Positions 1 through 64,000 of a DNA stretch of 64,000 bases are shown one piece after another. A program made the translations under genes and the position numbers. The DNA lies in contig NC_014632.1 of assembly GCF_000165505.1 (NCBI RefSeq), positions 1,240,001 to 1,304,000 on the forward strand, read 5' to 3'. The notes beneath the pieces were generated by a model that was not told where the DNA came from, made no database searches, and worked only from the letters and a program-made list of their open reading frames with translations. The stretch is from Ilyobacter polytropus DSM 2926. GTDB lineage: Bacteria > Fusobacteriota > Fusobacteriia > Fusobacteriales > Fusobacteriaceae. How positions within the stretch are numbered: position 1 is the first letter of the stretch; every line of letters begins with the position of its first letter.

Positions 1-307
1 ATCTACCTGCATTTGCCACTGCTTCTGGTGTGGTATTGTGGTATGACATAAAGGGCATATCCAAAATAACTAAGGTGTTGTCCACTCCTCTCATCACAGC
101 CTTCCCGTGATGAATGATATCTTCTAAGGTAACAGAAAGAGTCGAATCATATCCTAGACACACCATTCCGAGGGAATCTCCCACAAGAATGGCTTCTACT
201 TCTGTTTCATCTATGATCCTTGCTGTCGTATAATCATATCCGGTGACTACCGAAAGCTTCTTTCCCTTTTCCTTTGAATTTCTGAAGCTTACTACTGTGT
301 TTTTCAT
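1..307 (-). CDS. panB: Ketopantoate hydroxymethyltransferase PanB (C-terminus cut by window edge)
   Basis: Transfers a hydroxymethyl group from methylene-THF to 2-oxoisovalerate, the first committed step of pantothenate synthesis in the cytoplasm. About 102 N-terminal residues are present. They show the PanB pattern VTGYDYTTARI, then VGDSLGMV followed by TLEDIIHHGKAV and the LDMPFMSY segment; the Asp of VGDS and the Asp of LDMPF are the usual Mg2+ ligands. The ATG overlaps the stop of the preceding reductase gene in a TCAT (ATGA) overlap, so the two genes are translationally coupled. The remaining two thirds of the protein lies off the left edge. Confidence 0.95.
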   Translation of the reverse strand, partial: MKNTVVSFRNSKEKGKKLSVVTGYDYTTARIIDETEVEAILVGDSLGMVCLGYDSTLSVTLEDIIHHGKAVMRGVDNTLVILDMPFMSYHNTTPEAVANAGR

Positions 308-1131
308 TCTTCCTCCTCTAAGAGTTTTTTTATTTCGCTGTAATCTCTGTCGTTGTCTTTCAATATTTCTAAAAGCTCCAGGGATGCTGCCTTATAAAGT
401 TTCTTTTCAACTCCATGCTGCACTTCAAGGTGCTTCAAAATAGTGTCAATGTCTCCCCTCTCAAGAGGTCCTGTTATAGACCTAGAGGTGCCTTTTTCTT
501 TTATATTTTCAATGGTCTTCTCTATTATAGGAAATATTATCTCTTTTCCAGCTTCAAGACCCGATTTTTCTATATTTTCTATTGCTCTATGGATTACAGA
601 TATTAAAAGATTTGATGCAAATACTCCTGCAAGATGATAGTTTACTTTTTTATCCGGAGAAATAGCAAACTTATTATTGGGAAGTTTTTCTAAAAAATAT
701 TTAAACTTTTCTAAATCCCCCTCTATAGTTAGGGGCATTTTCTCCATTTTTTCTATCTCTGTGTCTCCTCCTGCAAAAGTCATCATAGGATGGATTGACA
801 TGACCTTGCAATTCCTCTCCCTAGCTCCTGAAAAGACTTGACTAGAAAGTGCTCCACTGGTATGAACAACCAGCTTATCTTTTATTTTATAAGTTAAAAG
901 GTTTTCCCAGACGGAATTTATAACTCCATCAGGTACAGTTACAAATATAATGTCACTTTGGTCAATTATCTCTCTATAATTTTGAAAAACAATAGTTTCA
1001 GTTTCTGCTGCTGCTTTATCTGCTAAAGATTTTGATATATCAAAATAACCGACAACTTTTAAATTTTTATTCACAAAATATCTTCCAAGAGATAAACCTA
1101 TTTTTCCAGCCCCTATAAAAGAGATTTTCAC
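304..1131 (-). CDS. panG: PanG-like ketopantoate reductase (Rossmann fold plus DUF2520)
   Basis: 275 residues. The N-terminus carries a dinucleotide-binding GAGKIG motif (residues 7-12) in a Rossmann fold; the C-terminal half has the helical DUF2520 layout with the conserved SIHPMMTF and HLAGVFASN patches. Proteins of this family next to panB/panC include PanG, the alternative ketopantoate reductase described in Francisella, so reduction of ketopantoate to pantoate is the best guess. The start is GTG, preceded by GGGAGG. It is first in the operon and overlaps panB by 4 bases. A PanE-like protein also lies in this window (38866-39789), so the assignment of the reductase step is not exclusive. 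Confidence 0.78.
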   Translation of the reverse strand: MKISFIGAGKIGLSLGRYFVNKNLKVVGYFDISKSLADKAAAETETIVFQNYREIIDQSDIIFVTVPDGVINSVWENLLTYKIKDKLVVHTSGALSSQVFSGARERNCKVMSIHPMMTFAGGDTEIEKMEKMPLTIEGDLEKFKYFLEKLPNNKFAISPDKKVNYHLAGVFASNLLISVIHRAIENIEKSGLEAGKEIIFPIIEKTIENIKEKGTSRSITGPLERGDIDTILKHLEVQHGVEKKLYKAASLELLEILKDNDRDYSEIKKLLEEEE

Positions 1132-1163
1132 TCTATTCCTCCCAACATTTTTACTGAGATATA

Positions 1164-1222
1164 ATACTAGCTAGTATAATATCCTTATACAGATGATAAT
1201 ACTAACTAGTATATTGTGTCAA
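1164..1222 (-). promoter_or_regulatory. panG-panB promoter with two palindromic operators
   Basis: On the minus strand a TTGACA box (1217-1222) is followed after 18 bp by TATCAT (1193-1198). A palindrome ATACTAACTAGTAT (1199-1212, one central mismatch) sits inside the spacer, and a perfect copy ATACTAGCTAGTAT (1164-1177) lies just past the start of transcription. Their centres are 35 bp apart. The placement is that of repressor sites; the regulator is unknown. Confidence 0.6.
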
Positions 1223-1342
1223 CAAAATTTTATTTATAAAGTATATATTCTGTTTAAAAGTTGTATATATTTTGTTTATATATTCTTTTAAAAGCTCAAT
1301 TTTTCAAGGACAATAACTGATAAGATTAATTATATTTTTTTC

Positions 1343-2218
1343 TCACTGGGTAATTTTTTTAAATATTTGTAAAAAATTTGATGCCGCCTCAGATAAACGT
1401 CGATCTCTGACCCAGACTATAGATGTGCCTGTTTCTAAGGAAAATTCTTCTATCTCTTTGTATTCTAAATTCATGAGATTTACAAACTCTTTAGAAGATT
1501 TTGGGACTACTCCCACACCCATTCCTATATCTACCCAGGACAATATCGTCCTAGTGTCCTCACTTTCACATAGTATTTTTGGACTGTATCCCTTCTGCTG
1601 GCAGGTTTTTATTATCATTTTTTCAAATCTTCTGTCTAGTATAAGTGGGAGGTCCTTTAGGTCATCTGCATTTAATTTTTTCTTATCCCAAATGAAAACT
1701 CCCTTAGGTTTTGTAACTGCGATCATTGGCTCGTTTGGAAGTTGTATAGAATCAAAATTTTCAGAATTAAAGGGAGTCCTCACTATTCCAAGCTCTATTA
1801 CTCCATTTTTGAGAAATTCCAATATTCTATTGGTATTCCCCTCTCTTATGTCAAAACTTGTATCTGGGTAGGCCTCGTGATACTCTTGGATAAATTTAGG
1901 GTATATGATTCCCATAGATGATGCAACTACCCCCATAGAAAGAGTTCCTGTAAACCCCTCTCTGAAATTCTTTATATCTTTTACAGTTTTATCAAAGAGT
2001 TCTATTATCTGCTCTGACCTTGTTTTTAACATTTCTCCAGCTTCTGTTATCTCTAGTTTTCTAGTGCTTCTTTCTAATAATTTTACACCTAACTCCTCTT
2101 CCATGAGTTTTAGCTGATAGCTCAGTGGAGGTTGTGCCATATGAAGTTTTTCTGCTGCCTTTGTTATGTTCCCCTCTTCTACTATTGCCATAAAATACTT
2201 GAGCTGTCTTATATCCAT
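1343..2218 (-). CDS. LysR-family transcriptional regulator
   Basis: 291 residues. The N-terminal winged helix-turn-helix is typical of LysR proteins (MDIRQLKYFMAIVEEGNITKAAEKLHMAQPP across the first 31 residues, with the recognition helix near residues 28-45). The C-terminal effector domain is of the periplasmic-binding type. The ATG has an AAGGAGATGAAATA ribosome site. The gene is divergent from the aspartate racemase gene and shares a 150-bp region with a long inverted repeat, so it probably controls racD and itself. The effector is not visible from sequence. Confidence 0.9.
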   Translation of the reverse strand: MDIRQLKYFMAIVEEGNITKAAEKLHMAQPPLSYQLKLMEEELGVKLLERSTRKLEITEAGEMLKTRSEQIIELFDKTVKDIKNFREGFTGTLSMGVVASSMGIIYPKFIQEYHEAYPDTSFDIREGNTNRILEFLKNGVIELGIVRTPFNSENFDSIQLPNEPMIAVTKPKGVFIWDKKKLNADDLKDLPLILDRRFEKMIIKTCQQKGYSPKILCESEDTRTILSWVDIGMGVGVVPKSSKEFVNLMNLEYKEIEEFSLETGTSIVWVRDRRLSEAASNFLQIFKKITQ

Positions 2219-2238
2219 TTATTTCATCTCCTTAATTG

Positions 2239-2275
2239 ATATTTAAAAAGTATCAATTAGATACTTTTTAAATAT
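2239..2275. promoter_or_regulatory. Perfect 16-bp inverted repeat between lysR and racD
   Basis: Arm 2239-2254 (ATATTTAAAAAGTATC) and its exact complement 2260-2275 surround a 5-bp centre. It lies just upstream of the lysR ATG and upstream of a TATAAT (2299-2304) that would serve racD. This placement suits a LysR operator; the same sequence could also fold as a hairpin in the lysR leader. Confidence 0.55.
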
Positions 2276-2368
2276 TTTTTGTATTAATCTTTTTTAGGTA
2301 TAATATACCAACAATAGATTAATTTGATAAGTTTTTTTTATTAAGTAAAACAAAGGAGATGATTAAAG

Positions 2369-3070
2369 GTGAAAACAGTAGGCATTTTAGGAGGAATGGG
2401 TCCCCTTGCAACTTCCGACTTATTCAATAAAATTGTAACACTTACTGATGCAAAGGATGACAATGATCACATTCATATAATTTTAAATAACTACCCGATT
2501 ATCCCAGACCGGACAAACTATATTCTAGGAAATGGTGAAAACCCGGTAAAATATATGTTAGAAGCGGCTTTAAAACTACAAGTAATGGGTTCTGATGTTA
2601 TCATCATGCCTTGCAATACTGCCCATTATTTCTATAAAGAACTCACAGAGCATCTAACGATTCCCTTTATAAACATGATTGAAGAAACTGCAAAGGAGAT
2701 AAAAGAGATTGATCCTGAAACAAAAAAAATCTTTCTTTTTTCAACTCAGGGAACATACAAAGCCAAAATATACGACAAAGTATTTGAAAATTATGGCCTA
2801 GAAATACTTAGACCTGAAAAGTCTGTTCAAAGTGTTGTAACAGATATTATATACAGCATAAAAAAAGGAGATACAGCTCTTAAAAATATTGATAAAAACA
2901 TTCTGACTTCATATATCGAGTCTATAGAAGGAAAAAATATAATTCTTGGGTGCACAGAACTTCCCGTTGCCTTTGATATCCTAGGAATCAAAAAAAATTG
3001 TATCGACCCTACAAAAATTTTGGCAAAGTCGGCAATACGCTTTGCAGGAAAAAATATAATAGAAGATTGA
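2369..3070 (+). CDS. Aspartate/glutamate racemase family protein
   Basis: 233 residues, the usual family length. PLP-independent racemases use two cysteines: Cys82 in MPCNTAH and Cys195 in LGCTELP are both present. The N-terminus GILGGMGPLAT is the typical first strand and loop. Aspartate is the likeliest substrate by family resemblance (RacD type), but glutamate cannot be excluded. The start is GTG with AAAGGAG about ten bases upstream. The gene is divergent from a LysR regulator and is followed by metA, which has its own promoter. Confidence 0.9.
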   Translation: MKTVGILGGMGPLATSDLFNKIVTLTDAKDDNDHIHIILNNYPIIPDRTNYILGNGENPVKYMLEAALKLQVMGSDVIIMPCNTAHYFYKELTEHLTIPFINMIEETAKEIKEIDPETKKIFLFSTQGTYKAKIYDKVFENYGLEILRPEKSVQSVVTDIIYSIKKGDTALKNIDKNILTSYIESIEGKNIILGCTELPVAFDILGIKKNCIDPTKILAKSAIRFAGKNIIED

Positions 3071-3074
3071 TAGT

Positions 3075-3103
3075 TTGATTTTACCTGGCTTTCATGCTAT
3101 AAT
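3075..3103 (+). promoter_or_regulatory. metA promoter
   Basis: TTGATT (3075-3080), a 17-bp spacer and TATAAT (3098-3103), 53 bp before the metA ATG. The leader is too short for a SAM riboswitch, unlike that of the metNIQ operon. Confidence 0.75.
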
Positions 3104-3156
3104 CCTCCTTATGTAACTATTACAACAATAATTCTTCTATTTTAAAGGAGGTTAAA

Positions 3157-4065
3157 ATGCCTATAGTGATTCCTAAAAAACTACCTGCCTTCGATACTCT
3201 CAAAGGTGAAAATATATTTGTGATGAATAAATCAAGAGCTTTTAGTCAGGATATAAGGCCACTGAAAATAGTCATTCTTAACCTTATGCCAAATAAAATA
3301 GTGACTGAGACCCAGCTTCTTCGCCTTTTAGGGAATACACCTCTACAAATAGAGATAACACTCTTAAAAACGAGAACTTATGCCTCTAAAAACACGAGTC
3401 AGGATCACCTTACTAGCTTTTACAAGACTTTTGAAGATATTAAAAATCACACCTTTGACGGTCTTATTATAACTGGTGCTCCAATTGAACACCTTCAGTT
3501 TGAAGATGTTGACTACTGGGAAGAGCTAAAAGAAGTTATGGAGTTTTCAAAATCCAATGTCACATCTACTATGCATATATGTTGGGGTTCTCAAGCTGGA
3601 CTTTATTATCATTATGGAATACCAAAATTTCCAACAGACAAAAAAATATTTGGAATTTTCAAACATAAAATCTTTAATCTAAAAACTAAAATCACCAGAG
3701 GCTTTGACGACGAATTTCTCGTACCACATTCTAGACATACTACTGTTATGAGAGGTGATATCGAGAATGTTCCTGAACTGGAAATCTTGGCTGAGTCAGA
3801 AGATGCAGGCATCTGTCTTGTGGCAACTAGAGACAGAAAGCATATTTTCATCAGTGGGCATCTAGAGTATGAAAAGGATACCCTAAAAAGTGAGTATTTT
3901 AGAGATTTAGACAAGGGTCGTTCAATTGATATTCCTAAAAATTATTTTAAAGATGATAATCCTGAAAATGATCCTGTAGTTACCTGGAGAGCTCATGCTC
4001 ACCTTCTTTTTTCAAACTGGCTCAATTACTGTGTTTATCAGGAGACCCCTTATATTTTAAAATAA
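3157..4065 (+). CDS. metA: Homoserine O-acetyltransferase MetA
   Basis: 302 residues of the MetA (HTS) family, which acylates homoserine to start methionine synthesis. The catalytic Cys142 lies in [15 protein letters not shown], and His235 with Glu237 form the rest of the active site in SGHLEYE. Residue 111 is Glu (ITGAPIEHL). Work on the Bacillus cereus enzyme ties Glu at this place to acetyl-CoA and Gly, as in E. coli, to succinyl-CoA, so acetyl-CoA is predicted as donor. AAAGGAGG precedes the ATG. It stands alone between its own promoter and a terminator. Confidence 0.93.
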
Positions 4066-4093
4066 TTTTTTCAAGCAAAAATAATTTTATTAA

Positions 4094-4120
4094 AAAACAC
4101 ATCTTTAAAAGATGTGTTTT
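4094..4120 (+). terminator. Intrinsic terminator after metA
   Basis: Arms AAAACACATCT and AGATGTGTTTT separated by TTTAA, followed by a T-rich stretch. Confidence 0.75.
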
Positions 4121-4444
4121 AATTTCTTTTAAAATAAATTTATTTTTACATAAAATTTTTTAAAAATCCAACCCGAAAAACAGTACATATTTGTACCAAG
4201 TTCGTTTATTTTGTTTTTTTTAAAAAATTTTAACTTGTAATAATTCCAAATTTTGTGTATTATAATCAAAGTACTCTTTTTATATAAACATAAATTTGTT
4301 TTAATGAATTTTTTATTTATGTTTGTTATAAACTATATATACTAAGCAAGTTAATATAGTAACCAATAGAACTCATTTATTTTGATTGTAGCAAAAGAGT
4401 TGTATCAGTTACTAAAAAAAATAGTATCACCAGGGAGGATATTT
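4121..4444. other. AT-rich intergenic region upstream of the acetate transporter gene
   Basis: No gene is seen. It holds a small inverted repeat GTACatatttGTAC near 4182-4196 and a TATAAT at 4261-4266 that could drive the transporter gene, though no convincing -35 box stands at the right distance. The leader after that -10 would be about 170 bases. Confidence 0.5.
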
Positions 4445-5008
4445 ATGTCACACGATGCATCACAAGGAAACCCGGCAGTTGTTGGGTTGGCAGGATTTGG
4501 TCTCACGACTATGCTGCTTCAGTTTCACAATGTAGGATGGATGGGATTAGGTCCTGTAGTAGCTTCAGGACTAATCTTCGGAGGTTTAGCTCAGATGATT
4601 GCAGGTTTCCAAGAATTCAAATGTGGTAACAACTTCGGTTACAGTGCTTTTGTTTCTTTCGGTAGTTTCTGGATCTCTTTAGGTATTATGTTCCTTTTAA
4701 ATCATTTTGGTATCTACAAAGCCAGCCATACTGATGTAGGATTTTTCCTAATTGCCTGGACTATGTATACAGCTATCATGACTATTCCGGCTATGAAAAT
4801 TCACGCTGCGATGGGAACTACTTTTATCCTTCTACTAGTAGGATTTATACTTCTTGATCTTGCACACTTCGGTTACCCGGCATTGACTAAGGTCGCTGGT
4901 TACGAACTAATGGCTTGTGCACTTGGAGCTTGGTATATGATGGCCGGAGCTATTTATGCTCAGATTTTTGGAAAACCAGTTTTACCAATGGGAAAACCTT
5001 TAATTTAA
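4445..5008 (+). CDS. satP: Acetate/succinate transporter, GPR1/FUN34/YaaH (SatP) family
   Basis: 187 residues with six predicted transmembrane helices. The family signature NPAVVGLAGFG stands near the N-terminus at the start of TM1, and GGLAQMIAGFQEF after TM2 is also typical. It moves acetate or succinate with protons across the inner membrane. An upstream TTG at 4382 is open in frame, but GGGAGG six bases before the ATG at 4445 decides the start. Monocistronic, with its own terminator. Acetate is a plausible end product of a fermenter. Confidence 0.9.
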   Translation: MSHDASQGNPAVVGLAGFGLTTMLLQFHNVGWMGLGPVVASGLIFGGLAQMIAGFQEFKCGNNFGYSAFVSFGSFWISLGIMFLLNHFGIYKASHTDVGFFLIAWTMYTAIMTIPAMKIHAAMGTTFILLLVGFILLDLAHFGYPALTKVAGYELMACALGAWYMMAGAIYAQIFGKPVLPMGKPLI

Positions 5009-5035
5009 TAGTAATTTAATAATTTTTCATTAGAA

Positions 5036-5060
5036 AAGGTCAGCCTAATAGGCTGACCTT
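5036..5060 (+). terminator. Intrinsic terminator after satP
   Basis: Arms AAGGTCAGCCT and AGGCTGACCTT with a 3-base loop, then CTTTAATTTT. The symmetric stem may also serve the convergent DUF1445 gene. Confidence 0.85.
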
Positions 5061-5080
5061 CTTTAATTTTATAAAATTAA

Positions 5081-5872
5081 TCACAAAACAGATAATTTTT
5101 GATTTTTCATATCTGTTATAAACATATAACCCGGTGCATGGGTTATCATTATTTCAGGCTTAACCTTCATGGCAACTGCCTGAGGAGTAACACCACAGGC
5201 CCAAAACACAGGAATATCTTTATTTTTAATATCTACAGAATCTCCAAAATCAGGATTGCTTATATCCTCTATACCTATGCTTTGAGGATCACCGATGTGT
5301 ATAGGCGACCCGTGAACACCAGGATATCTGGATGTTATCTGGACTGCTCTCACAACTTCAGAACTGGGAAGTGGTCTCATACTAACCACCGTAGGCCCCT
5401 CAAATATACCAGCCTTTTCACACTGTATATTTGTTATATACATAGGTACATTCTTTTCCTCTGAAATATGCCTAACTTCCATCCCCTCATCTAGCATGGC
5501 AGACTCAAAGGTAAAACTACATCCTATTAGAAATGATACAAAGTCATCTTTCCAGAAGGATTTTATGTCGTCAAATTCTCCGTAAAGTTCTCCCTTTTTA
5601 TAAACTCTATATTTTGGGATATCTGTTGTTATGTCTGAGCCTGGAGCCATTTTAGCAAACTCCCTGCTACCCATATCTGACACTTCTAATATAGGGCACT
5701 GCTTTGGATTACGCTGAGCAAAAAGGAGAAAATCATAGGCATGACTCTTTGGAAGTATCACAAGGTTTCCTTGAACATATCCATGACACATACCAGCTGT
5801 ATTGCTTTTTATTTTCCCCTTTCTTATCATCTTCCGAACTTTTAAAGGCTCTAAATTTTTAAAATTTTCCAT
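5081..5872 (-). CDS. DUF1445 / YcsI family protein (putative D-glutamate cyclase or hydro-lyase)
   Basis: 263 residues of the DUF1445 family (YcsI in Bacillus subtilis). Conserved patches are NTAGMCHGYVQGNLVILP, FLIGCSFTFE and the C-terminal FWACGVTPQAV followed by ITHAPGYMFITD. Family members include the domain of vertebrate D-glutamate cyclase, which makes 5-oxo-D-proline. B. subtilis also keeps this gene beside the pxpABC homologues, so a role in 5-oxoproline metabolism is likely; the exact reaction is inference. GGAGATGG precedes the ATG. It is downstream of the Nramp-like gene by 72 bp and probably cotranscribed. Confidence 0.85.
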   Translation of the reverse strand: MENFKNLEPLKVRKMIRKGKIKSNTAGMCHGYVQGNLVILPKSHAYDFLLFAQRNPKQCPILEVSDMGSREFAKMAPGSDITTDIPKYRVYKKGELYGEFDDIKSFWKDDFVSFLIGCSFTFESAMLDEGMEVRHISEEKNVPMYITNIQCEKAGIFEGPTVVSMRPLPSSEVVRAVQITSRYPGVHGSPIHIGDPQSIGIEDISNPDFGDSVDIKNKDIPVFWACGVTPQAVAMKVKPEIMITHAPGYMFITDMKNQKLSVL

Positions 5873-5944
5873 ACAACCATCTCCAAATATTTTTTAAATT
5901 GGCTGAGCTATTTATAATTTAAAATTTCTTAAACTTTACAGATA

Positions 5945-7189
5945 TTACATAACTCCTAGTACTCTCAATATACCTCTGAGTCCTAGACCACAGGCTACCA
6001 ACACTACTATTCCACCTAAAATATTTGTAAGTGGTGAATTAACATATTTTCCTAGTCTTTTCTTATTGTTCATGGCATATAACAGGAAAATAGCTATTAT
6101 AGGAAGAAGTATTCCGTTTGCTGCCTGGGCAAATATAATTGCCGAGAGAGGTTTTAGACCCATAGCTGAAAATACTATTCCTATTACAATAACTGTTGTC
6201 CAGATAGCCTCAAATTTCTTGTCCTTAAAATCAGATTTCCATCCCAAAGCTCCTGCCGTTGCGTAGGCCGCCGCTAAGGGTGCAGTTATTGTAGATGAAA
6301 GTCCTGCAGCAAATAATCCAAAGGCAAAGAAGTATTTGGCCCAAGAACCAAGAAGTGGTTCTACTGATTTTGCCATATCACCTGCATTGTTTATAGCTAT
6401 ATTTGTACCAAAGAATGCTGCCGATGCTGTAATTATAACTGCTATGGAAATTAGTCCACCCAAAATTATTGAAAGAAAAATATCCGATCTAGATTCTTTT
6501 AATCCACTGGCATCTTTCCATCTTTCCTGAACTGCAGAAGAATGAAGAAAAAGGTTATAAGGAACTACAGTTGTTCCCACCAAAGCCATTATAAGAAATA
6601 CAGAACCCTTAGGAACACTAGGAATAAACATTCCTTTTAATATCTCACTCCAGTCTGGAGCTACGATTATAGCAGTAGTTATAAACGTAGCACTCATAAG
6701 TACAACTAATCCTATAAGAAACTTTTCTACAAATTTATAGTTTCCGCTTTTTAAAAGGATGTAACCTCCTATTCCCATGATAGGGCCCCATACATTCATA
6801 GATATCCCGGTTACCGCCTCTAAACCAAGTGCTCCACCTAAAATATTCCCTGTTTCATAGGCTGCACATCCTATTCCTATTGCCGAAACTACCAAAAAGA
6901 TACTCGCATATTTTGCTATAGGATTATTAAACTGTTCTCTCAGAGCAGATCCTAAACCTTTTCTAGTTACAATACCTATTCTTGCTGACATCTCTTGTAA
7001 AACTACTGTGGCAAAAATCGAAAATACCATAGCCCAGATAAGTGCATAACCGAATTTTGCACCTGCTATAGATGCTGTGGTGATAGTTCCCGGGCCGATG
7101 AATGCTGCAGTAACAATTGCAGCAGGTCCCATAGTTTTCAACTTTTGTAGAAACCCCTTTTTTTCTACTAGTACAGTTGCTGATTCCAT
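5945..7189 (-). CDS. Nramp-related transporter lacking the metal-binding residues (YcsG type)
   Basis: 414 residues, about 11 transmembrane helices, with the Nramp/SLC11 fold pattern. In classical Nramps TM1 carries DPGN and TM6 MPH(N), which bind Mn2+ or Fe2+. Here the equivalents are GPGT (32-35) and VPYN (209-212), so the ligand Asp, Asn and Met are all replaced. Together with the location next to pxpABC this argues for a substrate other than a transition metal, possibly 5-oxoproline or an amino acid. AAGGGGGAATT precedes the ATG. Divergent from the IclR regulator, with an operator-like palindrome in its promoter. Confidence 0.87.
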   Translation of the reverse strand: MESATVLVEKKGFLQKLKTMGPAAIVTAAFIGPGTITTASIAGAKFGYALIWAMVFSIFATVVLQEMSARIGIVTRKGLGSALREQFNNPIAKYASIFLVVSAIGIGCAAYETGNILGGALGLEAVTGISMNVWGPIMGIGGYILLKSGNYKFVEKFLIGLVVLMSATFITTAIIVAPDWSEILKGMFIPSVPKGSVFLIMALVGTTVVPYNLFLHSSAVQERWKDASGLKESRSDIFLSIILGGLISIAVIITASAAFFGTNIAINNAGDMAKSVEPLLGSWAKYFFAFGLFAAGLSSTITAPLAAAYATAGALGWKSDFKDKKFEAIWTTVIVIGIVFSAMGLKPLSAIIFAQAANGILLPIIAIFLLYAMNNKKRLGKYVNSPLTNILGGIVVLVACGLGLRGILRVLGVM

Positions 7190-7227
7190 AATAATTCCCC
7201 CTTTTTAAATTTAAACGTTCCACATAT

Positions 7228-7242
7228 TAAACCGACGGTTTA
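7228..7242. promoter_or_regulatory. Putative IclR-family operator in the Nramp-like promoter
   Basis: TAAACCGACGGTTTA is a palindrome apart from its central base. The core AACCNNCGGTT recurs at 8561-8571 in front of pxpA, on the other side of the IclR gene, which points to one regulator for both. Confidence 0.6.
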
Positions 7243-7333
7243 TTTAAATTGTATAATTAAAGTTCCCTTTGCCTCACCTTACAAAATCTACGTGGCTGAC
7301 AGGAACTTATGTGTTCTTAATTGTGAATATAAT

Positions 7334-7423
7334 AAAAAGTCGCTATACTTTCAAGGTAATAGTTTTGAAAGTAAAACGACTTTTAACTTTTCCAGTTTAA
7401 GAATAAAGGGTAGCTTTATTCTT
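7334..7423. repeat. Two consecutive hairpins in the Nramp-iclR intergenic region
   Basis: The first (about 7334-7384) is nested: AAAAGTCG and CGACTTTT outside, ACTTTCAA and TTGAAAGT inside. The second (7399-7423) pairs AAGAATAAAG with CTTTATTCTT over a 5-base loop. No gene was found in this 465-bp region. They may be terminators between the divergent units or a regulatory target; function is not known. Confidence 0.4.
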
Positions 7424-7583
7424 GCCAGTAAGTTGCCATTTACTCTGTTTATGATCTTTCTATTTTCTATGTCTGAAGTATATGTTATTTTTCTTTTTAT
7501 GTCAAATTTTTTATGAATTTTTTTTAATTTTAATCTTAACAATTTAAAATTATTTAATAAAATCCATTGTTTCTGGGCTTACT

Positions 7584-7613
7584 TTGACATTCTCTGTCCT
7601 GATATGCTATCTT
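7584..7613 (+). promoter_or_regulatory. Promoter of the IclR regulator gene
   Basis: TTGACA (7584-7589), an 18-bp spacer and TATCTT (7608-7613). The longest possible reading frame begins inside this promoter at 7604, which supports the later start at 7655. Confidence 0.55.
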
Positions 7614-7654
7614 ATATTAAAAGGCAAAAAATAACAGGAGATGATGAATATATT

Positions 7655-8437
7655 ATGACTATTAATGATAATAGCATTAATCAGAGCTTGGATAAGGCTT
7701 TGAGCCTACTAGAATATTTCGATGCTGAAAACCCAACTAGGGGGCTCAGTGAAATTTCTCGTCTTTCTTCTATTCCTAAAGCAACTGTATATAGATTGTT
7801 AAACACCTTTGAAAAAAACGGATATCTCATAAAAGTAGATACCGGAGGTAAACAGGGGCAGTACAAGCTTGGAATGAAATTTCTAGAAATGGGAACTGTT
7901 GTTTCTGAATCCATAGAGTTAAAAGAGATCGCTTTCCCTTATATGAAAAAACTGAGAGATGAGATAAATGAAGATGTACAGTTAGTAGTAAGAGACAAAG
8001 ACCATGCTATCTATGTGGAAAAACTAATTAGCAAACATCCAGTGAGACTCTATACAAAAATAGGTCGGACTGCTTCCCTAAATGCCGGGGCGTGTCCAAG
8101 GGCAATTCTTTCTTTTTTGAAAGATGATGAAATACAAGCCATTATAGAAAATACAGAATTCGTAAAGTATACCGAAAATACCATTATGGACAAAGAAAAA
8201 CTCTGGGAATCAATAAAAGAGAGCAGAAAAGACGGATATACAATAAGCTACAGTGAGATGGAGATGCAGACCATAGGTATAGGGGCGCCCATCTTTGACT
8301 ACAGGAAAAATGTAATAGGAGCACTTAGTACCGCCGGCCCTGATCAGCGATTTACAGCTGATAAATTCCCGGATATAATCAAAAAAGTAAAAGATACTGC
8401 TATAAAAATTTCTAGAGAACTAGGTTACAAAGGATAA
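7655..8437 (+). CDS. IclR-family regulator of the 5-oxoproline genes (KipR-like)
   Basis: 260 residues from the ATG at 7655; the N-terminal winged helix-turn-helix (SEISRLSSIPKATVYRLLNTFEKNGYL across about 30 residues) is followed by the IclR effector domain. In B. subtilis the IclR member KipR is encoded with kipI/kipA, homologues of pxpB/pxpC. Here the gene stands between the Nramp-like gene and pxpABC, and similar palindromes lie in both promoters, so it probably represses both in the absence of substrate. AGGAG stands 14 bases before the ATG, which is long; an ATT start at 7652 is an alternative. Confidence 0.88.
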   Translation: MTINDNSINQSLDKALSLLEYFDAENPTRGLSEISRLSSIPKATVYRLLNTFEKNGYLIKVDTGGKQGQYKLGMKFLEMGTVVSESIELKEIAFPYMKKLRDEINEDVQLVVRDKDHAIYVEKLISKHPVRLYTKIGRTASLNAGACPRAILSFLKDDEIQAIIENTEFVKYTENTIMDKEKLWESIKESRKDGYTISYSEMEMQTIGIGAPIFDYRKNVIGALSTAGPDQRFTADKFPDIIKKVKDTAIKISRELGYKG

Positions 8438-8457
8438 TGAAGGGTTTTCCCTTCATT
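8436..8457 (+). terminator. Intrinsic terminator after the IclR gene
   Basis: AATGAAGGG, TTTT loop, CCCTTCATT, then a T-run; it begins within the stop codon. It separates iclR from pxpABC. Confidence 0.85.
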
Positions 8458-8531
8458 TTTTTATTTTTAAGCCATATTTTGTTGTATAATGTAAAATATA
8501 TTACATAAACTTTCTAGACATCTGCATTTTT

Positions 8532-8574
8532 TTGTGTTATCATTCAGAAAATGAATAATAAACCATCGGTTCGA
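8532..8574 (+). promoter_or_regulatory. pxpABC promoter with IclR-type operator
   Basis: TTGTGT (8532-8537), 18 bp, TAATAA (8556-8561), overlapped by AACCATCGGTT (8561-8571), which matches the site at 7230-7240 except in two central bases. Overlap with the -10 suggests repression. A TATAAT at 8485-8490 could be a second promoter. Confidence 0.55.
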
Positions 8575-8610
8575 TATTTAAAACGGATGATAAGTTAGGG
8601 GGAAGTTAAA

Positions 8611-9381
8611 ATGTTTCAAGTCGACCTCAATAGTGATCTTGGAGAAAGTTTCGGTAACTATAAAATAGGAATGGATAAAGAGATTTTAAAATATGTCTCC
8701 TCTGCTAATATAGCCTGTGGATGGCACGGTGGAGACCCTATGGTTATGGATAAAACAGTGGAAATGGCTAAGAAATACAGTATCGGCATCGGTGCTCATC
8801 CTGGATTTTTTGATCTAATGGGATTTGGAAGAAGAAACATCGATGCATCTCCCGAAGAGATAAAAAATTATGTAAAATACCAGTTGGGGGCACTTATGGC
8901 ATTTGTTCTGTCTCACGGTGAAAAAATTCAGCATGTGAAAGTCCACGGAGCGATGTATAACATGGCAGCAAAAAATAAAAAATATGCAGATTCCATAGCT
9001 CAAGCCATATATGAAGTGGATAAAAATATCATCCTTTTAGGACTGGCCAACAGTGAAATGATAAAATCAGGAAAAAAATTAGGTCTTAAAACAGCAAATG
9101 AAGTTTTTGCTGACAGAGCTTATAACAGTGATGGGACACTTGTCCCAAGAGGTATAGAGGGGGCTGTTATCCACGATGCTGAGCTAGCAATTTCAAGGGT
9201 TATAAAAATGATAAAAACTGGAAAAATAACTTCCATAACCGGAGAAGAGATATCTATAAAAGCTGATTCTGTCTGTGTCCACGGGGATAACCCAAAGGCT
9301 TTAGATTTTGTAAAAAAAATTCGAAAGGAATTAGAAAAAGAATCCATTAGAATAACTTCTATTTCAAATTTCATAAAATAA
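8611..9381 (+). CDS. pxpA: 5-oxoprolinase subunit A (LamB/YcsF family)
   Basis: 256 residues, normal for PxpA. Conserved segments are [12 protein letters not shown] at the N-terminus, [13 protein letters not shown] and [16 protein letters not shown]. With PxpB and PxpC it forms the ATP-dependent prokaryotic 5-oxoprolinase that opens 5-oxo-L-proline to L-glutamate in the cytoplasm. AGGGGGAAG precedes the ATG. It is first in a three-gene operon. Confidence 0.95.
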
Positions 9382-9403
9382 TGTTTACTTTTTTACGTGA
9401 AAG

Positions 9404-10159
9404 ATGAGGGTGATTAAAATTTATAAAGAAACTAGATATCTGAGTGCAGGGGACAGAGCCCTTGTAATAGAATTTGGAAATAAAATCTCTGAGGAGGTTA
9501 ATTCTAAGGTTAGGTCTATGACCATCGCAATAGAAAAAGAGGGTATAGAGGGAGTCGTAGAGATCACTCCCACTTATCGATCTCTTACTGTTCACTATGA
9601 CCCTATGAGTACATCATACTCTTCTTTGATAGAACACTTTGAATACTTAGAGAATAAGCTTGAAAAGATAGACATTCCTCTTCCTGAAATTATAGAGATC
9701 CCTACTTTTTACGGTGGTGATCAGTGCCCTGACATTGCCAACGTGGCTCAGCACAACTCTATTTCAGTTGATGAGGTAATAAACATCCACTCTTCAAAAG
9801 ATTATCTAATCTACATGCTTGGATTCACACCTGGATTTCCATACCTTGGTGGGATGGATGAAAAAATCGCAACTCCGAGATTAGAGACTCCAAGAACTAA
9901 AATAAAAAAAGGTTCTGTGGGAATCGCCGGAAGCCAAACAGGAATCTACCCTACAGACAGTCCAGGAGGATGGCAAATCATAGGAAAGACTCCTGTGGAC
10001 TTGTACAATGCTTATAGTGACTCCCCTATACTGCTAGATTCTGGAAATTATATAAAATTTGTCCCTGTCAGCTGGGATGAATATAAAAAAATAGAAAAAG
10101 CTGTCAAAGAAAACAGATATAAAATAAAAAAATACCCAAAGAAGGAGAGGCTGATATGA
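9404..10159 (+). CDS. pxpB: 5-oxoprolinase subunit B (KipI-like)
   Basis: 251 residues with the allophanate-hydrolase subunit 1 fold. Typical segments are SAGDRALVIEFG, YMLGFTPGFPYLGG, PRLETPRTKIKKGSVGIAG and TGIYPTDSPGGWQIIG. B. subtilis KipI, its homologue, was first known as an inhibitor of the sporulation kinase KinA; here the 5-oxoprolinase role is the safe one. The ATG at 9404 has a weak ribosome site, and a GTG two codons on is possible. It overlaps pxpC by 4 bases. Confidence 0.93.
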   Translation: MRVIKIYKETRYLSAGDRALVIEFGNKISEEVNSKVRSMTIAIEKEGIEGVVEITPTYRSLTVHYDPMSTSYSSLIEHFEYLENKLEKIDIPLPEIIEIPTFYGGDQCPDIANVAQHNSISVDEVINIHSSKDYLIYMLGFTPGFPYLGGMDEKIATPRLETPRTKIKKGSVGIAGSQTGIYPTDSPGGWQIIGKTPVDLYNAYSDSPILLDSGNYIKFVPVSWDEYKKIEKAVKENRYKIKKYPKKERLI

Positions 10160-11175
10160 AACAATTTGAAATTTTGAGCCCCGGACCTCTTACTCTTATC
10201 CAGGATTGTGGTAGATATGGATATCAAAAATCTGGTGTCCCGGTATCAGGTTCCATGGATAGTTTTTCATATAATATTTCCAATATACTCCTTGAAAACA
10301 ATGAGGATGAAGGGGTACTTGAATTTACAATGTTAGGTCCAAAAATAAAATTCAGATCCCAATGCACTATTGCCATAACAGGAGGAGAGTCTTCTCCAAA
10401 ATTAAACGGAAAATCAGTTCCTCTATGGGAAACTATAAGAGTTAACCCCCAAGATGAACTCTCCTTTGAAATAATGAGTAAGGGGTGCCGTGGATATATC
10501 GCATTTGCCGGTGGGATTGACGTACCAAAAGTAATGGGAAGTCGATCCACATATATGAAAGGGAAAATAGGAGGATTTGAAGGAAGACAGTTAAAAGCTG
10601 GAGATATTTTAAAATTAAAAAATTCAGAATATTGCACAGCAGACAAAAAACTTCCACACAAATACAGACCCCTATACTCCAATCACTATGAACTTCGTGT
10701 AATATTGGGTCCTCAAGATGATTATTTCACCTCTGCAGGTATTGACACTTTTTTATCAGATAAATACACCGTTACCAACGAATGTGACAGAATGGGAATA
10801 AGATTAGAGGGAGATAAGATAGAGCACGCTTCAGGAGGCGATATCCTGTCTGACGGAATTGTCCCTGGTTCCATACAGGTTCCCGGTCAGGGAAAACCAA
10901 TCATTATGATGGCTGACTGTCAGACAACAGGGGGCTATGCAAAAATAGCTACCGTCGTAAGCTCGGACCTAAAAAAACTTGCTCAGGCTAAACCAGGGGA
11001 TACCCTGAGTTTTAAAAAAGTTACTGTTGAACAAGGACAAAAAATATTTAAAGAAAATATAAAACTTATGAAAAGAATTAAAAATGAAATATTCTTAAAA
11101 AAAGATTTTTCTGGAAAAACTTTTAGAGTCTCTGTAAATTCAAAAATCTACAACATAGAAGTTTTTGAGGTTTAG
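10156..11175 (+). CDS. pxpC: 5-oxoprolinase subunit C (KipA-like)
   Basis: 339 residues, allophanate-hydrolase subunit 2 family. It begins with the typical LSPGPLTLIQDCGRYGYQK and carries ITGGESSPKLNGK, AFAGGIDVP and, near the end, IMMADCQTTGGYAKIA. It forms the 5-oxoprolinase with PxpA and PxpB. AAGGAGAGG precedes the ATG, which sits inside the end of pxpB (ATGA overlap). Last gene of the operon, followed by a strong hairpin. Confidence 0.94.
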   Translation: MKQFEILSPGPLTLIQDCGRYGYQKSGVPVSGSMDSFSYNISNILLENNEDEGVLEFTMLGPKIKFRSQCTIAITGGESSPKLNGKSVPLWETIRVNPQDELSFEIMSKGCRGYIAFAGGIDVPKVMGSRSTYMKGKIGGFEGRQLKAGDILKLKNSEYCTADKKLPHKYRPLYSNHYELRVILGPQDDYFTSAGIDTFLSDKYTVTNECDRMGIRLEGDKIEHASGGDILSDGIVPGSIQVPGQGKPIIMMADCQTTGGYAKIATVVSSDLKKLAQAKPGDTLSFKKVTVEQGQKIFKENIKLMKRIKNEIFLKKDFSGKTFRVSVNSKIYNIEVFEV

Positions 11176-11202
11176 AAAGCACATAAAAATAAATATCATA
11201 TG

Positions 11203-11250
11203 AAAAAAGGGTGACCCACATGTATTTTTAATACCTGGGGCACCCTTTTT
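11203..11250. terminator. Bidirectional terminator between pxpC and the convergent transporter gene
   Basis: A long imperfect hairpin: AAAAAGGGTG on the left pairs with CACCCTTTTT on the right, with T-tracts readable from either strand. Confidence 0.8.
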
Positions 11251-11292
11251 ATATTTTCAGTATATATGTAGTTTTTAAATTAACTTTTTATA

Positions 11293-12834
11293 TTAGATAG
11301 TTAAAAGGGAATATATTACCCCTATAGATCCAGCTATAGTTAGTCCTAAAACAATTTTAGTAGACATCTTTCCTTCATTTTCTGCAGCTTTACCAAACAT
11401 TCCAAATACCAACGGATGAACTAGGAAAGGCATTGCAAAGATAAATGCTATCAGACCTGCTGCTGTTCCTCCAAACATTCCTCCCTGTACTGCTGCAAAT
11501 AAACCAAAGTGAGAAAGTGCTGAAGACACTGCTATTGAAACCTGTTCTAAAGGCATTCCTGCAACGTTTAGCATAGTGAAACTTCCGAATACAGCAACTA
11601 CCTGCCATCCAAATGCAAACTGCATAAGACCCTTTACTTCTTGTCCGTCGTCACCATCTGCTTTTCTTAAAGTTCCAATGGAAAATACAACAATTGCAAG
11701 ACCTACACATATTAAAGGCAAAGTCCAGGCAACTATAATGCTCCCACGCTCTGCACTAGCAGCAAGGATAGAGAATACGAAGACATGTCCAAAGAACGGA
11801 ATGTTTATCATTATAGGGGCTCTTGAAGCCGCCTTTTCTCCTAAGTCTCCACCGGTACAAGCACCTGTCAGTCCAGAGTGAGAAAGTGCTCCTGCCATTC
11901 CCGGAGCCAGATTTCTTACATTATTTGATTTACAAAGGAATATAAGTATTGCAAGTCCAGAAAACATCCAGAATACCTGACCTGAAAAACCATAAATCAT
12001 AACATTTTTAACCCCTGCTATTTTGAAGGCGTCAGCCATTCTAGATCCACCTACTAGAAAACTTCCTGCCAACACTACTGGAATTCCTGCAAATAAAAGT
12101 GCATTTAAAGTCGGTCCAAATTTCCAGTTTGAAAATATCATACCTAGACCTGCCGATATAAGCATAGCGAAGAAAATCTGAGGAAGTGCGATAAATGGCT
12201 TAACCATTGATGCTATTTTAAGAGAAAGCATAAGAATACCTAGTATAGCTACCATCTCAACAAAACCTTTTCTTATATAAACTTGCTTGCTTGCTATTTT
12301 TGCCTTATTATCGATAAATATTATAGCCAGTACAATACTCAGGTAAGCCAAGAGCATATATGATTTTCCTAATACGCTATCTCCCTGAACCCCAACTATT
12401 AAGCTGTGAGTAGTTTGTATACCTATTAAAATAAAAAACGCTCTTATCAAAAAGAAAATCTGTGTACTGTTTGTTCCAAGAATTGTCTCATCCTTAGACG
12501 GTATCATTATATCGTCTACTTTGAGATCTTCCTTACAGAATATCTTTTTTATCTCTTGTCCCCCTACAAAGAAAGATGCTATAAGTGCGATAACCGTTGT
12601 TTTACTCGCCAATACTACCATTGGGAATTCAGCCAGTCCCGGAGTTGCCATTTGACTTTTTACCAATAGATATCCCATTGCCAGTCCAAATACAACAATT
12701 ATTAGTATCGAGGAATATTTAGTCCCCGCTACAACTGTCCTTGATACCAACACCATAGTTATTAGTATTAGCATAGTGATAAAAAAATGATTCAGAGCTG
12801 AAATGTGTACAATTTGATCCATAACTTGTTCCAA
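11293..12834 (-). CDS. Polytopic membrane transporter, family not recognised
   Basis: 513 residues with about 12 hydrophobic segments and glycine-rich re-entrant-looking loops (FAGIPVVLAGSFLVGGSR; LSHSGLTGACTGGDLGEKA). The general look, with two inverted halves and a SGLTGACTGG loop, recalls glutamate/sodium symporters of the GltS type, but I cannot assign a family. Its place beside the 5-oxoprolinase operon makes glutamate, 5-oxoproline or a related anion a reasonable but unproven substrate. The start is TTG, with AAGGAGGTAAACAAAAA before it; an internal ATG five codons on has no ribosome site. It has a long leader with an internal terminator. Confidence 0.7.
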   Translation of the reverse strand: MEQVMDQIVHISALNHFFITMLILITMVLVSRTVVAGTKYSSILIIVVFGLAMGYLLVKSQMATPGLAEFPMVVLASKTTVIALIASFFVGGQEIKKIFCKEDLKVDDIMIPSKDETILGTNSTQIFFLIRAFFILIGIQTTHSLIVGVQGDSVLGKSYMLLAYLSIVLAIIFIDNKAKIASKQVYIRKGFVEMVAILGILMLSLKIASMVKPFIALPQIFFAMLISAGLGMIFSNWKFGPTLNALLFAGIPVVLAGSFLVGGSRMADAFKIAGVKNVMIYGFSGQVFWMFSGLAILIFLCKSNNVRNLAPGMAGALSHSGLTGACTGGDLGEKAASRAPIMINIPFFGHVFVFSILAASAERGSIIVAWTLPLICVGLAIVVFSIGTLRKADGDDGQEVKGLMQFAFGWQVVAVFGSFTMLNVAGMPLEQVSIAVSSALSHFGLFAAVQGGMFGGTAAGLIAFIFAMPFLVHPLVFGMFGKAAENEGKMSTKIVLGLTIAGSIGVIYSLLTI

Positions 12835-13013
12835 TTTTTGTTTACCTCCTTGAAGTTTTATGTTTAAGAAAGTTTAAATCGACACTAGGTTTTATTCTGT
12901 AGAAAAACTTCATTCTCTACCAAGAACGCTTTCCACATTTTTTAGTTTGAGTATTTTCCATTCGAATAATGATGAAATACTTTTTTAAAATTAACTTTTT
13001 TAAAAAATCGCAT

Positions 13014-13058
13014 AAAAAAATAGGCCAACACAAAGAGATTACTTTGTAGTGGTCTATT
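13014..13058 (-). terminator. Intrinsic terminator inside the transporter leader (attenuator candidate)
   Basis: On the minus strand two 17-nt arms (13042-13058 and 13019-13035) pair with three mismatches over a 6-nt loop, then seven Ts. It stands about 130 nt after the promoter and 180 nt before the transporter gene, so it cannot end a protein gene and is likely conditional. Confidence 0.65.
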
Positions 13059-13188
13059 AAAGTCTTGGCATACGCCTTCTCTAATCTTTACCGACAAAAC
13101 AATATACTATAATTAGATTATTAAAATGTTCAAACTTCTGTAAAATATACTAATAGTCTTTTGACTTATTCAGTACTTTTATTAAAAT
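13059..13188 (-). ncRNA. Candidate regulatory leader RNA or small RNA upstream of the transporter
   Basis: Transcript predicted to start near 13188. It contains a hairpin GGCGTATGCC (13067-13076) and an AGATTA segment (RNA strand, 13082-13087) exactly complementary to the 6-nt loop of the following terminator (13036-13041). This allows a pseudoknot or an alternative fold. It matches none of the riboswitch consensus sequences I know, nor a T-box. It may be a riboswitch, an attenuator or an independent small RNA of about 175 nt. Confidence 0.5.
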
Positions 13189-13194
13189 CGATTT

Positions 13195-13223
13195 ATTATA
13201 ACTTAAATTTTGTACAATGTCAA
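13195..13223 (-). promoter_or_regulatory. Strong promoter of the transporter leader
   Basis: Minus strand TTGACA (13218-13223), 17-bp spacer, TATAAT (13195-13200): both boxes match consensus. Confidence 0.8.
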
Positions 13224-13247
13224 TTCATTTTTACATTTATTCTAATT

Positions 13248-13285
13248 ATTCAGACAGACCCTTTTTAAAAAGGGTCTGTCTGAAT
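13248..13285 (-). terminator. Perfect 38-bp palindrome after cstA
   Basis: ATTCAGACAGACCC followed by five Ts, then the exact complement. It lies 8 bp past the cstA stop and is the likely end of the cstA transcript, though the run after it is not T-rich. Confidence 0.7.
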
Positions 13286-13292
13286 ATAAGGT

Positions 13293-14699
13293 TTAGGCTT
13301 CCTTTAAATACCCCGTATTTTTAGAAACTTTATTTTTATTGATAACTAGAACAAGGGAAACTATCCCCACAATCACTCCACCAAAATAAGGAACGGATCC
13401 TGTCATTCTTAGACCTTCAGGAGCCATAAGAATATAACAAGTCATTACCCCTGTCATAAAAGAAGCAGGCACTCCAGTGACAAACATGTTTTTATTATTC
13501 TTAATCAAAAAGTATGTACACATCCAGAGGGTGAATGTTGCTAGTATTTGATTTGTAAACGCCACATATCTCCAAAGAGTTGTAAATCCAAGCTGAGACA
13601 TAAAACCAGCTACTAAAAAGAGCGGAGCAGAAACCAAAATACGGTTTTTAAAGGATTTTTGCTCAATCCCAACTGCATCTGCTATAGTTAATCTTGCACT
13701 TCTAAAAGCAGTATCTCCTGTGGAGATAGGCAGTGCAATTACTCCAAATCCTACTAAAATAATACCGGCTTTTCCGAGAAGTGACTTGGATATCTCACTT
13801 ATAGCTACCATTCCTCCGCCACTTTGTGCCAGTCCCTCTGTACCTCCGAAAAATGCTATTGCTATTGCAGCCCATGTAAGAGCCACTATCCCCTCTATAA
13901 TCATCGCACCATAAAAGGCCTTCCTTCCGGAAAATTCACTTTTAAGGCATCTCCCCATGAGTACACTCTGGGTAGAGTGAAAACCTGAGATAGCTCCACA
14001 TGATATTACCACAAACATAAATGGGAAGATAGGCTTTCCTGCAGGATGAAGATTCTGAAATGACACCTCAGGAATGCTGTACCCTTTTATTAAAAGTGAA
14101 GCCATAAGAGCCACAACCATTATTATCAAAGAAGCTCCGAAAATTGGGTATATTTTACCGATTATTTTGTCAATTGGAAGCATAGTAGCAATGATATAAT
14201 ATATTGCTATCAAAAAAAGCCAGATTTCCTTTGATATTCCTGTATAGCTTTTCATTATTTCTGCAGGACCTGTTATAAATGCTATCCCAACTATTATCAA
14301 TAAGATTACAGTGACAATTTTTATAAATCTCTCTGCACCTTTTCCAAGATACTTTCCTATAAGTTCAGGAATATTTTTTCCAGAATGTCTCATCGATATA
14401 AGTCCTGCATAATAGTCATGTACAGACCCGGCAAAAATACACCCGAATACTATCCAAAGAAAGGCAGCAGGTCCCCACATAGCTCCTGCTATAGCACCAG
14501 TTACAGGACCTAAACCTGCTATATTTAAAAATTGAATCAAAAGAGCTTTTTTCCAATTTATCTCAACATAATCCACTCCATCATTCATTGTCGTTACCGG
14601 AGTATCTCTAGAATCCACCCCAAAGTTTTTCTCAAGATATTTTCCATAAATAAAATAAGCTGAAATCAGCATCGCAACACTTATAAAATAACTATACAT
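13293..14699 (-). CDS. cstA: CstA-family transporter (carbon starvation protein)
   Basis: 468 residues, a shorter CstA form, with some 12-14 transmembrane helices. The hallmark region ITGAIAGAMWGPAAF/VHDYYAGLISMRHSG is near residues 60-110 (GPVTGAIAGAMWGPA followed by GSVHDYYAG). E. coli CstA and its homologue BtsT take up pyruvate and have been linked to peptide uptake, so pyruvate is the likeliest substrate. AGGGGGATAAAT precedes the ATG. It lies downstream of the ilvC terminator and so has its own promoter within about 70 bp. Confidence 0.9.
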   Translation of the reverse strand: MYSYFISVAMLISAYFIYGKYLEKNFGVDSRDTPVTTMNDGVDYVEINWKKALLIQFLNIAGLGPVTGAIAGAMWGPAAFLWIVFGCIFAGSVHDYYAGLISMRHSGKNIPELIGKYLGKGAERFIKIVTVILLIIVGIAFITGPAEIMKSYTGISKEIWLFLIAIYYIIATMLPIDKIIGKIYPIFGASLIIMVVALMASLLIKGYSIPEVSFQNLHPAGKPIFPFMFVVISCGAISGFHSTQSVLMGRCLKSEFSGRKAFYGAMIIEGIVALTWAAIAIAFFGGTEGLAQSGGGMVAISEISKSLLGKAGIILVGFGVIALPISTGDTAFRSARLTIADAVGIEQKSFKNRILVSAPLFLVAGFMSQLGFTTLWRYVAFTNQILATFTLWMCTYFLIKNNKNMFVTGVPASFMTGVMTCYILMAPEGLRMTGSVPYFGGVIVGIVSLVLVINKNKVSKNTGYLKEA

Positions 14700-14767
14700 A
14701 TTTATCCCCCTATAAACACCATCATAACTTTTTATTTTTAAATTTTAACCACCTAAAATATTATTAA

Positions 14768-14808
14768 GGCAGTTGCCAAAAAGGATAATAATATCCTCAG
14801 CAACTGCC
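14768..14808 (-). terminator. Terminator at the end of the leu-ilv operon
   Basis: GGCAGTTGC (14768-14776) pairs with GCAACTGCC (14800-14808), with a second nested stem (AGGATA/TATCCT) between. It lies 30 bp after ilvC. Confidence 0.75.
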
Positions 14809-14838
14809 CTTTAAGCCATTTAAATATCAAATCTCAGC

Positions 14839-15831
14839 TTATTTTTTAAGCCAAGACATCATTCCTCTTAACTCATTTCCTACTTTTTCTACCTGGTGTT
14901 CTTGCTCAGTTTTTCTCTTTTCGTTCATGAATTCCATTGTTTCACATTCTTTTATAAAGTTTCTAGCAAAAGTACCGTCTTGGATATCTTTTAATACTTC
15001 CTTCATTCCTTCTCTAGATTCTTTAGTTATAACTTTAGTTCCAGTGATGTAGTCTCCGTATTCAGCTGTATTTGAGATAGAGTCTCTCATAGATGTGAAT
15101 CCACCGTCTATGATCATATCAACAATAAGCTTCATCTCATGCACACACTCAAAGTATGCCATTTCAGGCTCGTATCCAGCCTCTACAAGAGTTTCAAAAC
15201 CAGCTTTCATTAGCTCAGTAACTCCACCGCAAAGAACTGCCTGCTCTCCAAAAAGGTCAGTTTCAGTTTCTTCTTTAAATGTAGTTTCGATAACTCCTGC
15301 TCTTGCTCCTCCAAATCCTTGTGCCCAAGCAAGTGCGATTTCTTTTGTGTTTCCTGAAGGGTCTTGCTCTATTGCAATAAGTCCTGGCGTCCCTGTACCT
15401 TGAACAAAAGTTCTTCTAACCATGTGTCCTGGTCCTTTAGGTGCTGCTAAGAATACGTTTAGATCTGGTCTTAAGTTTACGATATTGTAAAGAACGTTGA
15501 ATCCGTGTCCAAATCCTAGGTAAGCTCCCTCTTTAAGATTTGGTTCAATCTGCTCAGCGTAGATTTTACCTTGAGACTCATCTGGGATAAGTATCATTAC
15601 AACGTCTGCATCTTTTACTGCATTTGCTATAGTATCTGCTTTAAGACCTGCAGCTCTTACTTTTTCCATTGTCTTTGAACCTTCTCTTAATCCTACTGTA
15701 ACATCTACCCCTGAATCAAAAAGGTTTAAAGCATGTGCATGTCCTTGGCTTCCAAACCCAACTACTACTACCTTTTTCCCCTTTAAGATATCGATGTTAC
15801 AATCCTTTTCTGTGTACACAGTTACTGCCAT
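14839..15831 (-). CDS. ilvC: Ketol-acid reductoisomerase, class I
   Basis: 330 residues, class I length. The N-terminal Rossmann domain has [16 protein letters not shown] and the cofactor loop [12 protein letters not shown]; the C-terminal knotted domain has [14 protein letters not shown] with the Mg2+ Asp and Glu, and [12 protein letters not shown]. It converts acetolactate or acetohydroxybutyrate to the dihydroxy acid. AAGGGGGAAT precedes the ATG. Last gene of the eight-gene branched-chain operon. Confidence 0.97.
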
Positions 15832-15883
15832 TTTTTTATTCCCCCTTATTTATTTTTGATTTATTTTAATGGTGTTGAAAACA

Positions 15884-16120
15884 TTATATTATATCTACAC
15901 TTACTATATCTACTATTTTGTATAAATTTATTTTTATCTGTTCTAAGAGAGCTTGATCACTTTTGACGACGGCTAAAGTCATTTTTATATTTTCAGGATC
16001 TTCTTTACAAGTGTGTGCAACAACACTTTCTAAATTATATCCTTTCTTATTAAATAGATTATAAATTCTCGAATGAGTACTTATTTTATTTTTCGCCGTT
16101 ATCAAAAGTTCTCTTTTCAT
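15884..16120 (-). CDS. ilvN: Acetolactate synthase small (regulatory) subunit, short form
   Basis: 78 residues from the ATG at 16120, which has AAGGAG seven bases upstream; the frame stays open further upstream into ilvB, but no start there has a ribosome site. A single ACT domain (RELLITAKNKISTHSRIYNLF, then GYNLESVVAHTC) is seen, so it resembles short IlvM/IlvN forms that bind a branched-chain amino acid and activate IlvB. It lies 17 bp after ilvB. Confidence 0.87.
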   Translation of the reverse strand: MKRELLITAKNKISTHSRIYNLFNKKGYNLESVVAHTCKEDPENIKMTLAVVKSDQALLEQIKINLYKIVDIVSVDII

Positions 16121-16137
16121 ATCTTCGCTCCTTATTT

Positions 16138-17796
16138 TTAAATATTTGGATGAACTAGTGTCTGATATACATTCTTTTTTCTGTCTAAGACACATTCTAT
16201 TATTACAGGTTCATCAGTGTCAATATTTTCATCACAGGCTTTTACAAGCTCTTCTTCATTGGTTACTTTTATGCCTTTTAAACCATAGGCTTTTGCTATC
16301 TGGATAAAATCAGGATTGACATCTAGATATACTCCAAAATGTTTTCCACCTTTGAATGTATCCTGAAGTTGTTTTACCATTCCTAAGGTGCTGTTGTTTA
16401 TAATTAATATTTTAATGGGAAGTTTATACTGTTTTAGCATAATTATTTCCCCTACACACATCTGGAATCCACCGTCTCCCACAACAGATATAACTGTCGT
16501 ATCAGGTTTTTTTATCTTGGCGGCTATTGCTGCAGGTATACCAAATCCCATAGCTCCTGCTCCACCTGAAGTTATAAAGGTTTTCGGTTTTCTAAACTTG
16601 TAATACTGAGCTACCCACATCTGATGTTGCCCCACATCTGTAGTTATTATAGCATTTTCATCAGTCTTTTGGCTCAGAATTTCAAAAATTCTTCTCGGCT
16701 CTAGAGAATACTTCTCACTAAACTTTGTAGGTGAGTATTTACCTCTCAATTCGTCTACCCTGTCTAACCAACGCTGTTCTTTTTTCTCGGAACTCATTTC
16801 CGACATTTTACTTAAAACCTCTTTTGCATCACCTTGTATAAATATATCCGCTACAATTATTTTTTTATTTTCAGCAGGGTCTATATCTATATGAACCACT
16901 TTGGCTTGATCTAAAAATCCTTCTGTATCACATGTAAGTCTGTTATCTAATCTGGTTCCCACTGCCAAGACGAAATCAGCTTCCTGAATTATTATATTCG
17001 TGGCTATACTTCCATGTACTCCTCCCATTCCTAGAAAAAGATTGTTGTCTCCTGGAAAGCCTCCCAATCCTAATAATGAAGAAGTCACTGGTATATTATT
17101 TTTAATAGCAAATTCATAAAGTTCATCTGCTGCTCCACTTCGTATTACTCCGGCTCCTGAAATAATTAAAGGCCTTTTAGCAAGTTTAAGGAGTCCTACA
17201 GCCTCTTCAACTTTAGTCATGTCCAGCTTTGGAATATGAAGAGATGGAAAAAGATTTAGCTTCTGGTTCAAAAGTATTCTGAACCTCTCTTCACTCATCT
17301 CTTCGTTTTGAATATCAGCTGGAAGGTCTATAAGAACCGGACCTGGTCTACCAGTTGTGGCAATATGAAAAGCCTCTTTTAATATTACCGGAAGTTCTTC
17401 AATAGATTCTACACTATAATTGTGTTTTGTTATAGGAAGAGTGACTCCTACAATATCCACTTCCTGAAATACATCTTTACCCTTATTAGACCTAGATACC
17501 TGACCTGTTATGGCTATCATTGGAGAAGAATCCATATAGGCAGTCATTATCCCCGTAACCAAATTGGTAGCTCCTGGACCTGAAGTGGCCAAGCATACCC
17601 CAGGGATGCCCGTAAGCCTTCCTGATGCATCGGCCGCATGAGATGCTCCCTGCTCATGTCTTGGGAGAATAAATTTTATATCATTATCCTCTCGAAGAGC
17701 TTCAAAAATGGAAAGTACTGCTCCTCCAGGATATCCGAAAATTTCTTTTATTCCCAGATGTTTCAGAGTCTCTAACAGAATTTGTGCCCCTTTCAC
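16138..17796 (-). CDS. ilvB: Acetolactate synthase large subunit
   Basis: 552 residues. Catalytic Glu48 lies in PRHEQGASHAADASGR, and the thiamine-diphosphate motif VVGDGGFQMCVGEI ending at IINN lies near residue 440. It condenses two pyruvates, or pyruvate with 2-oxobutyrate. The biosynthetic rather than catabolic type is supported by its place between ilvD and ilvN. Start GTG with a GGGGG-containing ribosome site. Confidence 0.96.
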   Translation of the reverse strand: MKGAQILLETLKHLGIKEIFGYPGGAVLSIFEALREDNDIKFILPRHEQGASHAADASGRLTGIPGVCLATSGPGATNLVTGIMTAYMDSSPMIAITGQVSRSNKGKDVFQEVDIVGVTLPITKHNYSVESIEELPVILKEAFHIATTGRPGPVLIDLPADIQNEEMSEERFRILLNQKLNLFPSLHIPKLDMTKVEEAVGLLKLAKRPLIISGAGVIRSGAADELYEFAIKNNIPVTSSLLGLGGFPGDNNLFLGMGGVHGSIATNIIIQEADFVLAVGTRLDNRLTCDTEGFLDQAKVVHIDIDPAENKKIIVADIFIQGDAKEVLSKMSEMSSEKKEQRWLDRVDELRGKYSPTKFSEKYSLEPRRIFEILSQKTDENAIITTDVGQHQMWVAQYYKFRKPKTFITSGGAGAMGFGIPAAIAAKIKKPDTTVISVVGDGGFQMCVGEIIMLKQYKLPIKILIINNSTLGMVKQLQDTFKGGKHFGVYLDVNPDFIQIAKAYGLKGIKVTNEEELVKACDENIDTDEPVIIECVLDRKKNVYQTLVHPNI

Positions 17797-17831
17797 GTCT
17801 AATGCACCCCCTATCTATTCTATTTATCAGA

Positions 17832-19481
17832 CTACCCTTCGATTGCCCCACTGTAAGCCGATTTAACCTTTTCAGAATACTTTTTCAAATATCCACTTGC
17901 CTCTTTTTCAACTATAACTAATTTAGATTTTCTTTTTTCAAGTTCATCTTCGTCTATTACAAAATCAAGAGTCCCTTTGTTTATATCTATTTTTATAGTA
18001 TCTCCTTCTTCTATAAGACCTATAGGCCCTCCCTCTGCTGCCTCAGGAGAAACATGTCCAATAGCTGCTCCTCTCGTAGCACCGGAGAATCTACCATCAG
18101 TAATAAGTGCCACTGTCTTGTCTAGACCTAATCCCACAAGTATGGATGTCGGAGTGAGCATCTCTCTCATTCCAGGTCCTCCCTTTGGACCTTCGTATCT
18201 TATTATAATTACATCTCCATCTTTTATCTGTCCGCCCATAAGAGCTGCTACTGTATCTTCTTCACTGTTAAATACTCTTGCAGGTCCGCTGTGAACCTTC
18301 ATCTCTTCCACAACTCCACCTGATTTTACAACTGCTCCAAGAGGTGCGATATTTCCTTTTAGGACAGTAAGTCCTCCTCTTTGGGTATAGGGGTTAGAAA
18401 GTTCTCTTATTACAACTTTATCTGTCACTCTATGTCTTTTTAATACTTCTGACAATTTTCCGTTAACTGTTGTTTCATCTTCTAATATCTTTCCATCTAT
18501 AAGCTCTCTCATCACTGCATGTACTCCACCTGCACGATCGAGGTCTTCTATAAAATGACTTCCTGCTGGAGAAAGTTTTGATATTTGAGGTACACTCTTG
18601 CTCACTTCATCAAAATCATCAAGGGTAAGATCCACGTCAGCATCATTTGCAATAGCTAAAAGATGAAGTACTGTATTTGTAGATCCTCCTAGAGCCATGT
18701 CCACTCTAACAGCGTTCATAAATGCTTTTTTAGTCATTATCTCTCTTGGTTTAACCCCGTTTTCAAGAAGTTCCAAAACTCTCATTCCGGCTTCTTTTGC
18801 CATCTCCATTCTTTTGGAGAATACTGCAGGAACAGTTCCATTTCCAGGAAGAGCCATACCCAATGCTTCTGTCAGACAGTTCATTGTATTTGCAGTATAC
18901 ATCCCAGCACAAGAACCGCATGTAGGACAGGCCTTTCCTTCTACTTCTGTAAGTTCATCTTCTGATATTTCTCCAGTCTGATATTTCCCTACATATTCAA
19001 AAACATCACTAAGAGCTATTTTTTTACCTTTATGAACTCCAGCTAGCATAGGTCCACCACTTATAAAGATAGCTGGTATATTAAGCCTTGCTGCAGCCAT
19101 AAGCATTCCAGGTACTACTTTATCACAGTTTGGTATAAAAACTAAAGCATCTAAAGCTGCTCCTCTTACTTGAACCTCTATAGTATCAGCGATTATATTT
19201 CTAGAAGGCAGTGAATATCTCATTGCATCATTGTTCATAGCCAGTCCGTCACAAACTGCAATTGTAGAGAATTCAAAAGGAACTCCTCCACCCATTCTTA
19301 TTCCATTTTTTACCGAATCAATTATTGTTTTTAGATGTACATGTCCAGGTACAAGTTCATTGAAGGAACCTACAACCCCTATAAACGGAGCCTGTATCTC
19401 TCTCTCTGTAAGTCCTAAAGCCTTTAAAAGACTTCTGTGTGGCGACCTTGCCACTCCTTTTTTTACTACATCACTTTTCAT
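17832..19481 (-). CDS. ilvD: Dihydroxy-acid dehydratase
   Basis: 549 residues. Iron-sulfur ligands are visible in [10 protein letters not shown] (Cys119) and [10 protein letters not shown] (Cys185-191). Where 2Fe-2S enzymes have a Cys in TPCN, this one reads VPGHVHL as in E. coli, whose enzyme has an oxygen-labile 4Fe-4S cluster; that suits an anaerobe. It makes 2-oxoisovalerate and 2-oxo-3-methylvalerate. GGAAGGGG precedes the ATG. Confidence 0.96.
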
Positions 19482-19535
19482 ACTTTCCCCTTCCCTTTTT
19501 CAATATGAATTACCTATGTTTCACGAAAGATTTTT

Positions 19536-20636
19536 CTACTTTTGCAGAAGAACCTCTATCTCTTCCATAATTTTTTCTACTACCTCTTTAGTTCCTACGA
19601 GTTTTTCCGTTCCACTATAGATGTCACCTGTTCTATATCCTTTTTCAAGTACAAGCTCCACAGATTTTTCTATAATTTTTGCAGCTTCTTCCATATTGAA
19701 AGAATGTCTTAGCATCATAGCACCAGATAATATTGTAGCCATAGGGTTAACCTTATCCTGACCCGCGATATCTGGAGCTGAACCGTGAATAGGTTCAAAA
19801 AGTCCTACGCCCTTTCCAATACTTGCTGAAGGAAGCATCCCTATAGAACCAGAGATTACGCTAGCTTCATCAGATAATATATCTCCAAACATATTACTTG
19901 TAAGTATTACGTCAAACTGTCTAGGATTGATTACAAGCTGCATTGCAGCATTGTCTACATACAGATGACTGAGCTCTACCTCGGGATATTTCTTAGCCAC
20001 TTTTTCCACTGTTTCTCTCCACAGTTTTGAACTTTCTAGTACATTTGCTTTATCTACACTTGTTACTCTTTTGTCTCTTTTAGAAGCAGCCTCAAATGCT
20101 ATTTCAGCAATTCTCTCTACTTCTTCAGCAGAATAAGACATTACATCATATGCCTTGTCTCCCTCTCTGCCTTTTTCACCAAAGTAGATACCCCCTATAA
20201 GCTCTCTGACTATTAGGATATCCAGGTTATCTCCGATAATACTCTCTTTTAACGGGCTCTTGTCTCTTAGAGAACTATGGATTTTTACAGGTCTTAAGTT
20301 TGCAAAAACTCCCAGTTCCTTACGGATCTCAAGTAGTCCTCTTTCCGGTCTTAGATTAGAAGCAACGTTATCCCATTTTGGTCCCCCTACAGCTCCCAAA
20401 AATATCGCATCACTTTCTTTACATATATTTTTTGTGGCCTCTGGAAAAGGATGTCCTGCTTCGTCAAGACCTGCTCCCCCTATAGCCCCTCTTGTAAACT
20501 GAAGGTCTACGTTATAGGCCTTCCCTACTCTCTCCATTATCTTTACAGCTCCTGAAGTTATCTCTTCCCCTATATAATCTCCAGGTAAAAGTGCTATCTT
20601 ATATGTTTTTGTATCATTACATTTTGTTTTTTGCAT
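19536..20636 (-). CDS. leuB: 3-isopropylmalate dehydrogenase
   Basis: 366 residues. [12 protein letters not shown] at the N-terminus, AVGGPKWDN, the substrate-side helix [14 protein letters not shown], and near the C-terminus [13 protein letters not shown] mark it as IPMDH rather than isocitrate dehydrogenase. NAD-dependent oxidative decarboxylation in leucine synthesis. GGGGGG stands about ten bases before the ATG, which lies 20 bp inside the end of leuD. Confidence 0.96.
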
Positions 20637-21156
20637 ACTTAAATATCCCCCCGGCTTTTACTATTTCATAGGCATCACCCATGGATTTCAAAGAGAACTC
20701 TTCTCCTGTTGTTAGGTTCTTTATTGTGCTTTTCTCACCATCTAGTTCTATTTCATCTCCAGTGGAGAATTTATCAAATATTTTAGCTGCCGATTCATAT
20801 GGTACTAAAAATGCACCATCTATGGCGTTTCTATAAAAGATTCTAGCATAGCTTTCAGCAATTACAGCCTTAACTCCTGCTTTTTCAAGGCACAGAGGTG
20901 CATGTTCTCTAGAAGAGCCACAGCCGAAGTTTTTCCCTGCTAACACCACTGTATAGTCACTTGTAAACTCCCCCTCTTTTACAAAAGGGCTGTCTTTTTT
21001 TATATCAACTGGAAGTCCTGAAAGTGCATATTTACCATAAAGTTTTGATTCTTCAGGATCATCTACTCTATACACAAGATATGAAGCCGGAATTATCTGA
21101 TCTGTATCTATATCGTCTCCTAATACGTAAACTTTTCCTTTTATAATATCACTCAT
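20617..21156 (-). CDS. leuD: 3-isopropylmalate dehydratase small subunit
   Basis: 179 residues. The swivel domain has [14 protein letters not shown] near the start and [12 protein letters not shown] in the middle. It forms the isomerase with LeuC. It overlaps leuB by 20 bp and follows leuC by 3 bp. The short size fits the archaeal-type LeuCD pair of many anaerobes. Confidence 0.95.
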
Positions 21157-21159
21157 CTC

Positions 21160-22458
21160 TTACTCCCCCTCCATGAACTTTCTCGGATCTGTAATATAAC
21201 CTGTGACAGCAGACGCCGCTGCTGTATATGGTGATGCAAGATATACTTTTGATTCCATCGATCCCATTCTTCCATGGAAGTTTCTGTTTGTAGTAGAGAT
21301 TACTACCTCGTTTGCATGAGTTCTTCCAAAGGTATCTTCAGGCCCTCCAAGACATGCCCCACATGACGGTGGCCCTATTAAGCATCCTGCTTTTTCTAGT
21401 ATTTCCATAAGTGTTTCGTCACCGATTTTTATCTCATTAAGATCTTTTTCTACCTTGGTAGTTGCAGGTACTATAAAGGTATCAACAACTGTTTTTCTTC
21501 CCTTTAATATTTCCGCAGCAGCATAGAAGTCTGTAGTCTTTCCTCCTGTGCAAGACCCTATATAAGATCTTGTTATTTTTACATCTTCCAAATTTTTAGC
21601 TTTTTCTACATTTGCAGGTGAATAAGGCTGAGCTACCACAGGTTCCATCTCTGCTGCCTCATAGATATGCTCACTCTTGTATGTCGCGTCTGCATCTGAG
21701 TGATATACATCAAAAGGTGCATCTGTTCTGGCTTTTACATAATCTATAGTTGTCTGATCTGGTTCGATTATCCCGCATTTACCACCGGCCTCTATAGCCA
21801 TATTGCAGATAGTCATCCTTTCATCCATATTCAAATCACCTATAGCTTCTCCGTCATATTGCATACAGCAGTAAGTCGCACCGTCAAATCCGATGTCCCC
21901 TATAGTCTGAAGAACAATGTCCTTTCCCATTACATATTTAGGGAATTTACCGTTAAAAGTAAATCTTATTGTTTCAGGAACCTTTACCCAAAGTCTTCCT
22001 GTTCCCAATATAAATCCAGCATCTGTATTTCCTATCCCTGTGGCAAACTGTCCGAAAGCTCCTGCAGTACATGTATGAGAATCTGTCCCAAACATAACTT
22101 TTCCTGGCATTGCATGTCCCTCTTCAGCAAAAGCTATATGGCACACACCTTTATAATCTGATGTAAAAGGCTCATAGTAGTATTTTAGATCTTGTTCTTT
22201 CGCAAACTCTTTTACTATTTCAAGATTTCTCATTGCATATTTATCTTTTGTAAAAATATAGTGGTCTGGAATAAGTATAACTTTTTCCTTATCCCACACT
22301 TTTGCATTTTCACCAAATTCACGTTTGAATATGGAAGCTGCCCCAGGACCGCAAACGTCATGGGTAAGCAGGTTATCAACATCTACCCAAATGTTCTCAC
22401 CTGGAACCACTCTTTCTTTATTTGATTTTTTAGCAAGAATTTTTTCAACAATTGTCAT
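21160..22458 (-). CDS. leuC: 3-isopropylmalate dehydratase large subunit
   Basis: 432 residues from the ATG at 22458; a GTG two codons upstream (22464) is nearer to the GGGGGGG site and is an equal choice. Aconitase-family 4Fe-4S ligands are in SYIGSCTGGKTTDF and GPPSCGACLGGP. HDVCGPGAASIFK and MFGTDSHTCTAGAFG are typical of the homoaconitase-like LeuC subfamily. Works with LeuD. Confidence 0.95.
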   Translation of the reverse strand: MTIVEKILAKKSNKERVVPGENIWVDVDNLLTHDVCGPGAASIFKREFGENAKVWDKEKVILIPDHYIFTKDKYAMRNLEIVKEFAKEQDLKYYYEPFTSDYKGVCHIAFAEEGHAMPGKVMFGTDSHTCTAGAFGQFATGIGNTDAGFILGTGRLWVKVPETIRFTFNGKFPKYVMGKDIVLQTIGDIGFDGATYCCMQYDGEAIGDLNMDERMTICNMAIEAGGKCGIIEPDQTTIDYVKARTDAPFDVYHSDADATYKSEHIYEAAEMEPVVAQPYSPANVEKAKNLEDVKITRSYIGSCTGGKTTDFYAAAEILKGRKTVVDTFIVPATTKVEKDLNEIKIGDETLMEILEKAGCLIGPPSCGACLGGPEDTFGRTHANEVVISTTNRNFHGRMGSMESKVYLASPYTAAASAVTGYITDPRKFMEGE

Positions 22459-22475
22459 TCCCACAGTTTCCCCCC

Positions 22476-23990
22476 CTATTTATTTACATTTATTAAACTT
22501 CTGTTTATAGCATCTATATAAGCTACGGCACTTGCCTCTATTATATCAGTTTTGATACCCTTACCAATATATACTTTACCATCTATTTCCACTTCTACTC
22601 TTGCTTCACCTTGTGCATCAGAAGCACTTGTTATACTTTTTATAGAGTAATCTTTAAGTGTGCAATTTTTACATCCAGTTATTGTATTTATGGCGTTGTA
22701 CACAGCACTTACCGGTCCGTCACCCTCTGCAATTGCAGTTCTTATTTCACTTTTGGCTACCATTTTTACCTCTGCCTGAGTAGTATGTCCCGGTATTCTA
22801 GTGATATTAAAACTTGTGAGATCATAAGATTTTTCAACGGTTCTAAGTCCACCAAGGGCTAGAGATTCAATGTCTTCATCTAAAATTTCTTTTTTAATAT
22901 CTGTAAGTTTTTTAAATTTTTTGAAAATATCGTCTATTTTTTCCTCAGACAATTCATATCCAAGTTCAATTAGCTTATCTTTAAAAGCATGTTTTCCAGA
23001 ATGTTTTCCGAATACAAGCTTATTTTTTGCTCTTCCTATACTCTCTGGAGTCATTATCTCATAAGTACTGCTGTTTTCCAATACTCCATGCTGATGTATA
23101 CCAGATTCATGGGCAAAGGCGTTGTCACCTACCACAGCTTTGTTTGGCTGTATATCCACCCCAGTAAGCTTGCTTACTGTCTTACTTACGTGATAAATCT
23201 TGCTGTGATTTATTCCGCATTCTACACCATAACCTTCAGGTCTTACCTTAAGCGTCATAGCAAGCTCCTCTATAGCTGTGTTTCCTGCTCTTTCTCCTAG
23301 ACCGTTTACAGTACACTCTATCTGTGCTGCCCCTGCACGAATTGCAGCTAAGGCATTTGCTGTAGCCAGTCCAAGATCATTATGGCAATGAACTGCGATT
23401 TCAGCTTTATCTATGTTTGGTACATTTTCTTTTATACCTTTTACTATCTCATAAAATTCCTCAGGATACGTAAATCCAACTGTATCTGGAATATTTACTA
23501 CTATAGCTCCTGCATCGATAACTCCCTCTAAAACTCTGTAAAGGAATTCAGGTCTTGTTCTAGAAGCATCCTCGCATGAAAATTGAACTTCACAGCCTTT
23601 GGATTTTGCATACTTTACCATCTCTACAGCCTGGTTATATACTTCATCTTCTGACATCTTAAGCTTGTATTTCATATGAATATCGGATGTCGCTATAAAA
23701 GTATGTATTCTTGGATACTTTGCTTCTTTTACTGCATCCCATGCTCTGTCTATATCTTTTTCAGTTGCTCTGGCTAGAGAAGCGACTTTACATTTTTTTA
23801 TAGTCTTAGCCACTTCTTTTATTGCATCAAAGTCGGCTTGAGAAGCTATGGCGAATCCAGCCTCTATAATGTCCACATTTAGTTCTTCCAGATTTTTTGC
23901 AATTGTTAACTTTTCTTCGATTGAAAGGTTTACCCCTGGTGTTTGCTCCCCGTCCCTAAGAGTTGTGTCAAAAATCTTAACTTTTCTCAT
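22476..23990 (-). CDS. leuA: 2-isopropylmalate synthase
   Basis: 504 residues. FDTTLRDGEQTPGVNL at the start, HCHNDLGLATANALAA in the barrel (metal His pair), GLGERAGNTAIEEL, and the C-terminal LeuA dimer domain that binds leucine for feedback inhibition. The frame is open 40 codons upstream, but that stretch contains the attenuator terminator; GGGGG before the ATG at 23990 decides the start. First structural gene of the leu-ilv operon. Confidence 0.96.
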   Translation of the reverse strand: MRKVKIFDTTLRDGEQTPGVNLSIEEKLTIAKNLEELNVDIIEAGFAIASQADFDAIKEVAKTIKKCKVASLARATEKDIDRAWDAVKEAKYPRIHTFIATSDIHMKYKLKMSEDEVYNQAVEMVKYAKSKGCEVQFSCEDASRTRPEFLYRVLEGVIDAGAIVVNIPDTVGFTYPEEFYEIVKGIKENVPNIDKAEIAVHCHNDLGLATANALAAIRAGAAQIECTVNGLGERAGNTAIEELAMTLKVRPEGYGVECGINHSKIYHVSKTVSKLTGVDIQPNKAVVGDNAFAHESGIHQHGVLENSSTYEIMTPESIGRAKNKLVFGKHSGKHAFKDKLIELGYELSEEKIDDIFKKFKKLTDIKKEILDEDIESLALGGLRTVEKSYDLTSFNITRIPGHTTQAEVKMVAKSEIRTAIAEGDGPVSAVYNAINTITGCKNCTLKDYSIKSITSASDAQGEARVEVEIDGKVYIGKGIKTDIIEASAVAYIDAINRSLINVNK

Positions 23991-24021
23991 TTTTTCCCCC
24001 TTTATTCTTCTCAAACTGTAT

Positions 24022-24047
24022 AAAAAAAGCAGCCTAGTAGGCTGCTT
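24022..24047 (-). terminator. Attenuator terminator before leuA
   Basis: AAGCAGCCT and AGGCTGCTT (24027-24047) with a 3-base loop, followed on the minus strand by seven Ts. It stands 32 bp before leuA and 50 bp after the leader-peptide stop. An additional hairpin (GAGATAAA/TTTATCTC, 24132-24139 with 24161-24168) lies inside the leader coding part. Confidence 0.88.
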
Positions 24048-24096
24048 AATAATCCCAAATTCTCGTTTTTCCCCATTCATCAAAACCCGTACCTGG

Positions 24097-24255
24097 TTAT
24101 AACGAAACAAACCCTCTGTTTAAAAGGGCTGGAGATAAATGACTTAAGCTCCTAACACTGTTTATCTCTATTCTACTTTGTTGGTTTAGGACTAGCAGTA
24201 GGACCAGCAGCAGAGATAGCAGTAGAGATATTGAAATCGTGTAGGATATTATCAT
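24097..24255 (-). CDS. leuL: Leucine-rich leader peptide of the leu-ilv attenuator
   Basis: 52 codons, with AAGGAGG seven bases before the ATG. Residues 11-23 read LLLSLLLVLLLVL: ten Leu codons, all CTA or CTG, with two Val; residues 2-9 include four Ile. CTA and CTG look rarer in this window than TTA and CTT, which would sharpen stalling when charged tRNA-Leu is short. The peptide is followed by an intrinsic terminator and then leuA, the layout of the enterobacterial leuL and ilv attenuators. Stalling would prevent the terminator and raise the whole leuACDB-ilvDBNC operon. Two terminator and antiterminator folds still need modelling. Confidence 0.88.
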   Translation of the reverse strand: MIISYTISISLLLSLLLVLLLVLNQQSRIEINSVRSLSHLSPALLNRGFVSL

Positions 24256-24304
24256 TTTTCTTCCTCCTTTTCGTTAATTGCCATTGTTTTTCGTGTTATG
24301 TAGA

Positions 24305-24333
24305 ATTTTAACAAAATGGAGTTATAATGTCAA
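24305..24333 (-). promoter_or_regulatory. leu-ilv operon promoter
   Basis: Minus strand TTGACA (24328-24333), 17-bp spacer, TAAAAT (24305-24310). Transcription would start near 24298, 43 bp before the leader-peptide ATG. Confidence 0.8.
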
Positions 24334-24554
24334 CTAAAATAATGAAGTACAGTTAAACTTTTTATCTGATAAAGAGAACTTTTCAATATAAAATAACATT
24401 TTATATATCGCTCCCTACTAAAAAACCCTTTATTTAAAAAGAATAAAAAAATTTATTTGAAAATAAAATTACATATTAAATTTATTTTCACTCTTGTTTT
24501 TTTATATTTTTGTATTAGATTTATTTTACACTTGTTTACCTCAAAAGAACTTTT

Positions 24555-25415
24555 TTAATTTTTATCTGACACTGCATACTTTACATTTAAATGAGGTTTT
24601 ATACCAAGTTTTCCTAATTCTGTATAAAAATTAATTCTAAACTCATTCTTAAAAGACCAACCGTTAGCAGGAGTATCTGTAAGGGCAGCAACCCAGCATT
24701 TTATATTTTCTGAAGTCATTTCCATAACCCAAAAGTAGGGTTCACTGGTTAGATTTACATGTGTATTTTTTTTTGCCAGTTTTATAGCAAGTTCTTTTAC
24801 TGTAGCTATGTCAGCTTCATATGATATCCAGAACTCTACCTTAGACCACTGGGATTGATCTACAAGAGAATAATTTATAAAATTCTCTTTGAGCATATTC
24901 ACATTAGGTATTACAAATCTTTGCCAGTCCCACAACTTTACTATTGTATGTGTCATATTTATATCTTCAACCACACCGTATTGATCTTTTATAAGTATCG
25001 TGTCTCCTACATTAAACTGTTTTGAAAGTGTTATTACCATCCCGGCGATAATATTTTCTATAAAGGGTTTGGCTGCAAATCCTAAAAATATTGTTCCAGT
25101 AGATGCAAACACAGAAAAGACACCTTTTGAAAAATTCCCCAAGAAAGGATAAAGTAATAAAAATACCGTTATTACAAACCAAAAAAGAAAAAGCGACCTT
25201 CTTATAATTGTAAATCTGGTTCCTATATTTTTTAATGCCTTTTCTTTAGATCTTTTGAGAGTTTTTTTTAGTACTGATGATCCATTTCTCATAGCACCAA
25301 AATTTTTATTTTCCTCAACATTCCCCTTGAAATGCTTTTCTAAAGTCCGAAGTCTAATCAAAAGATAAATTAAAGTGAATACCAAAACCAAAATAGCAGC
25401 AACATAGTACGACAT
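24555..25415 (-). CDS. mscS: Small-conductance mechanosensitive channel, MscS family
   Basis: 286 residues. Transmembrane segments at about 3-20, 75-95 and 103-125; the last is the pore helix with GTIFLGFAAKPFIENIIAG. The beta domain follows with QFNVGDTILIKDQYGVVEDINMTHTIVK and VIPN. It releases solutes on hypo-osmotic shock from the inner membrane. The ATG lies in a weak ribosome context (GGTGG about 12 bases upstream). Single gene; the 300 bp between it and the leu promoter is AT-rich and shows nothing else. Confidence 0.9.
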   Translation of the reverse strand: MSYYVAAILVLVFTLIYLLIRLRTLEKHFKGNVEENKNFGAMRNGSSVLKKTLKRSKEKALKNIGTRFTIIRRSLFLFWFVITVFLLLYPFLGNFSKGVFSVFASTGTIFLGFAAKPFIENIIAGMVITLSKQFNVGDTILIKDQYGVVEDINMTHTIVKLWDWQRFVIPNVNMLKENFINYSLVDQSQWSKVEFWISYEADIATVKELAIKLAKKNTHVNLTSEPYFWVMEMTSENIKCWVAALTDTPANGWSFKNEFRINFYTELGKLGIKPHLNVKYAVSDKN

Positions 25416-25523
25416 TAAACCTAAACACCACCTAAATATTTTATAATTTTCACTAGTATGATTGTAACATATTATGCTTTATATGAAAATTTCCAAAACA
25501 ATCCTTTATCTAAGATACTAAAA

Positions 25524-26381
25524 TTAATATCTCTTTATCAGCTGCTGCCTCTCTGCATAGAATTCATCTTCAGAAACAAATTCTTCCTCTATAAGCTTTT
25601 TCTTTATCTTTTCATAACATTTTTCCCCAAATGAATTTTTTATGGTATCTTGGTATGAAACAATAAGAGGTCTATAGTCGTTCTTATGAAACCCTTCTGG
25701 ATTTGTCCTTTTAAAAGAAGCGCTGGTTCCATATTCGTAGTTTATACAAGCCTTGTTGTAATAATCTTCAATTGTAAAGCCATTAGTAAAATCATCTGGG
25801 AGGGTGATATAAAGCATAGAAAGATCCTCCTCAGCTAAAACCTCTATAGGCCATAGATTGCATATCAGCGGCTTGTGATTCAATATATCAGAAGCTTCCA
25901 TACCCTTTTCTAAACATATAGAGTGGGCCGAACACAAAGTCGTACTGTTATTCGGTCTAAAGGCACAGGTGCAAAGTTCTATCTCTTCCCCTATATGATC
26001 TTCTGGTATCATGAGATCATCCTTTTGGATACTTTCCTCTATACTTTTTCTTTCATAGCCTAGTTCCTCAAGAATATCTATATTTTTAGTCAAATTATTA
26101 TACTCATCTATATTTCCCAAAATAAGTTTTCTTGTAGCATCACTGAATTTTGACGGTGCATCTCCACAGCAGGTATCCAAACAGTTAAAACAGTCAAAAT
26201 TGGTCATGGCAGAAAAAACTCCGTAATCTATTGTCGCCCTGTAAATTTTTCCTTTTATCTCTACATCACTCTCTATCATATCTCCACTAGAGAAATACCT
26301 TCTTGCCATTTTTTCCTTCTCAGAAGGCATTTTATACAATTTTTCTCCCTTAGGATGGTTTAAAAATAAAAAATAAATCAT
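25524..26381 (-). CDS. Cys-rich protein of unknown function (putative metal-cluster protein)
   Basis: 285 residues from the ATG at 26381, which has AGAGAGG seven bases upstream. Cysteines are grouped as CFNCLDTCCG (near residue 65), CTCAFR, CSAHSICLEKG and PLICNLWPIEVL, a spacing that recalls the YkgJ/DUF3109 zinc or iron-sulfur proteins, but I cannot assign it firmly. No signal peptide. It lies alone between mscS and the tRNA cluster. Confidence 0.65.
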   Translation of the reverse strand: MIYFLFLNHPKGEKLYKMPSEKEKMARRYFSSGDMIESDVEIKGKIYRATIDYGVFSAMTNFDCFNCLDTCCGDAPSKFSDATRKLILGNIDEYNNLTKNIDILEELGYERKSIEESIQKDDLMIPEDHIGEEIELCTCAFRPNNSTTLCSAHSICLEKGMEASDILNHKPLICNLWPIEVLAEEDLSMLYITLPDDFTNGFTIEDYYNKACINYEYGTSASFKRTNPEGFHKNDYRPLIVSYQDTIKNSFGEKCYEKIKKKLIEEEFVSEDEFYAERQQLIKRY

Positions 26382-26456
26382 AATTTTACCTCTCTTAAAA
26401 TAAATCGACATTCAATATATCTAACTTTAATAATCACATTTAAACAAAATTAAAAA

Positions 26457-26478
26457 AAACAGCTCCGAAAAGCTGCTT
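26457..26478 (-). terminator. Terminator after the tRNA cluster
   Basis: AACAGCT and AGCTGCTT pair over CCGAAA; eight Ts follow on the minus strand. Confidence 0.8.
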
Positions 26479-26489
26479 TAAGTCCTTAT

Positions 26490-26573
26490 TGGTGCGGAGG
26501 GGGAGACTTGAACTCCCACGTCAAAGACACTAGATCCTAAGTCTAGCGCGTCTGCCAATTCCGCCACCCCCGC
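26490..26573 (-). tRNA. tRNA-Leu (anticodon UAG)
   Basis: 84 nt with encoded CCA. Acceptor GCGGGGG pairs with CCTCCGC. The anticodon arm CTAGA-CTTAGGA-TCTAG has UAG in the loop, and the variable arm is long as in tRNA-Leu. It reads CTA and probably CTG, the codons used in the leader peptide at 24097-24255. Confidence 0.95.
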
Positions 26574-26593
26574 GTAGATAAGTATAAAATTGT

Positions 26594-26669
<76 letters not shown>

Positions 26670-26672
26670 AAA

Positions 26673-26749
26673 TGGTCGGAACAGCAAGATTTGAACTTGC
26701 GACCCCCTGCTCCCAAGGCAGGTGCGCTACCGGGCTGCGCTATGCTCCG
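26673..26749 (-). tRNA. tRNA-Pro (anticodon UGG)
   Basis: 77 nt with CCA. Acceptor CGGAGCA pairs with TGTTCCG; anticodon arm CCTGC-CTTGGGA-GCAGG gives UGG followed by G37, usual in tRNA-Pro. The three tRNAs are 4-20 nt apart and run toward the terminator at 26457. Confidence 0.94.
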
Positions 26750-26977
26750 TTATATTTTGTCTCTCAACAGGAATAATAATAACATAACAAAAAAACTTTT
26801 GCAAGAGTTTTTTTGTTTTTTCTTTTATTACTGCCATTTACAACCACAATTAATTACTCAGAAGCTATTAATTCCAAGGAATTTTAAAGTAAAAAAATCC
26901 TCACTTCTAAAAACTTGAAAAATAATTTTCTTTATGTTATTTTGTATATATATACTTCAAAGAGTTAGGAGCTTAAT

Positions 26978-27130
26978 ATGTTAGGACTTTTTATCATCAC
27001 TTTTATAATTTTGGCTTTAATATTTAGAGATTATTTAATTTATGTAGTATTATTCTTTGCCTCTTTAATCGCTGCAGACTGTTTTTTATATTACCACATG
27101 ATCAAGCCTTGTCTCAGGAAGTTTTTTTAG
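26978..27130 (+). CDS. Small two-helix membrane protein, unknown
   Basis: 50 residues; ATG with TTAGGAG six bases upstream. Residues 2-16 and 19-37 are hydrophobic helices separated by RD, and the end is basic (KPCLRKFF). A TTGAAA (26915-26920) and TATTTT (26938-26943) with a 17-bp spacer stand before it. No family is recognised. It is too short for most gene callers but has promoter, ribosome site and stop in order. Confidence 0.55.
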   Translation: MLGLFIITFIILALIFRDYLIYVVLFFASLIAADCFLYYHMIKPCLRKFF

Positions 27131-27210
27131 AATTTTTTTTCACTGATTATGTCTAATTTAAATAGAGGTAAGAGTCTAAATAAACAAACTGAATTGCTAT
27201 CTTTAGTTAA

Positions 27211-27725
27211 GGTTCAAGTATTTAATTTATAAGGATTCGTTACTTTTCTCTTGAAAGAAAAGTAACCAAAAGTTCAAGCCTGTGAAAAATCAGCTAAATA
27301 ACCTTGAAAATCCAAGAAAAACTCGAAACTCGCTACGCTCAGACAGTCGATTTTTTCTAAGGATTTTACTGCAGTTATTCTTAACGCTGATTTTGTCAAT
27401 GGCCAAAAGAATTTCAAAAGATTTAAAGAAAATCATTTAAGATTTTGAATTCCCCCTTTAAAAAATACCGTTAAGAAATCATCTTGTGAAATCCACTTTC
27501 ATTGAAATAAGGAGGTTTACCGACTATATTTCAATAGAAAGTTAGTTCAGAAGTGATTTGACTTAGAAAATAATGAGTGGAACGAATATATTTTCTAGTT
27601 CTTGTAAAATTTATTTTTACAAGTTTCATTAATTTTAATTGGGTGCCTTTTCTTTGGTTACTTTCTTTGAGCAAGCAAAGAAAGTAACACGGGTTTTCAG
27701 ATAAATTCAGTAATTTATTTGAACC
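27211..27725. mobile_element. MITE-like element A (515 bp)
   Basis: Ends are GGTTCAA at 27211 and TTGAACC at 27719-27725, and the adjoining sequences (TATTTAATTTAT; ATAAATTCAGTAATTTA) are imperfect inverted repeats. Next to each end is a hairpin beginning GTTACTTT (27239-27266; 27657-27688). The left 171 bp (27233-27403) recurs inverted at 38669-38839 with three mismatches. There is no credible gene inside; a 90-codon minus-strand frame at 27531-27803 has no ribosome site. It is most likely non-autonomous. Confidence 0.7.
27233..27403 (+). repeat. 171-bp repeat, copy 1
   Basis: Begins GGATTCGTTACTTTTCTC and ends GTCAATGGC. It matches the reverse complement of 38669-38839 in all but three bases. 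Confidence 0.92.
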
Positions 27726-27840
27726 ATCAACTTTTATAAATAACCAACCTAATTTATTGTCACTTTTCTTTGAAAGATAATCTTCCAGTATATTCATAAT
27801 CATTGTTTAAAAATTAGAAAAAATTTAATTGACTAAATAT

Positions 27841-27893
27841 AAAAGAAAGGATTTAGAATCACTTAATTTCAAGTGATCTAAGTCCTCTCTTTT
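27841..27893 (-). terminator. Terminator of the BMP-family gene
   Basis: A long hairpin with arms AATCACTT and AAGTGAT extended by GGATT/AGTCC and flanked by A and T tracts, immediately after the stop. Confidence 0.75.
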
Positions 27894-27900
27894 AAAAAAA

Positions 27901-28872
27901 CTATTCTGAAACTTTTATCTTCCCTTTAATAATATCATTTTTTATCTTATTAAGTTTAGCCATTCTTTTTTCCCCTATTATATCTTTTGTATATTTGAAA
28001 TCTGTAAGTGAGACACCATTGCTTGCAAGGTTAGCCTGAGTATAACCAGGAACAAATTTATCTTTTATCAGGTCTGATACAAGACTGTACACAGCATTAT
28101 CTATCCTTACTCTCACAGATGTCAGAATAGTCCCTGGAAGAACCCCATCCTCATCTACATCGCAGCCTATTGCGTATACGCCTCTTTCTTTTGCAGCCTG
28201 GAAAAGACCTCTTCCTGTACCTTCTGCCACGTGCATAATTACGTCTGCTTTTCTATCCATCATCATAAGTGAAATATTTTTACCAGTTGCCGGATCGTTA
28301 AATGGGTTGCTGCTTGTAGTAGGCATATAAGTGTTAAATACCTTTACCTTTGGATTGACATATTGTGCCCCCTGTCTAAATCCATTTTTGAATCTGTTGA
28401 AAGACCTGTTATCCATTGCAGGAATTGTTCCTACAACTCCAGTCTTACTCATCATTGCAGATAGTGCTCCAGCCAAAAATGACATCTCCTGTTCAGCAAA
28501 GTCTATAGTGACAGTATTTGGTATCTCTATTGTGGCCCCTACAAGTCCAAACTTTTGATCTGGATACTCTTCTGCGGCTACTTTCAAAGATTCAGCTACC
28601 ACTGTTCCCATTCCGATAATAATATCATACTGACCGGTACTTGCAAAATCTCTCAAATACTGAAGATCCTCATTTATATTTGAAGGTTCAACATATTTAA
28701 ATTTTATTTCCCCCTCGTCTTGCAACTTTGTCAAAGCCTCATAAGCCATATGGTTAAATCCCGTACCTAAGCCCCCTGAGGACAATACCAGTCCTACCTT
28801 TGTTTTTTCTGCTCCAAAGGCTGTAAAAGTAAAAATGATAATTCCTGCTAAAATACCCAATAATCTCTTCAT
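27901..28872 (-). CDS. BMP-family (PnrA-like) substrate-binding protein
   Basis: 323 residues with a signal peptide (residues 1-20, cleavage near AFG-AE) but no lipobox Cys. The BMP fold is seen in VGLVLSSGGLGTGFNHMAYEAL, IIGMGTVVAESL and, in the second domain, MHVAEGTGRGLFQAAKERGVYAIGCDVDEDG. Relatives bind nucleosides for ABC import, or hand autoinducers and vitamins to other partners. No permease or ATPase gene is nearby, so it must work with a distant transporter or is a sensor. GGTGGGG precedes the ATG. Confidence 0.9.
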   Translation of the reverse strand: MKRLLGILAGIIIFTFTAFGAEKTKVGLVLSSGGLGTGFNHMAYEALTKLQDEGEIKFKYVEPSNINEDLQYLRDFASTGQYDIIIGMGTVVAESLKVAAEEYPDQKFGLVGATIEIPNTVTIDFAEQEMSFLAGALSAMMSKTGVVGTIPAMDNRSFNRFKNGFRQGAQYVNPKVKVFNTYMPTTSSNPFNDPATGKNISLMMMDRKADVIMHVAEGTGRGLFQAAKERGVYAIGCDVDEDGVLPGTILTSVRVRIDNAVYSLVSDLIKDKFVPGYTQANLASNGVSLTDFKYTKDIIGEKRMAKLNKIKNDIIKGKIKVSE

Positions 28873-28952
28873 GAAAATTCCCCACCTCGTAAATTAAATT
28901 TAGACCTTTAATTTATCATATTTTTGAAAAAATATGCACTTTTAAAATTCTC

Positions 28953-28970
28953 AATTGTTCCGGTACAATT
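28953..28970. promoter_or_regulatory. Operator-like palindrome upstream of the BMP-family gene
   Basis: AATTGTTCCGGTACAATT is palindromic at 16 of 18 bases and lies about 80 bp before the start codon. No regulator gene is near. Confidence 0.4.
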
Positions 28971-29052
28971 ATCATTTTTTAATGATTTATATACGGAGTA
29001 AAGAGTATAGAAGACAACGAAATAATTAAAATTAACATAGTTTTAAAACTAA

Positions 29053-29076
29053 AAAACCCGCCTTAAGGCGGGTTTT
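29053..29076 (-). terminator. Terminator of the flavodiiron gene
   Basis: Perfect 24-bp palindrome AAAACCCGCCTT plus its complement, directly after the stop, with T-tracts on both sides. Confidence 0.9.
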
Positions 29077-29078
29077 AA

Positions 29079-30287
29079 TTATCTATGGGATTTGATTTTT
29101 TCAGCCATAGCTCTTGCAATATTTTCAAGCTTTTCATAGTCTTCCAAAGTAGGATTCCCTCTTACTTCAACAGCCTCTGCTACAATCTCATTTCCGTTTA
29201 GTGCATCAGCGAAAGCCTGTATTCCTCTTACTCCTCCACCACTCCACATCATATTTCCAAATATACCTAAATATCTATTTTTTAATCCGTAATTCTGTAG
29301 TTTATGAAGTAATGGTTGTACCTTTGGATAAAGGGCATTGTTGTGTGAGCATGAACCAATAATAAGTCCCTTATACTTCCATATGTCACTTAAAATAAAA
29401 GAGTGATCTGTTTTAGAAGCGTCATAAACTTTTACCTCTTTTATTCCCTGAGCACTTAGTTCTCTAGCTATGGCGTTTGCCTGTTTTGCTGTATTACCAT
29501 ACATAGTTCCGTATACTATAACTACACCTTCTGATTCTGGCTCAAGCCTAGACCAGTAGTCATAATGCTTTATAACTCTTTTTATGTCAGTTCTCCATAC
29601 TATACCGTGTGATGGACATATATATTTAATCTCAAGAGGACTTAATTTTTTTATTGCATTTTGAACCTGCATACCATATTTCCCAACTATGTTGGCATAG
29701 TATCTTCTCATCTCATCTTCATAAAAATCAAAGTTTACTTCATCATCAAAAATTCCACCGTCTAAAGCTCCAAAACTTCCAAAGGCATCATTTGAGAAAA
29801 GTATTTTTTCTGTTGTATCATAAGTAACCATACTTTCAGGCCAGTGAACCATTGGCATCATAGCAAAAGTAAGTTTATGATGTCCTAAATCTAAAACATC
29901 CCCCTCTTTTACAATATGAAAATTTTCCTCATTTGCTTCGTGAATAAATGCTTTCATCATAGGGAATGTTTTAGCATTTCCCACCACCTTTGCATTAGGA
30001 TATTTTTTCATAAGATCTCTAAGACCACCTGAATGATCAGGCTCCATGTGATTCACCACAATATAATCAAGATCTTTACCATCTAAAACACACTCAAGTT
30101 TCTCCATGAAAAGTCCCTCTACACCGAACTCTACCGTATCGATAACACAAGTCTTCTCATCTTTAATAACATATGAATTGTACGCTACTCCCATCGGAAG
30201 AGGCATGTAATTTTCAAATCTCTCAGTTTTTCTATCATTTGCTCCAACCCAATAAACACTATCGGTTACTTTTACTAAATTATGCAT
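29079..30287 (-). CDS. fprA: Flavodiiron protein (A-type flavoprotein, O2/NO reductase)
   Basis: 402 residues. The beta-lactamase-like domain has the diiron ligands His80, Glu82, Asp84, His85 (HMEPDH), His148 and Asp167; the last His is in CPSHGIVWR. The C-terminal flavodoxin domain begins near residue 255 (VIVYGTMYGNTAKQA). Such proteins reduce O2 to water or NO to N2O in anaerobes, with electrons from rubredoxin or similar, which is not encoded here. AAGGAGGTAAAA precedes the ATG. Promoter at 30333-30361. Confidence 0.95.
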   Translation of the reverse strand: MHNLVKVTDSVYWVGANDRKTERFENYMPLPMGVAYNSYVIKDEKTCVIDTVEFGVEGLFMEKLECVLDGKDLDYIVVNHMEPDHSGGLRDLMKKYPNAKVVGNAKTFPMMKAFIHEANEENFHIVKEGDVLDLGHHKLTFAMMPMVHWPESMVTYDTTEKILFSNDAFGSFGALDGGIFDDEVNFDFYEDEMRRYYANIVGKYGMQVQNAIKKLSPLEIKYICPSHGIVWRTDIKRVIKHYDYWSRLEPESEGVVIVYGTMYGNTAKQANAIARELSAQGIKEVKVYDASKTDHSFILSDIWKYKGLIIGSCSHNNALYPKVQPLLHKLQNYGLKNRYLGIFGNMMWSGGGVRGIQAFADALNGNEIVAEAVEVRGNPTLEDYEKLENIARAMAEKIKSHR

Positions 30288-30332
30288 TTTTACCTCCTTA
30301 TAAAATCATTACAAACAGTCTATTTAATTACA

Positions 30333-30361
30333 ATAATATCAAAATTATATTTTTTTCACAA
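30333..30361 (-). promoter_or_regulatory. Promoter of the flavodiiron gene
   Basis: Minus strand TTGTGA (30356-30361), 17 bp, TATTAT (30333-30338). Confidence 0.65.
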
Positions 30362-30479
30362 GATTTTTTTGTAAAACATAGCTTTACAAAACTACTCTTT
30401 CACTCTTAAAATTATACTTTTATATCACAGAAATTTCAAGTTTTTAAAAATTAGTTTCAAAAACTGATTTCTTTTGCTA

Positions 30480-30507
30480 TTGCCACTTTATTTTTTTGTG
30501 ATATAAT
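30480..30507 (+). promoter_or_regulatory. lgt promoter
   Basis: TTGCCA (30480-30485), 16 bp, TATAAT (30502-30507). Confidence 0.65.
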
Positions 30508-30538
30508 CTTTTTAAAGTCTATATTTCAGGAGGACAAA

Positions 30539-31402
30539 ATGGATCCAATACTATTTGAAATCGGAGGCTTCAAGTTAAGATATTACGGCCTCATGTATGC
30601 ACTAGCATTTTTTATAGGAATAGAGATAGCAAAAAGAGAGGCAAAGAGAGTGAATATGTCTCCAGCCCTTTTAGAGAACTTTGCCATAACGGCTATGGTG
30701 TCTGGACTTATTGGAGGCAGACTTTACTATGTACTTTTTAACCCTCATTATTACTTTAATAATCCCATGGAGATACTCGCTGTTTGGAACGGCGGAATGG
30801 CAATTCACGGTGGGATTATCGGTGGGATTATCGGTACCTTTATCTTTGCCCACAGAAATAAAGTCAGCCCTTGGAAACTTGGAGATATTGCCGCAGCTCC
30901 ATTTATTCTGGGACAAGGTATAGGTAGATTTGGTAATCTTATGAACGGGGAGATTCACGGAGTACCTACCTTTACACCTTGGAAGGTTATATTCACACTG
31001 AAACCTGGTTTTTATACATGGTATGATCAGTATAGGTCGATGAGTATAGAGGCTCAGATGAAGTACAAGGAACTGGTTCCCTGGGGAATTGTTTTTCCTG
31101 AATCTTCACCTGCAGGGAGTGAATTTCCAAACCTTCCGCTGCATCCGGCTATGCTATACGAAATGTTCTTAAACTTCACAGCTTTTTTACTTATCTGGTT
31201 TTATTTCAGGAAAAAAGAGTATGCTGCCGGTACTGTTTGGTGGATTTATGTAATTATGTACAGCCTCATAAGAGTTTTTGTAAGCTTTTTTAGGGCAGAA
31301 GATCTTATGATCGCAGGATTTAGAGCTCCTCACGCAATTAGTATCATCTTCGTTTCTGTTTCCATAATTATGATTAAATATTTGAATAAAAGAGATATTT
31401 AA
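30539..31402 (+). CDS. lgt: Prolipoprotein diacylglyceryl transferase
   Basis: 287 residues with seven transmembrane helices. The Lgt signature GRFGNLMNGEIHG, with the essential Arg, is complete, and MAIHGGIIGG stands before it. It attaches diacylglycerol to the lipobox Cys of lipoproteins such as MetQ at 52217. AGGAGGACAAA precedes the ATG. Single gene with its own promoter and terminator. Confidence 0.96.
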   Translation: MDPILFEIGGFKLRYYGLMYALAFFIGIEIAKREAKRVNMSPALLENFAITAMVSGLIGGRLYYVLFNPHYYFNNPMEILAVWNGGMAIHGGIIGGIIGTFIFAHRNKVSPWKLGDIAAAPFILGQGIGRFGNLMNGEIHGVPTFTPWKVIFTLKPGFYTWYDQYRSMSIEAQMKYKELVPWGIVFPESSPAGSEFPNLPLHPAMLYEMFLNFTAFLLIWFYFRKKEYAAGTVWWIYVIMYSLIRVFVSFFRAEDLMIAGFRAPHAISIIFVSVSIIMIKYLNKRDI

Positions 31403-31423
31403 GAGGGATAATTCGTCCCTCTT
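31401..31423 (+). terminator. Terminator of lgt
   Basis: AAGAGGGA and TCCCTCTT with a 7-base loop, then six Ts; it overlaps the stop codon. Confidence 0.85.
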
Positions 31424-31568
31424 TTTTAATGAACTTTAGGATATTAAGCTGATAAAGTTTAACTTTGGATAAAAATATTTAACTGAAAGATTTAAATTTG
31501 AAAAAATTTCTAATTAGTAGTATAATTTTCTTAAAAAATTACTGCTATTATTGATGAGGTGAAATTCA

Positions 31569-32741
31569 ATGAAAAAAAACGTATTACTGGGAGTTACAGG
31601 TGGGATAGCTGCATATAAGGCTGCAAATATAATCTCTCTCCTTAAAAAGAATGGGTGCAATGTCAGAGTCATCATGACAAAAAGTGCCACAGAGATAATA
31701 ACTCCTCTCACCCTTGAGACCCTTGCAAGAGACAGAGTTATAGTAGATATGTGGGAAAAAAAGCCCAATCTTGAAGTAGAGCATATATCTTTCGGAGAAT
31801 GGGCAGATGTGGTTTTAGTTGCTCCGGCTACATATAACATGGTGGGCAAGGTAGCAAACGGAATCGCAGACGATATGCTTTCTACAGTTATATCTGCTAC
31901 AAAGGCACCTGTATATTTTGCCCTGGCAATGAATGTAAATATGTATGAAAATCCTATTTTAAAGGACAATATCGACAAATTAAAAAAATATGGGTATAAG
32001 TTTATAGAGGCTGATGAAGGATTCCTAGCATGCAATGTAAATGCCAAAGGAAGATTAAAAAAAGAAGAGGATATTGTAAATATCATCAAAACTGAATTAA
32101 ACCCGATAGAAAAGTCACTTAACAATAAAAAAATTCTTATTACTGCAGGAAGAACAGAAGAAGCAGTAGATCCTGTAAGGTACCTTTCAAACAGATCCAC
32201 TGGTCAGATGGGATACTCCCTAGCCTCAGCTGCAGCACAATTAGGTGCAGAGGTAACTTTAGTTTCAGGCCCTACAAATCTATCTGTTCCTGAAGGTGTT
32301 AAAAACTTTTTACAAGTTAGAAGTGCACAGGAAATGTTTGATACAGTCATGGAATATTACGACAGTCAGGATGCAGCTATTGCCTGTGCTGCTGTGGCAG
32401 ACTATAAGGTAAAAGAATACTCCACACATAAGATAAAGAAAAAAGATGATGACATGGTTTTGGTCCTTGACCGAAATCCTGATATTCTTTATGAAATGGG
32501 TCAAAAGAAAAACAAGCAGTTTCTTATAGGATTTGCCGCAGAAAGTGAGAATTTGATAGAAAATGCCACAAGAAAACTCCAAAAGAAAAACTTGGATCTC
32601 ATCGTAGGAAACTTAGTTACATATATGCAAAGCTCAAACAATCAGGTTACATTACTTAAAAAAGATGGATCAAAAATAGAAATACCTGAAATGAAAAAAC
32701 AGGAACTTGCATTTAATATTTTAAAAGAGATCAAATTCTAA
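31569..32741 (+). CDS. coaBC: Phosphopantothenoylcysteine decarboxylase / phosphopantothenate-cysteine ligase
   Basis: 390 residues, bifunctional. The flavin decarboxylase half has VTGGIAAYKAA, catalytic His72 (VEHISFGEWADV), NVNMY at 122-126 and Cys155. The ligase half starts near 185 with ITAGRTEEAVDPVRYLSNRSTG, then AAVADYKVK. It makes 4-phosphopantetheine on the way to CoA, downstream of the panB/panG products. GATGAGGTGAAATTC precedes the ATG. Confidence 0.96.
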   Translation: MKKNVLLGVTGGIAAYKAANIISLLKKNGCNVRVIMTKSATEIITPLTLETLARDRVIVDMWEKKPNLEVEHISFGEWADVVLVAPATYNMVGKVANGIADDMLSTVISATKAPVYFALAMNVNMYENPILKDNIDKLKKYGYKFIEADEGFLACNVNAKGRLKKEEDIVNIIKTELNPIEKSLNNKKILITAGRTEEAVDPVRYLSNRSTGQMGYSLASAAAQLGAEVTLVSGPTNLSVPEGVKNFLQVRSAQEMFDTVMEYYDSQDAAIACAAVADYKVKEYSTHKIKKKDDDMVLVLDRNPDILYEMGQKKNKQFLIGFAAESENLIENATRKLQKKNLDLIVGNLVTYMQSSNNQVTLLKKDGSKIEIPEMKKQELAFNILKEIKF

Positions 32742-32794
32742 TTCAGATAATATTATATATTAAAATTTTTAAACAAGATTTACTAAAAAACATA

Positions 32795-32823
32795 TTGTTT
32801 ATAGAATATAAAAATGTTATAAT
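32795..32823 (+). promoter_or_regulatory. Promoter of the cold-shock gene
   Basis: TTGTTT (32795-32800), 17 bp, TATAAT (32818-32823); transcription should begin near 32830. Confidence 0.75.
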
Positions 32824-32824
32824 A

Positions 32825-32949
32825 ATTGTGCTTTAATTCTTCAGGTTCACAAATAAAATATCTTATGGCTTAACGCCTACCGCATATACAAGCATAGATT
32901 GTAAGACTGGTTTTAAAAAGGTATTTTAGCCTAGAGTTATAAGCACAAT
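32825..32949 (+). ncRNA. Structured leader of the cold-shock mRNA
   Basis: ATTGTGCTT (32825-32833), at the predicted start of the RNA, is complementary to AAGCACAAT (32941-32949), nine bases before the GGAGG. The stem extends to about 14 pairs with one bulge. It closes a leader of about 110 nt. Csp mRNAs of E. coli refold with temperature; a similar switch is plausible here. Confidence 0.6.
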
Positions 32950-32967
32950 AATTTTGGAGGTGCTAAA

Positions 32968-33171
32968 ATGCTAAAAGGAACAGTAAAATGGTTTAACTCA
33001 GAAAAGGGATTCGGATTCATCACTTCAGAAGAAGGAAACGATTTATTCGTACACTTCTCTGAAATCAACAAGCCTGGATTCAAAACTCTTGAAGAGGGAG
33101 AAGAAGTTACATTTGACGTAGTTGAAGGACAAAAAGGTCCACAAGCTGCTAACGTAACTCCTGCAAACTAA
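32968..33171 (+). CDS. Cold-shock protein, CspA family
   Basis: 67 residues. RNA-binding motifs KGFGFI (RNP1) and DLFVHFSEI (RNP2) are intact. It is an RNA chaperone that melts structures in mRNA. TTTTGGAGG precedes the ATG. Single gene after a 140-nt leader, with a strong terminator. Confidence 0.96.
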
Positions 33172-33180
33172 TAAGTTCAG

Positions 33181-33214
33181 AATAGCCTCAAAGCAACTTT
33201 GCTTTGAGGCTATT
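33181..33214 (+). terminator. Terminator of the cold-shock gene
   Basis: AATAGCCTCAAAGC and GCTTTGAGGCTATT over a 6-base loop, then a T-run. Confidence 0.9.
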
Positions 33215-33254
33215 TTTTATTCTTATATTAAATTAGACTTTTAACACTTTTTGC

Positions 33255-34103
33255 TTATATATAAATTTCTCCTTTTAATGTTATTATAAAATCCCCTATA
33301 ATTTCTAGCCTTCTATCTTCTCTTAATTTCAAAAGCATTTCCCCGCCTCTTTTTGACGCCTGATAGGCATTTAATACATTTTTTCCTAGTATTTCAGACC
33401 AGTAAGATGCCAATAAAGTGTGTACAGAACCTGTAACAGAGTCTTCGTCAATGCCAGCCCAGGGATTGAAATATCTCGAGATAAAGTCATAATCTGCTCC
33501 TATAGAGGCAGTTACACCGAGTCCTTTTATCCCCATGACATCTAGCTGTCTCATCAATTCAAAGTTTGGATTTAACTTTAAAACTTCCTCATGATTTTTC
33601 AGGTGTACTACGAGTTTTTTTGTGTTTTCGCCTAAAAAAATATTTTCATACTCTGATATACCCACAGCTTCAAGTAGTTTTTTATTTATGGGAAAGCCTT
33701 CAAATACAGGTGTATCCAACGGAAAATCCAAGACAATTTTATTTTCTTTTTTTCTGGCAATTAATTTCCCAGATTTAGTTCTATAGATTATTTCATCAGT
33801 CTGCACATGAAATTCATCAAACAAGATTGCTGAAGCAGCAAGGGTTGCGTGTCCGCACATTGATACTTCGACTTTTGGAGTAAACCAACGTAATGAGAAA
33901 ACATTTGAACTTTCCAAAAGACTATTTTTTTCAGGAATCAAAAATGCTGTTTCAGAAAGATTCATCTCTGCAGCTATAGCCTGCATTATCTCATCTTCTA
34001 TTGGTTCTTCTAATATACAGACTCCTGCGGAATTCCCATGAAAGGCTTTATCTGTAAATGCATCCACCTGATAAATTTTTAATGCTTTTATTTTTAAACT
34101 CAT
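33255..34103 (-). CDS. PhzF-family isomerase
   Basis: 282 residues in two similar halves. VDAFTDKAFHGNSAGVCIL at the start and NLSETAFLI, with the catalytic Glu48, are typical; FTPKVEVSMCGHATLAAS follows. In the second half DEDSVTGSVH contains the second substrate loop. The natural substrate of most PhzF members outside phenazine producers is not known. ATG preceded by GGGAGAAAAG. Its neighbour downstream is the cold-shock gene on the other strand. Confidence 0.9.
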   Translation of the reverse strand: MSLKIKALKIYQVDAFTDKAFHGNSAGVCILEEPIEDEIMQAIAAEMNLSETAFLIPEKNSLLESSNVFSLRWFTPKVEVSMCGHATLAASAILFDEFHVQTDEIIYRTKSGKLIARKKENKIVLDFPLDTPVFEGFPINKKLLEAVGISEYENIFLGENTKKLVVHLKNHEEVLKLNPNFELMRQLDVMGIKGLGVTASIGADYDFISRYFNPWAGIDEDSVTGSVHTLLASYWSEILGKNVLNAYQASKRGGEMLLKLREDRRLEIIGDFIITLKGEIYI

Positions 34104-34141
34104 CTTTTCTCCCTTTTATAGACTAAAGGATTTTTTTTCTT

Positions 34142-34339
34142 TTATTTCAACGATATGATTCCAAGTGCCCCAAATATCCCTATCACTGAAACTGATAAAC
34201 CTATAAGATAATACAGCGCAGTGGTACCACTATCACCGATCAATTTTCTCATGCTCTTGGCCTTCCTACTCTCCCAGTAAAATGAAGGTTTGTAAAAAGT
34301 ACAAACCAGGGTAAATATTCCTAAAAATAATAAAATCAT
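34142..34339 (-). CDS. Small two-helix membrane protein (Imm17-like)
   Basis: 65 residues. Hydrophobic helices at 2-16 and 42-62 flank a basic middle (ESRKAKSMRKLIG). The pattern of a WESRKAK segment before GDSGTTALYYLIG resembles Imm17-type immunity proteins, but this rests on general layout. CTAGGAGGTAGAA precedes the ATG. No toxin gene is nearby. Confidence 0.6.
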   Translation of the reverse strand: MILLFLGIFTLVCTFYKPSFYWESRKAKSMRKLIGDSGTTALYYLIGLSVSVIGIFGALGIISLK

Positions 34340-34403
34340 TTCTACCTCCTAGTGATATATCTAATTTTTTTAATTTAGGTATACACTTATCTTGGTTTCA
34401 TTT

Positions 34404-34922
34404 TTATGAATCTAAATGGATCCAGTATCTGAGGGTTGTTTCCCCTTCGAGTTCTATTTTATCATATAAAATCCCGTTGGCACTTTCTATTGTTTTTGCC
34501 GAGGCTATATTGCCTTCATCACAGGTTATTAAAATATTATTATACCCTTTTGCTTTAACTATATCTAGAAGCAGCAGCAGCATTTTTAAAGCGTACCCAT
34601 TCCCTCTTTCTGAAGGTCTGATGCCATAGCCTATGTGTCCCCCTTTGCAAAGAAGATCATCATTAAGCTCATGTCTGAAATGTATGGCTCCTAGTACTTT
34701 TTTCTTATTAACTAAAAAATAAAGTGTCGACGGAACAAATCCCTTTTTATAGACCTCGTCTGTTTCGTCAGTTGTCCATCTTGTGAGCAGTTCATGAAAG
34801 CTTGCATCTTCTTGAGTAGCTGCCATGGGTACAATTATCTCCTCTGAAAATTCCCAATCATTTATATATTCTAAATACCCAGATTCAGACAGCTTGTTGT
34901 ATTTTACTATTTTCATCCCCAT
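34404..34922 (-). CDS. GNAT-family acetyltransferase
   Basis: 172 residues from the ATG at 34922, preceded by GGAGG; another in-frame ATG lies two codons on. GNAT motif A is seen in IGYGIRPSERGNGYALKMLLLLLD, with the acetyl-CoA loop RxxGxG/A, and motif B in ITCDEGNIASAKTIESANG. It is similar to YjaB/RimL-like proteins with unknown acceptors. Its neighbour is a methyltransferase gene 39 bp upstream, same strand. Confidence 0.87.
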   Translation of the reverse strand: MGMKIVKYNKLSESGYLEYINDWEFSEEIIVPMAATQEDASFHELLTRWTTDETDEVYKKGFVPSTLYFLVNKKKVLGAIHFRHELNDDLLCKGGHIGYGIRPSERGNGYALKMLLLLLDIVKAKGYNNILITCDEGNIASAKTIESANGILYDKIELEGETTLRYWIHLDS

Positions 34923-34961
34923 GATATTCCTCCACATATATCTAACTCTTTACTGAATAAA

Positions 34962-35723
34962 TTATTTTTCTGCAATTATCAGCATCTCAAAATCCTCTGT
35001 TGTAAGCTTATCTTTTCTGCTAAAGGCACCTAATTTTGCTCCATAGATGTCAATAGTCTTAAAACCCAGTGATTTTAAAATCCAGGTTATTTCAGATGGT
35101 GCATAATATCTCTCATTGCAGTGAAGTTCCATTTGGTTTCCAGAATCATCCTCTAAAGAGGTGGTATTGTGTTCACGAAAGGTCATTAGATCAAAGGAAC
35201 TTTTCTCACAGCTTGCATTTCCTTCTTGCTTTTGGGACTCTATAAAATCTTTTACTGAGTGGTATAGAGGAAATAAAGCATTTAGTGTTGTAAATATTAA
35301 TTTCCCATTTTCCTTTAGTGACTTGGCAGCACTTTCAAGTATCTGGTAATTCATCTCATCAGTTTCCATAAGGGAAAAAGCTCCCTCACAGATCATAATA
35401 GCCAGATCAAACTCCTCTTTGAAAGTAAGATTTCTGGCATCTGCCTTTTGAAAATAAACATCTACTTTTTCTTCTTCGGACTTTTCTTTTGCTCTTTTCA
35501 GCATAGACTCTGACAGATCAATCCCAGTTACATAATAACCACGCTTTGCTAATTCTATAGAATGACGTCCAGTGCCACACCCAATATCTAAAATTCTGAT
35601 ATTTTTATTGTGATAGATCTCATCTTCAATAAAGTTGCACTCTCCAATAGTCCCCTGTGTAAAGCTTTCACTGTCATATTTTTTACCATAGTTTTCAAAT
35701 AAGGTTTCATACCACTGTTTCAT
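34962..35723 (-). CDS. Class I SAM-dependent methyltransferase
   Basis: 253 residues from the ATG at 35723, which has AGGAGGAG upstream. Motif I ILDIGCGTGRHSIELAKRGY binds SAM; YVTGIDLSESMLKRAKEK and DLAIMICEGAFSLM are motifs II and III. Substrate is not evident; the C-terminal YAPSEITWILKSLGFKTIDIYG is usual for small-molecule methyltransferases of the UbiE/Smt type. Confidence 0.85.
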   Translation of the reverse strand: MKQWYETLFENYGKKYDSESFTQGTIGECNFIEDEIYHNKNIRILDIGCGTGRHSIELAKRGYYVTGIDLSESMLKRAKEKSEEEKVDVYFQKADARNLTFKEEFDLAIMICEGAFSLMETDEMNYQILESAAKSLKENGKLIFTTLNALFPLYHSVKDFIESQKQEGNASCEKSSFDLMTFREHNTTSLEDDSGNQMELHCNERYYAPSEITWILKSLGFKTIDIYGAKLGAFSRKDKLTTEDFEMLIIAEK

Positions 35724-35785
35724 ATTACTCCTCCTATTTTTAAGCTGAGACATCTAAAGATTTTCGGTAATTCTCAAAAATAAAT

Positions 35786-36685
35786 TTAACTTTCAGTTTT
35801 AAAAGTCCAGGCTAAGATCCTGCTGATCTTTTGTCCTTGACTCATCTCTAATATTTTTATATCTTTAGCCCCTAGTTTATACAATAACTTCTGGGTTGGC
35901 TTTATATTGTCCTTGTTGGAAATCAGGGATGTAAACCAGGTAACTTGGGAAGAAAACCTAAGACTTTCCTCGGCCATTTTTTTCAGGAAAAGGCGCTCTC
36001 CACCAGGACACCATAATTCAGCTTTCTGTCCACCGAAATTCAATCCTTTTTTTACTTTTTTATTTTCTTTATTGAGATTATTCACTTTTCTTTTATTTGC
36101 CTTTAAGGCATCCTCTAAGGAAGCATGAAATGGAGGATTACACATGGTCAAATCAAATTTATCATTTTTTTCGATTATCCCTTCAAAAATATTTTCCCTA
36201 TTTTTTTGAAGTTTTAGAGTTATTTTATTTTTCAAAACTTTATTTGAGTTCACTATTTTTTTTGCATTTTCTATGGATTTCGGGTCTATCTCTGAAGCTA
36301 CAAAATCCCAATTATAACTTTGACTTCCTATAATAGGGTAAATGCAGTTTGCACCTGTTCCTATATCTAATACTTTTACACCTTTTCTTTTCCCTTTTAG
36401 CAATCCTGCTATATAGTGTATATAGTCTGCTCTCCCAGGAATAGGGGGGCATAAAAAACCCTTTGGTATATCCCAGTTGTCTATATCGTAGTAGGTTTTT
36501 AAAAGTGCCTTATTTAAAAGAATGACCCCTTTGTTGTCACTAAAATCTATAGTTTCTTCCCCTCTTGGATTTTTTTTCAGGTACTTTTTCAATTCCGGCA
36601 GATTTTTTACAAGTAATTTAAAATTATATTTTCCTTTATGGGGATTTTTTGGATGCAGTTCCCCTTTTTTCTTTATCTTTTTCAC
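35786..36685 (-). CDS. rlmF: 23S rRNA (adenine-1618-N6)-methyltransferase RlmF
   Basis: 299 residues. The family hallmarks are LHPKNPHKGKYNF at the N-terminus, FLCPPIPGRADYIHY, VLDIGTGANCIYPII (SAM site) and MCNPPFHAS, the NPPF catalytic motif of N6-adenine methyltransferases. It modifies A1618 of 23S rRNA. The GTG start has AAGGAG six bases upstream. Confidence 0.92.
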   Translation of the reverse strand: MKKIKKKGELHPKNPHKGKYNFKLLVKNLPELKKYLKKNPRGEETIDFSDNKGVILLNKALLKTYYDIDNWDIPKGFLCPPIPGRADYIHYIAGLLKGKRKGVKVLDIGTGANCIYPIIGSQSYNWDFVASEIDPKSIENAKKIVNSNKVLKNKITLKLQKNRENIFEGIIEKNDKFDLTMCNPPFHASLEDALKANKRKVNNLNKENKKVKKGLNFGGQKAELWCPGGERLFLKKMAEESLRFSSQVTWFTSLISNKDNIKPTQKLLYKLGAKDIKILEMSQGQKISRILAWTFKTES

Positions 36686-36792
36686 TTTGCACTCCTTATT
36701 AATTGAATGTCTTTAATATCACAGATTAAATTGTAGCACGCTTGATTATTCCAGGCAAGGAAAAGCAAAACACAAGAAATAAAAATGATATT

Positions 36793-36830
36793 AGAAAGAC
36801 ACCTTCTAGCTCATAAGAAGGTGTCTTTCT
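36793..36830 (-). terminator. Terminator of the MATE gene
   Basis: AGAAAGACACCTTCT and its exact complement over an 8-base loop, 11 bp after the stop. Confidence 0.85.
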
Positions 36831-36841
36831 ATGTTATTATT

Positions 36842-38242
36842 TCATAAATCTCTTTCTTCTAGAATCGTATTATATTCCAAGCTGTCCTCTGTTTTGAAAA
36901 ATTCTGTTTTTTTCACCATGAGTAAAAACCACCCCACAAGAATCACACCCTTTAAAATACTTGTTATAGTGAGTGTCCACCAAACTCCATTTAATCCTAG
37001 CAAAGATTCAGAGGAGAGAAATATAGACAAGGGGATCCTCAGGGCATTAAAGACTATGCTGACTATAGAGGGTGGTGATGTCTTTCCAAGACCATTGAAA
37101 GCCCCTGCTGTAACTATCTCTATACACATAAACAATTGAGAATATCCAAGTATTTTTAAATACTCCACACCGAATTTTACAGCTTTTTCCTCTGGAATAA
37201 AAATTGAAAATATCGGTTTAGCAAAAACAATCAGAAGAAGAGTGGCAAAAACACCAACTACAGAAATAATCGCGATCCCAGTTGCATAACCTTTTTTTAT
37301 ACGTTTTGGCTGTTTTGCTCCGTAATTTTGTCCCACAAAGGTAGAAACTGCAACCTGAAATCCACTAGCTGTCATCCAGGATATGGCTTCTATCTGAGAG
37401 CCCACCTTTTGTACTGCCATAGGAAGAGGCCCCCACTGTGCTATTATTCTGGCTATTACCATTGTAAAAAATGTAAAAAGCCCGTTGTGAAGAGCCACAG
37501 GCAACCCCAGCTTTATATATTCTTTCATAATATATGGTTCAGGTTTATGGTGAAAATCTAGAGAGCTCACCACTCCTTTTCCCTTATTTATATATATGAG
37601 AAAAGTTGTAAATACCGTAAAATGTGCCAAGACTGTGGCAATTGCAGCCCCCTGTACTCCCATTGCAGGAATAGGTCCTATTCCAAATATAAGAAGAGGA
37701 TCCAGTAAAAGATTGACCCCTATACCGATTGTATTTATATAAAATGGTGTCTTACTGTCTCCGTATCCGTTAAAAATCCCTGTAAAAACAGGATTTGAAA
37801 AACTAAATATCATCCCTAAAACAATGATCTTGAGATAGGATACTGCCATGGATATAACACTCTGATCTCCCAGATTGAAAAATCCTATTAATTTATCACT
37901 AAAAAAATAAACTAGAGTTCCATAAAAAACGGAAAGCATAAAATTCATTTGAAGAGCGTTTCTTGCATAGTCTTTTGCCCGGGAAAAATTTTTCCCCCCT
38001 ATACTCTGGGAAACTCTCACCTCTGCTCCTATTTTTGATACAAGTATAAATGCAAAACTAAACCACACATAAAACCCTGCACTTCCAACTGCTGCCACAG
38101 AACTGCTCCCAGTCCTTCCTATCCAAAACATATCAGTAAGGTTATAGGCCATCTGAAGAAAAGATGTTGCCATTACAGGAAAGGCCATTTTCAATAGCCC
38201 CTTCGAGATGCTTCCCTGAGTCATATCTATTTTTGATTTCAT
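36842..38242 (-). CDS. MATE-family efflux transporter
   Basis: 466 residues from the ATG at 38242, chosen because of AAGGGGTAATA before it; the frame is open for 21 more codons without a ribosome site. Twelve transmembrane helices. Typical segments are GLLKMAFPVMATSFLQMAYNLTDMFWIGR and, in the second half, LGLPVALHNGLFTFFTMVIARIIAQWG. Exchanges drugs for Na+ or H+ at the inner membrane. Nothing indicates its substrate. Confidence 0.9.
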   Translation of the reverse strand: MKSKIDMTQGSISKGLLKMAFPVMATSFLQMAYNLTDMFWIGRTGSSSVAAVGSAGFYVWFSFAFILVSKIGAEVRVSQSIGGKNFSRAKDYARNALQMNFMLSVFYGTLVYFFSDKLIGFFNLGDQSVISMAVSYLKIIVLGMIFSFSNPVFTGIFNGYGDSKTPFYINTIGIGVNLLLDPLLIFGIGPIPAMGVQGAAIATVLAHFTVFTTFLIYINKGKGVVSSLDFHHKPEPYIMKEYIKLGLPVALHNGLFTFFTMVIARIIAQWGPLPMAVQKVGSQIEAISWMTASGFQVAVSTFVGQNYGAKQPKRIKKGYATGIAIISVVGVFATLLLIVFAKPIFSIFIPEEKAVKFGVEYLKILGYSQLFMCIEIVTAGAFNGLGKTSPPSIVSIVFNALRIPLSIFLSSESLLGLNGVWWTLTITSILKGVILVGWFLLMVKKTEFFKTEDSLEYNTILEERDL

Positions 38243-38504
38243 TATTACCCCTTTCAAAACAACATAAAAAAAAGATATCACATCATACAACCTTTGCATA
38301 GCCATTTTTTCTAACTGTAAATTGTTACAGTTTAAAGTCAGCTGTTTTTAGATCTATATGGGATACCTTTATACAATATATTTACTTGTTATATTTTTAT
38401 TTTTTATAAAGGGAATATGATTCTTCTATACCCTAACTTGAATAGCTACTAACCTTTTCGATTAAATTACTGAATTTATCCAAAGATCATAGTCAAAAGA
38501 TTTT

Positions 38505-38612
38505 GTCACGAATGAAAATCTTATAAAAGATAAAAAAAATTAACACGAATAAGGATAAAACCTTTTGGCCACAGAGGACACATAGAAAAAGAGAGAGATT
38601 CGCAGAGTTAAA
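38505..38612. repeat. CACGAAT/CACAGAG-type dispersed repeat, copy 1
   Basis: Contains GTCACGAATGAA, AACACGAATAAGG and CCACAGAGGACACATAG, as do sequences before thiC. Confidence 0.6.
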
Positions 38613-38668
38613 ACCGAAACTATAAACACTCTCTTTTGCGAAAGGGGTTTTTTTATCCCTTTTCTTTT

Positions 38669-38839
38669 GCCATTGACAAAATCAGCGTTAAGAATAACCG
38701 CAGTGAAATCCTTAGAAAAAATCGACTGTTTGAGCGTAGCGAGTTTCGAGTTTTTCTTGGATTTTCAAGGTTATTTAGCTGATTTTTCACAGGCTTGAAC
38801 TTTTGGTTACTTTTCTTTCAAGAGAAAAGTAACGAATCC
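38669..38839 (-). repeat. 171-bp repeat, copy 2
   Basis: The reverse complement of 27233-27403 with three mismatches. Confidence 0.92.
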
Positions 38840-38865
38840 CGATAAATTCAATAATTTATATTAAT

Positions 38866-39789
38866 TTAGTACCCGGCCTCTAACTCAATAAAATACCTAT
38901 AAAATTCTGTATTCACAGGAACAGGGACATTGTGTTTTTTTCCAAGCCTTACAATGGTACCTGCAAACAACTCAACTTCGCTATAACGTTTTGCTTTTAC
39001 ATCTTGTGCCATAGATGGCATCCCTGCTGGATTAAGTCCATCCATAATATTCAGCCAATAATCAATCTCTCTATCTTCGAGGATAATACCCTCTTTTTGA
39101 GCAACCATCTGCACCTCTTTCATAGCTGCTATCATCATATCTCTCTCAGGACCTTCTTTCTGAATAGTTTGATTTGTTGTATTAAAATATGCAACTGTCT
39201 GATTGACTCCCACATTTATCATCAATTTACTCCAAAGTTTTACTGCCATTTGATTATTTATCTCATAGGGCATCTCCACCTTATCAAAAACCCTTTTCAG
39301 ACATTCTACTTTTTCTGTATTTTTATTTTCATTTAGTTCACCGAAACACAGCATACCCTTGTGCTTATAAGTCATCTGGTTACCAACTTTAGCCGCTGTC
39401 ATCCCCTGGGCCACACAGTATAAGTTATGATCTTCTCCGTAAACCTTTGCAATATCCCTTTCACTTTCAATACCATTCAGTACCGATAGAATAATTGTGT
39501 CCTCACCAACGTGATGTCTGACTGCCTCGATAGCCTCTTGAAGATGAGTATATTTTACAGCGAATATAAGAAGATCAGATGGTTTTACTATTTCATCTGG
39601 AGTCACATAATTAAAATGACATTTTTTACCATTGCAATATATTCCCTCTTCTTTATAACGGTCTATCCTCTTTTGATCTGCTATGATCCTTAGGTCTTCA
39701 AATTTCATTTTCTGGGACAGGTGTTCTGCGTACATTACACCTAAAGCCCCTAATCCGATTATCGATACTTTTTTAATAGAATGATTCAT
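38866..39789 (-). CDS. Ketopantoate reductase family protein (ApbA/PanE)
   Basis: 307 residues. Rossmann motif IIGLGALGVMYAEHL at 9-23, then LLIFAVKYTHLQEAI and LNGIESERDI with the conserved Asn-Gly, and the catalytic Lys region VKLWSKLMINVGVNQTVA. The C-terminal helical domain has MDGLNPAGMPSMAQDVKAKRYSEVELFAG, typical of PanE. It could be a second ketopantoate reductase beside PanG, or act on a related 2-oxo acid. GGGGGAATT precedes the ATG. Confidence 0.88.
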   Translation of the reverse strand: MNHSIKKVSIIGLGALGVMYAEHLSQKMKFEDLRIIADQKRIDRYKEEGIYCNGKKCHFNYVTPDEIVKPSDLLIFAVKYTHLQEAIEAVRHHVGEDTIILSVLNGIESERDIAKVYGEDHNLYCVAQGMTAAKVGNQMTYKHKGMLCFGELNENKNTEKVECLKRVFDKVEMPYEINNQMAVKLWSKLMINVGVNQTVAYFNTTNQTIQKEGPERDMMIAAMKEVQMVAQKEGIILEDREIDYWLNIMDGLNPAGMPSMAQDVKAKRYSEVELFAGTIVRLGKKHNVPVPVNTEFYRYFIELEAGY

Positions 39790-39867
39790 AATTCCCCCAC
39801 TTTTATTATCTTAATCCCAGTTATTTTTTACCATTAATTTATATATAATACCAACTTATCCAAGTTA

Positions 39868-40812
39868 TCAAAATAACCTTTGCTTTATATATCTTTTGCC
39901 AGCAACAACGGGCTTTTCTTTTCTCAATGTTATCTTTTCATCCCCGTTGACATTACCAATCAACAAGGGAGAATTTATATCGTGTAGTTTAGCATTTTTA
40001 TCTACCAATTCGCAACTAAAGTTTGCATAGCAATATATGCATTTATTAGGACAGGAGTTATAAACCCCTATATCAACTGATTTTATACAGCGGCATTCTT
40101 CTCTCTGACTTTTATCTTTCTGAGCAGATATTCCTTTTCCCAATACCTCTCCAATTAGTTTATCGTCTATGCATTTAGTGTGTTCAATGCCATATTTTGA
40201 CAAGTCAATTTTTTCAGCACAAGTCTCTATTTTTATATTGTATTTTTCTCCAATTTCTTTTATATGTTCTGCCAGACGAAACTTTTCTTTCTCTGTTAGT
40301 TCTCTTATATTTTTTCCACTACAATTCTTTTTAGTTTTAGAATACATATCGATAAAACTGATTATACATTTTTCTGTGTAGTCTGATAATTCTTTTGCGA
40401 TTTTTTCAAAATATATCTTATGATAATTTATATCTATTTTATCATTTAAAAGAATCGGATCGTACCTCCAAATAACCCTTTTTTTGCCAATTTTTCTAGA
40501 AAGTTCTTTAAAACTCTTAATAATAATATTTTTTTTAGGCACTTCAGGTTCAATCTCTTTATCGTAAGGGTTGACTGTAAATTGAAAATAATAATTATAT
40601 CCTTCTAACTTTTCAAGTTTATTCAGCATTGGAGAAGGATTTTTTGTCCAGAATACAATAAATTCAGTTTCTTCAGGTGATATAATAACCTTGCTGATCT
40701 GTTTGGGATTCATGGGATTTCTAACATAAAGAAATCCCTCTTCCACCCTTTTAAAAAACCATTCACTATAAAATGCTGGAATGTCAGTTCTTCTGCTTAC
40801 ACTTAAAATCAT
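39868..40812 (-). CDS. DUF1848 family protein (radical-SAM-like Cys motif)
   Basis: 314 residues from the ATG at 40812. The start ILSVSRRTDIPAFYSEWFFKR and FIVFWTKNPSPML are hallmarks of DUF1848. Near the C-terminus CPNKCIYCYANF holds a CxxxCxxC motif like that of a radical SAM cluster, with CRC a little earlier. The function is not established for this family. AAAGG precedes the ATG at a distance of seven. Confidence 0.82.
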   Translation of the reverse strand: MILSVSRRTDIPAFYSEWFFKRVEEGFLYVRNPMNPKQISKVIISPEETEFIVFWTKNPSPMLNKLEKLEGYNYYFQFTVNPYDKEIEPEVPKKNIIIKSFKELSRKIGKKRVIWRYDPILLNDKIDINYHKIYFEKIAKELSDYTEKCIISFIDMYSKTKKNCSGKNIRELTEKEKFRLAEHIKEIGEKYNIKIETCAEKIDLSKYGIEHTKCIDDKLIGEVLGKGISAQKDKSQREECRCIKSVDIGVYNSCPNKCIYCYANFSCELVDKNAKLHDINSPLLIGNVNGDEKITLRKEKPVVAGKRYIKQRLF

Positions 40813-41032
40813 CCTATTACCTTTCTGAATTATAATTAACAAATACTTAGAATTATTGAAGCCAAATTATTTCATAGTTGAATTTTACTGACCCGTGTAT
40901 TCTGAAATATTAAAACCGATGTAATTTAGTATAATAAATCACTCTATAAAAATACTGACTACATATATAATTAGGAAATTAGCGTAAATAAATTAAGATT
41001 TTTATTTTTATATTACCCGGTAATTAAGCTTA

Positions 41033-42352
41033 TTACTCCCCTATATACTCACCGTATTTCCAGGTTCCTACTTTTTTGCTCCCGTCTGAATAATAGTAAG
41101 TTCCCTGCCCATGCTTTTTGCCGTCCTTCCATTTTCCTTTATAGATATTTCCATTAAAATAATAATAAGTACCATTTCCGTCTAAACTACCATCTTTAAA
41201 GTCACCCCTATACTTAGCTCCATTAGACCAAGTATAGGTTCCTTTTCCCGTTCTGCTGTTATCCTTCCAGTCGCCTTCATATTTTGCTCCGTCTGACCAG
41301 GTATAAGTCCCTTTCCCGTGCTGGTTGCCATTCTTCCAGTCGCCTTCATACTTTGATCCGTCAGACCAAATATAAGTCCCGTATCCATTCCTCTTGTCGT
41401 GGTCATTTACCTTTCCAAAATAGTATCCGTTATTATATTCTATTCTTTTCTCCCTTTCCCCCTTTTCCCATATGCCAGTTACTACTTTACCCTCTGCTAA
41501 AGTAACTGTTCCTCCTCCATGCCTCATGTTATTTTCCCAGCTGCCTTCGTATTTGTCGCCGTTTAAATAATAATAGGTTCCGTATCCACTCGCATTACCA
41601 TCTTTCCAGTCACCTTCATATTTTTCTCCGTTAAGAAGAGTAATGGTCCCGTATCCATCTATTTTATCATCCTTAAAGCTACCTTTATATTTACCACCTA
41701 TAGCTAGAATCAAAGTCCCTTCTCCATTGGCTTTGCCAAACTTCCAGTCGCCTTCGTATTTATCTCCGTTAGCTAAAATTATTGTACCGTATCCGTGATG
41801 ATAACCATCTTTAAAATCACCTTCATATTTAGTCCCATCAGTTAAAATTAGGACACCGTATCCGTGATAATAACCACCTTTAAAGTTACCCTCATATTTA
41901 TTACCGTTAGCTGAAGTCAGTATACCATATCCATTTATTTTATCGTCCTTCCACTCACCTTCATACTTCCCACCATCTGACCAGACATAAGTCCCTTTTC
42001 CTTGGTGTATATTTTCCTTTTCACTCTTTACTTCACCTATGTAGTAGCCGTTATCATAAATCCAATAGGCTTTTTCAGATTTAATTTTTTTACCCTTTTC
42101 CCAGTAAGCCTCTATCCAGCTGCCATCCCTAAGAATGAGTTTACCATTTCCATTGGCTAAACCGCTGAATACTTCACCTTCGTATAAGGCAATCCCCTCA
42201 TGCTCATCGATTAGTTGTTGCCTTTCTGGAGAAAGTTTAAAATATTTCTCCACATTATTTCCCCTAGTTAATCTAACAACATCAGAAGCCGATATAGTTA
42301 AATTCAAAAGAACAAAAACCAATAAAACCAAAATAACAATTTTTTTCTTCAC
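41033..42352 (-). CDS. Exported protein with about 16 MORN repeats
   Basis: 439 residues. A signal peptide covers 1-22. Almost all the rest is MORN repeats of the form YEGDWKDG-x-x-x-GYGT, 23 residues apart, in two runs interrupted near residues 290-310. In eukaryotes MORN proteins hold membranes or lipids together; in bacteria their roles are largely unknown. The export signal places it in the periplasm or at the outer membrane. Start GTG with AAGGGGGAAGAG upstream. Single gene. Confidence 0.88.
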   Translation of the reverse strand: MKKKIVILVLLVFVLLNLTISASDVVRLTRGNNVEKYFKLSPERQQLIDEHEGIALYEGEVFSGLANGNGKLILRDGSWIEAYWEKGKKIKSEKAYWIYDNGYYIGEVKSEKENIHQGKGTYVWSDGGKYEGEWKDDKINGYGILTSANGNKYEGNFKGGYYHGYGVLILTDGTKYEGDFKDGYHHGYGTIILANGDKYEGDWKFGKANGEGTLILAIGGKYKGSFKDDKIDGYGTITLLNGEKYEGDWKDGNASGYGTYYYLNGDKYEGSWENNMRHGGGTVTLAEGKVVTGIWEKGEREKRIEYNNGYYFGKVNDHDKRNGYGTYIWSDGSKYEGDWKNGNQHGKGTYTWSDGAKYEGDWKDNSRTGKGTYTWSNGAKYRGDFKDGSLDGNGTYYYFNGNIYKGKWKDGKKHGQGTYYYSDGSKKVGTWKYGEYIGE

Positions 42353-42544
42353 CTCTTCCCCCTTCTAAAATTTATTTTGTCTAACGCCTTTAATATCAAT
42401 AATTACATCTGATAAAAGCATGAAAACATACACAACCAGAGCTAAATTCAAAAAAAATTCAAAAAAAATCCTCCTATATACACGAGATTACCACAATCCT
42501 AAGAAAATTTCACCTCTATCATATTATTTTTTATAAAATAAAAT

Positions 42545-42574
42545 TTGACATTTCTATCTTTTGGGTATTATAAT
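42545..42574 (+). promoter_or_regulatory. Thiamine operon promoter
   Basis: TTGACA (42545-42550), 18 bp, TATAAT (42569-42574). Confidence 0.8.
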
Positions 42575-42607
42575 CTGAAAAGAAAAACTGAATTTTATAT
42601 AGCGAAT

Positions 42608-42695
42608 GTTGCTAGGGGAGCCTTTTGGCTGAGAGGAGAATTCCGACCCTTAGAACCTGATCTGGATAATACCAGCGTAGGGAAGCAGCGGAAAT
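42608..42695 (+). promoter_or_regulatory. TPP riboswitch (THI element)
   Basis: The conserved parts are in order: AGGGGAGCC, GGCTGAGAGGA, then ACCCTTAGAACCTGATCTGG and the CCAGCGTAGGGAAGCAG closing strand. It binds thiamine pyrophosphate and shuts the thi operon. GAAGCAG at its 3' end can pair with CTGCTGCTC of the terminator as antiterminator. Confidence 0.95.
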
Positions 42696-42747
42696 CTTTT
42701 ATACGATCACTGGGGAAGTCTCATTTTCCTGTCAGGTGGATTCTGCT

Positions 42748-42777
42748 GCTCTGTACTTTGGTACAGGGCTTTTTTTA
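42748..42777 (+). terminator. TPP riboswitch terminator
   Basis: GCTCTGTAC and GTACAGGGC over TTTG, followed by Ts at 42770-42777. The expression platform works by premature termination. Confidence 0.9.
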
Positions 42778-42826
42778 TTTCCCTGAAAAATTCAGTCAGT
42801 TTCAAAAGAAAAAGATTAGAATATCT

Positions 42827-43098
42827 CGTCACGAATGAACACGAATAAAAGATTAAAAATTGGCAGGAATAAAATCAATAAACAAAAAAAATTAAACACT
42901 TTACCACAGAGTACACAGAGAGGGTGTAGCTATTAGGCTAAAGATAGAAATTCCAAAATCAAAGATATATTTTCTCTGTGCAACAAAAATTTGATGTTGG
43001 CTCTCTTTATAAAACTCTATGCCCTCTGTAACCAAAATATTTTAGATTTTATCTTTATTCGTGACATGTTCTTTCCTCTATTCGTGTTCATCCGTGGA
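42827..43098. repeat. CACGAAT/CACAGAG-type dispersed repeat between riboswitch and thiC
   Basis: It has GTCACGAATGAACACGAATAAA on the left (42829 on) and TTTATTCGTGACATG with TTCGTGTTCATCCGTGG on the right, so its ends are imperfect inverted repeats; CCACAGAG parts lie between. No gene is seen here. It lengthens the thiC leader by about 270 bp and is related to 38505-38612. Confidence 0.6.
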
Positions 43099-43172
43099 AA
43101 AATATTTTGAATCTGTATTTATTCATTACGTTAAAAACTCAAATTAAAATATAATTTTACAGGAGGATTAAA

Positions 43173-44453
43173 ATGTCTTATATGACTCAGATGGAAGCTG
43201 CAAGAAAGGGTATATTCACTAAGGAGATGGAGATCGTATTGAAGGAGGAATCAATCTCTAAAAAAGATCTCATGGAAAAAATGGCTCAGGGAAAGATTGT
43301 AATCCCTGCAAATAAAAACCACAAATCTCTTTCGCCTAAGGGTATAGGGGAGGGACTCAAGACCAAAATCAACGTAAATTTGGGAGTTTCAGAAGACTGC
43401 TGCGATCAGGAGTTAGAACTTGAAAAGGTTATGAATTCAATAAAACTCGGAGCAGATGCAATAATGGATTTAAGTACATTTGGGGACACAAGAGGTTTCA
43501 GAAGAAAGCTGGCAGATATGTCTCCCGCAGCCTTAGGGACTGTGCCCATGTACGATGCCGTTGCAAAATACGGAAAAGATATAGCATCTATGACTGTAGA
43601 AGACCTTTTCAAAGTAGTAGAAGAACACTGTGAAGACGGTATGGATTTCCTCACAATACATGCAGGTTTGAATCTTACCTGTGTAGAGAGACTTCAAAAG
43701 AATAACAGACTTACAAAGATTGTCAGTAGAGGGGGATCTATCTTATATGAATGGATGATAAAAAATAATAAAGAAAACCCATTCTACGAGCATTATGACA
43801 GACTTCTCGATATATGCAGAAAGTATGACGTAACCCTTAGTCTAGGAGATGGACTAAGACCTGGAAGTTTAAAAGATGCTACAGATGCACCTCAAATCCA
43901 GGAGCTTATAATCTTAGGAGAACTCACAAAGGCAGCGTGGGAAAAAGATGTACAGGTTATGATAGAAGGTCCCGGCCATGTCCCTTTAAATGAGATAGCT
44001 ACCAATATGCAGCTTGAAAAAAAACTATGCCATGGTGCACCATTCTATGTATTAGGTCCTATTGTTACAGATATAGCTCCAGGTTATGACCATATCACTT
44101 CTGCAATCGGGGGAGCTATCGCTGCATCTAACGGAGCTGATTTCCTCTGCTATGTAACTCCTGCAGAACACCTTAGACTTCCTACGGCTGAAGATGTAAA
44201 AGAGGGAATCATAGCCTCAAAAATTGCTGCCCACGTAGGAGATATTGCCAAGGGAATCAAAGGTGCCATCGATTGGGATCATGCTATGAGTGAGGCCAGA
44301 GGAACTCTCAACTGGCAAAAGATGTTTGATCTATGTATTGACCGTGAAAAAGCCATAGAATATCGTCGTTCTGTAATAGAATCTTCAAAAGGAGAAGCAT
44401 GTACAATGTGCGGCGACCTCTGCCCCATTAAAAGATGCAATGAGATTGCCTAA
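43173..44453 (+). CDS. thiC: HMP-P synthase ThiC
   Basis: 426 residues, the shorter anaerobe form. It turns aminoimidazole ribotide into the pyrimidine of thiamine by an unusual radical-SAM reaction. The cluster motif at the C-terminus is [31 protein letters not shown] and [17 protein letters not shown] are typical of ThiC. AGGAGGATTAAA precedes the ATG. It follows the TPP riboswitch after a 395-bp gap filled by a repeat. Confidence 0.97.
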
Positions 44454-44826
44454 AGAGATCTTTAGAGTTAAGATAGCAAATCAAAAGATCCTTATGGAAC
44501 TAACAGACACAAAGACCCAGATGCAACTATTGAAAAAATTGATCTCTGTATATGAGAAGCGAGGGATCATTAGAGGTGCAAAGGATCTAATCAATATTTT
44601 AAAAGGATCTTTCTCATTTATCTTTCCTTTTGGTAAAGGACAACTTTTATACTGTGACTTTTATAATCAAAATACAATTTTCAAGGCAAATAAAATCTGT
44701 AGTGAAAAATGCAGGGGAAAGCTTATTTATATAGAGGGGAAAAAATATATAATTTTAAATATTTTTCACCCTTTAAAAAAGGATTGGGAGCCGGAAAAAA
44801 TTTATGAGGAGGTCTTATGGAGATAA
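44440..44826 (+). CDS. Unknown protein in the thiamine operon
   Basis: 128 residues; the ATG overlaps the end of thiC by 14 bp and its end overlaps thiS by 10 bp, so it is tightly inside the operon. The middle has a hydrophobic [16 protein letters not shown] and two cysteines four residues apart (CSEKC). I do not recognise a family. It may be a lineage-specific thiamine accessory protein. The ribosome site is weak, which fits coupling to thiC translation. Confidence 0.6.
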
Positions 44827-45029
44827 TATTAAACGGAGAAAAGACAACAATTCCCACGAAAGAAAATCTTTTACAATATATCAAAGAACTGAGCCAACAG
44901 TGGGAAATCAGTTTAGATGGTGCAGTAGTTCTTATAAATGATCAGATAATAAAAAAAGACAATTGGAAAAACACACTGATCAGTGATGGTGATTTATTGG
45001 AAGTTTTATCGTTTGTTTCAGGTGGATAA
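44817..45029 (+). CDS. thiS: Sulfur carrier protein ThiS
   Basis: 70 residues, ubiquitin-like fold, ending in the required Gly-Gly (VLSFVSGG). ThiF adenylates this end, and the thiocarboxylate gives the sulfur of the thiazole. TGAGGAGG stands before the ATG. Confidence 0.93.
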   Translation: MEIILNGEKTTIPTKENLLQYIKELSQQWEISLDGAVVLINDQIIKKDNWKNTLISDGDLLEVLSFVSGG

Positions 45030-45047
45030 AAAAAGGAGTTTATAAAT

Positions 45048-45830
45048 ATGAACAACAAACTTATTTTAGGCGGACACGTTTTCCAAAGCAGACTTCTCAC
45101 AGGAACTGGAAAATTTTCAGATAAAAACCTTATTGAACCTATGTTAGATTCCAGCAATTCTCAAATAATAACAATGGCACTAAGACGAATCGACTTTAAA
45201 AATCCAAAGGAAAATATATTAAATTACATTCCTAAAAATGTAACACTTTTACCAAACACATCAGGGGCTAGGACTGCTGAAGAGGCAATCAAAATAGCCC
45301 GTATAGCAAGGGAAGCAGGATGCGGTGACTTCATAAAAATAGAAATTATAAACGATATGAAGTACCTAATGCCTGATAATCAGGAAACTATAAAGGCGAC
45401 TAAAGTCCTTGCTGATGAAGGTTTCGTTGTGCTTCCATATATGATGCCAGATCTCATAGCCGCAAAAAAACTAGAGGATGCCGGAGCCGCCGCAGTTATG
45501 CCTTTAGGAGCTCCCATCGGATCTAACAGAGGTCTTGAAACAAGAGCTCTTATTGAGATGCTAAATGACAACAAGAGAGTACCTATAATTGTCGACGCAG
45601 GAATTGGGAAACCCTCTCATGCTGCTGAGGCAATGGAAATGGGATGTGATGCTGTACTCGTAAACACTGCCATTGCAACTGCTTATGATCCTGTAAAAAT
45701 GGGAAGGGCATTTTCTCTGGCCGTAGAAGCCGGTCGTGAAGCTCACCTTGCCAAAATGGCAGAAGAAAAAAAATATGCAAGTGCCAGCTCTCCCCTAACA
45801 GGATTTCTTTTTAGAGGTGAAGAAAAATGA
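45048..45830 (+). CDS. thiG: Thiazole synthase ThiG
   Basis: 260 residues, TIM barrel. [14 protein letters not shown] at the start, the Schiff-base Lys in FIKIEI (about residue 100) and the phosphate site [29 protein letters not shown]. It forms thiazole phosphate from deoxyxylulose phosphate, dehydroglycine (from ThiH) and ThiS thiocarboxylate. Overlaps thiH by 4 bp. Confidence 0.96.
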
Positions 45831-46930
45831 GTTTCTACGACTTAATGAAAGGGTGGGAGGATTTTGACTTTGAAGCTTATTTTTCTGAAGTTTCTCATGA
45901 GGATATAATAAGAACACTTCAAAAAGACAAGTTGGAAGAACTAGATCTTTTAAACTTACTCTCTCCACAGGCCCAATATTTTTTAGAAGAGATAGCTAAA
46001 AAATCCTATGCTGTGACGAGACAGCACTTTGGGAATATTATCTCACTTTATATCCCCCTATACGTCTCAAACTACTGCACAAACCACTGTATTTACTGTG
46101 GATTTAACAAAGAAAACAAAATTATAAGAAAACACCTCTCCCTAAAAGAGGTTGAAAAAGAACTTGTAGCTATATCCAAGACTGGGATGTCCCATATAAT
46201 CCTTCTCACAGGGGAGGCAGAAGGTCTTATCGATATAAATTATCTCAAGGGAATTGTTGAAAAGGCGACAAAATATTTCCCCTCTGTGTCTATAGAGGTG
46301 CTTCCTCTAGAAACCGATGATTACCAAGTTTTAAAACAATCCGGATTAGACGGTCTAACAGTATACCAAGAGGTCTATGATGAAGATATCTATGATCAGG
46401 TTCATATTTCAGGAGGTAAGAAGAATTATAGATTTCGTTTAGATACCCCAGAAAGAGGTGCAAAGGCAGGTCTTAGAAATATCAATATTGCTCCTCTTTT
46501 TGGACTTGGAGAGATAAAAAAAGAAGCTTTTTTTGCCGGCCTGCATTTGAAATATCTCACTGATAAGTATCTAAATACTGAATTTGGAGTCTCTCTTCCT
46601 AGGATAAATAGTGCAGAAGGAGGCTTCAAAGCTTTTCATAAAATGGATGATACAGCCTTTATCCAGGTGATGATGGCCTATAGATTATTTCAACCTAAGG
46701 CAGGAATAACTGTTTCTACAAGGGAGAGTCATGAGTTTAGAAATAATATAATGCCGCTAGGAGTTACAAAATTTTCGGCAGGGTCTAAAACAGGAGTCGG
46801 AGGCTATGCAGAAAAAGATTTGTCCACGTGCCAGTTTGAAATAAGTGACAAGAGCAGTATAGAGGAAACTGAAAAAGCCATAAGAGAAAGGGGGTTTCAG
46901 CCTGTCTACAAAGACTGGCACACAATATGA
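45827..46930 (+). CDS. thiH: Tyrosine lyase ThiH (radical SAM)
   Basis: 367 residues. The radical SAM motif [10 protein letters not shown] is complete. It cleaves tyrosine to dehydroglycine and p-cresol, the anaerobic route to the thiazole, rather than the O2-dependent ThiO. The ATGA overlaps with thiG and thiF show coupled translation. Confidence 0.96.
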
Positions 46931-47469
46931 AAATAGGTATAGCAGGAGCCGGAGGAATAGGGTCAAATGTTGCAGTCCACCTTGTAAGAACGGGAATATC
47001 AGAGCTAAAAATAGCAGATTTTGACATTATAGAAAAATCAAATCTAAACAGGCAGTTCTACTTTCACCATCAGATAGGCGCCTCTAAGGTAGAAACTCTG
47101 AAAAAAAATCTGTTGGATATAAACCCCGATGGTAATTTTTATGTTGAGAATATAAAGCTTAACAGGGAAAATATGTCAGATTTTTTTTATGATTGTGACA
47201 TTGTAATAGAGGCCTTTGATAAATCAAAATACAAAACAATGCTTATAGAGGAGATATACCCTCTAGGTAAGTTAATTGTCTCAGCATCGGGAATAGCCCA
47301 CTGGGATCTTGGAAATATAAATATAAAAGAAGTAATGCCAAACCTTTTTGTGGTGGGAGATTTTGAGAAGGGAATCGAAAATTTTAAGACATATTCTCCC
47401 AAGGTGTCCATAGCAGCTGCAATTATGGCGAATATTGCCCTCGAAAAAGGAGGTTTTTATGAGAAGTAG
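46927..47469 (+). CDS. thiF: ThiS adenylyltransferase ThiF, short form
   Basis: 180 residues, compared with about 250 in E. coli. The nucleotide site GIAGAGGIGSNVAVHL and NLNRQFY (the Arg finger) are present. The C-terminal zinc-binding CxxC part is absent, as in the short ThiF forms beside ThiH in many anaerobes. It adenylates ThiS. Overlaps thiE by 11 bp. Confidence 0.92.
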   Translation: MKIGIAGAGGIGSNVAVHLVRTGISELKIADFDIIEKSNLNRQFYFHHQIGASKVETLKKNLLDINPDGNFYVENIKLNRENMSDFFYDCDIVIEAFDKSKYKTMLIEEIYPLGKLIVSASGIAHWDLGNINIKEVMPNLFVVGDFEKGIENFKTYSPKVSIAAAIMANIALEKGGFYEK

Positions 47470-48094
47470 AATAACTATCCCGACAGGTCTTTACGGGATC
47501 ACAGGAGAGGCCTTTTCCAATGGAAAAAGCAATCTGCAGTGCGTAGAAAGCATGATCAAAGCAGGGATAAAGATAATACAGTACAGAGAAAAAGATAAAC
47601 CTCTAAGAGATAAGATCAATGACATAAAAAAGATAAGAGAGCTCTGCAGAGAAAATGAGGTTCTTTTCATCATAAACGACCATGTGGATATGGCAATATT
47701 AGTAGATGCCGATGGTGTACATGTTGGACAGGAAGATATGCACCCTTCAGATGTCAGGCAGCTAATAGGCCCTGATAAAATCATAGGTCTTTCTACCCAC
47801 TCACAAGAAGAGGGACTAGCATGCCTAGAAGAAGATATCGATTATATAGGTGTAGGACCCGTATTCCCTACTACTACCAAGGACAGAAAAGCAGTTGGAC
47901 TTGAATATTTGGACTTTGCAGTTAAAAACTTGGATATTCCTTTCGTGGCTATAGGAGGAATAAAAGAGCATAACATAGAAACGATATTAGAGGCAGGGGC
48001 TAAAAGAATCTGCCTGGTGAGCGAGATTATAGGGGCTAAAGATATAACCAAAAAAATTCAAAAGCTAAATCAAATAATAGAAAAAAAATATTAA
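47459..48094 (+). CDS. thiE: Thiamine-phosphate synthase ThiE
   Basis: 211 residues from the ATG at 47459, with GGAGG five bases before it. It joins the pyrimidine and thiazole phosphates. IQYREKDKPLRDK, INDHVDMAILVDADGVHVGQEDM and GVGPVFPTTTKD are typical. Last gene of the operon. Thiamine kinase genes are not in the window. Confidence 0.95.
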   Translation: MRSRITIPTGLYGITGEAFSNGKSNLQCVESMIKAGIKIIQYREKDKPLRDKINDIKKIRELCRENEVLFIINDHVDMAILVDADGVHVGQEDMHPSDVRQLIGPDKIIGLSTHSQEEGLACLEEDIDYIGVGPVFPTTTKDRKAVGLEYLDFAVKNLDIPFVAIGGIKEHNIETILEAGAKRICLVSEIIGAKDITKKIQKLNQIIEKKY

Positions 48095-48111
48095 TCTTTT
48101 TCATTTCACAA

Positions 48112-48141
48112 AAAAAGTCCCGGAATTTCCCGGGACTTTTT
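48112..48141. terminator. Bidirectional terminator between thiE and minE
   Basis: AAAAAGTCCCGG and CCGGGACTTTTT over a 6-base loop with T-tracts on both strands. Confidence 0.9.
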
Positions 48142-48147
48142 ACAATA

Positions 48148-48405
48148 TTAAAATTTTGTATTTTTTATAGGTATGTTTGCTATCAAAGCTGTTTTCCTGC
48201 TCTGTTTATCATCCTCTGATATCTCGATGTTCAGACTATCTATATCTATGTCCACATATTTGGAGATTACAGTTATCAGATCATTTTTCATATCATCGAG
48301 AACTCTTGGAGATAGCATAGCTCTATCATGAATTAAAACAAGCTTCAATCTATCTTTGGCTACATTTTTAGAGCCACTCTTCTTAAACATATCGAAAAAA
48401 CTCAT
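48148..48405 (-). CDS. minE: Cell division topological factor MinE
   Basis: 85 residues. The N-terminal amphipathic start MSFFDMFK and the anti-MinCD region RLKLVLIHDRAM are followed by the dimer domain ending SRKTALIANIPIK. It stimulates MinD ATPase and drives the oscillation that places the Z ring. It follows minD by 8 bp. Confidence 0.94.
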   Translation of the reverse strand: MSFFDMFKKSGSKNVAKDRLKLVLIHDRAMLSPRVLDDMKNDLITVISKYVDIDIDSLNIEISEDDKQSRKTALIANIPIKNTKF

Positions 48406-48413
48406 CTCTCCAC

Positions 48414-49205
48414 CTACCTCTTAAAGATTCCTCTTAATTTATTAAAAATCCCCCCTCTTGAAGGGAGCTCTAAAAAGCTTACCTCGTTTCCTATGACCCT
48501 TTGGGATATATTTCCATATGCCTTAGCAGCCAAAGAACTTCCTTTAAATATAAGAGGTTCCCCTTTATTTGTAGATATTATAATATTTTCATCATCAGGA
48601 ATGATCCCCATTACGTCTACTGCAAGAATATCAACTATGTCTGATATATCAAGCATATTCCCTTCTTTTACCATGTCCACTTTTATACGGTTTACTATAA
48701 GTTTAGAATCTTTTATCTCATTTGCATCCAAAAGACCGATGATTCTATCTGCATCCCTCACTGCTGATATTTCAGGAGTTGTTACAATTAGAGCCTGATC
48801 TGCTGCTGAGATTGCATTTTTGAATCCTTGTTCTATACCTGCTGGACAGTCAACTATTATGAAATCAAAATCTTCTTTTAGAGCCTCTATAAGTGTCTTC
48901 ATCTGCTCAGGGTTAACTGAGTTTTTATCCTTTGTCTGAGCCGCAGGAAGTAGAAAGAGATTGTCACACCTCTTATCCTTTATAAGAGCCTGCCTTATTC
49001 TGCAGTGTCCCTCTATTACATCAACAAGATCATAAACTATCCTGTTTTCAAGTCCCATAACAACATCTAAATTTCTTAATCCGATATCAGCATCAATAAG
49101 AAGAGTCTTCTTGCCCTGAAGAGCAAGACCCACACCCAAATTTGCCGTAGTGGTGGTCTTTCCTACTCCACCTTTACCAGAAGTTATAACAATTACTTTT
49201 GCCAT
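48414..49205 (-). CDS. minD: Septum-site ATPase MinD
   Basis: 263 residues from the ATG at 49205. Deviant Walker A KGGVGKTT at the start, IVDCPAGIEQG (Walker B), and the amphipathic C-terminal membrane helix GIFNKLRGIFKR. It recruits MinC and MinE to the inner membrane. GGGAG lies eight bases upstream. Confidence 0.96.
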   Translation of the reverse strand: MAKVIVITSGKGGVGKTTTTANLGVGLALQGKKTLLIDADIGLRNLDVVMGLENRIVYDLVDVIEGHCRIRQALIKDKRCDNLFLLPAAQTKDKNSVNPEQMKTLIEALKEDFDFIIVDCPAGIEQGFKNAISAADQALIVTTPEISAVRDADRIIGLLDANEIKDSKLIVNRIKVDMVKEGNMLDISDIVDILAVDVMGIIPDDENIIISTNKGEPLIFKGSSLAAKAYGNISQRVIGNEVSFLELPSRGGIFNKLRGIFKR

Positions 49206-49226
49206 TTTTATCACTCCCAAAAATAA

Positions 49227-49898
49227 CTAGATTTTCATAATGTCTCTCAGTGTTATCTTGTTAAAATCCTCTATATGCATCTTTCCGTCTTTTATATATG
49301 CTACTTCCAAGCTGCCTTCTTTTTTTACCCTATTTGTGACAAGCATGTCCTCTGCTGGATTTCTGGCAATATTTTTCCCTATTCTCAGCTGGATGGGGTT
49401 CATTTTTAAGGCACTTATAAAAGCCTCATCTTCATCCTCTATACCTGCGTAGGCCGTACCGTTTAGATAGCCCAAAACTACTATATTTCCTTTTGCAGTT
49501 ACTATGGCTCCGGGATTTATGTCCCCTAGAACAACCAGATTCCCTTCATAGTGTACACTTTGACCGGACCTCAGGTTCCCCTTATAAAATTTTGTCACTC
49601 CTTCATCTATTATAGTTTCAGGTATGATAAAGTTTCCTATAAAGGATTTACCATTTGACATAATATAAGTTATTTGGATATCACTTTCCCTTCTGATTAT
49701 TTCAACAAGCTGATTTTCCTCATGCTCTGAAAGACTTCTATTTGAAAACTCTATGGCAACTTTTGCATTTTTCAAAAATTTCTCTGCTTCTCTGAGTTTT
49801 TCTTCAAGATTTTTCTTCAGTGTTTCATAATCAATTTCAGCATCTAAATGAATTACAAGTCTGTCCTCTTTTCCCTTTAAAATAACATAATTATCCAT
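49227..49898 (-). CDS. minC: Septum-site inhibitor MinC
   Basis: 223 residues from the ATG at 49898 (GTG at 49907 is possible). The C-terminal beta-helix domain has VHYEGNLVVLGDINPGAIVTAKGNIVVLG split across about residues 115-145, with GYLNGTAYAG. It blocks FtsZ assembly away from midcell. First of minC-minD-minE. Confidence 0.94.
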   Translation of the reverse strand: MDNYVILKGKEDRLVIHLDAEIDYETLKKNLEEKLREAEKFLKNAKVAIEFSNRSLSEHEENQLVEIIRRESDIQITYIMSNGKSFIGNFIIPETIIDEGVTKFYKGNLRSGQSVHYEGNLVVLGDINPGAIVTAKGNIVVLGYLNGTAYAGIEDEDEAFISALKMNPIQLRIGKNIARNPAEDMLVTNRVKKEGSLEVAYIKDGKMHIEDFNKITLRDIMKI

Positions 49899-50036
49899 CG
49901 GCTCCACCCTTCATAAAGTGTGTTCAATTTAAGTATAGCATACCATTTTTGCCTTATCAACTAAAGGCTCTAAAAAAAATAGCTTTTTTCTCGGTTTTTT
50001 GATATGATTTTATTTAATAGACAAAGGAGGTCCTCT

Positions 50037-50780
50037 ATGCGTGGTATCTATCTTGCAGGCGAATCTTTTTTCGAAGCTTTTTCTGTGATCAAAAAAGGTA
50101 AAATGAGAAAATTCTATCTCTTACCCGGTGTTATAAACCTCATACTTATTAACCTTCTTTATAGATTGAGTAAGTATGTTTCATTTAATATTTTTTCAAA
50201 ACTTGAAACTTATTTCAACCTAAGTAATTATGAAAATATCGCTTTTATGGTCATAAAGGTCATAATTATAGTTCTATCCTTCTTGTTGTATTTTCTCATG
50301 TACAAGGCTCTTCTTCTGATAGTTCTTTCACCCTTTCTGAACTATATCTCAGAAAGAACCGAGAGGACACTGGACAACAGGAAATTTGAATTTTCCTTCA
50401 GAGATAATATAAGATTTATCTGGAGAGGTATAGTTATTTCCTGTAAAAGTTTTTCAAAAGAGATGATAGGAACTCTAATTCTTTTACTTCTGGGAATAAT
50501 ACCGTTTTTAAGTCTTACGATTCCTTTTTTCATTTTCCTTCTTCAGGCATATTATATTGGGTTTTCATTTATGGATTATACCCTTGAAAGACACAATTAT
50601 TCTTCAGAGGAAAGTCTGATTTTTTTGAAAAAAAACTGGGTTTTTTCAGCCTTTAGCGGAGCTTTATTTACCGTGGTATTTCTGATCCCCCTTGTTGGAG
50701 TCTTTATAGCACCTTTAGTTTCCTGTGTTGCCGTTACCCTCGGAACTCTGAAAATAATAAACAATGAAAAATATAATTAA
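50037..50780 (+). CDS. EI24-domain membrane protein (CysZ-like)
   Basis: 247 residues from the ATG at 50037, preceded by AAAGGAGG. Four long hydrophobic regions, with EAFSVIKKGKMRKFYLLPGVIN at the start and PFLNYISERTE after TM2, the pattern of EI24/CysZ proteins. CysZ helps sulfate uptake in E. coli, but members vary and this gene has no sulfur gene next to it. Divergent from minC. Confidence 0.82.
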   Translation: MRGIYLAGESFFEAFSVIKKGKMRKFYLLPGVINLILINLLYRLSKYVSFNIFSKLETYFNLSNYENIAFMVIKVIIIVLSFLLYFLMYKALLLIVLSPFLNYISERTERTLDNRKFEFSFRDNIRFIWRGIVISCKSFSKEMIGTLILLLLGIIPFLSLTIPFFIFLLQAYYIGFSFMDYTLERHNYSSEESLIFLKKNWVFSAFSGALFTVVFLIPLVGVFIAPLVSCVAVTLGTLKIINNEKYN

Positions 50781-50794
50781 TTTATTAGAAATAG

Positions 50795-50826
50795 AAAAAA
50801 TCCCTCTTTTAAAAGAGGGATTTTTT
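50795..50826. terminator. Bidirectional terminator between the EI24 gene and the NhaC-family gene
   Basis: A perfect 32-bp palindrome: AAAAAATCCCTCTTTT and its complement. Confidence 0.92.
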
Positions 50827-50830
50827 CTAT

Positions 50831-52156
50831 TTAAGCTAGATTTTCATTTAACTCACTCTTTACTTCCTTATCTCTCAATATATAGATAAAAGCAAAAACA
50901 GCCAAAATATGTTGATACCAAAGAAGAGGTATTACTTCAAAAGGTGTTACAGTTCCCTTTGAAAAGCTAAGAAGTATGAGCATCTGAGCTCCATAAGGTA
51001 TGACTCCCTGCACAATACAGGAAAATATATCAAGAAGTGCAGCACTCCTCTTGCCTTCTACACAGTATTTTTCAGAAACCTCCTTGGCCAGAGGACCGTT
51101 TATGATTATAGCCACTGTGTTATTGGCAACAGCAGCATCTGTCATAGCGACTAAGGCTGCCACTCCAAACTGAGCACTTCTTCTGCCTGTAATTTTCTTC
51201 TGAACAGATTCTAAAAGCCACTGTATCCCACCTGCTTTGGTTACCATTTGAGCTAATCCACCTGTAAGAAGAGATAATAAAAATATTTCCTGCATTCCTG
51301 AAAATCCATTATAAATTTCATTGGAAAAACTAAGAAGGGTAAAGTCACCTTTAAACAGTCCTATTAGACCTGAAAGAAGAATTCCACCTGTAAGTACTGC
51401 AAAAACATTTACTCCTGCAATTGCCAGAACTAAAACCACAAGATACGGAATTACCTTTACTACATCATAGTTATAAGTTGCAGCCATATCTATCATACCC
51501 TCAGGTCTTCCCAAAACAACTAACATTATTATAGTTATTATGGCAGCAGGAAGAGCAAGAGATATATTCGCTCTAAATTTATCCCTCATCTCTACACCTT
51601 GAGTTCGTGTAGCAGCTATTGTGGTGTCTGATATAACTGACAAATTGTCTCCAAACATTGATCCTCCCATTACAGCAGCCAGAGTCAATGCCATAGAAAT
51701 CCCAGAAGACTCAGCTAAGCCCACAGCAACTGGTGCTATGGCAACTATAGAACCAACAGAAGTTCCCGTTGAGGTAGATATAAATGCCCCTATAACAAAG
51801 AGTCCTGCAGGAATATAGTGCACCGGGATAAATGTCAGACCCATGTTTACCACCGAATCTACCCCACCCATAGCATTTGACACTCCTCCGAAAGCCCCTG
51901 CAAGAAGATAGATTATACACATTACCATAATATCTTCATGGCCGCAGCCTTTTATAAAGTCTTTGAATTTCTCCTCTATACTTCCTTTAAATAAAATAAA
52001 AGCAGATATTATCCCTGCAAATGCTGCAATGGGAGCCGGAAGTTGATAAAAGCTCATTTCTACTCCTGCCATCCCTAAGACAATTCCACTTCCTAGATAT
52101 ATTGTCACAAATATTATAAAAGGTATCAGACCTTTAAATTCACCTTTGGTTTTCAT
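50831..52156 (-). CDS. NhaC-family transporter, candidate methionine transporter MetT
   Basis: 441 residues, 11-12 transmembrane helices. NhaC features include STSTGTSVGSIVAIAPVAVG and GGSMFGDNLSVISDTTIAATRTQG. NhaC-family proteins controlled by SAM riboswitches were predicted to carry methionine (MetT). Here the gene follows metNIQ at 60 bp on the same strand, which suits that role; an intrinsic terminator between metQ and this gene limits readthrough. Otherwise it could be a Na+/H+ or malate-type antiporter. Ribosome site AAGGAG close to the ATG. Confidence 0.85.
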   Translation of the reverse strand: MKTKGEFKGLIPFIIFVTIYLGSGIVLGMAGVEMSFYQLPAPIAAFAGIISAFILFKGSIEEKFKDFIKGCGHEDIMVMCIIYLLAGAFGGVSNAMGGVDSVVNMGLTFIPVHYIPAGLFVIGAFISTSTGTSVGSIVAIAPVAVGLAESSGISMALTLAAVMGGSMFGDNLSVISDTTIAATRTQGVEMRDKFRANISLALPAAIITIIMLVVLGRPEGMIDMAATYNYDVVKVIPYLVVLVLAIAGVNVFAVLTGGILLSGLIGLFKGDFTLLSFSNEIYNGFSGMQEIFLLSLLTGGLAQMVTKAGGIQWLLESVQKKITGRRSAQFGVAALVAMTDAAVANNTVAIIINGPLAKEVSEKYCVEGKRSAALLDIFSCIVQGVIPYGAQMLILLSFSKGTVTPFEVIPLLWYQHILAVFAFIYILRDKEVKSELNENLA

Positions 52157-52197
52157 CTTTACTCCTTATTTTTAATTTTCATCATAAATAAAAAAAA

Positions 52198-52210
52198 GCT
52201 GCAATGCAGC
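52198..52210 (-). terminator. Terminator after metQ
   Basis: Small hairpin GCTGC-ATT-GCAGC, with eight Ts after it on the minus strand. Confidence 0.75.
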
Positions 52211-52216
52211 CTTTTT

Positions 52217-53023
52217 TTAGAATATAGGCACTACTCCACCTTGATACTTATCTTCGATAAATGCCTTTACTTTTTCACTCTTTAAAGCTGTCATAAGAGC
52301 AGTTATTTTTTCAGATTTTTCTTCCCCGGTTTTTACAGCGACTATGTTCACATATGGAGATTCTGCTCCCTCTATAAGAAGGGCATCTTCTACAGGGTTC
52401 AGTCCGCTTTCTATTGCATAATTTCCGTTTATAACAGCTGCATCTACATCTGAAAGAACTCTAGGAAGTTGTGCTGCTTCTAAGGCTTCAAACTTAAAGT
52501 TTTTAGAGTTTTCTGTTATATCATACTCTGTTGCTTTTAATCCGGCACTCGGGTCTAACTTGATAAGGCCATTTGTTTGCAAAAGAATAAGAGCTCTAGC
52601 TCCATTTGAAGGGTCATTTGGTATTGCTATTACAGATCCATCTTTAAGGTCTGCTAAATCTTTAATTTTCTCTGAATAAAGACCCATTGGTTCTACATGT
52701 ACTCCACCAGCAGAAACAAGATCAAGATTTCTTTCTTTGGCAAATTCTTCTAAATAAGGAATATGCTGAAAGAAGTTTGCATCTATTTCTCCATCTGAAA
52801 GTGCGAGATTTGGTGTAACATAATCTGTAAATTCTACTACTTCAAGAGAATAACCTTTTTCAGCCAATTCTTCTTTTGCTATCTCAAGTATCTCTGAATG
52901 AGGTACAGGAGTAGCTCCTACCTTTATTTCCTGTGATTTTTCTTCAACTTTTTTCTCACCACAAGAAGTTAATCCTACGATAAATAAAATTGAAACTGCA
53001 ACTAAACTAATAATTTTTTTCAT
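52217..53023 (-). CDS. metQ: Methionine-binding lipoprotein MetQ
   Basis: 268 residues. The lipoprotein signal ends at LTSC (Cys21), the site of diacylglycerol addition by Lgt. VGATPVPHSEILE and LPRVLSDVDAAVINGNYA are typical of MetQ/NlpA. It delivers D- or L-methionine to MetNI. It follows metI by 13 bp. AAAGGAGAGAAAT precedes the ATG. Confidence 0.95.
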   Translation of the reverse strand: MKKIISLVAVSILFIVGLTSCGEKKVEEKSQEIKVGATPVPHSEILEIAKEELAEKGYSLEVVEFTDYVTPNLALSDGEIDANFFQHIPYLEEFAKERNLDLVSAGGVHVEPMGLYSEKIKDLADLKDGSVIAIPNDPSNGARALILLQTNGLIKLDPSAGLKATEYDITENSKNFKFEALEAAQLPRVLSDVDAAVINGNYAIESGLNPVEDALLIEGAESPYVNIVAVKTGEEKSEKITALMTALKSEKVKAFIEDKYQGGVVPIF

Positions 53024-53036
53024 ATTTCTCTCCTTT

Positions 53037-53693
53037 TTATCCTCTTTTTTTTCTTATATTATAAACTATTTTATCACCTAAAAATTGTATCCCCTGAACC
53101 AGTATTATTATAGATGCCACTGAGACTATCATAATGTCAAGTTTGAATCGCTGATATCCGTATCTTATGGCAAGGTCACCTAGACCTCCTCCACCTATTG
53201 CTCCGGCCATTGCAGAATATCCTACAAGGGTTATTACTGTTATTGTCAGACCATGAATCAAAGAAGGCAGGGATTCAGGTATAAGTACCTTTGATATTAT
53301 ATCTTTTCTAGATGCTCCGAGAGATATAGAGGCTTCTAAAAGACCTCTGTCCACCTCTTTAACTGCCCCTTCTACGATTCTCGCCACAAATGGAGCTGCA
53401 GCTATGGAAAGAGGCACTATGCTCGCTGTAGACCCTATTGTGGTCCCCACTATGAACCTAGAAAGTGGAAGAACCAATATCATCAGTATAATAAAAGGTA
53501 TTGATCTAAAAATATTTATAAGGCCGTCTAGAACCTTGTTTAATTTTGGCATTTCAATTATATGATTTTTATCTGTTATTACCGCAAGTAAACCTATAGG
53601 CAATCCCATAATGGTAGCAAATATTGTTGAAAGTACTACCATGTATATAGTTTCTGCCATAGCAGGTATCAGCAAAGCTATTATCTTATCCAT
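53037..53693 (-). CDS. metI: Methionine ABC transporter permease MetI
   Basis: 218 residues, five transmembrane helices. The coupling region SLGASRKDIISKVLIPESLPSLIHG follows the EAA pattern. It forms a homodimer with MetN. It overlaps metN by 8 bp. Confidence 0.95.
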   Translation of the reverse strand: MDKIIALLIPAMAETIYMVVLSTIFATIMGLPIGLLAVITDKNHIIEMPKLNKVLDGLINIFRSIPFIILMILVLPLSRFIVGTTIGSTASIVPLSIAAAPFVARIVEGAVKEVDRGLLEASISLGASRKDIISKVLIPESLPSLIHGLTITVITLVGYSAMAGAIGGGGLGDLAIRYGYQRFKLDIMIVSVASIIILVQGIQFLGDKIVYNIRKKRG

Positions 53694-54693
53694 TATATAT
53701 CACCTTTATCTCTACATCCTCTTTTTTTATCCAGTTCAGTGCTTCTTCCTGTCTTTCTCCAGAAAGTTCTAGTATCAGATGACCTACATTCTGGGTGACA
53801 AGCTTATCTATACTTCCTGATACAATATTTGCATCTATATCAAACATTCTAACCATCTGTGATATAACTGGTTTTTCAACTGTGTGTCCTATATATGAAA
53901 GCTTTATTATTTTTTTACCTGGACTCTTTACAAAATCTACCTCTTCTGTTTCTTCTGGTATCAAATGAGATATAAATTCCTTTGCCATCTCTGTTCTTGG
54001 ATTTGAAAAAATCCTGTCCACACTTCCCTCTTCGATAACTTCACCCTTATCCATTATAGCTGCTCTGTTGCACACACTTCTTATTACTTCCATCTGATGT
54101 GTTATAAGCACTATCGTAAGTCCGAGTTTTTTCTGAAGATCTTTTAGAAGGTCAAGTATAGACTTGGTAGTCTTAGGATCAAGAGCACTAGTCGCCTCAT
54201 CAGATAAGAGTATCTTAGGATTGTTGGCGAGGGCTCTCGCAATTGCAACTCTCTGTTTTTGACCACCTGAAAGTTGGCTCGGAAAAGCTCTTTCTTTATC
54301 TTCTAATTCTACAAGGGTCAAAAGTTCTTTTACCCTTGATGGAATATCATTTTTATCCCAACCTGCTATCTCTAGTGCAAAGGCTATGTTCCCGAAAACA
54401 TCCCTTGACTGAAGAAGATTAAAGTGTTGAAATATCATCCCGGTTTTTTTTCTATACTCTTTTAATTCTGTATCATTAAATTTGAGAATATTATTTCCCT
54501 CTACGAGAATCTCACCGCTGCTCGGCTCTTCTAATCTATTTAAAAGTCTTATAAGTGTTGATTTACCTGCACCACTCAGACCCATTATCCCGTATATATC
54601 ATCCTCTTTTATGTTTAAGTTAACATTTTTTACAGCAAGGACATCTCCGATGGCACTGCTATAAAGTTTATTGAGATCTTTTATCTCTATCAT
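53686..54693 (-). CDS. metN: Methionine ABC transporter ATPase MetN
   Basis: 335 residues. Walker A GLSGAGKST, ABC signature LSGGQKQR and Walker B ILLSDEAT are complete. Beyond residue 255 a C-terminal NIL domain (IKLSYIGHTVEKPVISQM) matches the methionine-sensing domain that causes trans-inhibition. It is first in the operon after the SAM riboswitch. Confidence 0.96.
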   Translation of the reverse strand: MIEIKDLNKLYSSAIGDVLAVKNVNLNIKEDDIYGIMGLSGAGKSTLIRLLNRLEEPSSGEILVEGNNILKFNDTELKEYRKKTGMIFQHFNLLQSRDVFGNIAFALEIAGWDKNDIPSRVKELLTLVELEDKERAFPSQLSGGQKQRVAIARALANNPKILLSDEATSALDPKTTKSILDLLKDLQKKLGLTIVLITHQMEVIRSVCNRAAIMDKGEVIEEGSVDRIFSNPRTEMAKEFISHLIPEETEEVDFVKSPGKKIIKLSYIGHTVEKPVISQMVRMFDIDANIVSGSIDKLVTQNVGHLILELSGERQEEALNWIKKEDVEIKVIYNG

Positions 54694-54827
54694 CTATTAC
54701 CACTCCTCAATTGTATATAAAAAATCCCTTCCAACAACATTTTGTAAAAAGATTTATTAACTGGCTTATAAACTTAATTTATCTATAATTGTTTACCGGT
54801 TTTCTAAGAGTTTTATTTTGTAAATAA

Positions 54828-54852
54828 AAAAAACTCTTCTTTTAGAGAAGAG
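54828..54852 (-). terminator. SAM riboswitch terminator
   Basis: CTCTTCT and AGAAGAG over a 5-base loop, then Ts on the minus strand. Its left arm overlaps the last strand of the riboswitch P1 stem. Confidence 0.85.
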
Positions 54853-54962
54853 GTTTCTAGTAATCTATTGCAGATTAGCCTCATCTCGCTGGAATTAGCA
54901 CCACACCCCTTACGGCAGGTTGCTGAGGTTTCAAAGGGCCAGTCCCTCCACCTCTCTTGATA
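54845..54962 (-). promoter_or_regulatory. SAM-I riboswitch (S box) of metNIQ
   Basis: On the minus strand AAGAGAGGTGGAGGGACTGG, GAAACCTCAGCAACC, GGTGCTAATTCCAGC and GATGAGG occur in the standard order. P1 is closed by AGAGAGGT with ACCTCTT. SAM binding would favour the terminator and stop methionine uptake genes. Confidence 0.95.
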
Positions 54963-54985
54963 AGTAATTCATTTATACTAGAAAA

Positions 54986-55014
54986 AGTATATTACTTTTG
55001 ACTAACTCTGTCAA
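54986..55014 (-). promoter_or_regulatory. metNIQ promoter
   Basis: Minus strand TTGACA (55009-55014), 17 bp, TATACT (54986-54991). Confidence 0.8.
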
Positions 55015-55190
55015 GAATTTTTTCATTATTGTATAACTATCAATGGAATATTTTCTGAGTATTATTTCACACCGCAACCTGAAATTTATATGAGGTATTA
55101 GATTTATAAGAATCCATCCATTTTGTCTTGGAAAAAAATTACACTAGAGAAATTAAAAACATTATTTCAAACAACTCAGCTCAATTACTC

Positions 55191-55328
55191 GGCTTGTGCA
55201 AAAAATTAAAAATAGGAAATTCTTGAATTATTATTGCGGTAACGACACCAAAACACCTCAAGGAGTTGCCTACTTAATGAATATATTAGCCCTTAACTCT
55301 GATTTTTTCAAATATATTTTCATGTTTA
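55191..55328 (+). repeat. IS left end, copy 1 (with transposase start)
   Basis: About 85 percent similar by eye to 56013-56148. It includes CAAGGAGTTGCCTAC and the first codons of a transposase (ATG at 55277, MNILALNSDFF), cut off by the flavoprotein gene. Confidence 0.7.
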
Positions 55329-55340
55329 AAAGTTCACTTT

Positions 55341-55976
55341 TTATTTTGAAAGTTTAAAGTCCAGCAACTTTTCCCGTATATCTTTATTCAGTTGCAATGT
55401 TTTAAAAAGTCTTTTTCCTGCATTTTGTGACTGCTTTATTGCAGTTTTATTTTCTTTTGCCTTCCCTCTCTCAAATAGTCCAAGCACCTTTACTATGTCT
55501 ATAACCCTGTAACCTAGAGCTTCTAGTGGTTTTGCCATTGCCTCACCTGTGTACCCCATATCTTCTGGTGAATGTTGTTCGCATACTGCTATCACAGAAG
55601 CATAACGACCTCCTAAAACTTCATTTATTCCCATCCATACAGAACGGTCTTCTTTTGACATAACTTCAAAACAATAACATCTGTCAATAAAAACCTTTAC
55701 GTCAGCGGTAACATTATAAAAATATGTCGGTGATCCCAAAATTATTGCGTCTGATTCCATTAATAGTGGATATATCTTCTGCATGTCGTCATTTATTACA
55801 CATTTATAAGTGTCTCTGCATCCTTCGCAGCCTGTGCAGCCTTTTATAGAATAATCTCCTAAAAATATTACTTCAGTTTCTATTCCATCTCCCTTCGCAC
55901 TTTCTAAAGCACTCATCACAAGGGTCGAGGTATTACCATTTTTTCTCTTGCTTCCCACTATACCTAAAATTTTCAT
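55341..55976 (-). CDS. Iron-sulfur flavoprotein / NADPH-dependent FMN reductase family
   Basis: 211 residues. Flavodoxin-like start LGIVGSKRKNGNTSTLV binds FMN; the compact CTGCEGCRDTYKC motif (about residues 47-59) is that of the iron-sulfur flavoproteins of anaerobes. GSPTYFYNVTADVKVFIDRC is the second flavin loop. These proteins take part in electron transfer or oxidative-stress defence; the partner is unknown. AAGGAGG precedes the ATG. It lies inside the IS-derived unit. Confidence 0.87.
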   Translation of the reverse strand: MKILGIVGSKRKNGNTSTLVMSALESAKGDGIETEVIFLGDYSIKGCTGCEGCRDTYKCVINDDMQKIYPLLMESDAIILGSPTYFYNVTADVKVFIDRCYCFEVMSKEDRSVWMGINEVLGGRYASVIAVCEQHSPEDMGYTGEAMAKPLEALGYRVIDIVKVLGLFERGKAKENKTAIKQSQNAGKRLFKTLQLNKDIREKLLDFKLSK

Positions 55977-56012
55977 ATTTAAAAAACCTCCTTGCAGATT
56001 ATAACATAACTT

Positions 56013-56148
56013 GGCTTTTGCAAAAATTAAAAATAGACAATTCTTGAGGTAATATTACGGTAAAGACACCGAAATATCTCAAGGAGTTGCCTACCTAATG
56101 AATATATTAGCCCCTAACTCTAATTTTTCAAATATTTTTTCACGCTTA
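56013..56148 (+). repeat. IS left end, copy 2
   Basis: Starts GGCTTTTGCAAAAATT and includes CTCAAGGAGTTGCCTAC, in direct orientation to 55191-55328. Confidence 0.7.
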
Positions 56149-56629
56149 ACTGTAAATGGTCTCTTTCACAAAATCGACATTTTTCTACTTTTGTTTATAG
56201 AGTCATTAATTCTGATGAAAAGAAAAATCTTTCAAATATATGGATAAACTCTTTTAATTCCAAAGATAGGAGTATTTTCAATAAGTTTCCCTTTACTCTC
56301 CGTGGAATGAAAAAAACTTAATCTGCAAAGAAAAAAGGACGTTCTATATGAACTGGTTACGGCTGGAAAGAAAGATCCTTTCTTCTTTTCTATTGATGAC
56401 ACTCTTTCGACTAAGGAAATTTATTCTAAAAATATCTAGGGGATGAAGTCTAACTATTCACATGTTTCTAATAGAAATGAGTGGTCTCACTGCATAGCTT
56501 CTTTACATGGACACTCTAAAGAATTATCTCTGTCTTTGGATTATAACATATCTTTCAGAAGAATCAGACGCAAAATTAGAGGAACTCTATGAAGAATTGA
56601 GACTTCTGCTTAAATTTGCACAAGTCGAG
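56098..56629 (+). pseudogene. Decayed DDE transposase
   Basis: Begins MNILAPNSNFSNIFSR and runs into stops after about 50 codons. Later frames resume with FFFSIDDTLSTKE, where the DDT is a typical first catalytic Asp of a DDE transposase of the IS4/IS701 kind, and then GMKSNYSHVSNRNEWSHC; at least three stops or shifts occur. It is not functional. Confidence 0.75.
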
Positions 56630-56697
56630 TCAATTATTCAAGATAAACATTAATTTAGAAATTTAACTTGCTTCTTTTTCTAAAAAATTGACAAACT

Positions 56698-56726
56698 AAG
56701 ACAAAAGCTTTAGAATATATTAAAAT
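56698..56726 (+). promoter_or_regulatory. Promoter of the glycosyltransferase-deacetylase gene
   Basis: TTGACA (56698-56703), 17 bp, TAGAAT (56721-56726), about 90 bp before the ATG. Confidence 0.65.
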
Positions 56727-56817
56727 ATTTTTGGTCTATTTTTAGTCTATGAAAAATAAATAAAATATAAATTTTCGAAAGGGGGCACTGCATATCTTAT
56801 AGATATTGCAGGAACAG

Positions 56818-58608
56818 ATGAATATATTGATGGCTTTATCTCAGCTCGAAGTTACAGGAGCAGAGGTTTACGCCGCTACTTTAAGTGACAGGCTTATAAA
56901 GAAGGGGCACAAAGTTTTCATTGTATCTGATACTTTTACCAAAGAAACCGATGGAGAATACCACAAATTAGAATTTAATAAACGTAGTCTTGGAAAACGA
57001 ATATCACAAATTAAATTTTTAGTTGATTTCATCAAAAAAAACGATATTCAAGTGGCCCATGCCCACTCTAGGGCATCTTCATGGAGCACATCTATAGCGT
57101 GTTCTATGACAGGGATACCTCTTATTACAACCATTCACGGAAGACAGCCTGTACATCTTAGCAGAAAGATTTTTAAGGCTTTTGGAGATTATTCTTTTGC
57201 TGTATGCGAAAACATAAGAGACCACTTAATAAAAGATTTAGGAGTAAAAGAAGATAAAATAGAAATCCTGAGAAATGGTATTGATATAAACTCATATGTT
57301 GAGACTCCTCTCCCTGAAAACGAGAAAAAAATAATCTCTATTATAGGTAGACTTTCAGGACCTAAGGGTGAAGTTACATATAAATTATTGGAAAAGGCAC
57401 TAGATCCTGACCTCTATCAAATACGAATAATCGGTGGGAAAAATATCCCTGATAAATTTAAAAAATTTACAGATAAGGTGGATTTTTTGGGATATGTGAA
57501 TAACATCCCTGAATTCATAAAGGAATCTGACCTTGTGATAGGAGCAGGAAGAGTCGCTGTAGAGGCTATTCTTTCTGGAAGACCTGTATTAGCAATAGGT
57601 GAGGCAAAATCCATAGGATTAATAACTAAAGACAATATTGCAGAGGCTCTCAGCTCAAACTTCGGAGATATAGGAGTTAAGCTAGAAGAAAGTTTCAACT
57701 GGGACAAGATGCTAGAAGATATAAGAGCAGCTTTTGAATTAAATGACAACGAGCTTCATGAAATTAGGCATAAAGTAAAAAAAGAATTCGATCTGAAAAA
57801 AATAGTTAGAAATCTTGAGATAGCCTATCAGAGGCAGATTGTTCTAAAGAAAAAATATGAAATGCCAATTCTTATGTACCACAGAGTAATAAAAGAAGAC
57901 AGTGAAAAAGGGGTTCACGGAACCTATGTAACAGTTGAGCAATTTGATGAACATATGAGTATTTTAAAAAATATGGGCTACGAAACTGTTGTATTTGATG
58001 ACCTAATTAAAAATAAATTTAAACAAAGATTTGATAAAAATAAAAAACTTATTATGATAACTTTTGATGACGGATATGAGGATAACTACAAATACGCTTT
58101 TCCTATTCTAAAAAAATACGGGTTTAAAGCTGTCGTATATCTTGTTTCACACCTTGATTATAATAAATGGGATGTGGAAAATATCAACAACCCTGAGAAA
58201 AAATACAAGTTAATGACAAAAGATCATCTATTAGAGATGCAAAGATACGGTATTGAGTTTGGTGGGCATACAAAAACCCATGCAAAACTTTCACGTATTG
58301 AGCCTGAAGAGGCGAGAGACGAGATTTTTGAATCAAAAGAAACTCTTGAGAATTTTTTGGATAACAGACTTATATCCTTTGCATACCCTTACGGAGATCT
58401 GAACGACAGGGTAAAACAGATGGCAGAAGAGGCAGGATACAAATTTGCAGTTTCTACTGATTCTGGAAGTGTTTGCTTTTCTGATGACCTTTTTCAGATT
58501 AGAAGAATAGGAATATTTCCCACAATAAATTCTTTTGGTTTCAAAAGAAAAATCAAAGGAAATTATAATTTTATTAAGATCAAAAGAGAGCAAAAGAACG
58601 AGAGATGA
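56818..58608 (+). CDS. Fused family-4 glycosyltransferase and NodB-type polysaccharide deacetylase
   Basis: 596 residues from the ATG at 56818 (AGGA close upstream; a TTG at 56806 has none). Residues 1-345 form a GT-B glycosyltransferase: LEVTGAEVYAATLSDRL, then IIGRLSGPKG and, near 240-260, GAGRVAVEAILSGRPVLA in the donor site. Residues 349-596 form a NodB deacetylase: PILMYHRV, metal Asp in TFDDG (415-419), HTKTH (484-488) and FAYPYGDLN. No signal peptide, so it may act on lipid-linked sugars at the inner face. Not seen with polysaccharide genes around it. Confidence 0.87.
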   Translation: MNILMALSQLEVTGAEVYAATLSDRLIKKGHKVFIVSDTFTKETDGEYHKLEFNKRSLGKRISQIKFLVDFIKKNDIQVAHAHSRASSWSTSIACSMTGIPLITTIHGRQPVHLSRKIFKAFGDYSFAVCENIRDHLIKDLGVKEDKIEILRNGIDINSYVETPLPENEKKIISIIGRLSGPKGEVTYKLLEKALDPDLYQIRIIGGKNIPDKFKKFTDKVDFLGYVNNIPEFIKESDLVIGAGRVAVEAILSGRPVLAIGEAKSIGLITKDNIAEALSSNFGDIGVKLEESFNWDKMLEDIRAAFELNDNELHEIRHKVKKEFDLKKIVRNLEIAYQRQIVLKKKYEMPILMYHRVIKEDSEKGVHGTYVTVEQFDEHMSILKNMGYETVVFDDLIKNKFKQRFDKNKKLIMITFDDGYEDNYKYAFPILKKYGFKAVVYLVSHLDYNKWDVENINNPEKKYKLMTKDHLLEMQRYGIEFGGHTKTHAKLSRIEPEEARDEIFESKETLENFLDNRLISFAYPYGDLNDRVKQMAEEAGYKFAVSTDSGSVCFSDDLFQIRRIGIFPTINSFGFKRKIKGNYNFIKIKREQKNER

Positions 58609-58622
58609 CTTTGTCATCTCTC
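58600..58622 (+). terminator. Terminator of the fused glycosyltransferase gene
   Basis: GAGAGATGAC and GTCATCTCTC over TTT, then CTATTTTTT; it overlaps the stop codon. Confidence 0.85.
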
Positions 58623-58632
58623 TATTTTTTAG

Positions 58633-58661
58633 TTGATTAAATACTTTTATTTGATTATAAT
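58633..58661 (+). promoter_or_regulatory. Promoter of the MipA/OmpV gene
   Basis: TTGATT (58633-58638), 17 bp, TATAAT (58656-58661). Confidence 0.75.
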
Positions 58662-58691
58662 TTAGATATAATTTTATACAGGGGGAGAGAT

Positions 58692-59438
58692 ATGAAAAAA
58701 ATTTTAACAGTTATTCTAATTTTAGCTGCGGCCCCGATTAGCATTTTTGCTTCTGAAACCAACCTAAGCATAGGTGGGGGAGCAGGAGTAGGCACAAGCC
58801 CTTACAAAGGGGTTAATTACAATAATTTCTTTGTTCCTTACTTTGATATTACATATAATGATTTTTACCTAAGAGGGGTAGAGCTTGGATACAATATGTA
58901 TCAGGAGGATGCCTTCACTATGTCCCTTTTTGCCAATCCCATGGGAGGGTACAAAGTCGATGCTTCTGATTTAAGCAGCGGCTATGATAATATCGATGAC
59001 AGGAATTATCAGATTGAAGGTGGGATAAAAATCATATACGACACTAGCTGGTATGATCTTAAGTTAGGAGGATTTGCTTCTTTAGGAGAAGAGGGGGGAA
59101 GTATAGAGGCTTTTGCCTTTAAATCTTATTTTTTAACTGACCGTTTCTCAATTATACCTAAGGTATATATAAAATATCTAAGCGAAGAATACACCGACTA
59201 TTACTTTGGGGTAACCCAGACAGAAGCCAGTAAAAATTCAAAAATAAGCAATTCTTACTCGCCAGAACAAACATACACATTTGGGGTAGATTTAGGAGCA
59301 GAATATATTGTCACCGAGCATATATCCCTTGTTGGATTTTTCGGATTAGAAAAACTTTCAGATGAAATATGCGACTCTCCTATAGTAGAAGAAGATATCC
59401 TCTACAAGGTGGGAGTGGGAGCAAAGTATATATTCTAA
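58692..59438 (+). CDS. MipA/OmpV-family outer-membrane protein
   Basis: 248 residues. Signal peptide 1-21 (cleavage IFA-SE), then alternating beta strands and a C-terminal Phe (YKVGVGAKYIF), the mark of an outer-membrane barrel. GVGTSPYKGVNYNNFFVPYFDITY is typical of MipA/OmpV. Family members serve as scaffolds for peptidoglycan enzymes or as porins; the exact job is unknown. GGGGGAGAGAT precedes the ATG. The TetR gene 34 bp downstream probably regulates it. Confidence 0.9.
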   Translation: MKKILTVILILAAAPISIFASETNLSIGGGAGVGTSPYKGVNYNNFFVPYFDITYNDFYLRGVELGYNMYQEDAFTMSLFANPMGGYKVDASDLSSGYDNIDDRNYQIEGGIKIIYDTSWYDLKLGGFASLGEEGGSIEAFAFKSYFLTDRFSIIPKVYIKYLSEEYTDYYFGVTQTEASKNSKISNSYSPEQTYTFGVDLGAEYIVTEHISLVGFFGLEKLSDEICDSPIVEEDILYKVGVGAKYIF

Positions 59439-59472
59439 TCTTCATAAAACTGTTACTCGGGAGGTGCTATTT

Positions 59473-60078
59473 TTGCAAGTAAAAAAAGAATCAGTTTATA
59501 AAGATATTTACAACTCTGCTTTAAATGAGTTTTGGAAAAATGGTTATGAAAAAACTACAATGAGAAGTATCGCAGAAAGTTCTGGTATAACCTTAGGAAA
59601 TATATACAGATATTTCCCAAATAAGGCCTCTCTTTTTGAGACAATTATCGGATCCACTTATGTTAATTTTTTAAATATCTTTGATTCATATCACAATAAA
59701 TTATCAAAAATGACTCATGAACAAAAGCTTTCATTTTATGTAGAATTAATCTCAAATTTCCTCATATACAACAAGAAAAAACTTGCTATACTTTTTGCAG
59801 GTAGTAAAGGAACAAAATTTGAAGATTTCGAGCAAAAAATTATTGAAAATTTTAAAAATATCTCTATAAAAAGAGCTGAAATTTTAAATACCGAAGAGGG
59901 TATTGTTATTGAAGATCAGGAAATACACTCTTTTATAGCTGAAAGTTTGTTTTTTTCCCTAAAAAAAATTGCCTTTATCTTTGAAGAAGAGGAGAAAATA
60001 CGAAAATATTTAACAAAAATAATACCAGGTTCTTATACAGATCTTCTGAGGAAGATGGGAAGTAAAAGCAGCGATTAA
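59473..60078 (+). CDS. TetR-family regulator
   Basis: 201 residues from a TTG at 59473, eight bases after GGGAGG; a GTG at 59464 overlaps that site and is unlikely. The helix-turn-helix is TTMRSIAESSGITLGNIYRYFPNKASLFETII (residues about 25-55). The ligand domain is not recognisable. It follows the MipA/OmpV gene and may control it. Confidence 0.88.
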   Translation: MQVKKESVYKDIYNSALNEFWKNGYEKTTMRSIAESSGITLGNIYRYFPNKASLFETIIGSTYVNFLNIFDSYHNKLSKMTHEQKLSFYVELISNFLIYNKKKLAILFAGSKGTKFEDFEQKIIENFKNISIKRAEILNTEEGIVIEDQEIHSFIAESLFFSLKKIAFIFEEEEKIRKYLTKIIPGSYTDLLRKMGSKSSD

Positions 60079-60115
60079 AATTCCCCTATAGGGGATATTT
60101 AATCGCTGCTTTTTT
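60065..60115. terminator. Terminator between the TetR and iron-ADH-like genes
   Basis: AAAGCAGCGATTAAA and TTTAATCGCTGCTTT enclose a second stem CCCCTATAGGGG; a T-run follows. It contains the TetR stop and abuts the end of the convergent gene. Confidence 0.85.
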
Positions 60116-61074
60116 TAATACATTATTATGCTTTCATCTTTTCTCGAACCAGGATCCACTTTTATCATGTTAGAAAGTCTTTTTATCTCCTCCATGACCT
60201 CTATACTCATCTTTTCATCCTTCGACTCTATTCCCAAAATCTCAGCTATATCTTTCATTTTTGTGTCTATTGCCTCCATATCAAAGGCAGGAGTGTGAAA
60301 ACCACTTGTCCTTTCTACCTGACCTGGAACTACAGCAATATTATTAAATGCCATATTAGCAAGATAATTTGCATAAGTTAGCTGTTCTCTTATTTCTTTA
60401 GAATTTTTTCCTTTAATAAACTCCTCTAAATTTTTCTTCAAAATTTTAATAGCTTCATAAGCAAAGGTATCACTGATAAGAGTGGCACCTGTAGATACAA
60501 GTGCTTCCACCGAATAAGTAAGAGAGTCTATCCCTACCGATGCCATTGCATCAGCAGGTAGATTTCTAATTAGTTCAGAATCTATCACCACCATAAAAGG
60601 GTTTACAGTTTTGTTGAGCTTTACCTTGTGTTTGTGATACTGATATATGCTGTTGTCATCATTTATCCATGAATTTATAACCACCGCTGCAAAAGGTATC
60701 TCGGCATTTATATAGCAGTTTATGGAGTTATTCTCTTCATAACATTTCAGACCCATGGCTATCCCCTTGGCACATTTTCCAGTATCTCTGCCTCCAAAGG
60801 AAATTATAAAGTCGCAATTACTTCCTGAAAAATTTTTTATTCCGTCCTCTATTATATCCAAATCTGGATTTATGTTTTCTATGGAATACACTGTATAATC
60901 CAACAAATTATGCTCAAATATATCAGTTAAATTTTTTAACAATCCATTTTCAAAAAGAGCTTTTGATATAACTATGAAACCTTTTTTAAGTCCTAGTTTT
61001 TTAAGCTCTTCACCTGCTTCCTTAAGTGCTCCTGAACCAATAAGACTTATTGGTGACATAAGCTGTTTTCCCAT
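60115..61074 (-). CDS. Degenerate iron-containing alcohol dehydrogenase homologue
   Basis: 319 residues from the ATG at 61074, which has GGGGAGG seven bases before it; family members have about 380. The fold is that of Fe-ADH, but GGGS of the nucleotide site reads GGRD (94-97). Of the metal ligands only Asp183 remains; the first His is Tyr187, the later His are replaced in VVPGQ (249-252 region) and TPAFD. It is probably not an iron enzyme and may bind a ligand or be inactive. It lies just after acyP and aroB-ppx on the same strand. Confidence 0.75.
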   Translation of the reverse strand: MGKQLMSPISLIGSGALKEAGEELKKLGLKKGFIVISKALFENGLLKNLTDIFEHNLLDYTVYSIENINPDLDIIEDGIKNFSGSNCDFIISFGGRDTGKCAKGIAMGLKCYEENNSINCYINAEIPFAAVVINSWINDDNSIYQYHKHKVKLNKTVNPFMVVIDSELIRNLPADAMASVGIDSLTYSVEALVSTGATLISDTFAYEAIKILKKNLEEFIKGKNSKEIREQLTYANYLANMAFNNIAVVPGQVERTSGFHTPAFDMEAIDTKMKDIAEILGIESKDEKMSIEVMEEIKRLSNMIKVDPGSRKDESIIMY

Positions 61075-61100
61075 AATCTTACCTCCCCAGTCCCATGACT

Positions 61101-61370
61101 TCAATATTCTATGTTGAAACCATCGTATTTTTTACCATCAAAGACGTCTTCCTCTATACCCTTTACCCTAGAAGAAGCTGGACCCTCCTCCAAAAGTTTT
61201 TTAAATACCTCTATATACTTGGACTCCCCCTGGGCTACTATCTCCACATTTCCGTTCCAGAGATTTTTCACCCATCCTTTTATCTTATATTCATTGGCTA
61301 TATGATAGGTAAAAAACCTAAAGCCTACTCCTTGTACACGCCCTTTCACTATAAAGTGGTGCGTAAGCAT
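61101..61370 (-). CDS. acyP: Acylphosphatase
   Basis: 89 residues. The catalytic Arg and Asn are in GRVQGVGFRFF and GWVKNLWNGNVE. It hydrolyses acyl phosphates such as acetyl phosphate in the cytoplasm. GGAG precedes the ATG. It lies 17 bp after aroB-ppx. Confidence 0.94.
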   Translation of the reverse strand: MLTHHFIVKGRVQGVGFRFFTYHIANEYKIKGWVKNLWNGNVEIVAQGESKYIEVFKKLLEEGPASSRVKGIEEDVFDGKKYDGFNIEY

Positions 61371-61387
61371 ATTACCACACTCCTTTT

Positions 61388-63370
61388 TTAGCTTTCCATC
61401 ATCCCCTCTAAAATATCATTTTCAGAAACTAATATTTCATCTCTTTCTAGAGTTTCCATTATCCATTTCAGAATAAAAGTCCCTGCAATTATTACTTCGG
61501 CACGTTTAGGGGGAAGTCCTTTTATTTTTTTTCTTTCCTCTATATTTTTTGATAAATATAACTTTATATTTTCTTCTACATTGGCCATTGTAAGATTATA
61601 CATGTGAACCTTTTCAGGATCATAATCAACCATTTTTTCATAGACAGTTACATTAGTTGTAACTGTCCCGGCAACTCCTACAAGAATAAAATCCCTTTTA
61701 CTTAAATCCTTTGCCTCTTTTATCTGACTCTTGACCCACTGTTCAGCAAGTTTTATATTTTCTTCACAATGATTGTCATTTACAAAGAATTTCTCTGTTA
61801 CTCTGACAGCCCCTATATCAAAACTTTTCATAAAGTTTATATCGTTTTTAGAACCGTTTATAAACTCTGTGCTTCCTCCTCCTATATCAATCAAGAGAAG
61901 CTCTCCTTCTATATCATCTGAGGCTCCTTTAAAACTTAAGCTTGCCTCTTCATCTCCTGTGATACATTTTATCTCAAGACCTGACTCATTTTTTACCTTC
62001 CTTATAAAGTCTTCTCTGTTTGATGAATCTCTGGTGGCAGAGGTTGCACACACCAGTTTTTCTGCTACTCCATAGCTGGCCATTTTTTCAGAATAATTTT
62101 TCAGTACATCCACAGTTCTGTTTATTGCGCTGTCTAAAAGATAACCGTTTTTATTAACATCTTCTCCTAGTTTTGTTATTTCAAGATATTTACGAAATTT
62201 TCGTTTTATAGAATATTTATTTTCGTTTTTCTCCACTTCAGATATAAACAATCTGCAGGAATTTGTTCCTATATCCACAACTCCCTTTATAACTCTATTA
62301 TCAATTTCTTGATTTATTTCTCTTATTATATCTTCAGATACATCCTCTACAGATACAGTTCCCTTTCCTGTAGGCAGTACGAACTTTATTTTCCCGCCTG
62401 TGTTTTTCTTATCTTTCTTCATAAGGGCAATAAGTCTTTCAATCTCTATTTTTACAGGCTCACAATCAATTTCATACTTATCAAATATAATTTTACCTCT
62501 ATCTAAAAATTCTTTTTCTACATAACCTAACTTTTGGGACAATAGTATCTCATATATTATCCCCTTTGCAACAGCTTCACCGTGGGAATATCCTTTGTAT
62601 TCAGTTGCCGTCTCTAAGGCGTGGGCATAAGTATGTCCTAGATTTACGATTGCTCTTATCCCTTTTTCTTTTTCGTCCTCTTCTACTATATTCTTCTTTA
62701 TCACACAAGATCTTTTTATTACTTCTATAATTTCTTCTGGCTGCAGATCTTTCACAGCCTGTGCATTCTCCACTAGATAATCATAATAATCATCATCTTT
62801 CAAAAATGAATGTTTTATAATCTCACCCATTCCTGCCTTAAATTCTTTTTCAGGAAGAGTTTTCAAAAAGTCCACATCGATCAAAACAAGTTTTGGCTGA
62901 TAAAAAGCCCCTATAAGATTCTTGGCTTTAGGATGGTTTACAGCTACCTTCCCCCCTATACTTGCATCTACCTGTGAGAGCAGGGATGTAGGAATCTGTA
63001 TAAAGTCAATTCCCCTCATGTAAGTCGCAGCTACATATCCACCTAGATCTGTTATCACTCCACCTCCAAGACTTATTATAAGGGAGCTTCTGTCAAAATC
63101 ATTTTCCACCATAAAATCATATATTCCAAAGGCACTCTCTATGCTCTTATGTTCTTCTCCGTCACTTATCTCAAAATAACTTATATTTTTCCCGGTGTTT
63201 TCCAGAATATCCAAAACTTTTTCAGAATAAAGAGCTCCTACTTTTGTATTTGACACCAAAATTATCTTTTCATATTTAGTTACATAATTTTTAAGTTCAC
63301 CTATTATTCCTTTATCTAAAAGTATCGGATAGCTCCTATCCCCCAAGTCCATTCTTATCTCTTTCATCAT
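61388..63370 (-). CDS. Fused 3-dehydroquinate synthase (AroB) and Ppx/GppA phosphatase
   Basis: 660 residues. Residues 1-355 are AroB: LGGGVITDLGGYVAATYMRG and PTSLLSQVDASIGGK, with Zn ligands Glu183, His246 and His263. Residues 361-660 are Ppx/GppA: GVVDIGTNSCRLF, SATRDSSNRE, catalytic GDEEA (472-476) and IDIGGGSTEF. The first makes dehydroquinate for aromatic amino acids; the second hydrolyses polyphosphate or pppGpp. The two parts are in one frame with no stop and a short linker, so this is one protein. Two adjacent ATGs are possible starts. Confidence 0.9.
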   Translation of the reverse strand: MMKEIRMDLGDRSYPILLDKGIIGELKNYVTKYEKIILVSNTKVGALYSEKVLDILENTGKNISYFEISDGEEHKSIESAFGIYDFMVENDFDRSSLIISLGGGVITDLGGYVAATYMRGIDFIQIPTSLLSQVDASIGGKVAVNHPKAKNLIGAFYQPKLVLIDVDFLKTLPEKEFKAGMGEIIKHSFLKDDDYYDYLVENAQAVKDLQPEEIIEVIKRSCVIKKNIVEEDEKEKGIRAIVNLGHTYAHALETATEYKGYSHGEAVAKGIIYEILLSQKLGYVEKEFLDRGKIIFDKYEIDCEPVKIEIERLIALMKKDKKNTGGKIKFVLPTGKGTVSVEDVSEDIIREINQEIDNRVIKGVVDIGTNSCRLFISEVEKNENKYSIKRKFRKYLEITKLGEDVNKNGYLLDSAINRTVDVLKNYSEKMASYGVAEKLVCATSATRDSSNREDFIRKVKNESGLEIKCITGDEEASLSFKGASDDIEGELLLIDIGGGSTEFINGSKNDINFMKSFDIGAVRVTEKFFVNDNHCEENIKLAEQWVKSQIKEAKDLSKRDFILVGVAGTVTTNVTVYEKMVDYDPEKVHMYNLTMANVEENIKLYLSKNIEERKKIKGLPPKRAEVIIAGTFILKWIMETLERDEILVSENDILEGMMES

Positions 63371-63732
63371 TTACCATCCCTTCCCATAAAAGTTTCCTTA
63401 AATTATACACCAATAAACCAGTCATTACAACGGAACAAAAAAAAATTGGGATACCTTCAGTACCTTAGTTTTTTTAGTATCTTATATTATTTTTACCCTA
63501 CTTTTAAAGCTACTTTTAATGTTTTTCTCTCAATAGTTTCTGAATTTTTTTAGATTACTTATTTTTTTCAAAATTTCACATTGTTTTCGTTCTATTTTTA
63601 ATCACCATTTCATCCAATTTTTTTTCCTTAAAAAATTTCAAACAAATGTTATAATTGTGTATACTTAAATATAGTTAGTCAAGACTGCTGATTATGAATT
63701 CTAAAAATAATTTTCAAAAGGAGGAGAAAATA
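63371..63732. other. AT-rich intergenic region between divergent genes
   Basis: No gene is seen. TATAAT at 63650-63655 lies about 80 bp before the epimerase gene as a likely -10; no clear -35 or repeat was found. Confidence 0.45.
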
Positions 63733-64000
63733 ATGATAACATCACTCAAAAATGAGAATATTACCATCCAGGTAAAATCCCTCGGTGGAGAATTGACAAG
63801 TCTAAAGAAAAATGGCTCTGAATATGAATACATCTGGACTGGAGATTCGAAATATTGGTCAGGTCAATCACCGGTGCTTTTCCCTATAATAGGTTCTCTA
63901 TCTGGAGGAACCACTGAAATCCAAGGCAAGACTTACTCTATGGGAAACCACGGATTCGCCCGTAGGGAAGAATTTCAGTTAATAGAACAAAAAGATAACC
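63733..64000 (+). CDS. Aldose 1-epimerase family protein (C-terminus beyond window)
   Basis: The first 89 residues. SLGGELTSLKKNG, YIWTGDSKYWSGQSPVLFPIIGSL and the catalytic-side MGNHGFAR match the LacX/YeaD type of galactose mutarotase-like proteins. It interconverts sugar anomers or phosphorylated sugars. GGAGGAGAAAATA precedes the ATG. About two thirds is missing to the right. Confidence 0.87.
   Translation, partial: MITSLKNENITIQVKSLGGELTSLKKNGSEYEYIWTGDSKYWSGQSPVLFPIIGSLSGGTTEIQGKTYSMGNHGFARREEFQLIEQKDN

Follow-up and report, generated by a model that had tools for sequence, protein, structure and literature searches.

Ilyobacter polytropus carries a family of four paralogous leader RNAs (T, P, U, and V) whose sequences support two mutually exclusive, covarying structures, an antiterminator and an intrinsic terminator. 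The leaders co-occur with a REC-MpsC response regulator encoded beside one of them, and the same RNA adjoins genes for such regulators in a second phylum, among Clostridia. These data suggest that the leaders are controlled by two-component antitermination through a new family of RNA-binding response regulators, in the manner of EutV/NasR (ANTAR) but with another output domain and RNA motif, a reading to which we assign a probability of roughly 0.7.

Leader T lies within the 64-kb window (the whole stretch of DNA analyzed, from a genome of 3,132,314 bp in three contigs), where the leader and its gene are all on the minus strand:

13247-13286, no strand: perfect 20-bp inverted repeat between a cstA-like gene and leader T
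13195-13223, minus: promoter TTGACA-N17-TATAAT
13147-13177, minus: upstream hairpin predicted by folding, at the position of hairpin I
13042-13099, minus: antiterminator, 58 nt, in which helix P1 (13099-13090 with 13053-13042) closes over hairpin II
13056-13085, minus: hairpin II (outer stem, internal loop, inner stem), the proposed protein-binding element
13019-13058, minus: intrinsic terminator hairpin, its 5′ arm common to the antiterminator
12844-12851, minus: ribosome-binding site AAGGAGGT, from sequence
11293-12834, minus: 513-aa membrane transporter, the regulated gene, with a TTG start at 12834

An earlier note on this DNA had described a consensus promoter followed by an intrinsic terminator, and both are borne out. 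The promoter agrees with consensus at 12 of 12 bases (TTGACA at 13223-13218, a 17-nt spacer, and TATAAT at 13200-13195), and the RNA starts near 13188. The terminator begins ~130 nt into the RNA, ends ~180 nt before the start codon, has its U-tract at about 13021-13013, and folds at −13.8 kcal/mol (z −4.78), matched by none of 200 shuffles; it was missed by a simple terminator scan because its stem carries two mismatches. No sigma70-like promoter was seen between the terminator and the gene. The region 13188-13130, which includes the upstream hairpin, folds at −10.6 kcal/mol (z −2.55), and the sequence of this hairpin is unlike hairpin I of the P, U, and V leaders. Hairpin II of T has an outer stem AUUAGAG/CUUUAAU, an internal loop A/AGA, and an inner stem GGC/GCC. 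The 20-bp inverted repeat, a probable bidirectional terminator, insulates leader T from the gene directly upstream (13293-14699, minus), which encodes a short CstA-family (carbon starvation/pyruvate) transporter. A second cstA-like gene is found at 12133-13593 of locus L102, next to a gene for a Usp-like protein similar to the one that follows leader U. Two ordinary riboswitches in the window, TPP (42604-42700, plus) and SAM (54878-54966, minus), score above their Rfam gathering thresholds. Leader T has no gathering-score match to any of 4227 Rfam families, so its earlier placement outside known classes stands; permissive searches returned miRNA- or snoRNA-type noise only.

The terminator loop UAAUCU had also been read as a switch partner of the upstream AGAUUA. 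The complementarity is present (GGCGUAUGCC lies at 13076-13067 and AGAUUA at 13087-13082), but its proposed role as a switch is not sustained: 6-mer loop complementarity arises in 20% of dinucleotide shuffles of leader T, the sister species lack the pairing in their P copies (P42 and P43), and no U or V leader has it at that place.

The second leader was recovered by a DNA search of the genome and two more by a covariance model. The four members precede the following genes:

Leader T: the 513-aa transporter gene of the window
Leader P: prpF-tctC-tctB-tctA (tricarboxylate uptake)
Leader U: a 264-aa Usp-like gene, just upstream of P
Leader V: oadA-citE-citF-biotin carrier-oadB (citrate fermentation)

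A TTGACA-type promoter lies ~100–200 nt upstream of each leader, and all four leaders are kept in two sister species, giving 12 leaders in three congeneric genomes. No convincing relatives were found elsewhere among the 98 Fusobacteriota genomes searched. An exact-pattern scan of the genome_contigs collection gave 0 matches. Transposon ends were considered as a source of the repeated DNA and rejected, as the copies occupy four orthologous promoter-leader positions in three species and show compensatory changes.

Ilyobacter polytropus uses citrate, oxaloacetate, malate, and fumarate (PMC3035301), and the four-leader regulon is one of di- and tricarboxylates, not of 5-oxoproline. Glutamate, glutamine, or 5-oxoproline had been proposed as the ligand from the neighborhood of the transporter gene. 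The genomic context does not support this proposal: the pxpA-pxpB-pxpC (5-oxoprolinase) genes, found with an IclR regulator and an Nramp-type transporter at 8611-11175 of the window, are on the plus strand, convergent with the transporter gene and outside its transcript, and the sister leaders precede citrate genes.

At the V operon, a second TTGACA promoter and repeated TGTATACAGTA palindromes lie between the leader and oadA (L102 5503-5653, G000:C1). The palindromes suggest an additional DNA-binding repressor, and with this second promoter and palindrome behind the leader, control of the operon may be layered. The same locus contains a GntR/FCD gene (167-811) and, just upstream of leader V, a second tctC-tctB-tctA set (1394-4741) without a family leader.

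The 513-aa transporter matches no Pfam or NCBIfam family; relatives are found in Vibrio, Photobacterium, Clostridium, and Bacteroidales. In Propionigenium maris, the genes downstream of a relative encode a Cache/SPOB_a sensor kinase, a response regulator, malic enzyme, and a 2HCT carboxylate transporter. The predicted structure (pLDDT 82) shows a likeness to OadB, CitS, and Na+/H+ antiporters (Z 8–10) that is too weak for family assignment. No leader was found at 80 relatives of the transporter (Vibrio, Bacteroidales, Clostridium, and others), none was seen by eye upstream of the homologs in G044, G053, G055, and G057 (L038-L041), and these four genomes gave no convincing model match. One of them (G044) is a MAG labeled Ilyobacter polytropus SZUA-427 that the database places in another genus; there, the transporter gene (L139, QKCP01000136.1) has no visible leader in front of it.

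Across the 12 leaders, 95.8% of cells in the antiterminator (P1 with the outer and inner stems of hairpin II) are paired, and four pairs show double changes. The covariation of the antiterminator is reached by none of 500 shuffles, with slid controls far lower; the terminator stem covaries as well, on the shared arm. Conserved pairing in homologs, on which the earlier note had made its proposal depend, is found in the three congeneric genomes that a covariance search picked out among the 98. Alignment columns 52 and 60 co-change with different partners in antiterminator and terminator, the behavior expected of a true switch. RNAalifold recovers the hairpin II stems unaided, and RNAs cut before the 3′ arm of the terminator fold without constraint into the antiterminator in 12 of 12 cases. 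Hairpin I, similar in shape to hairpin II, covaries in P, U, and V at a level again reached by 0 of 500 shuffles. All these counts are tempered by the small number of independent events that four paralogs in three species represent. The covariation supports the antiterminator and terminator as mutually exclusive structures.

Directly behind the P operon lie genes for a dCache-PAS histidine kinase and then a REC-MpsC response regulator (L005 14046-14834; genome coordinates C1:368045-368830), in which both Response_reg (PF00072) and MpsC (PF10057) score above cut-off. The output domain of this regulator is MpsC/DUF2294, not a DNA-binding domain. MpsC is above its Pfam cut-off in 3 of the 98 Fusobacteriota genomes, exactly those with the leader, and the full-length REC-MpsC regulator has the same distribution; as this co-occurrence is confined to one genus and may reflect shared ancestry, it counts as one event. 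Full-length REC-MpsC was not found on plasmids or viral contigs. A phmmer search of PDB sequences with the MpsC part returned nothing significant, and VIA-align with the response-regulator model gave receiver-domain matches only, so that the MpsC fold lay outside the comparison.

A second line of evidence comes from 391 genomes of Clostridia, the class of Clostridium pascui. These contain six full-length REC-MpsC genes, all with PF00072 and PF10057 above cut-off. The leader model, built from Ilyobacter alone, has matches immediately downstream of two of these genes (E 1.1e-5 and 0.001); 800 kb of sequence from the genomes concerned gave no match at E ≤ 1. By a structural descriptor, the element follows the regulator stop codon at 141 nt in L254, 174 nt in L256, and 141 nt in L257 (3 of 6 loci). 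The loop strings of the descriptor were chosen after viewing the sequences, although two of the three loci had first been found by the covariance model. The descriptor gave no match in ~2.2 Mb of other sequence (988 kb of other loci, 800 kb of the same clostridial genomes, and 396 kb of Ilyobacter), nor near the REC-MpsC genes of L255, L258, and L259. The gene orders at the positive loci are:

L254: kinase, citG, malic enzyme, citC-citD-citE-citF-citX, regulator, leader, 2HCT transporter, oadA
L256 and L257: NMT1-type kinase, regulator, leader, xanthine permease, xanthine dehydrogenase genes

The L254 RNA also folds into a P1 and hairpin II antiterminator. In all 15 hairpins (12 from Ilyobacter and three from Clostridia), the outer stem of hairpin II closes with a G.C pair followed by a single 5′ A, and the 3′ side of the internal loop reads AG, CG, or AGA. 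Hairpin I of T and of the clostridial leaders is not clearly equivalent to that of P, U, and V. Behind the REC-MpsC gene of L258 (9218-9576, minus), a hairpin AAUUAG-A-UAUGUU-GUAA-AAUAUA-AG-CUGAUU has the same internal loop and is distant from the terminator that precedes an EAL-domain gene; it is possibly a variant architecture.

The clostridial loci bear directly on whether the RNA itself might bind citrate or a related carboxylate and so switch between antiterminator and terminator. A metabolite riboswitch would account for a compact, covarying leader that matches no Rfam class and, in Ilyobacter, stands before the transport and catabolism genes of a single pathway, and known terminating riboswitches likewise have exclusive antiterminator and terminator structures in leaders of transport and catabolic genes. 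However, little of the unpaired sequence is conserved (an A, a short 3′ purine-rich string, and GGUAA), and at two clostridial loci the element precedes xanthine permease genes, always after a REC-MpsC gene. The same RNA thus stands before carboxylate and xanthine transporters and follows the regulator rather than one ligand or pathway, which favors protein-mediated antitermination over a citrate riboswitch. While the attenuator part of the riboswitch or attenuator layout described earlier is upheld by the covarying exclusive structures, its metabolite riboswitch part is now less likely, and we consider it an improbable explanation.

If a protein acts on the leader, it could be another RNA-binding protein, with the REC-MpsC neighbor incidental; BglG/SacY and ANTAR systems typically use antiterminators made of one hairpin or a tandem pair (PMC3369931). 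The leaders resemble the RAT elements of BglG/SacY/LicT in having an antiterminator hairpin with asymmetric internal loops that overlaps a terminator; they differ in that no CAT_RBD protein or PTS context is present, and a search for CAT_RBD (PF03123) gave 0 matches in this genome as against matches in four control genomes. The likeness to ANTAR systems (EutV, NasR, AmiR) is closer: a two-component or sensor-coupled regulator controls catabolic operons through several leaders per regulon, the regulator gene adjoins its target, and hairpins I and II in P, U, and V follow the dual-hairpin arrangement, with hairpin II overlapping the intrinsic terminator. However, the output domain here is MpsC (PF10057) rather than ANTAR (PF03861), the motif is an A opposite an (A/C)G(A) internal loop above a G.C pair, and there is an extra helix, P1. 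In ANTAR targets, the terminal loop is a hexanucleotide whose first position is A and whose fourth is G (PMC3369931), a rule that hairpin II does not follow: its loops are of 4 nt (GUAU, UAUG, UUUC, UUAA, etc.) and, read as hexaloops, start with C or U, never A. A PF03861 search found no match in this genome, nor any in the control genomes. With REC-MpsC adjacency recurring in a second phylum, we regard an incidental neighbor as quite improbable. An ordinary constitutive leader or residual terminator, unregulated, is very improbable: intergenic terminators are common, but this one has its own perfect promoter upstream, and its antiterminator strand is kept by covariation in four paralogs and three species.

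Under two-component antitermination by REC-MpsC, the overlapping terminator would form by default and end the RNA after ~175 nt. A carboxylate signal, most likely citrate, would lead the dCache sensor kinase encoded behind prpF-tctCBA to phosphorylate its REC-MpsC neighbor, which would then bind the leader. It would recognize hairpin II with its A/(A,C)G(A) internal loop and probably, as the other half of a tandem pair, hairpin I, which lies upstream and is similar. Binding would stabilize P1 and hairpin II and so occupy the 5′ arm of the terminator, allowing read-through into the transport and citrate-fermentation genes. We infer RNA binding by MpsC, its dependence on phosphorylation, the ON polarity, and citrate as the signal.

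The Pfam name MpsC points to a membrane-potential system and carries no implication of RNA binding. MpsC/DUF2294 proteins of B. subtilis and others share with these regulators a Pfam domain above cut-off; here, the domain instead forms one protein with a receiver domain and is associated with leader RNAs. A search of open-access PMC literature on a citrate riboswitch, a candidate associated with citrate lyase, and DUF2294/MpsC response regulators returned nothing relevant. It is fairly likely that REC-MpsC (DUF2294) proteins are unrecognized RNA-binding two-component antiterminators that, with a new leader family in Fusobacteriota and Clostridia, connect different sensor kinases to different catabolic operons (citrate, xanthine).

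To our knowledge, ANTAR is the main example among the very few response-regulator output domains that are known to bind RNA. The leader system described here is a candidate for two-component antitermination that uses an RNA motif of its own and a new output domain, itself a candidate for RNA binding. If this is correct, MpsC would be a second such domain, unrelated to ANTAR, and a function would be provided for MpsC/DUF2294, whose role in response regulators appears undescribed in open-access PMC papers. The combination of a REC-MpsC gene, an A/(A,C)G hairpin, and a terminator would offer a search handle for further regulons, and the system would explain how citrate fermentation is switched on in Ilyobacter.
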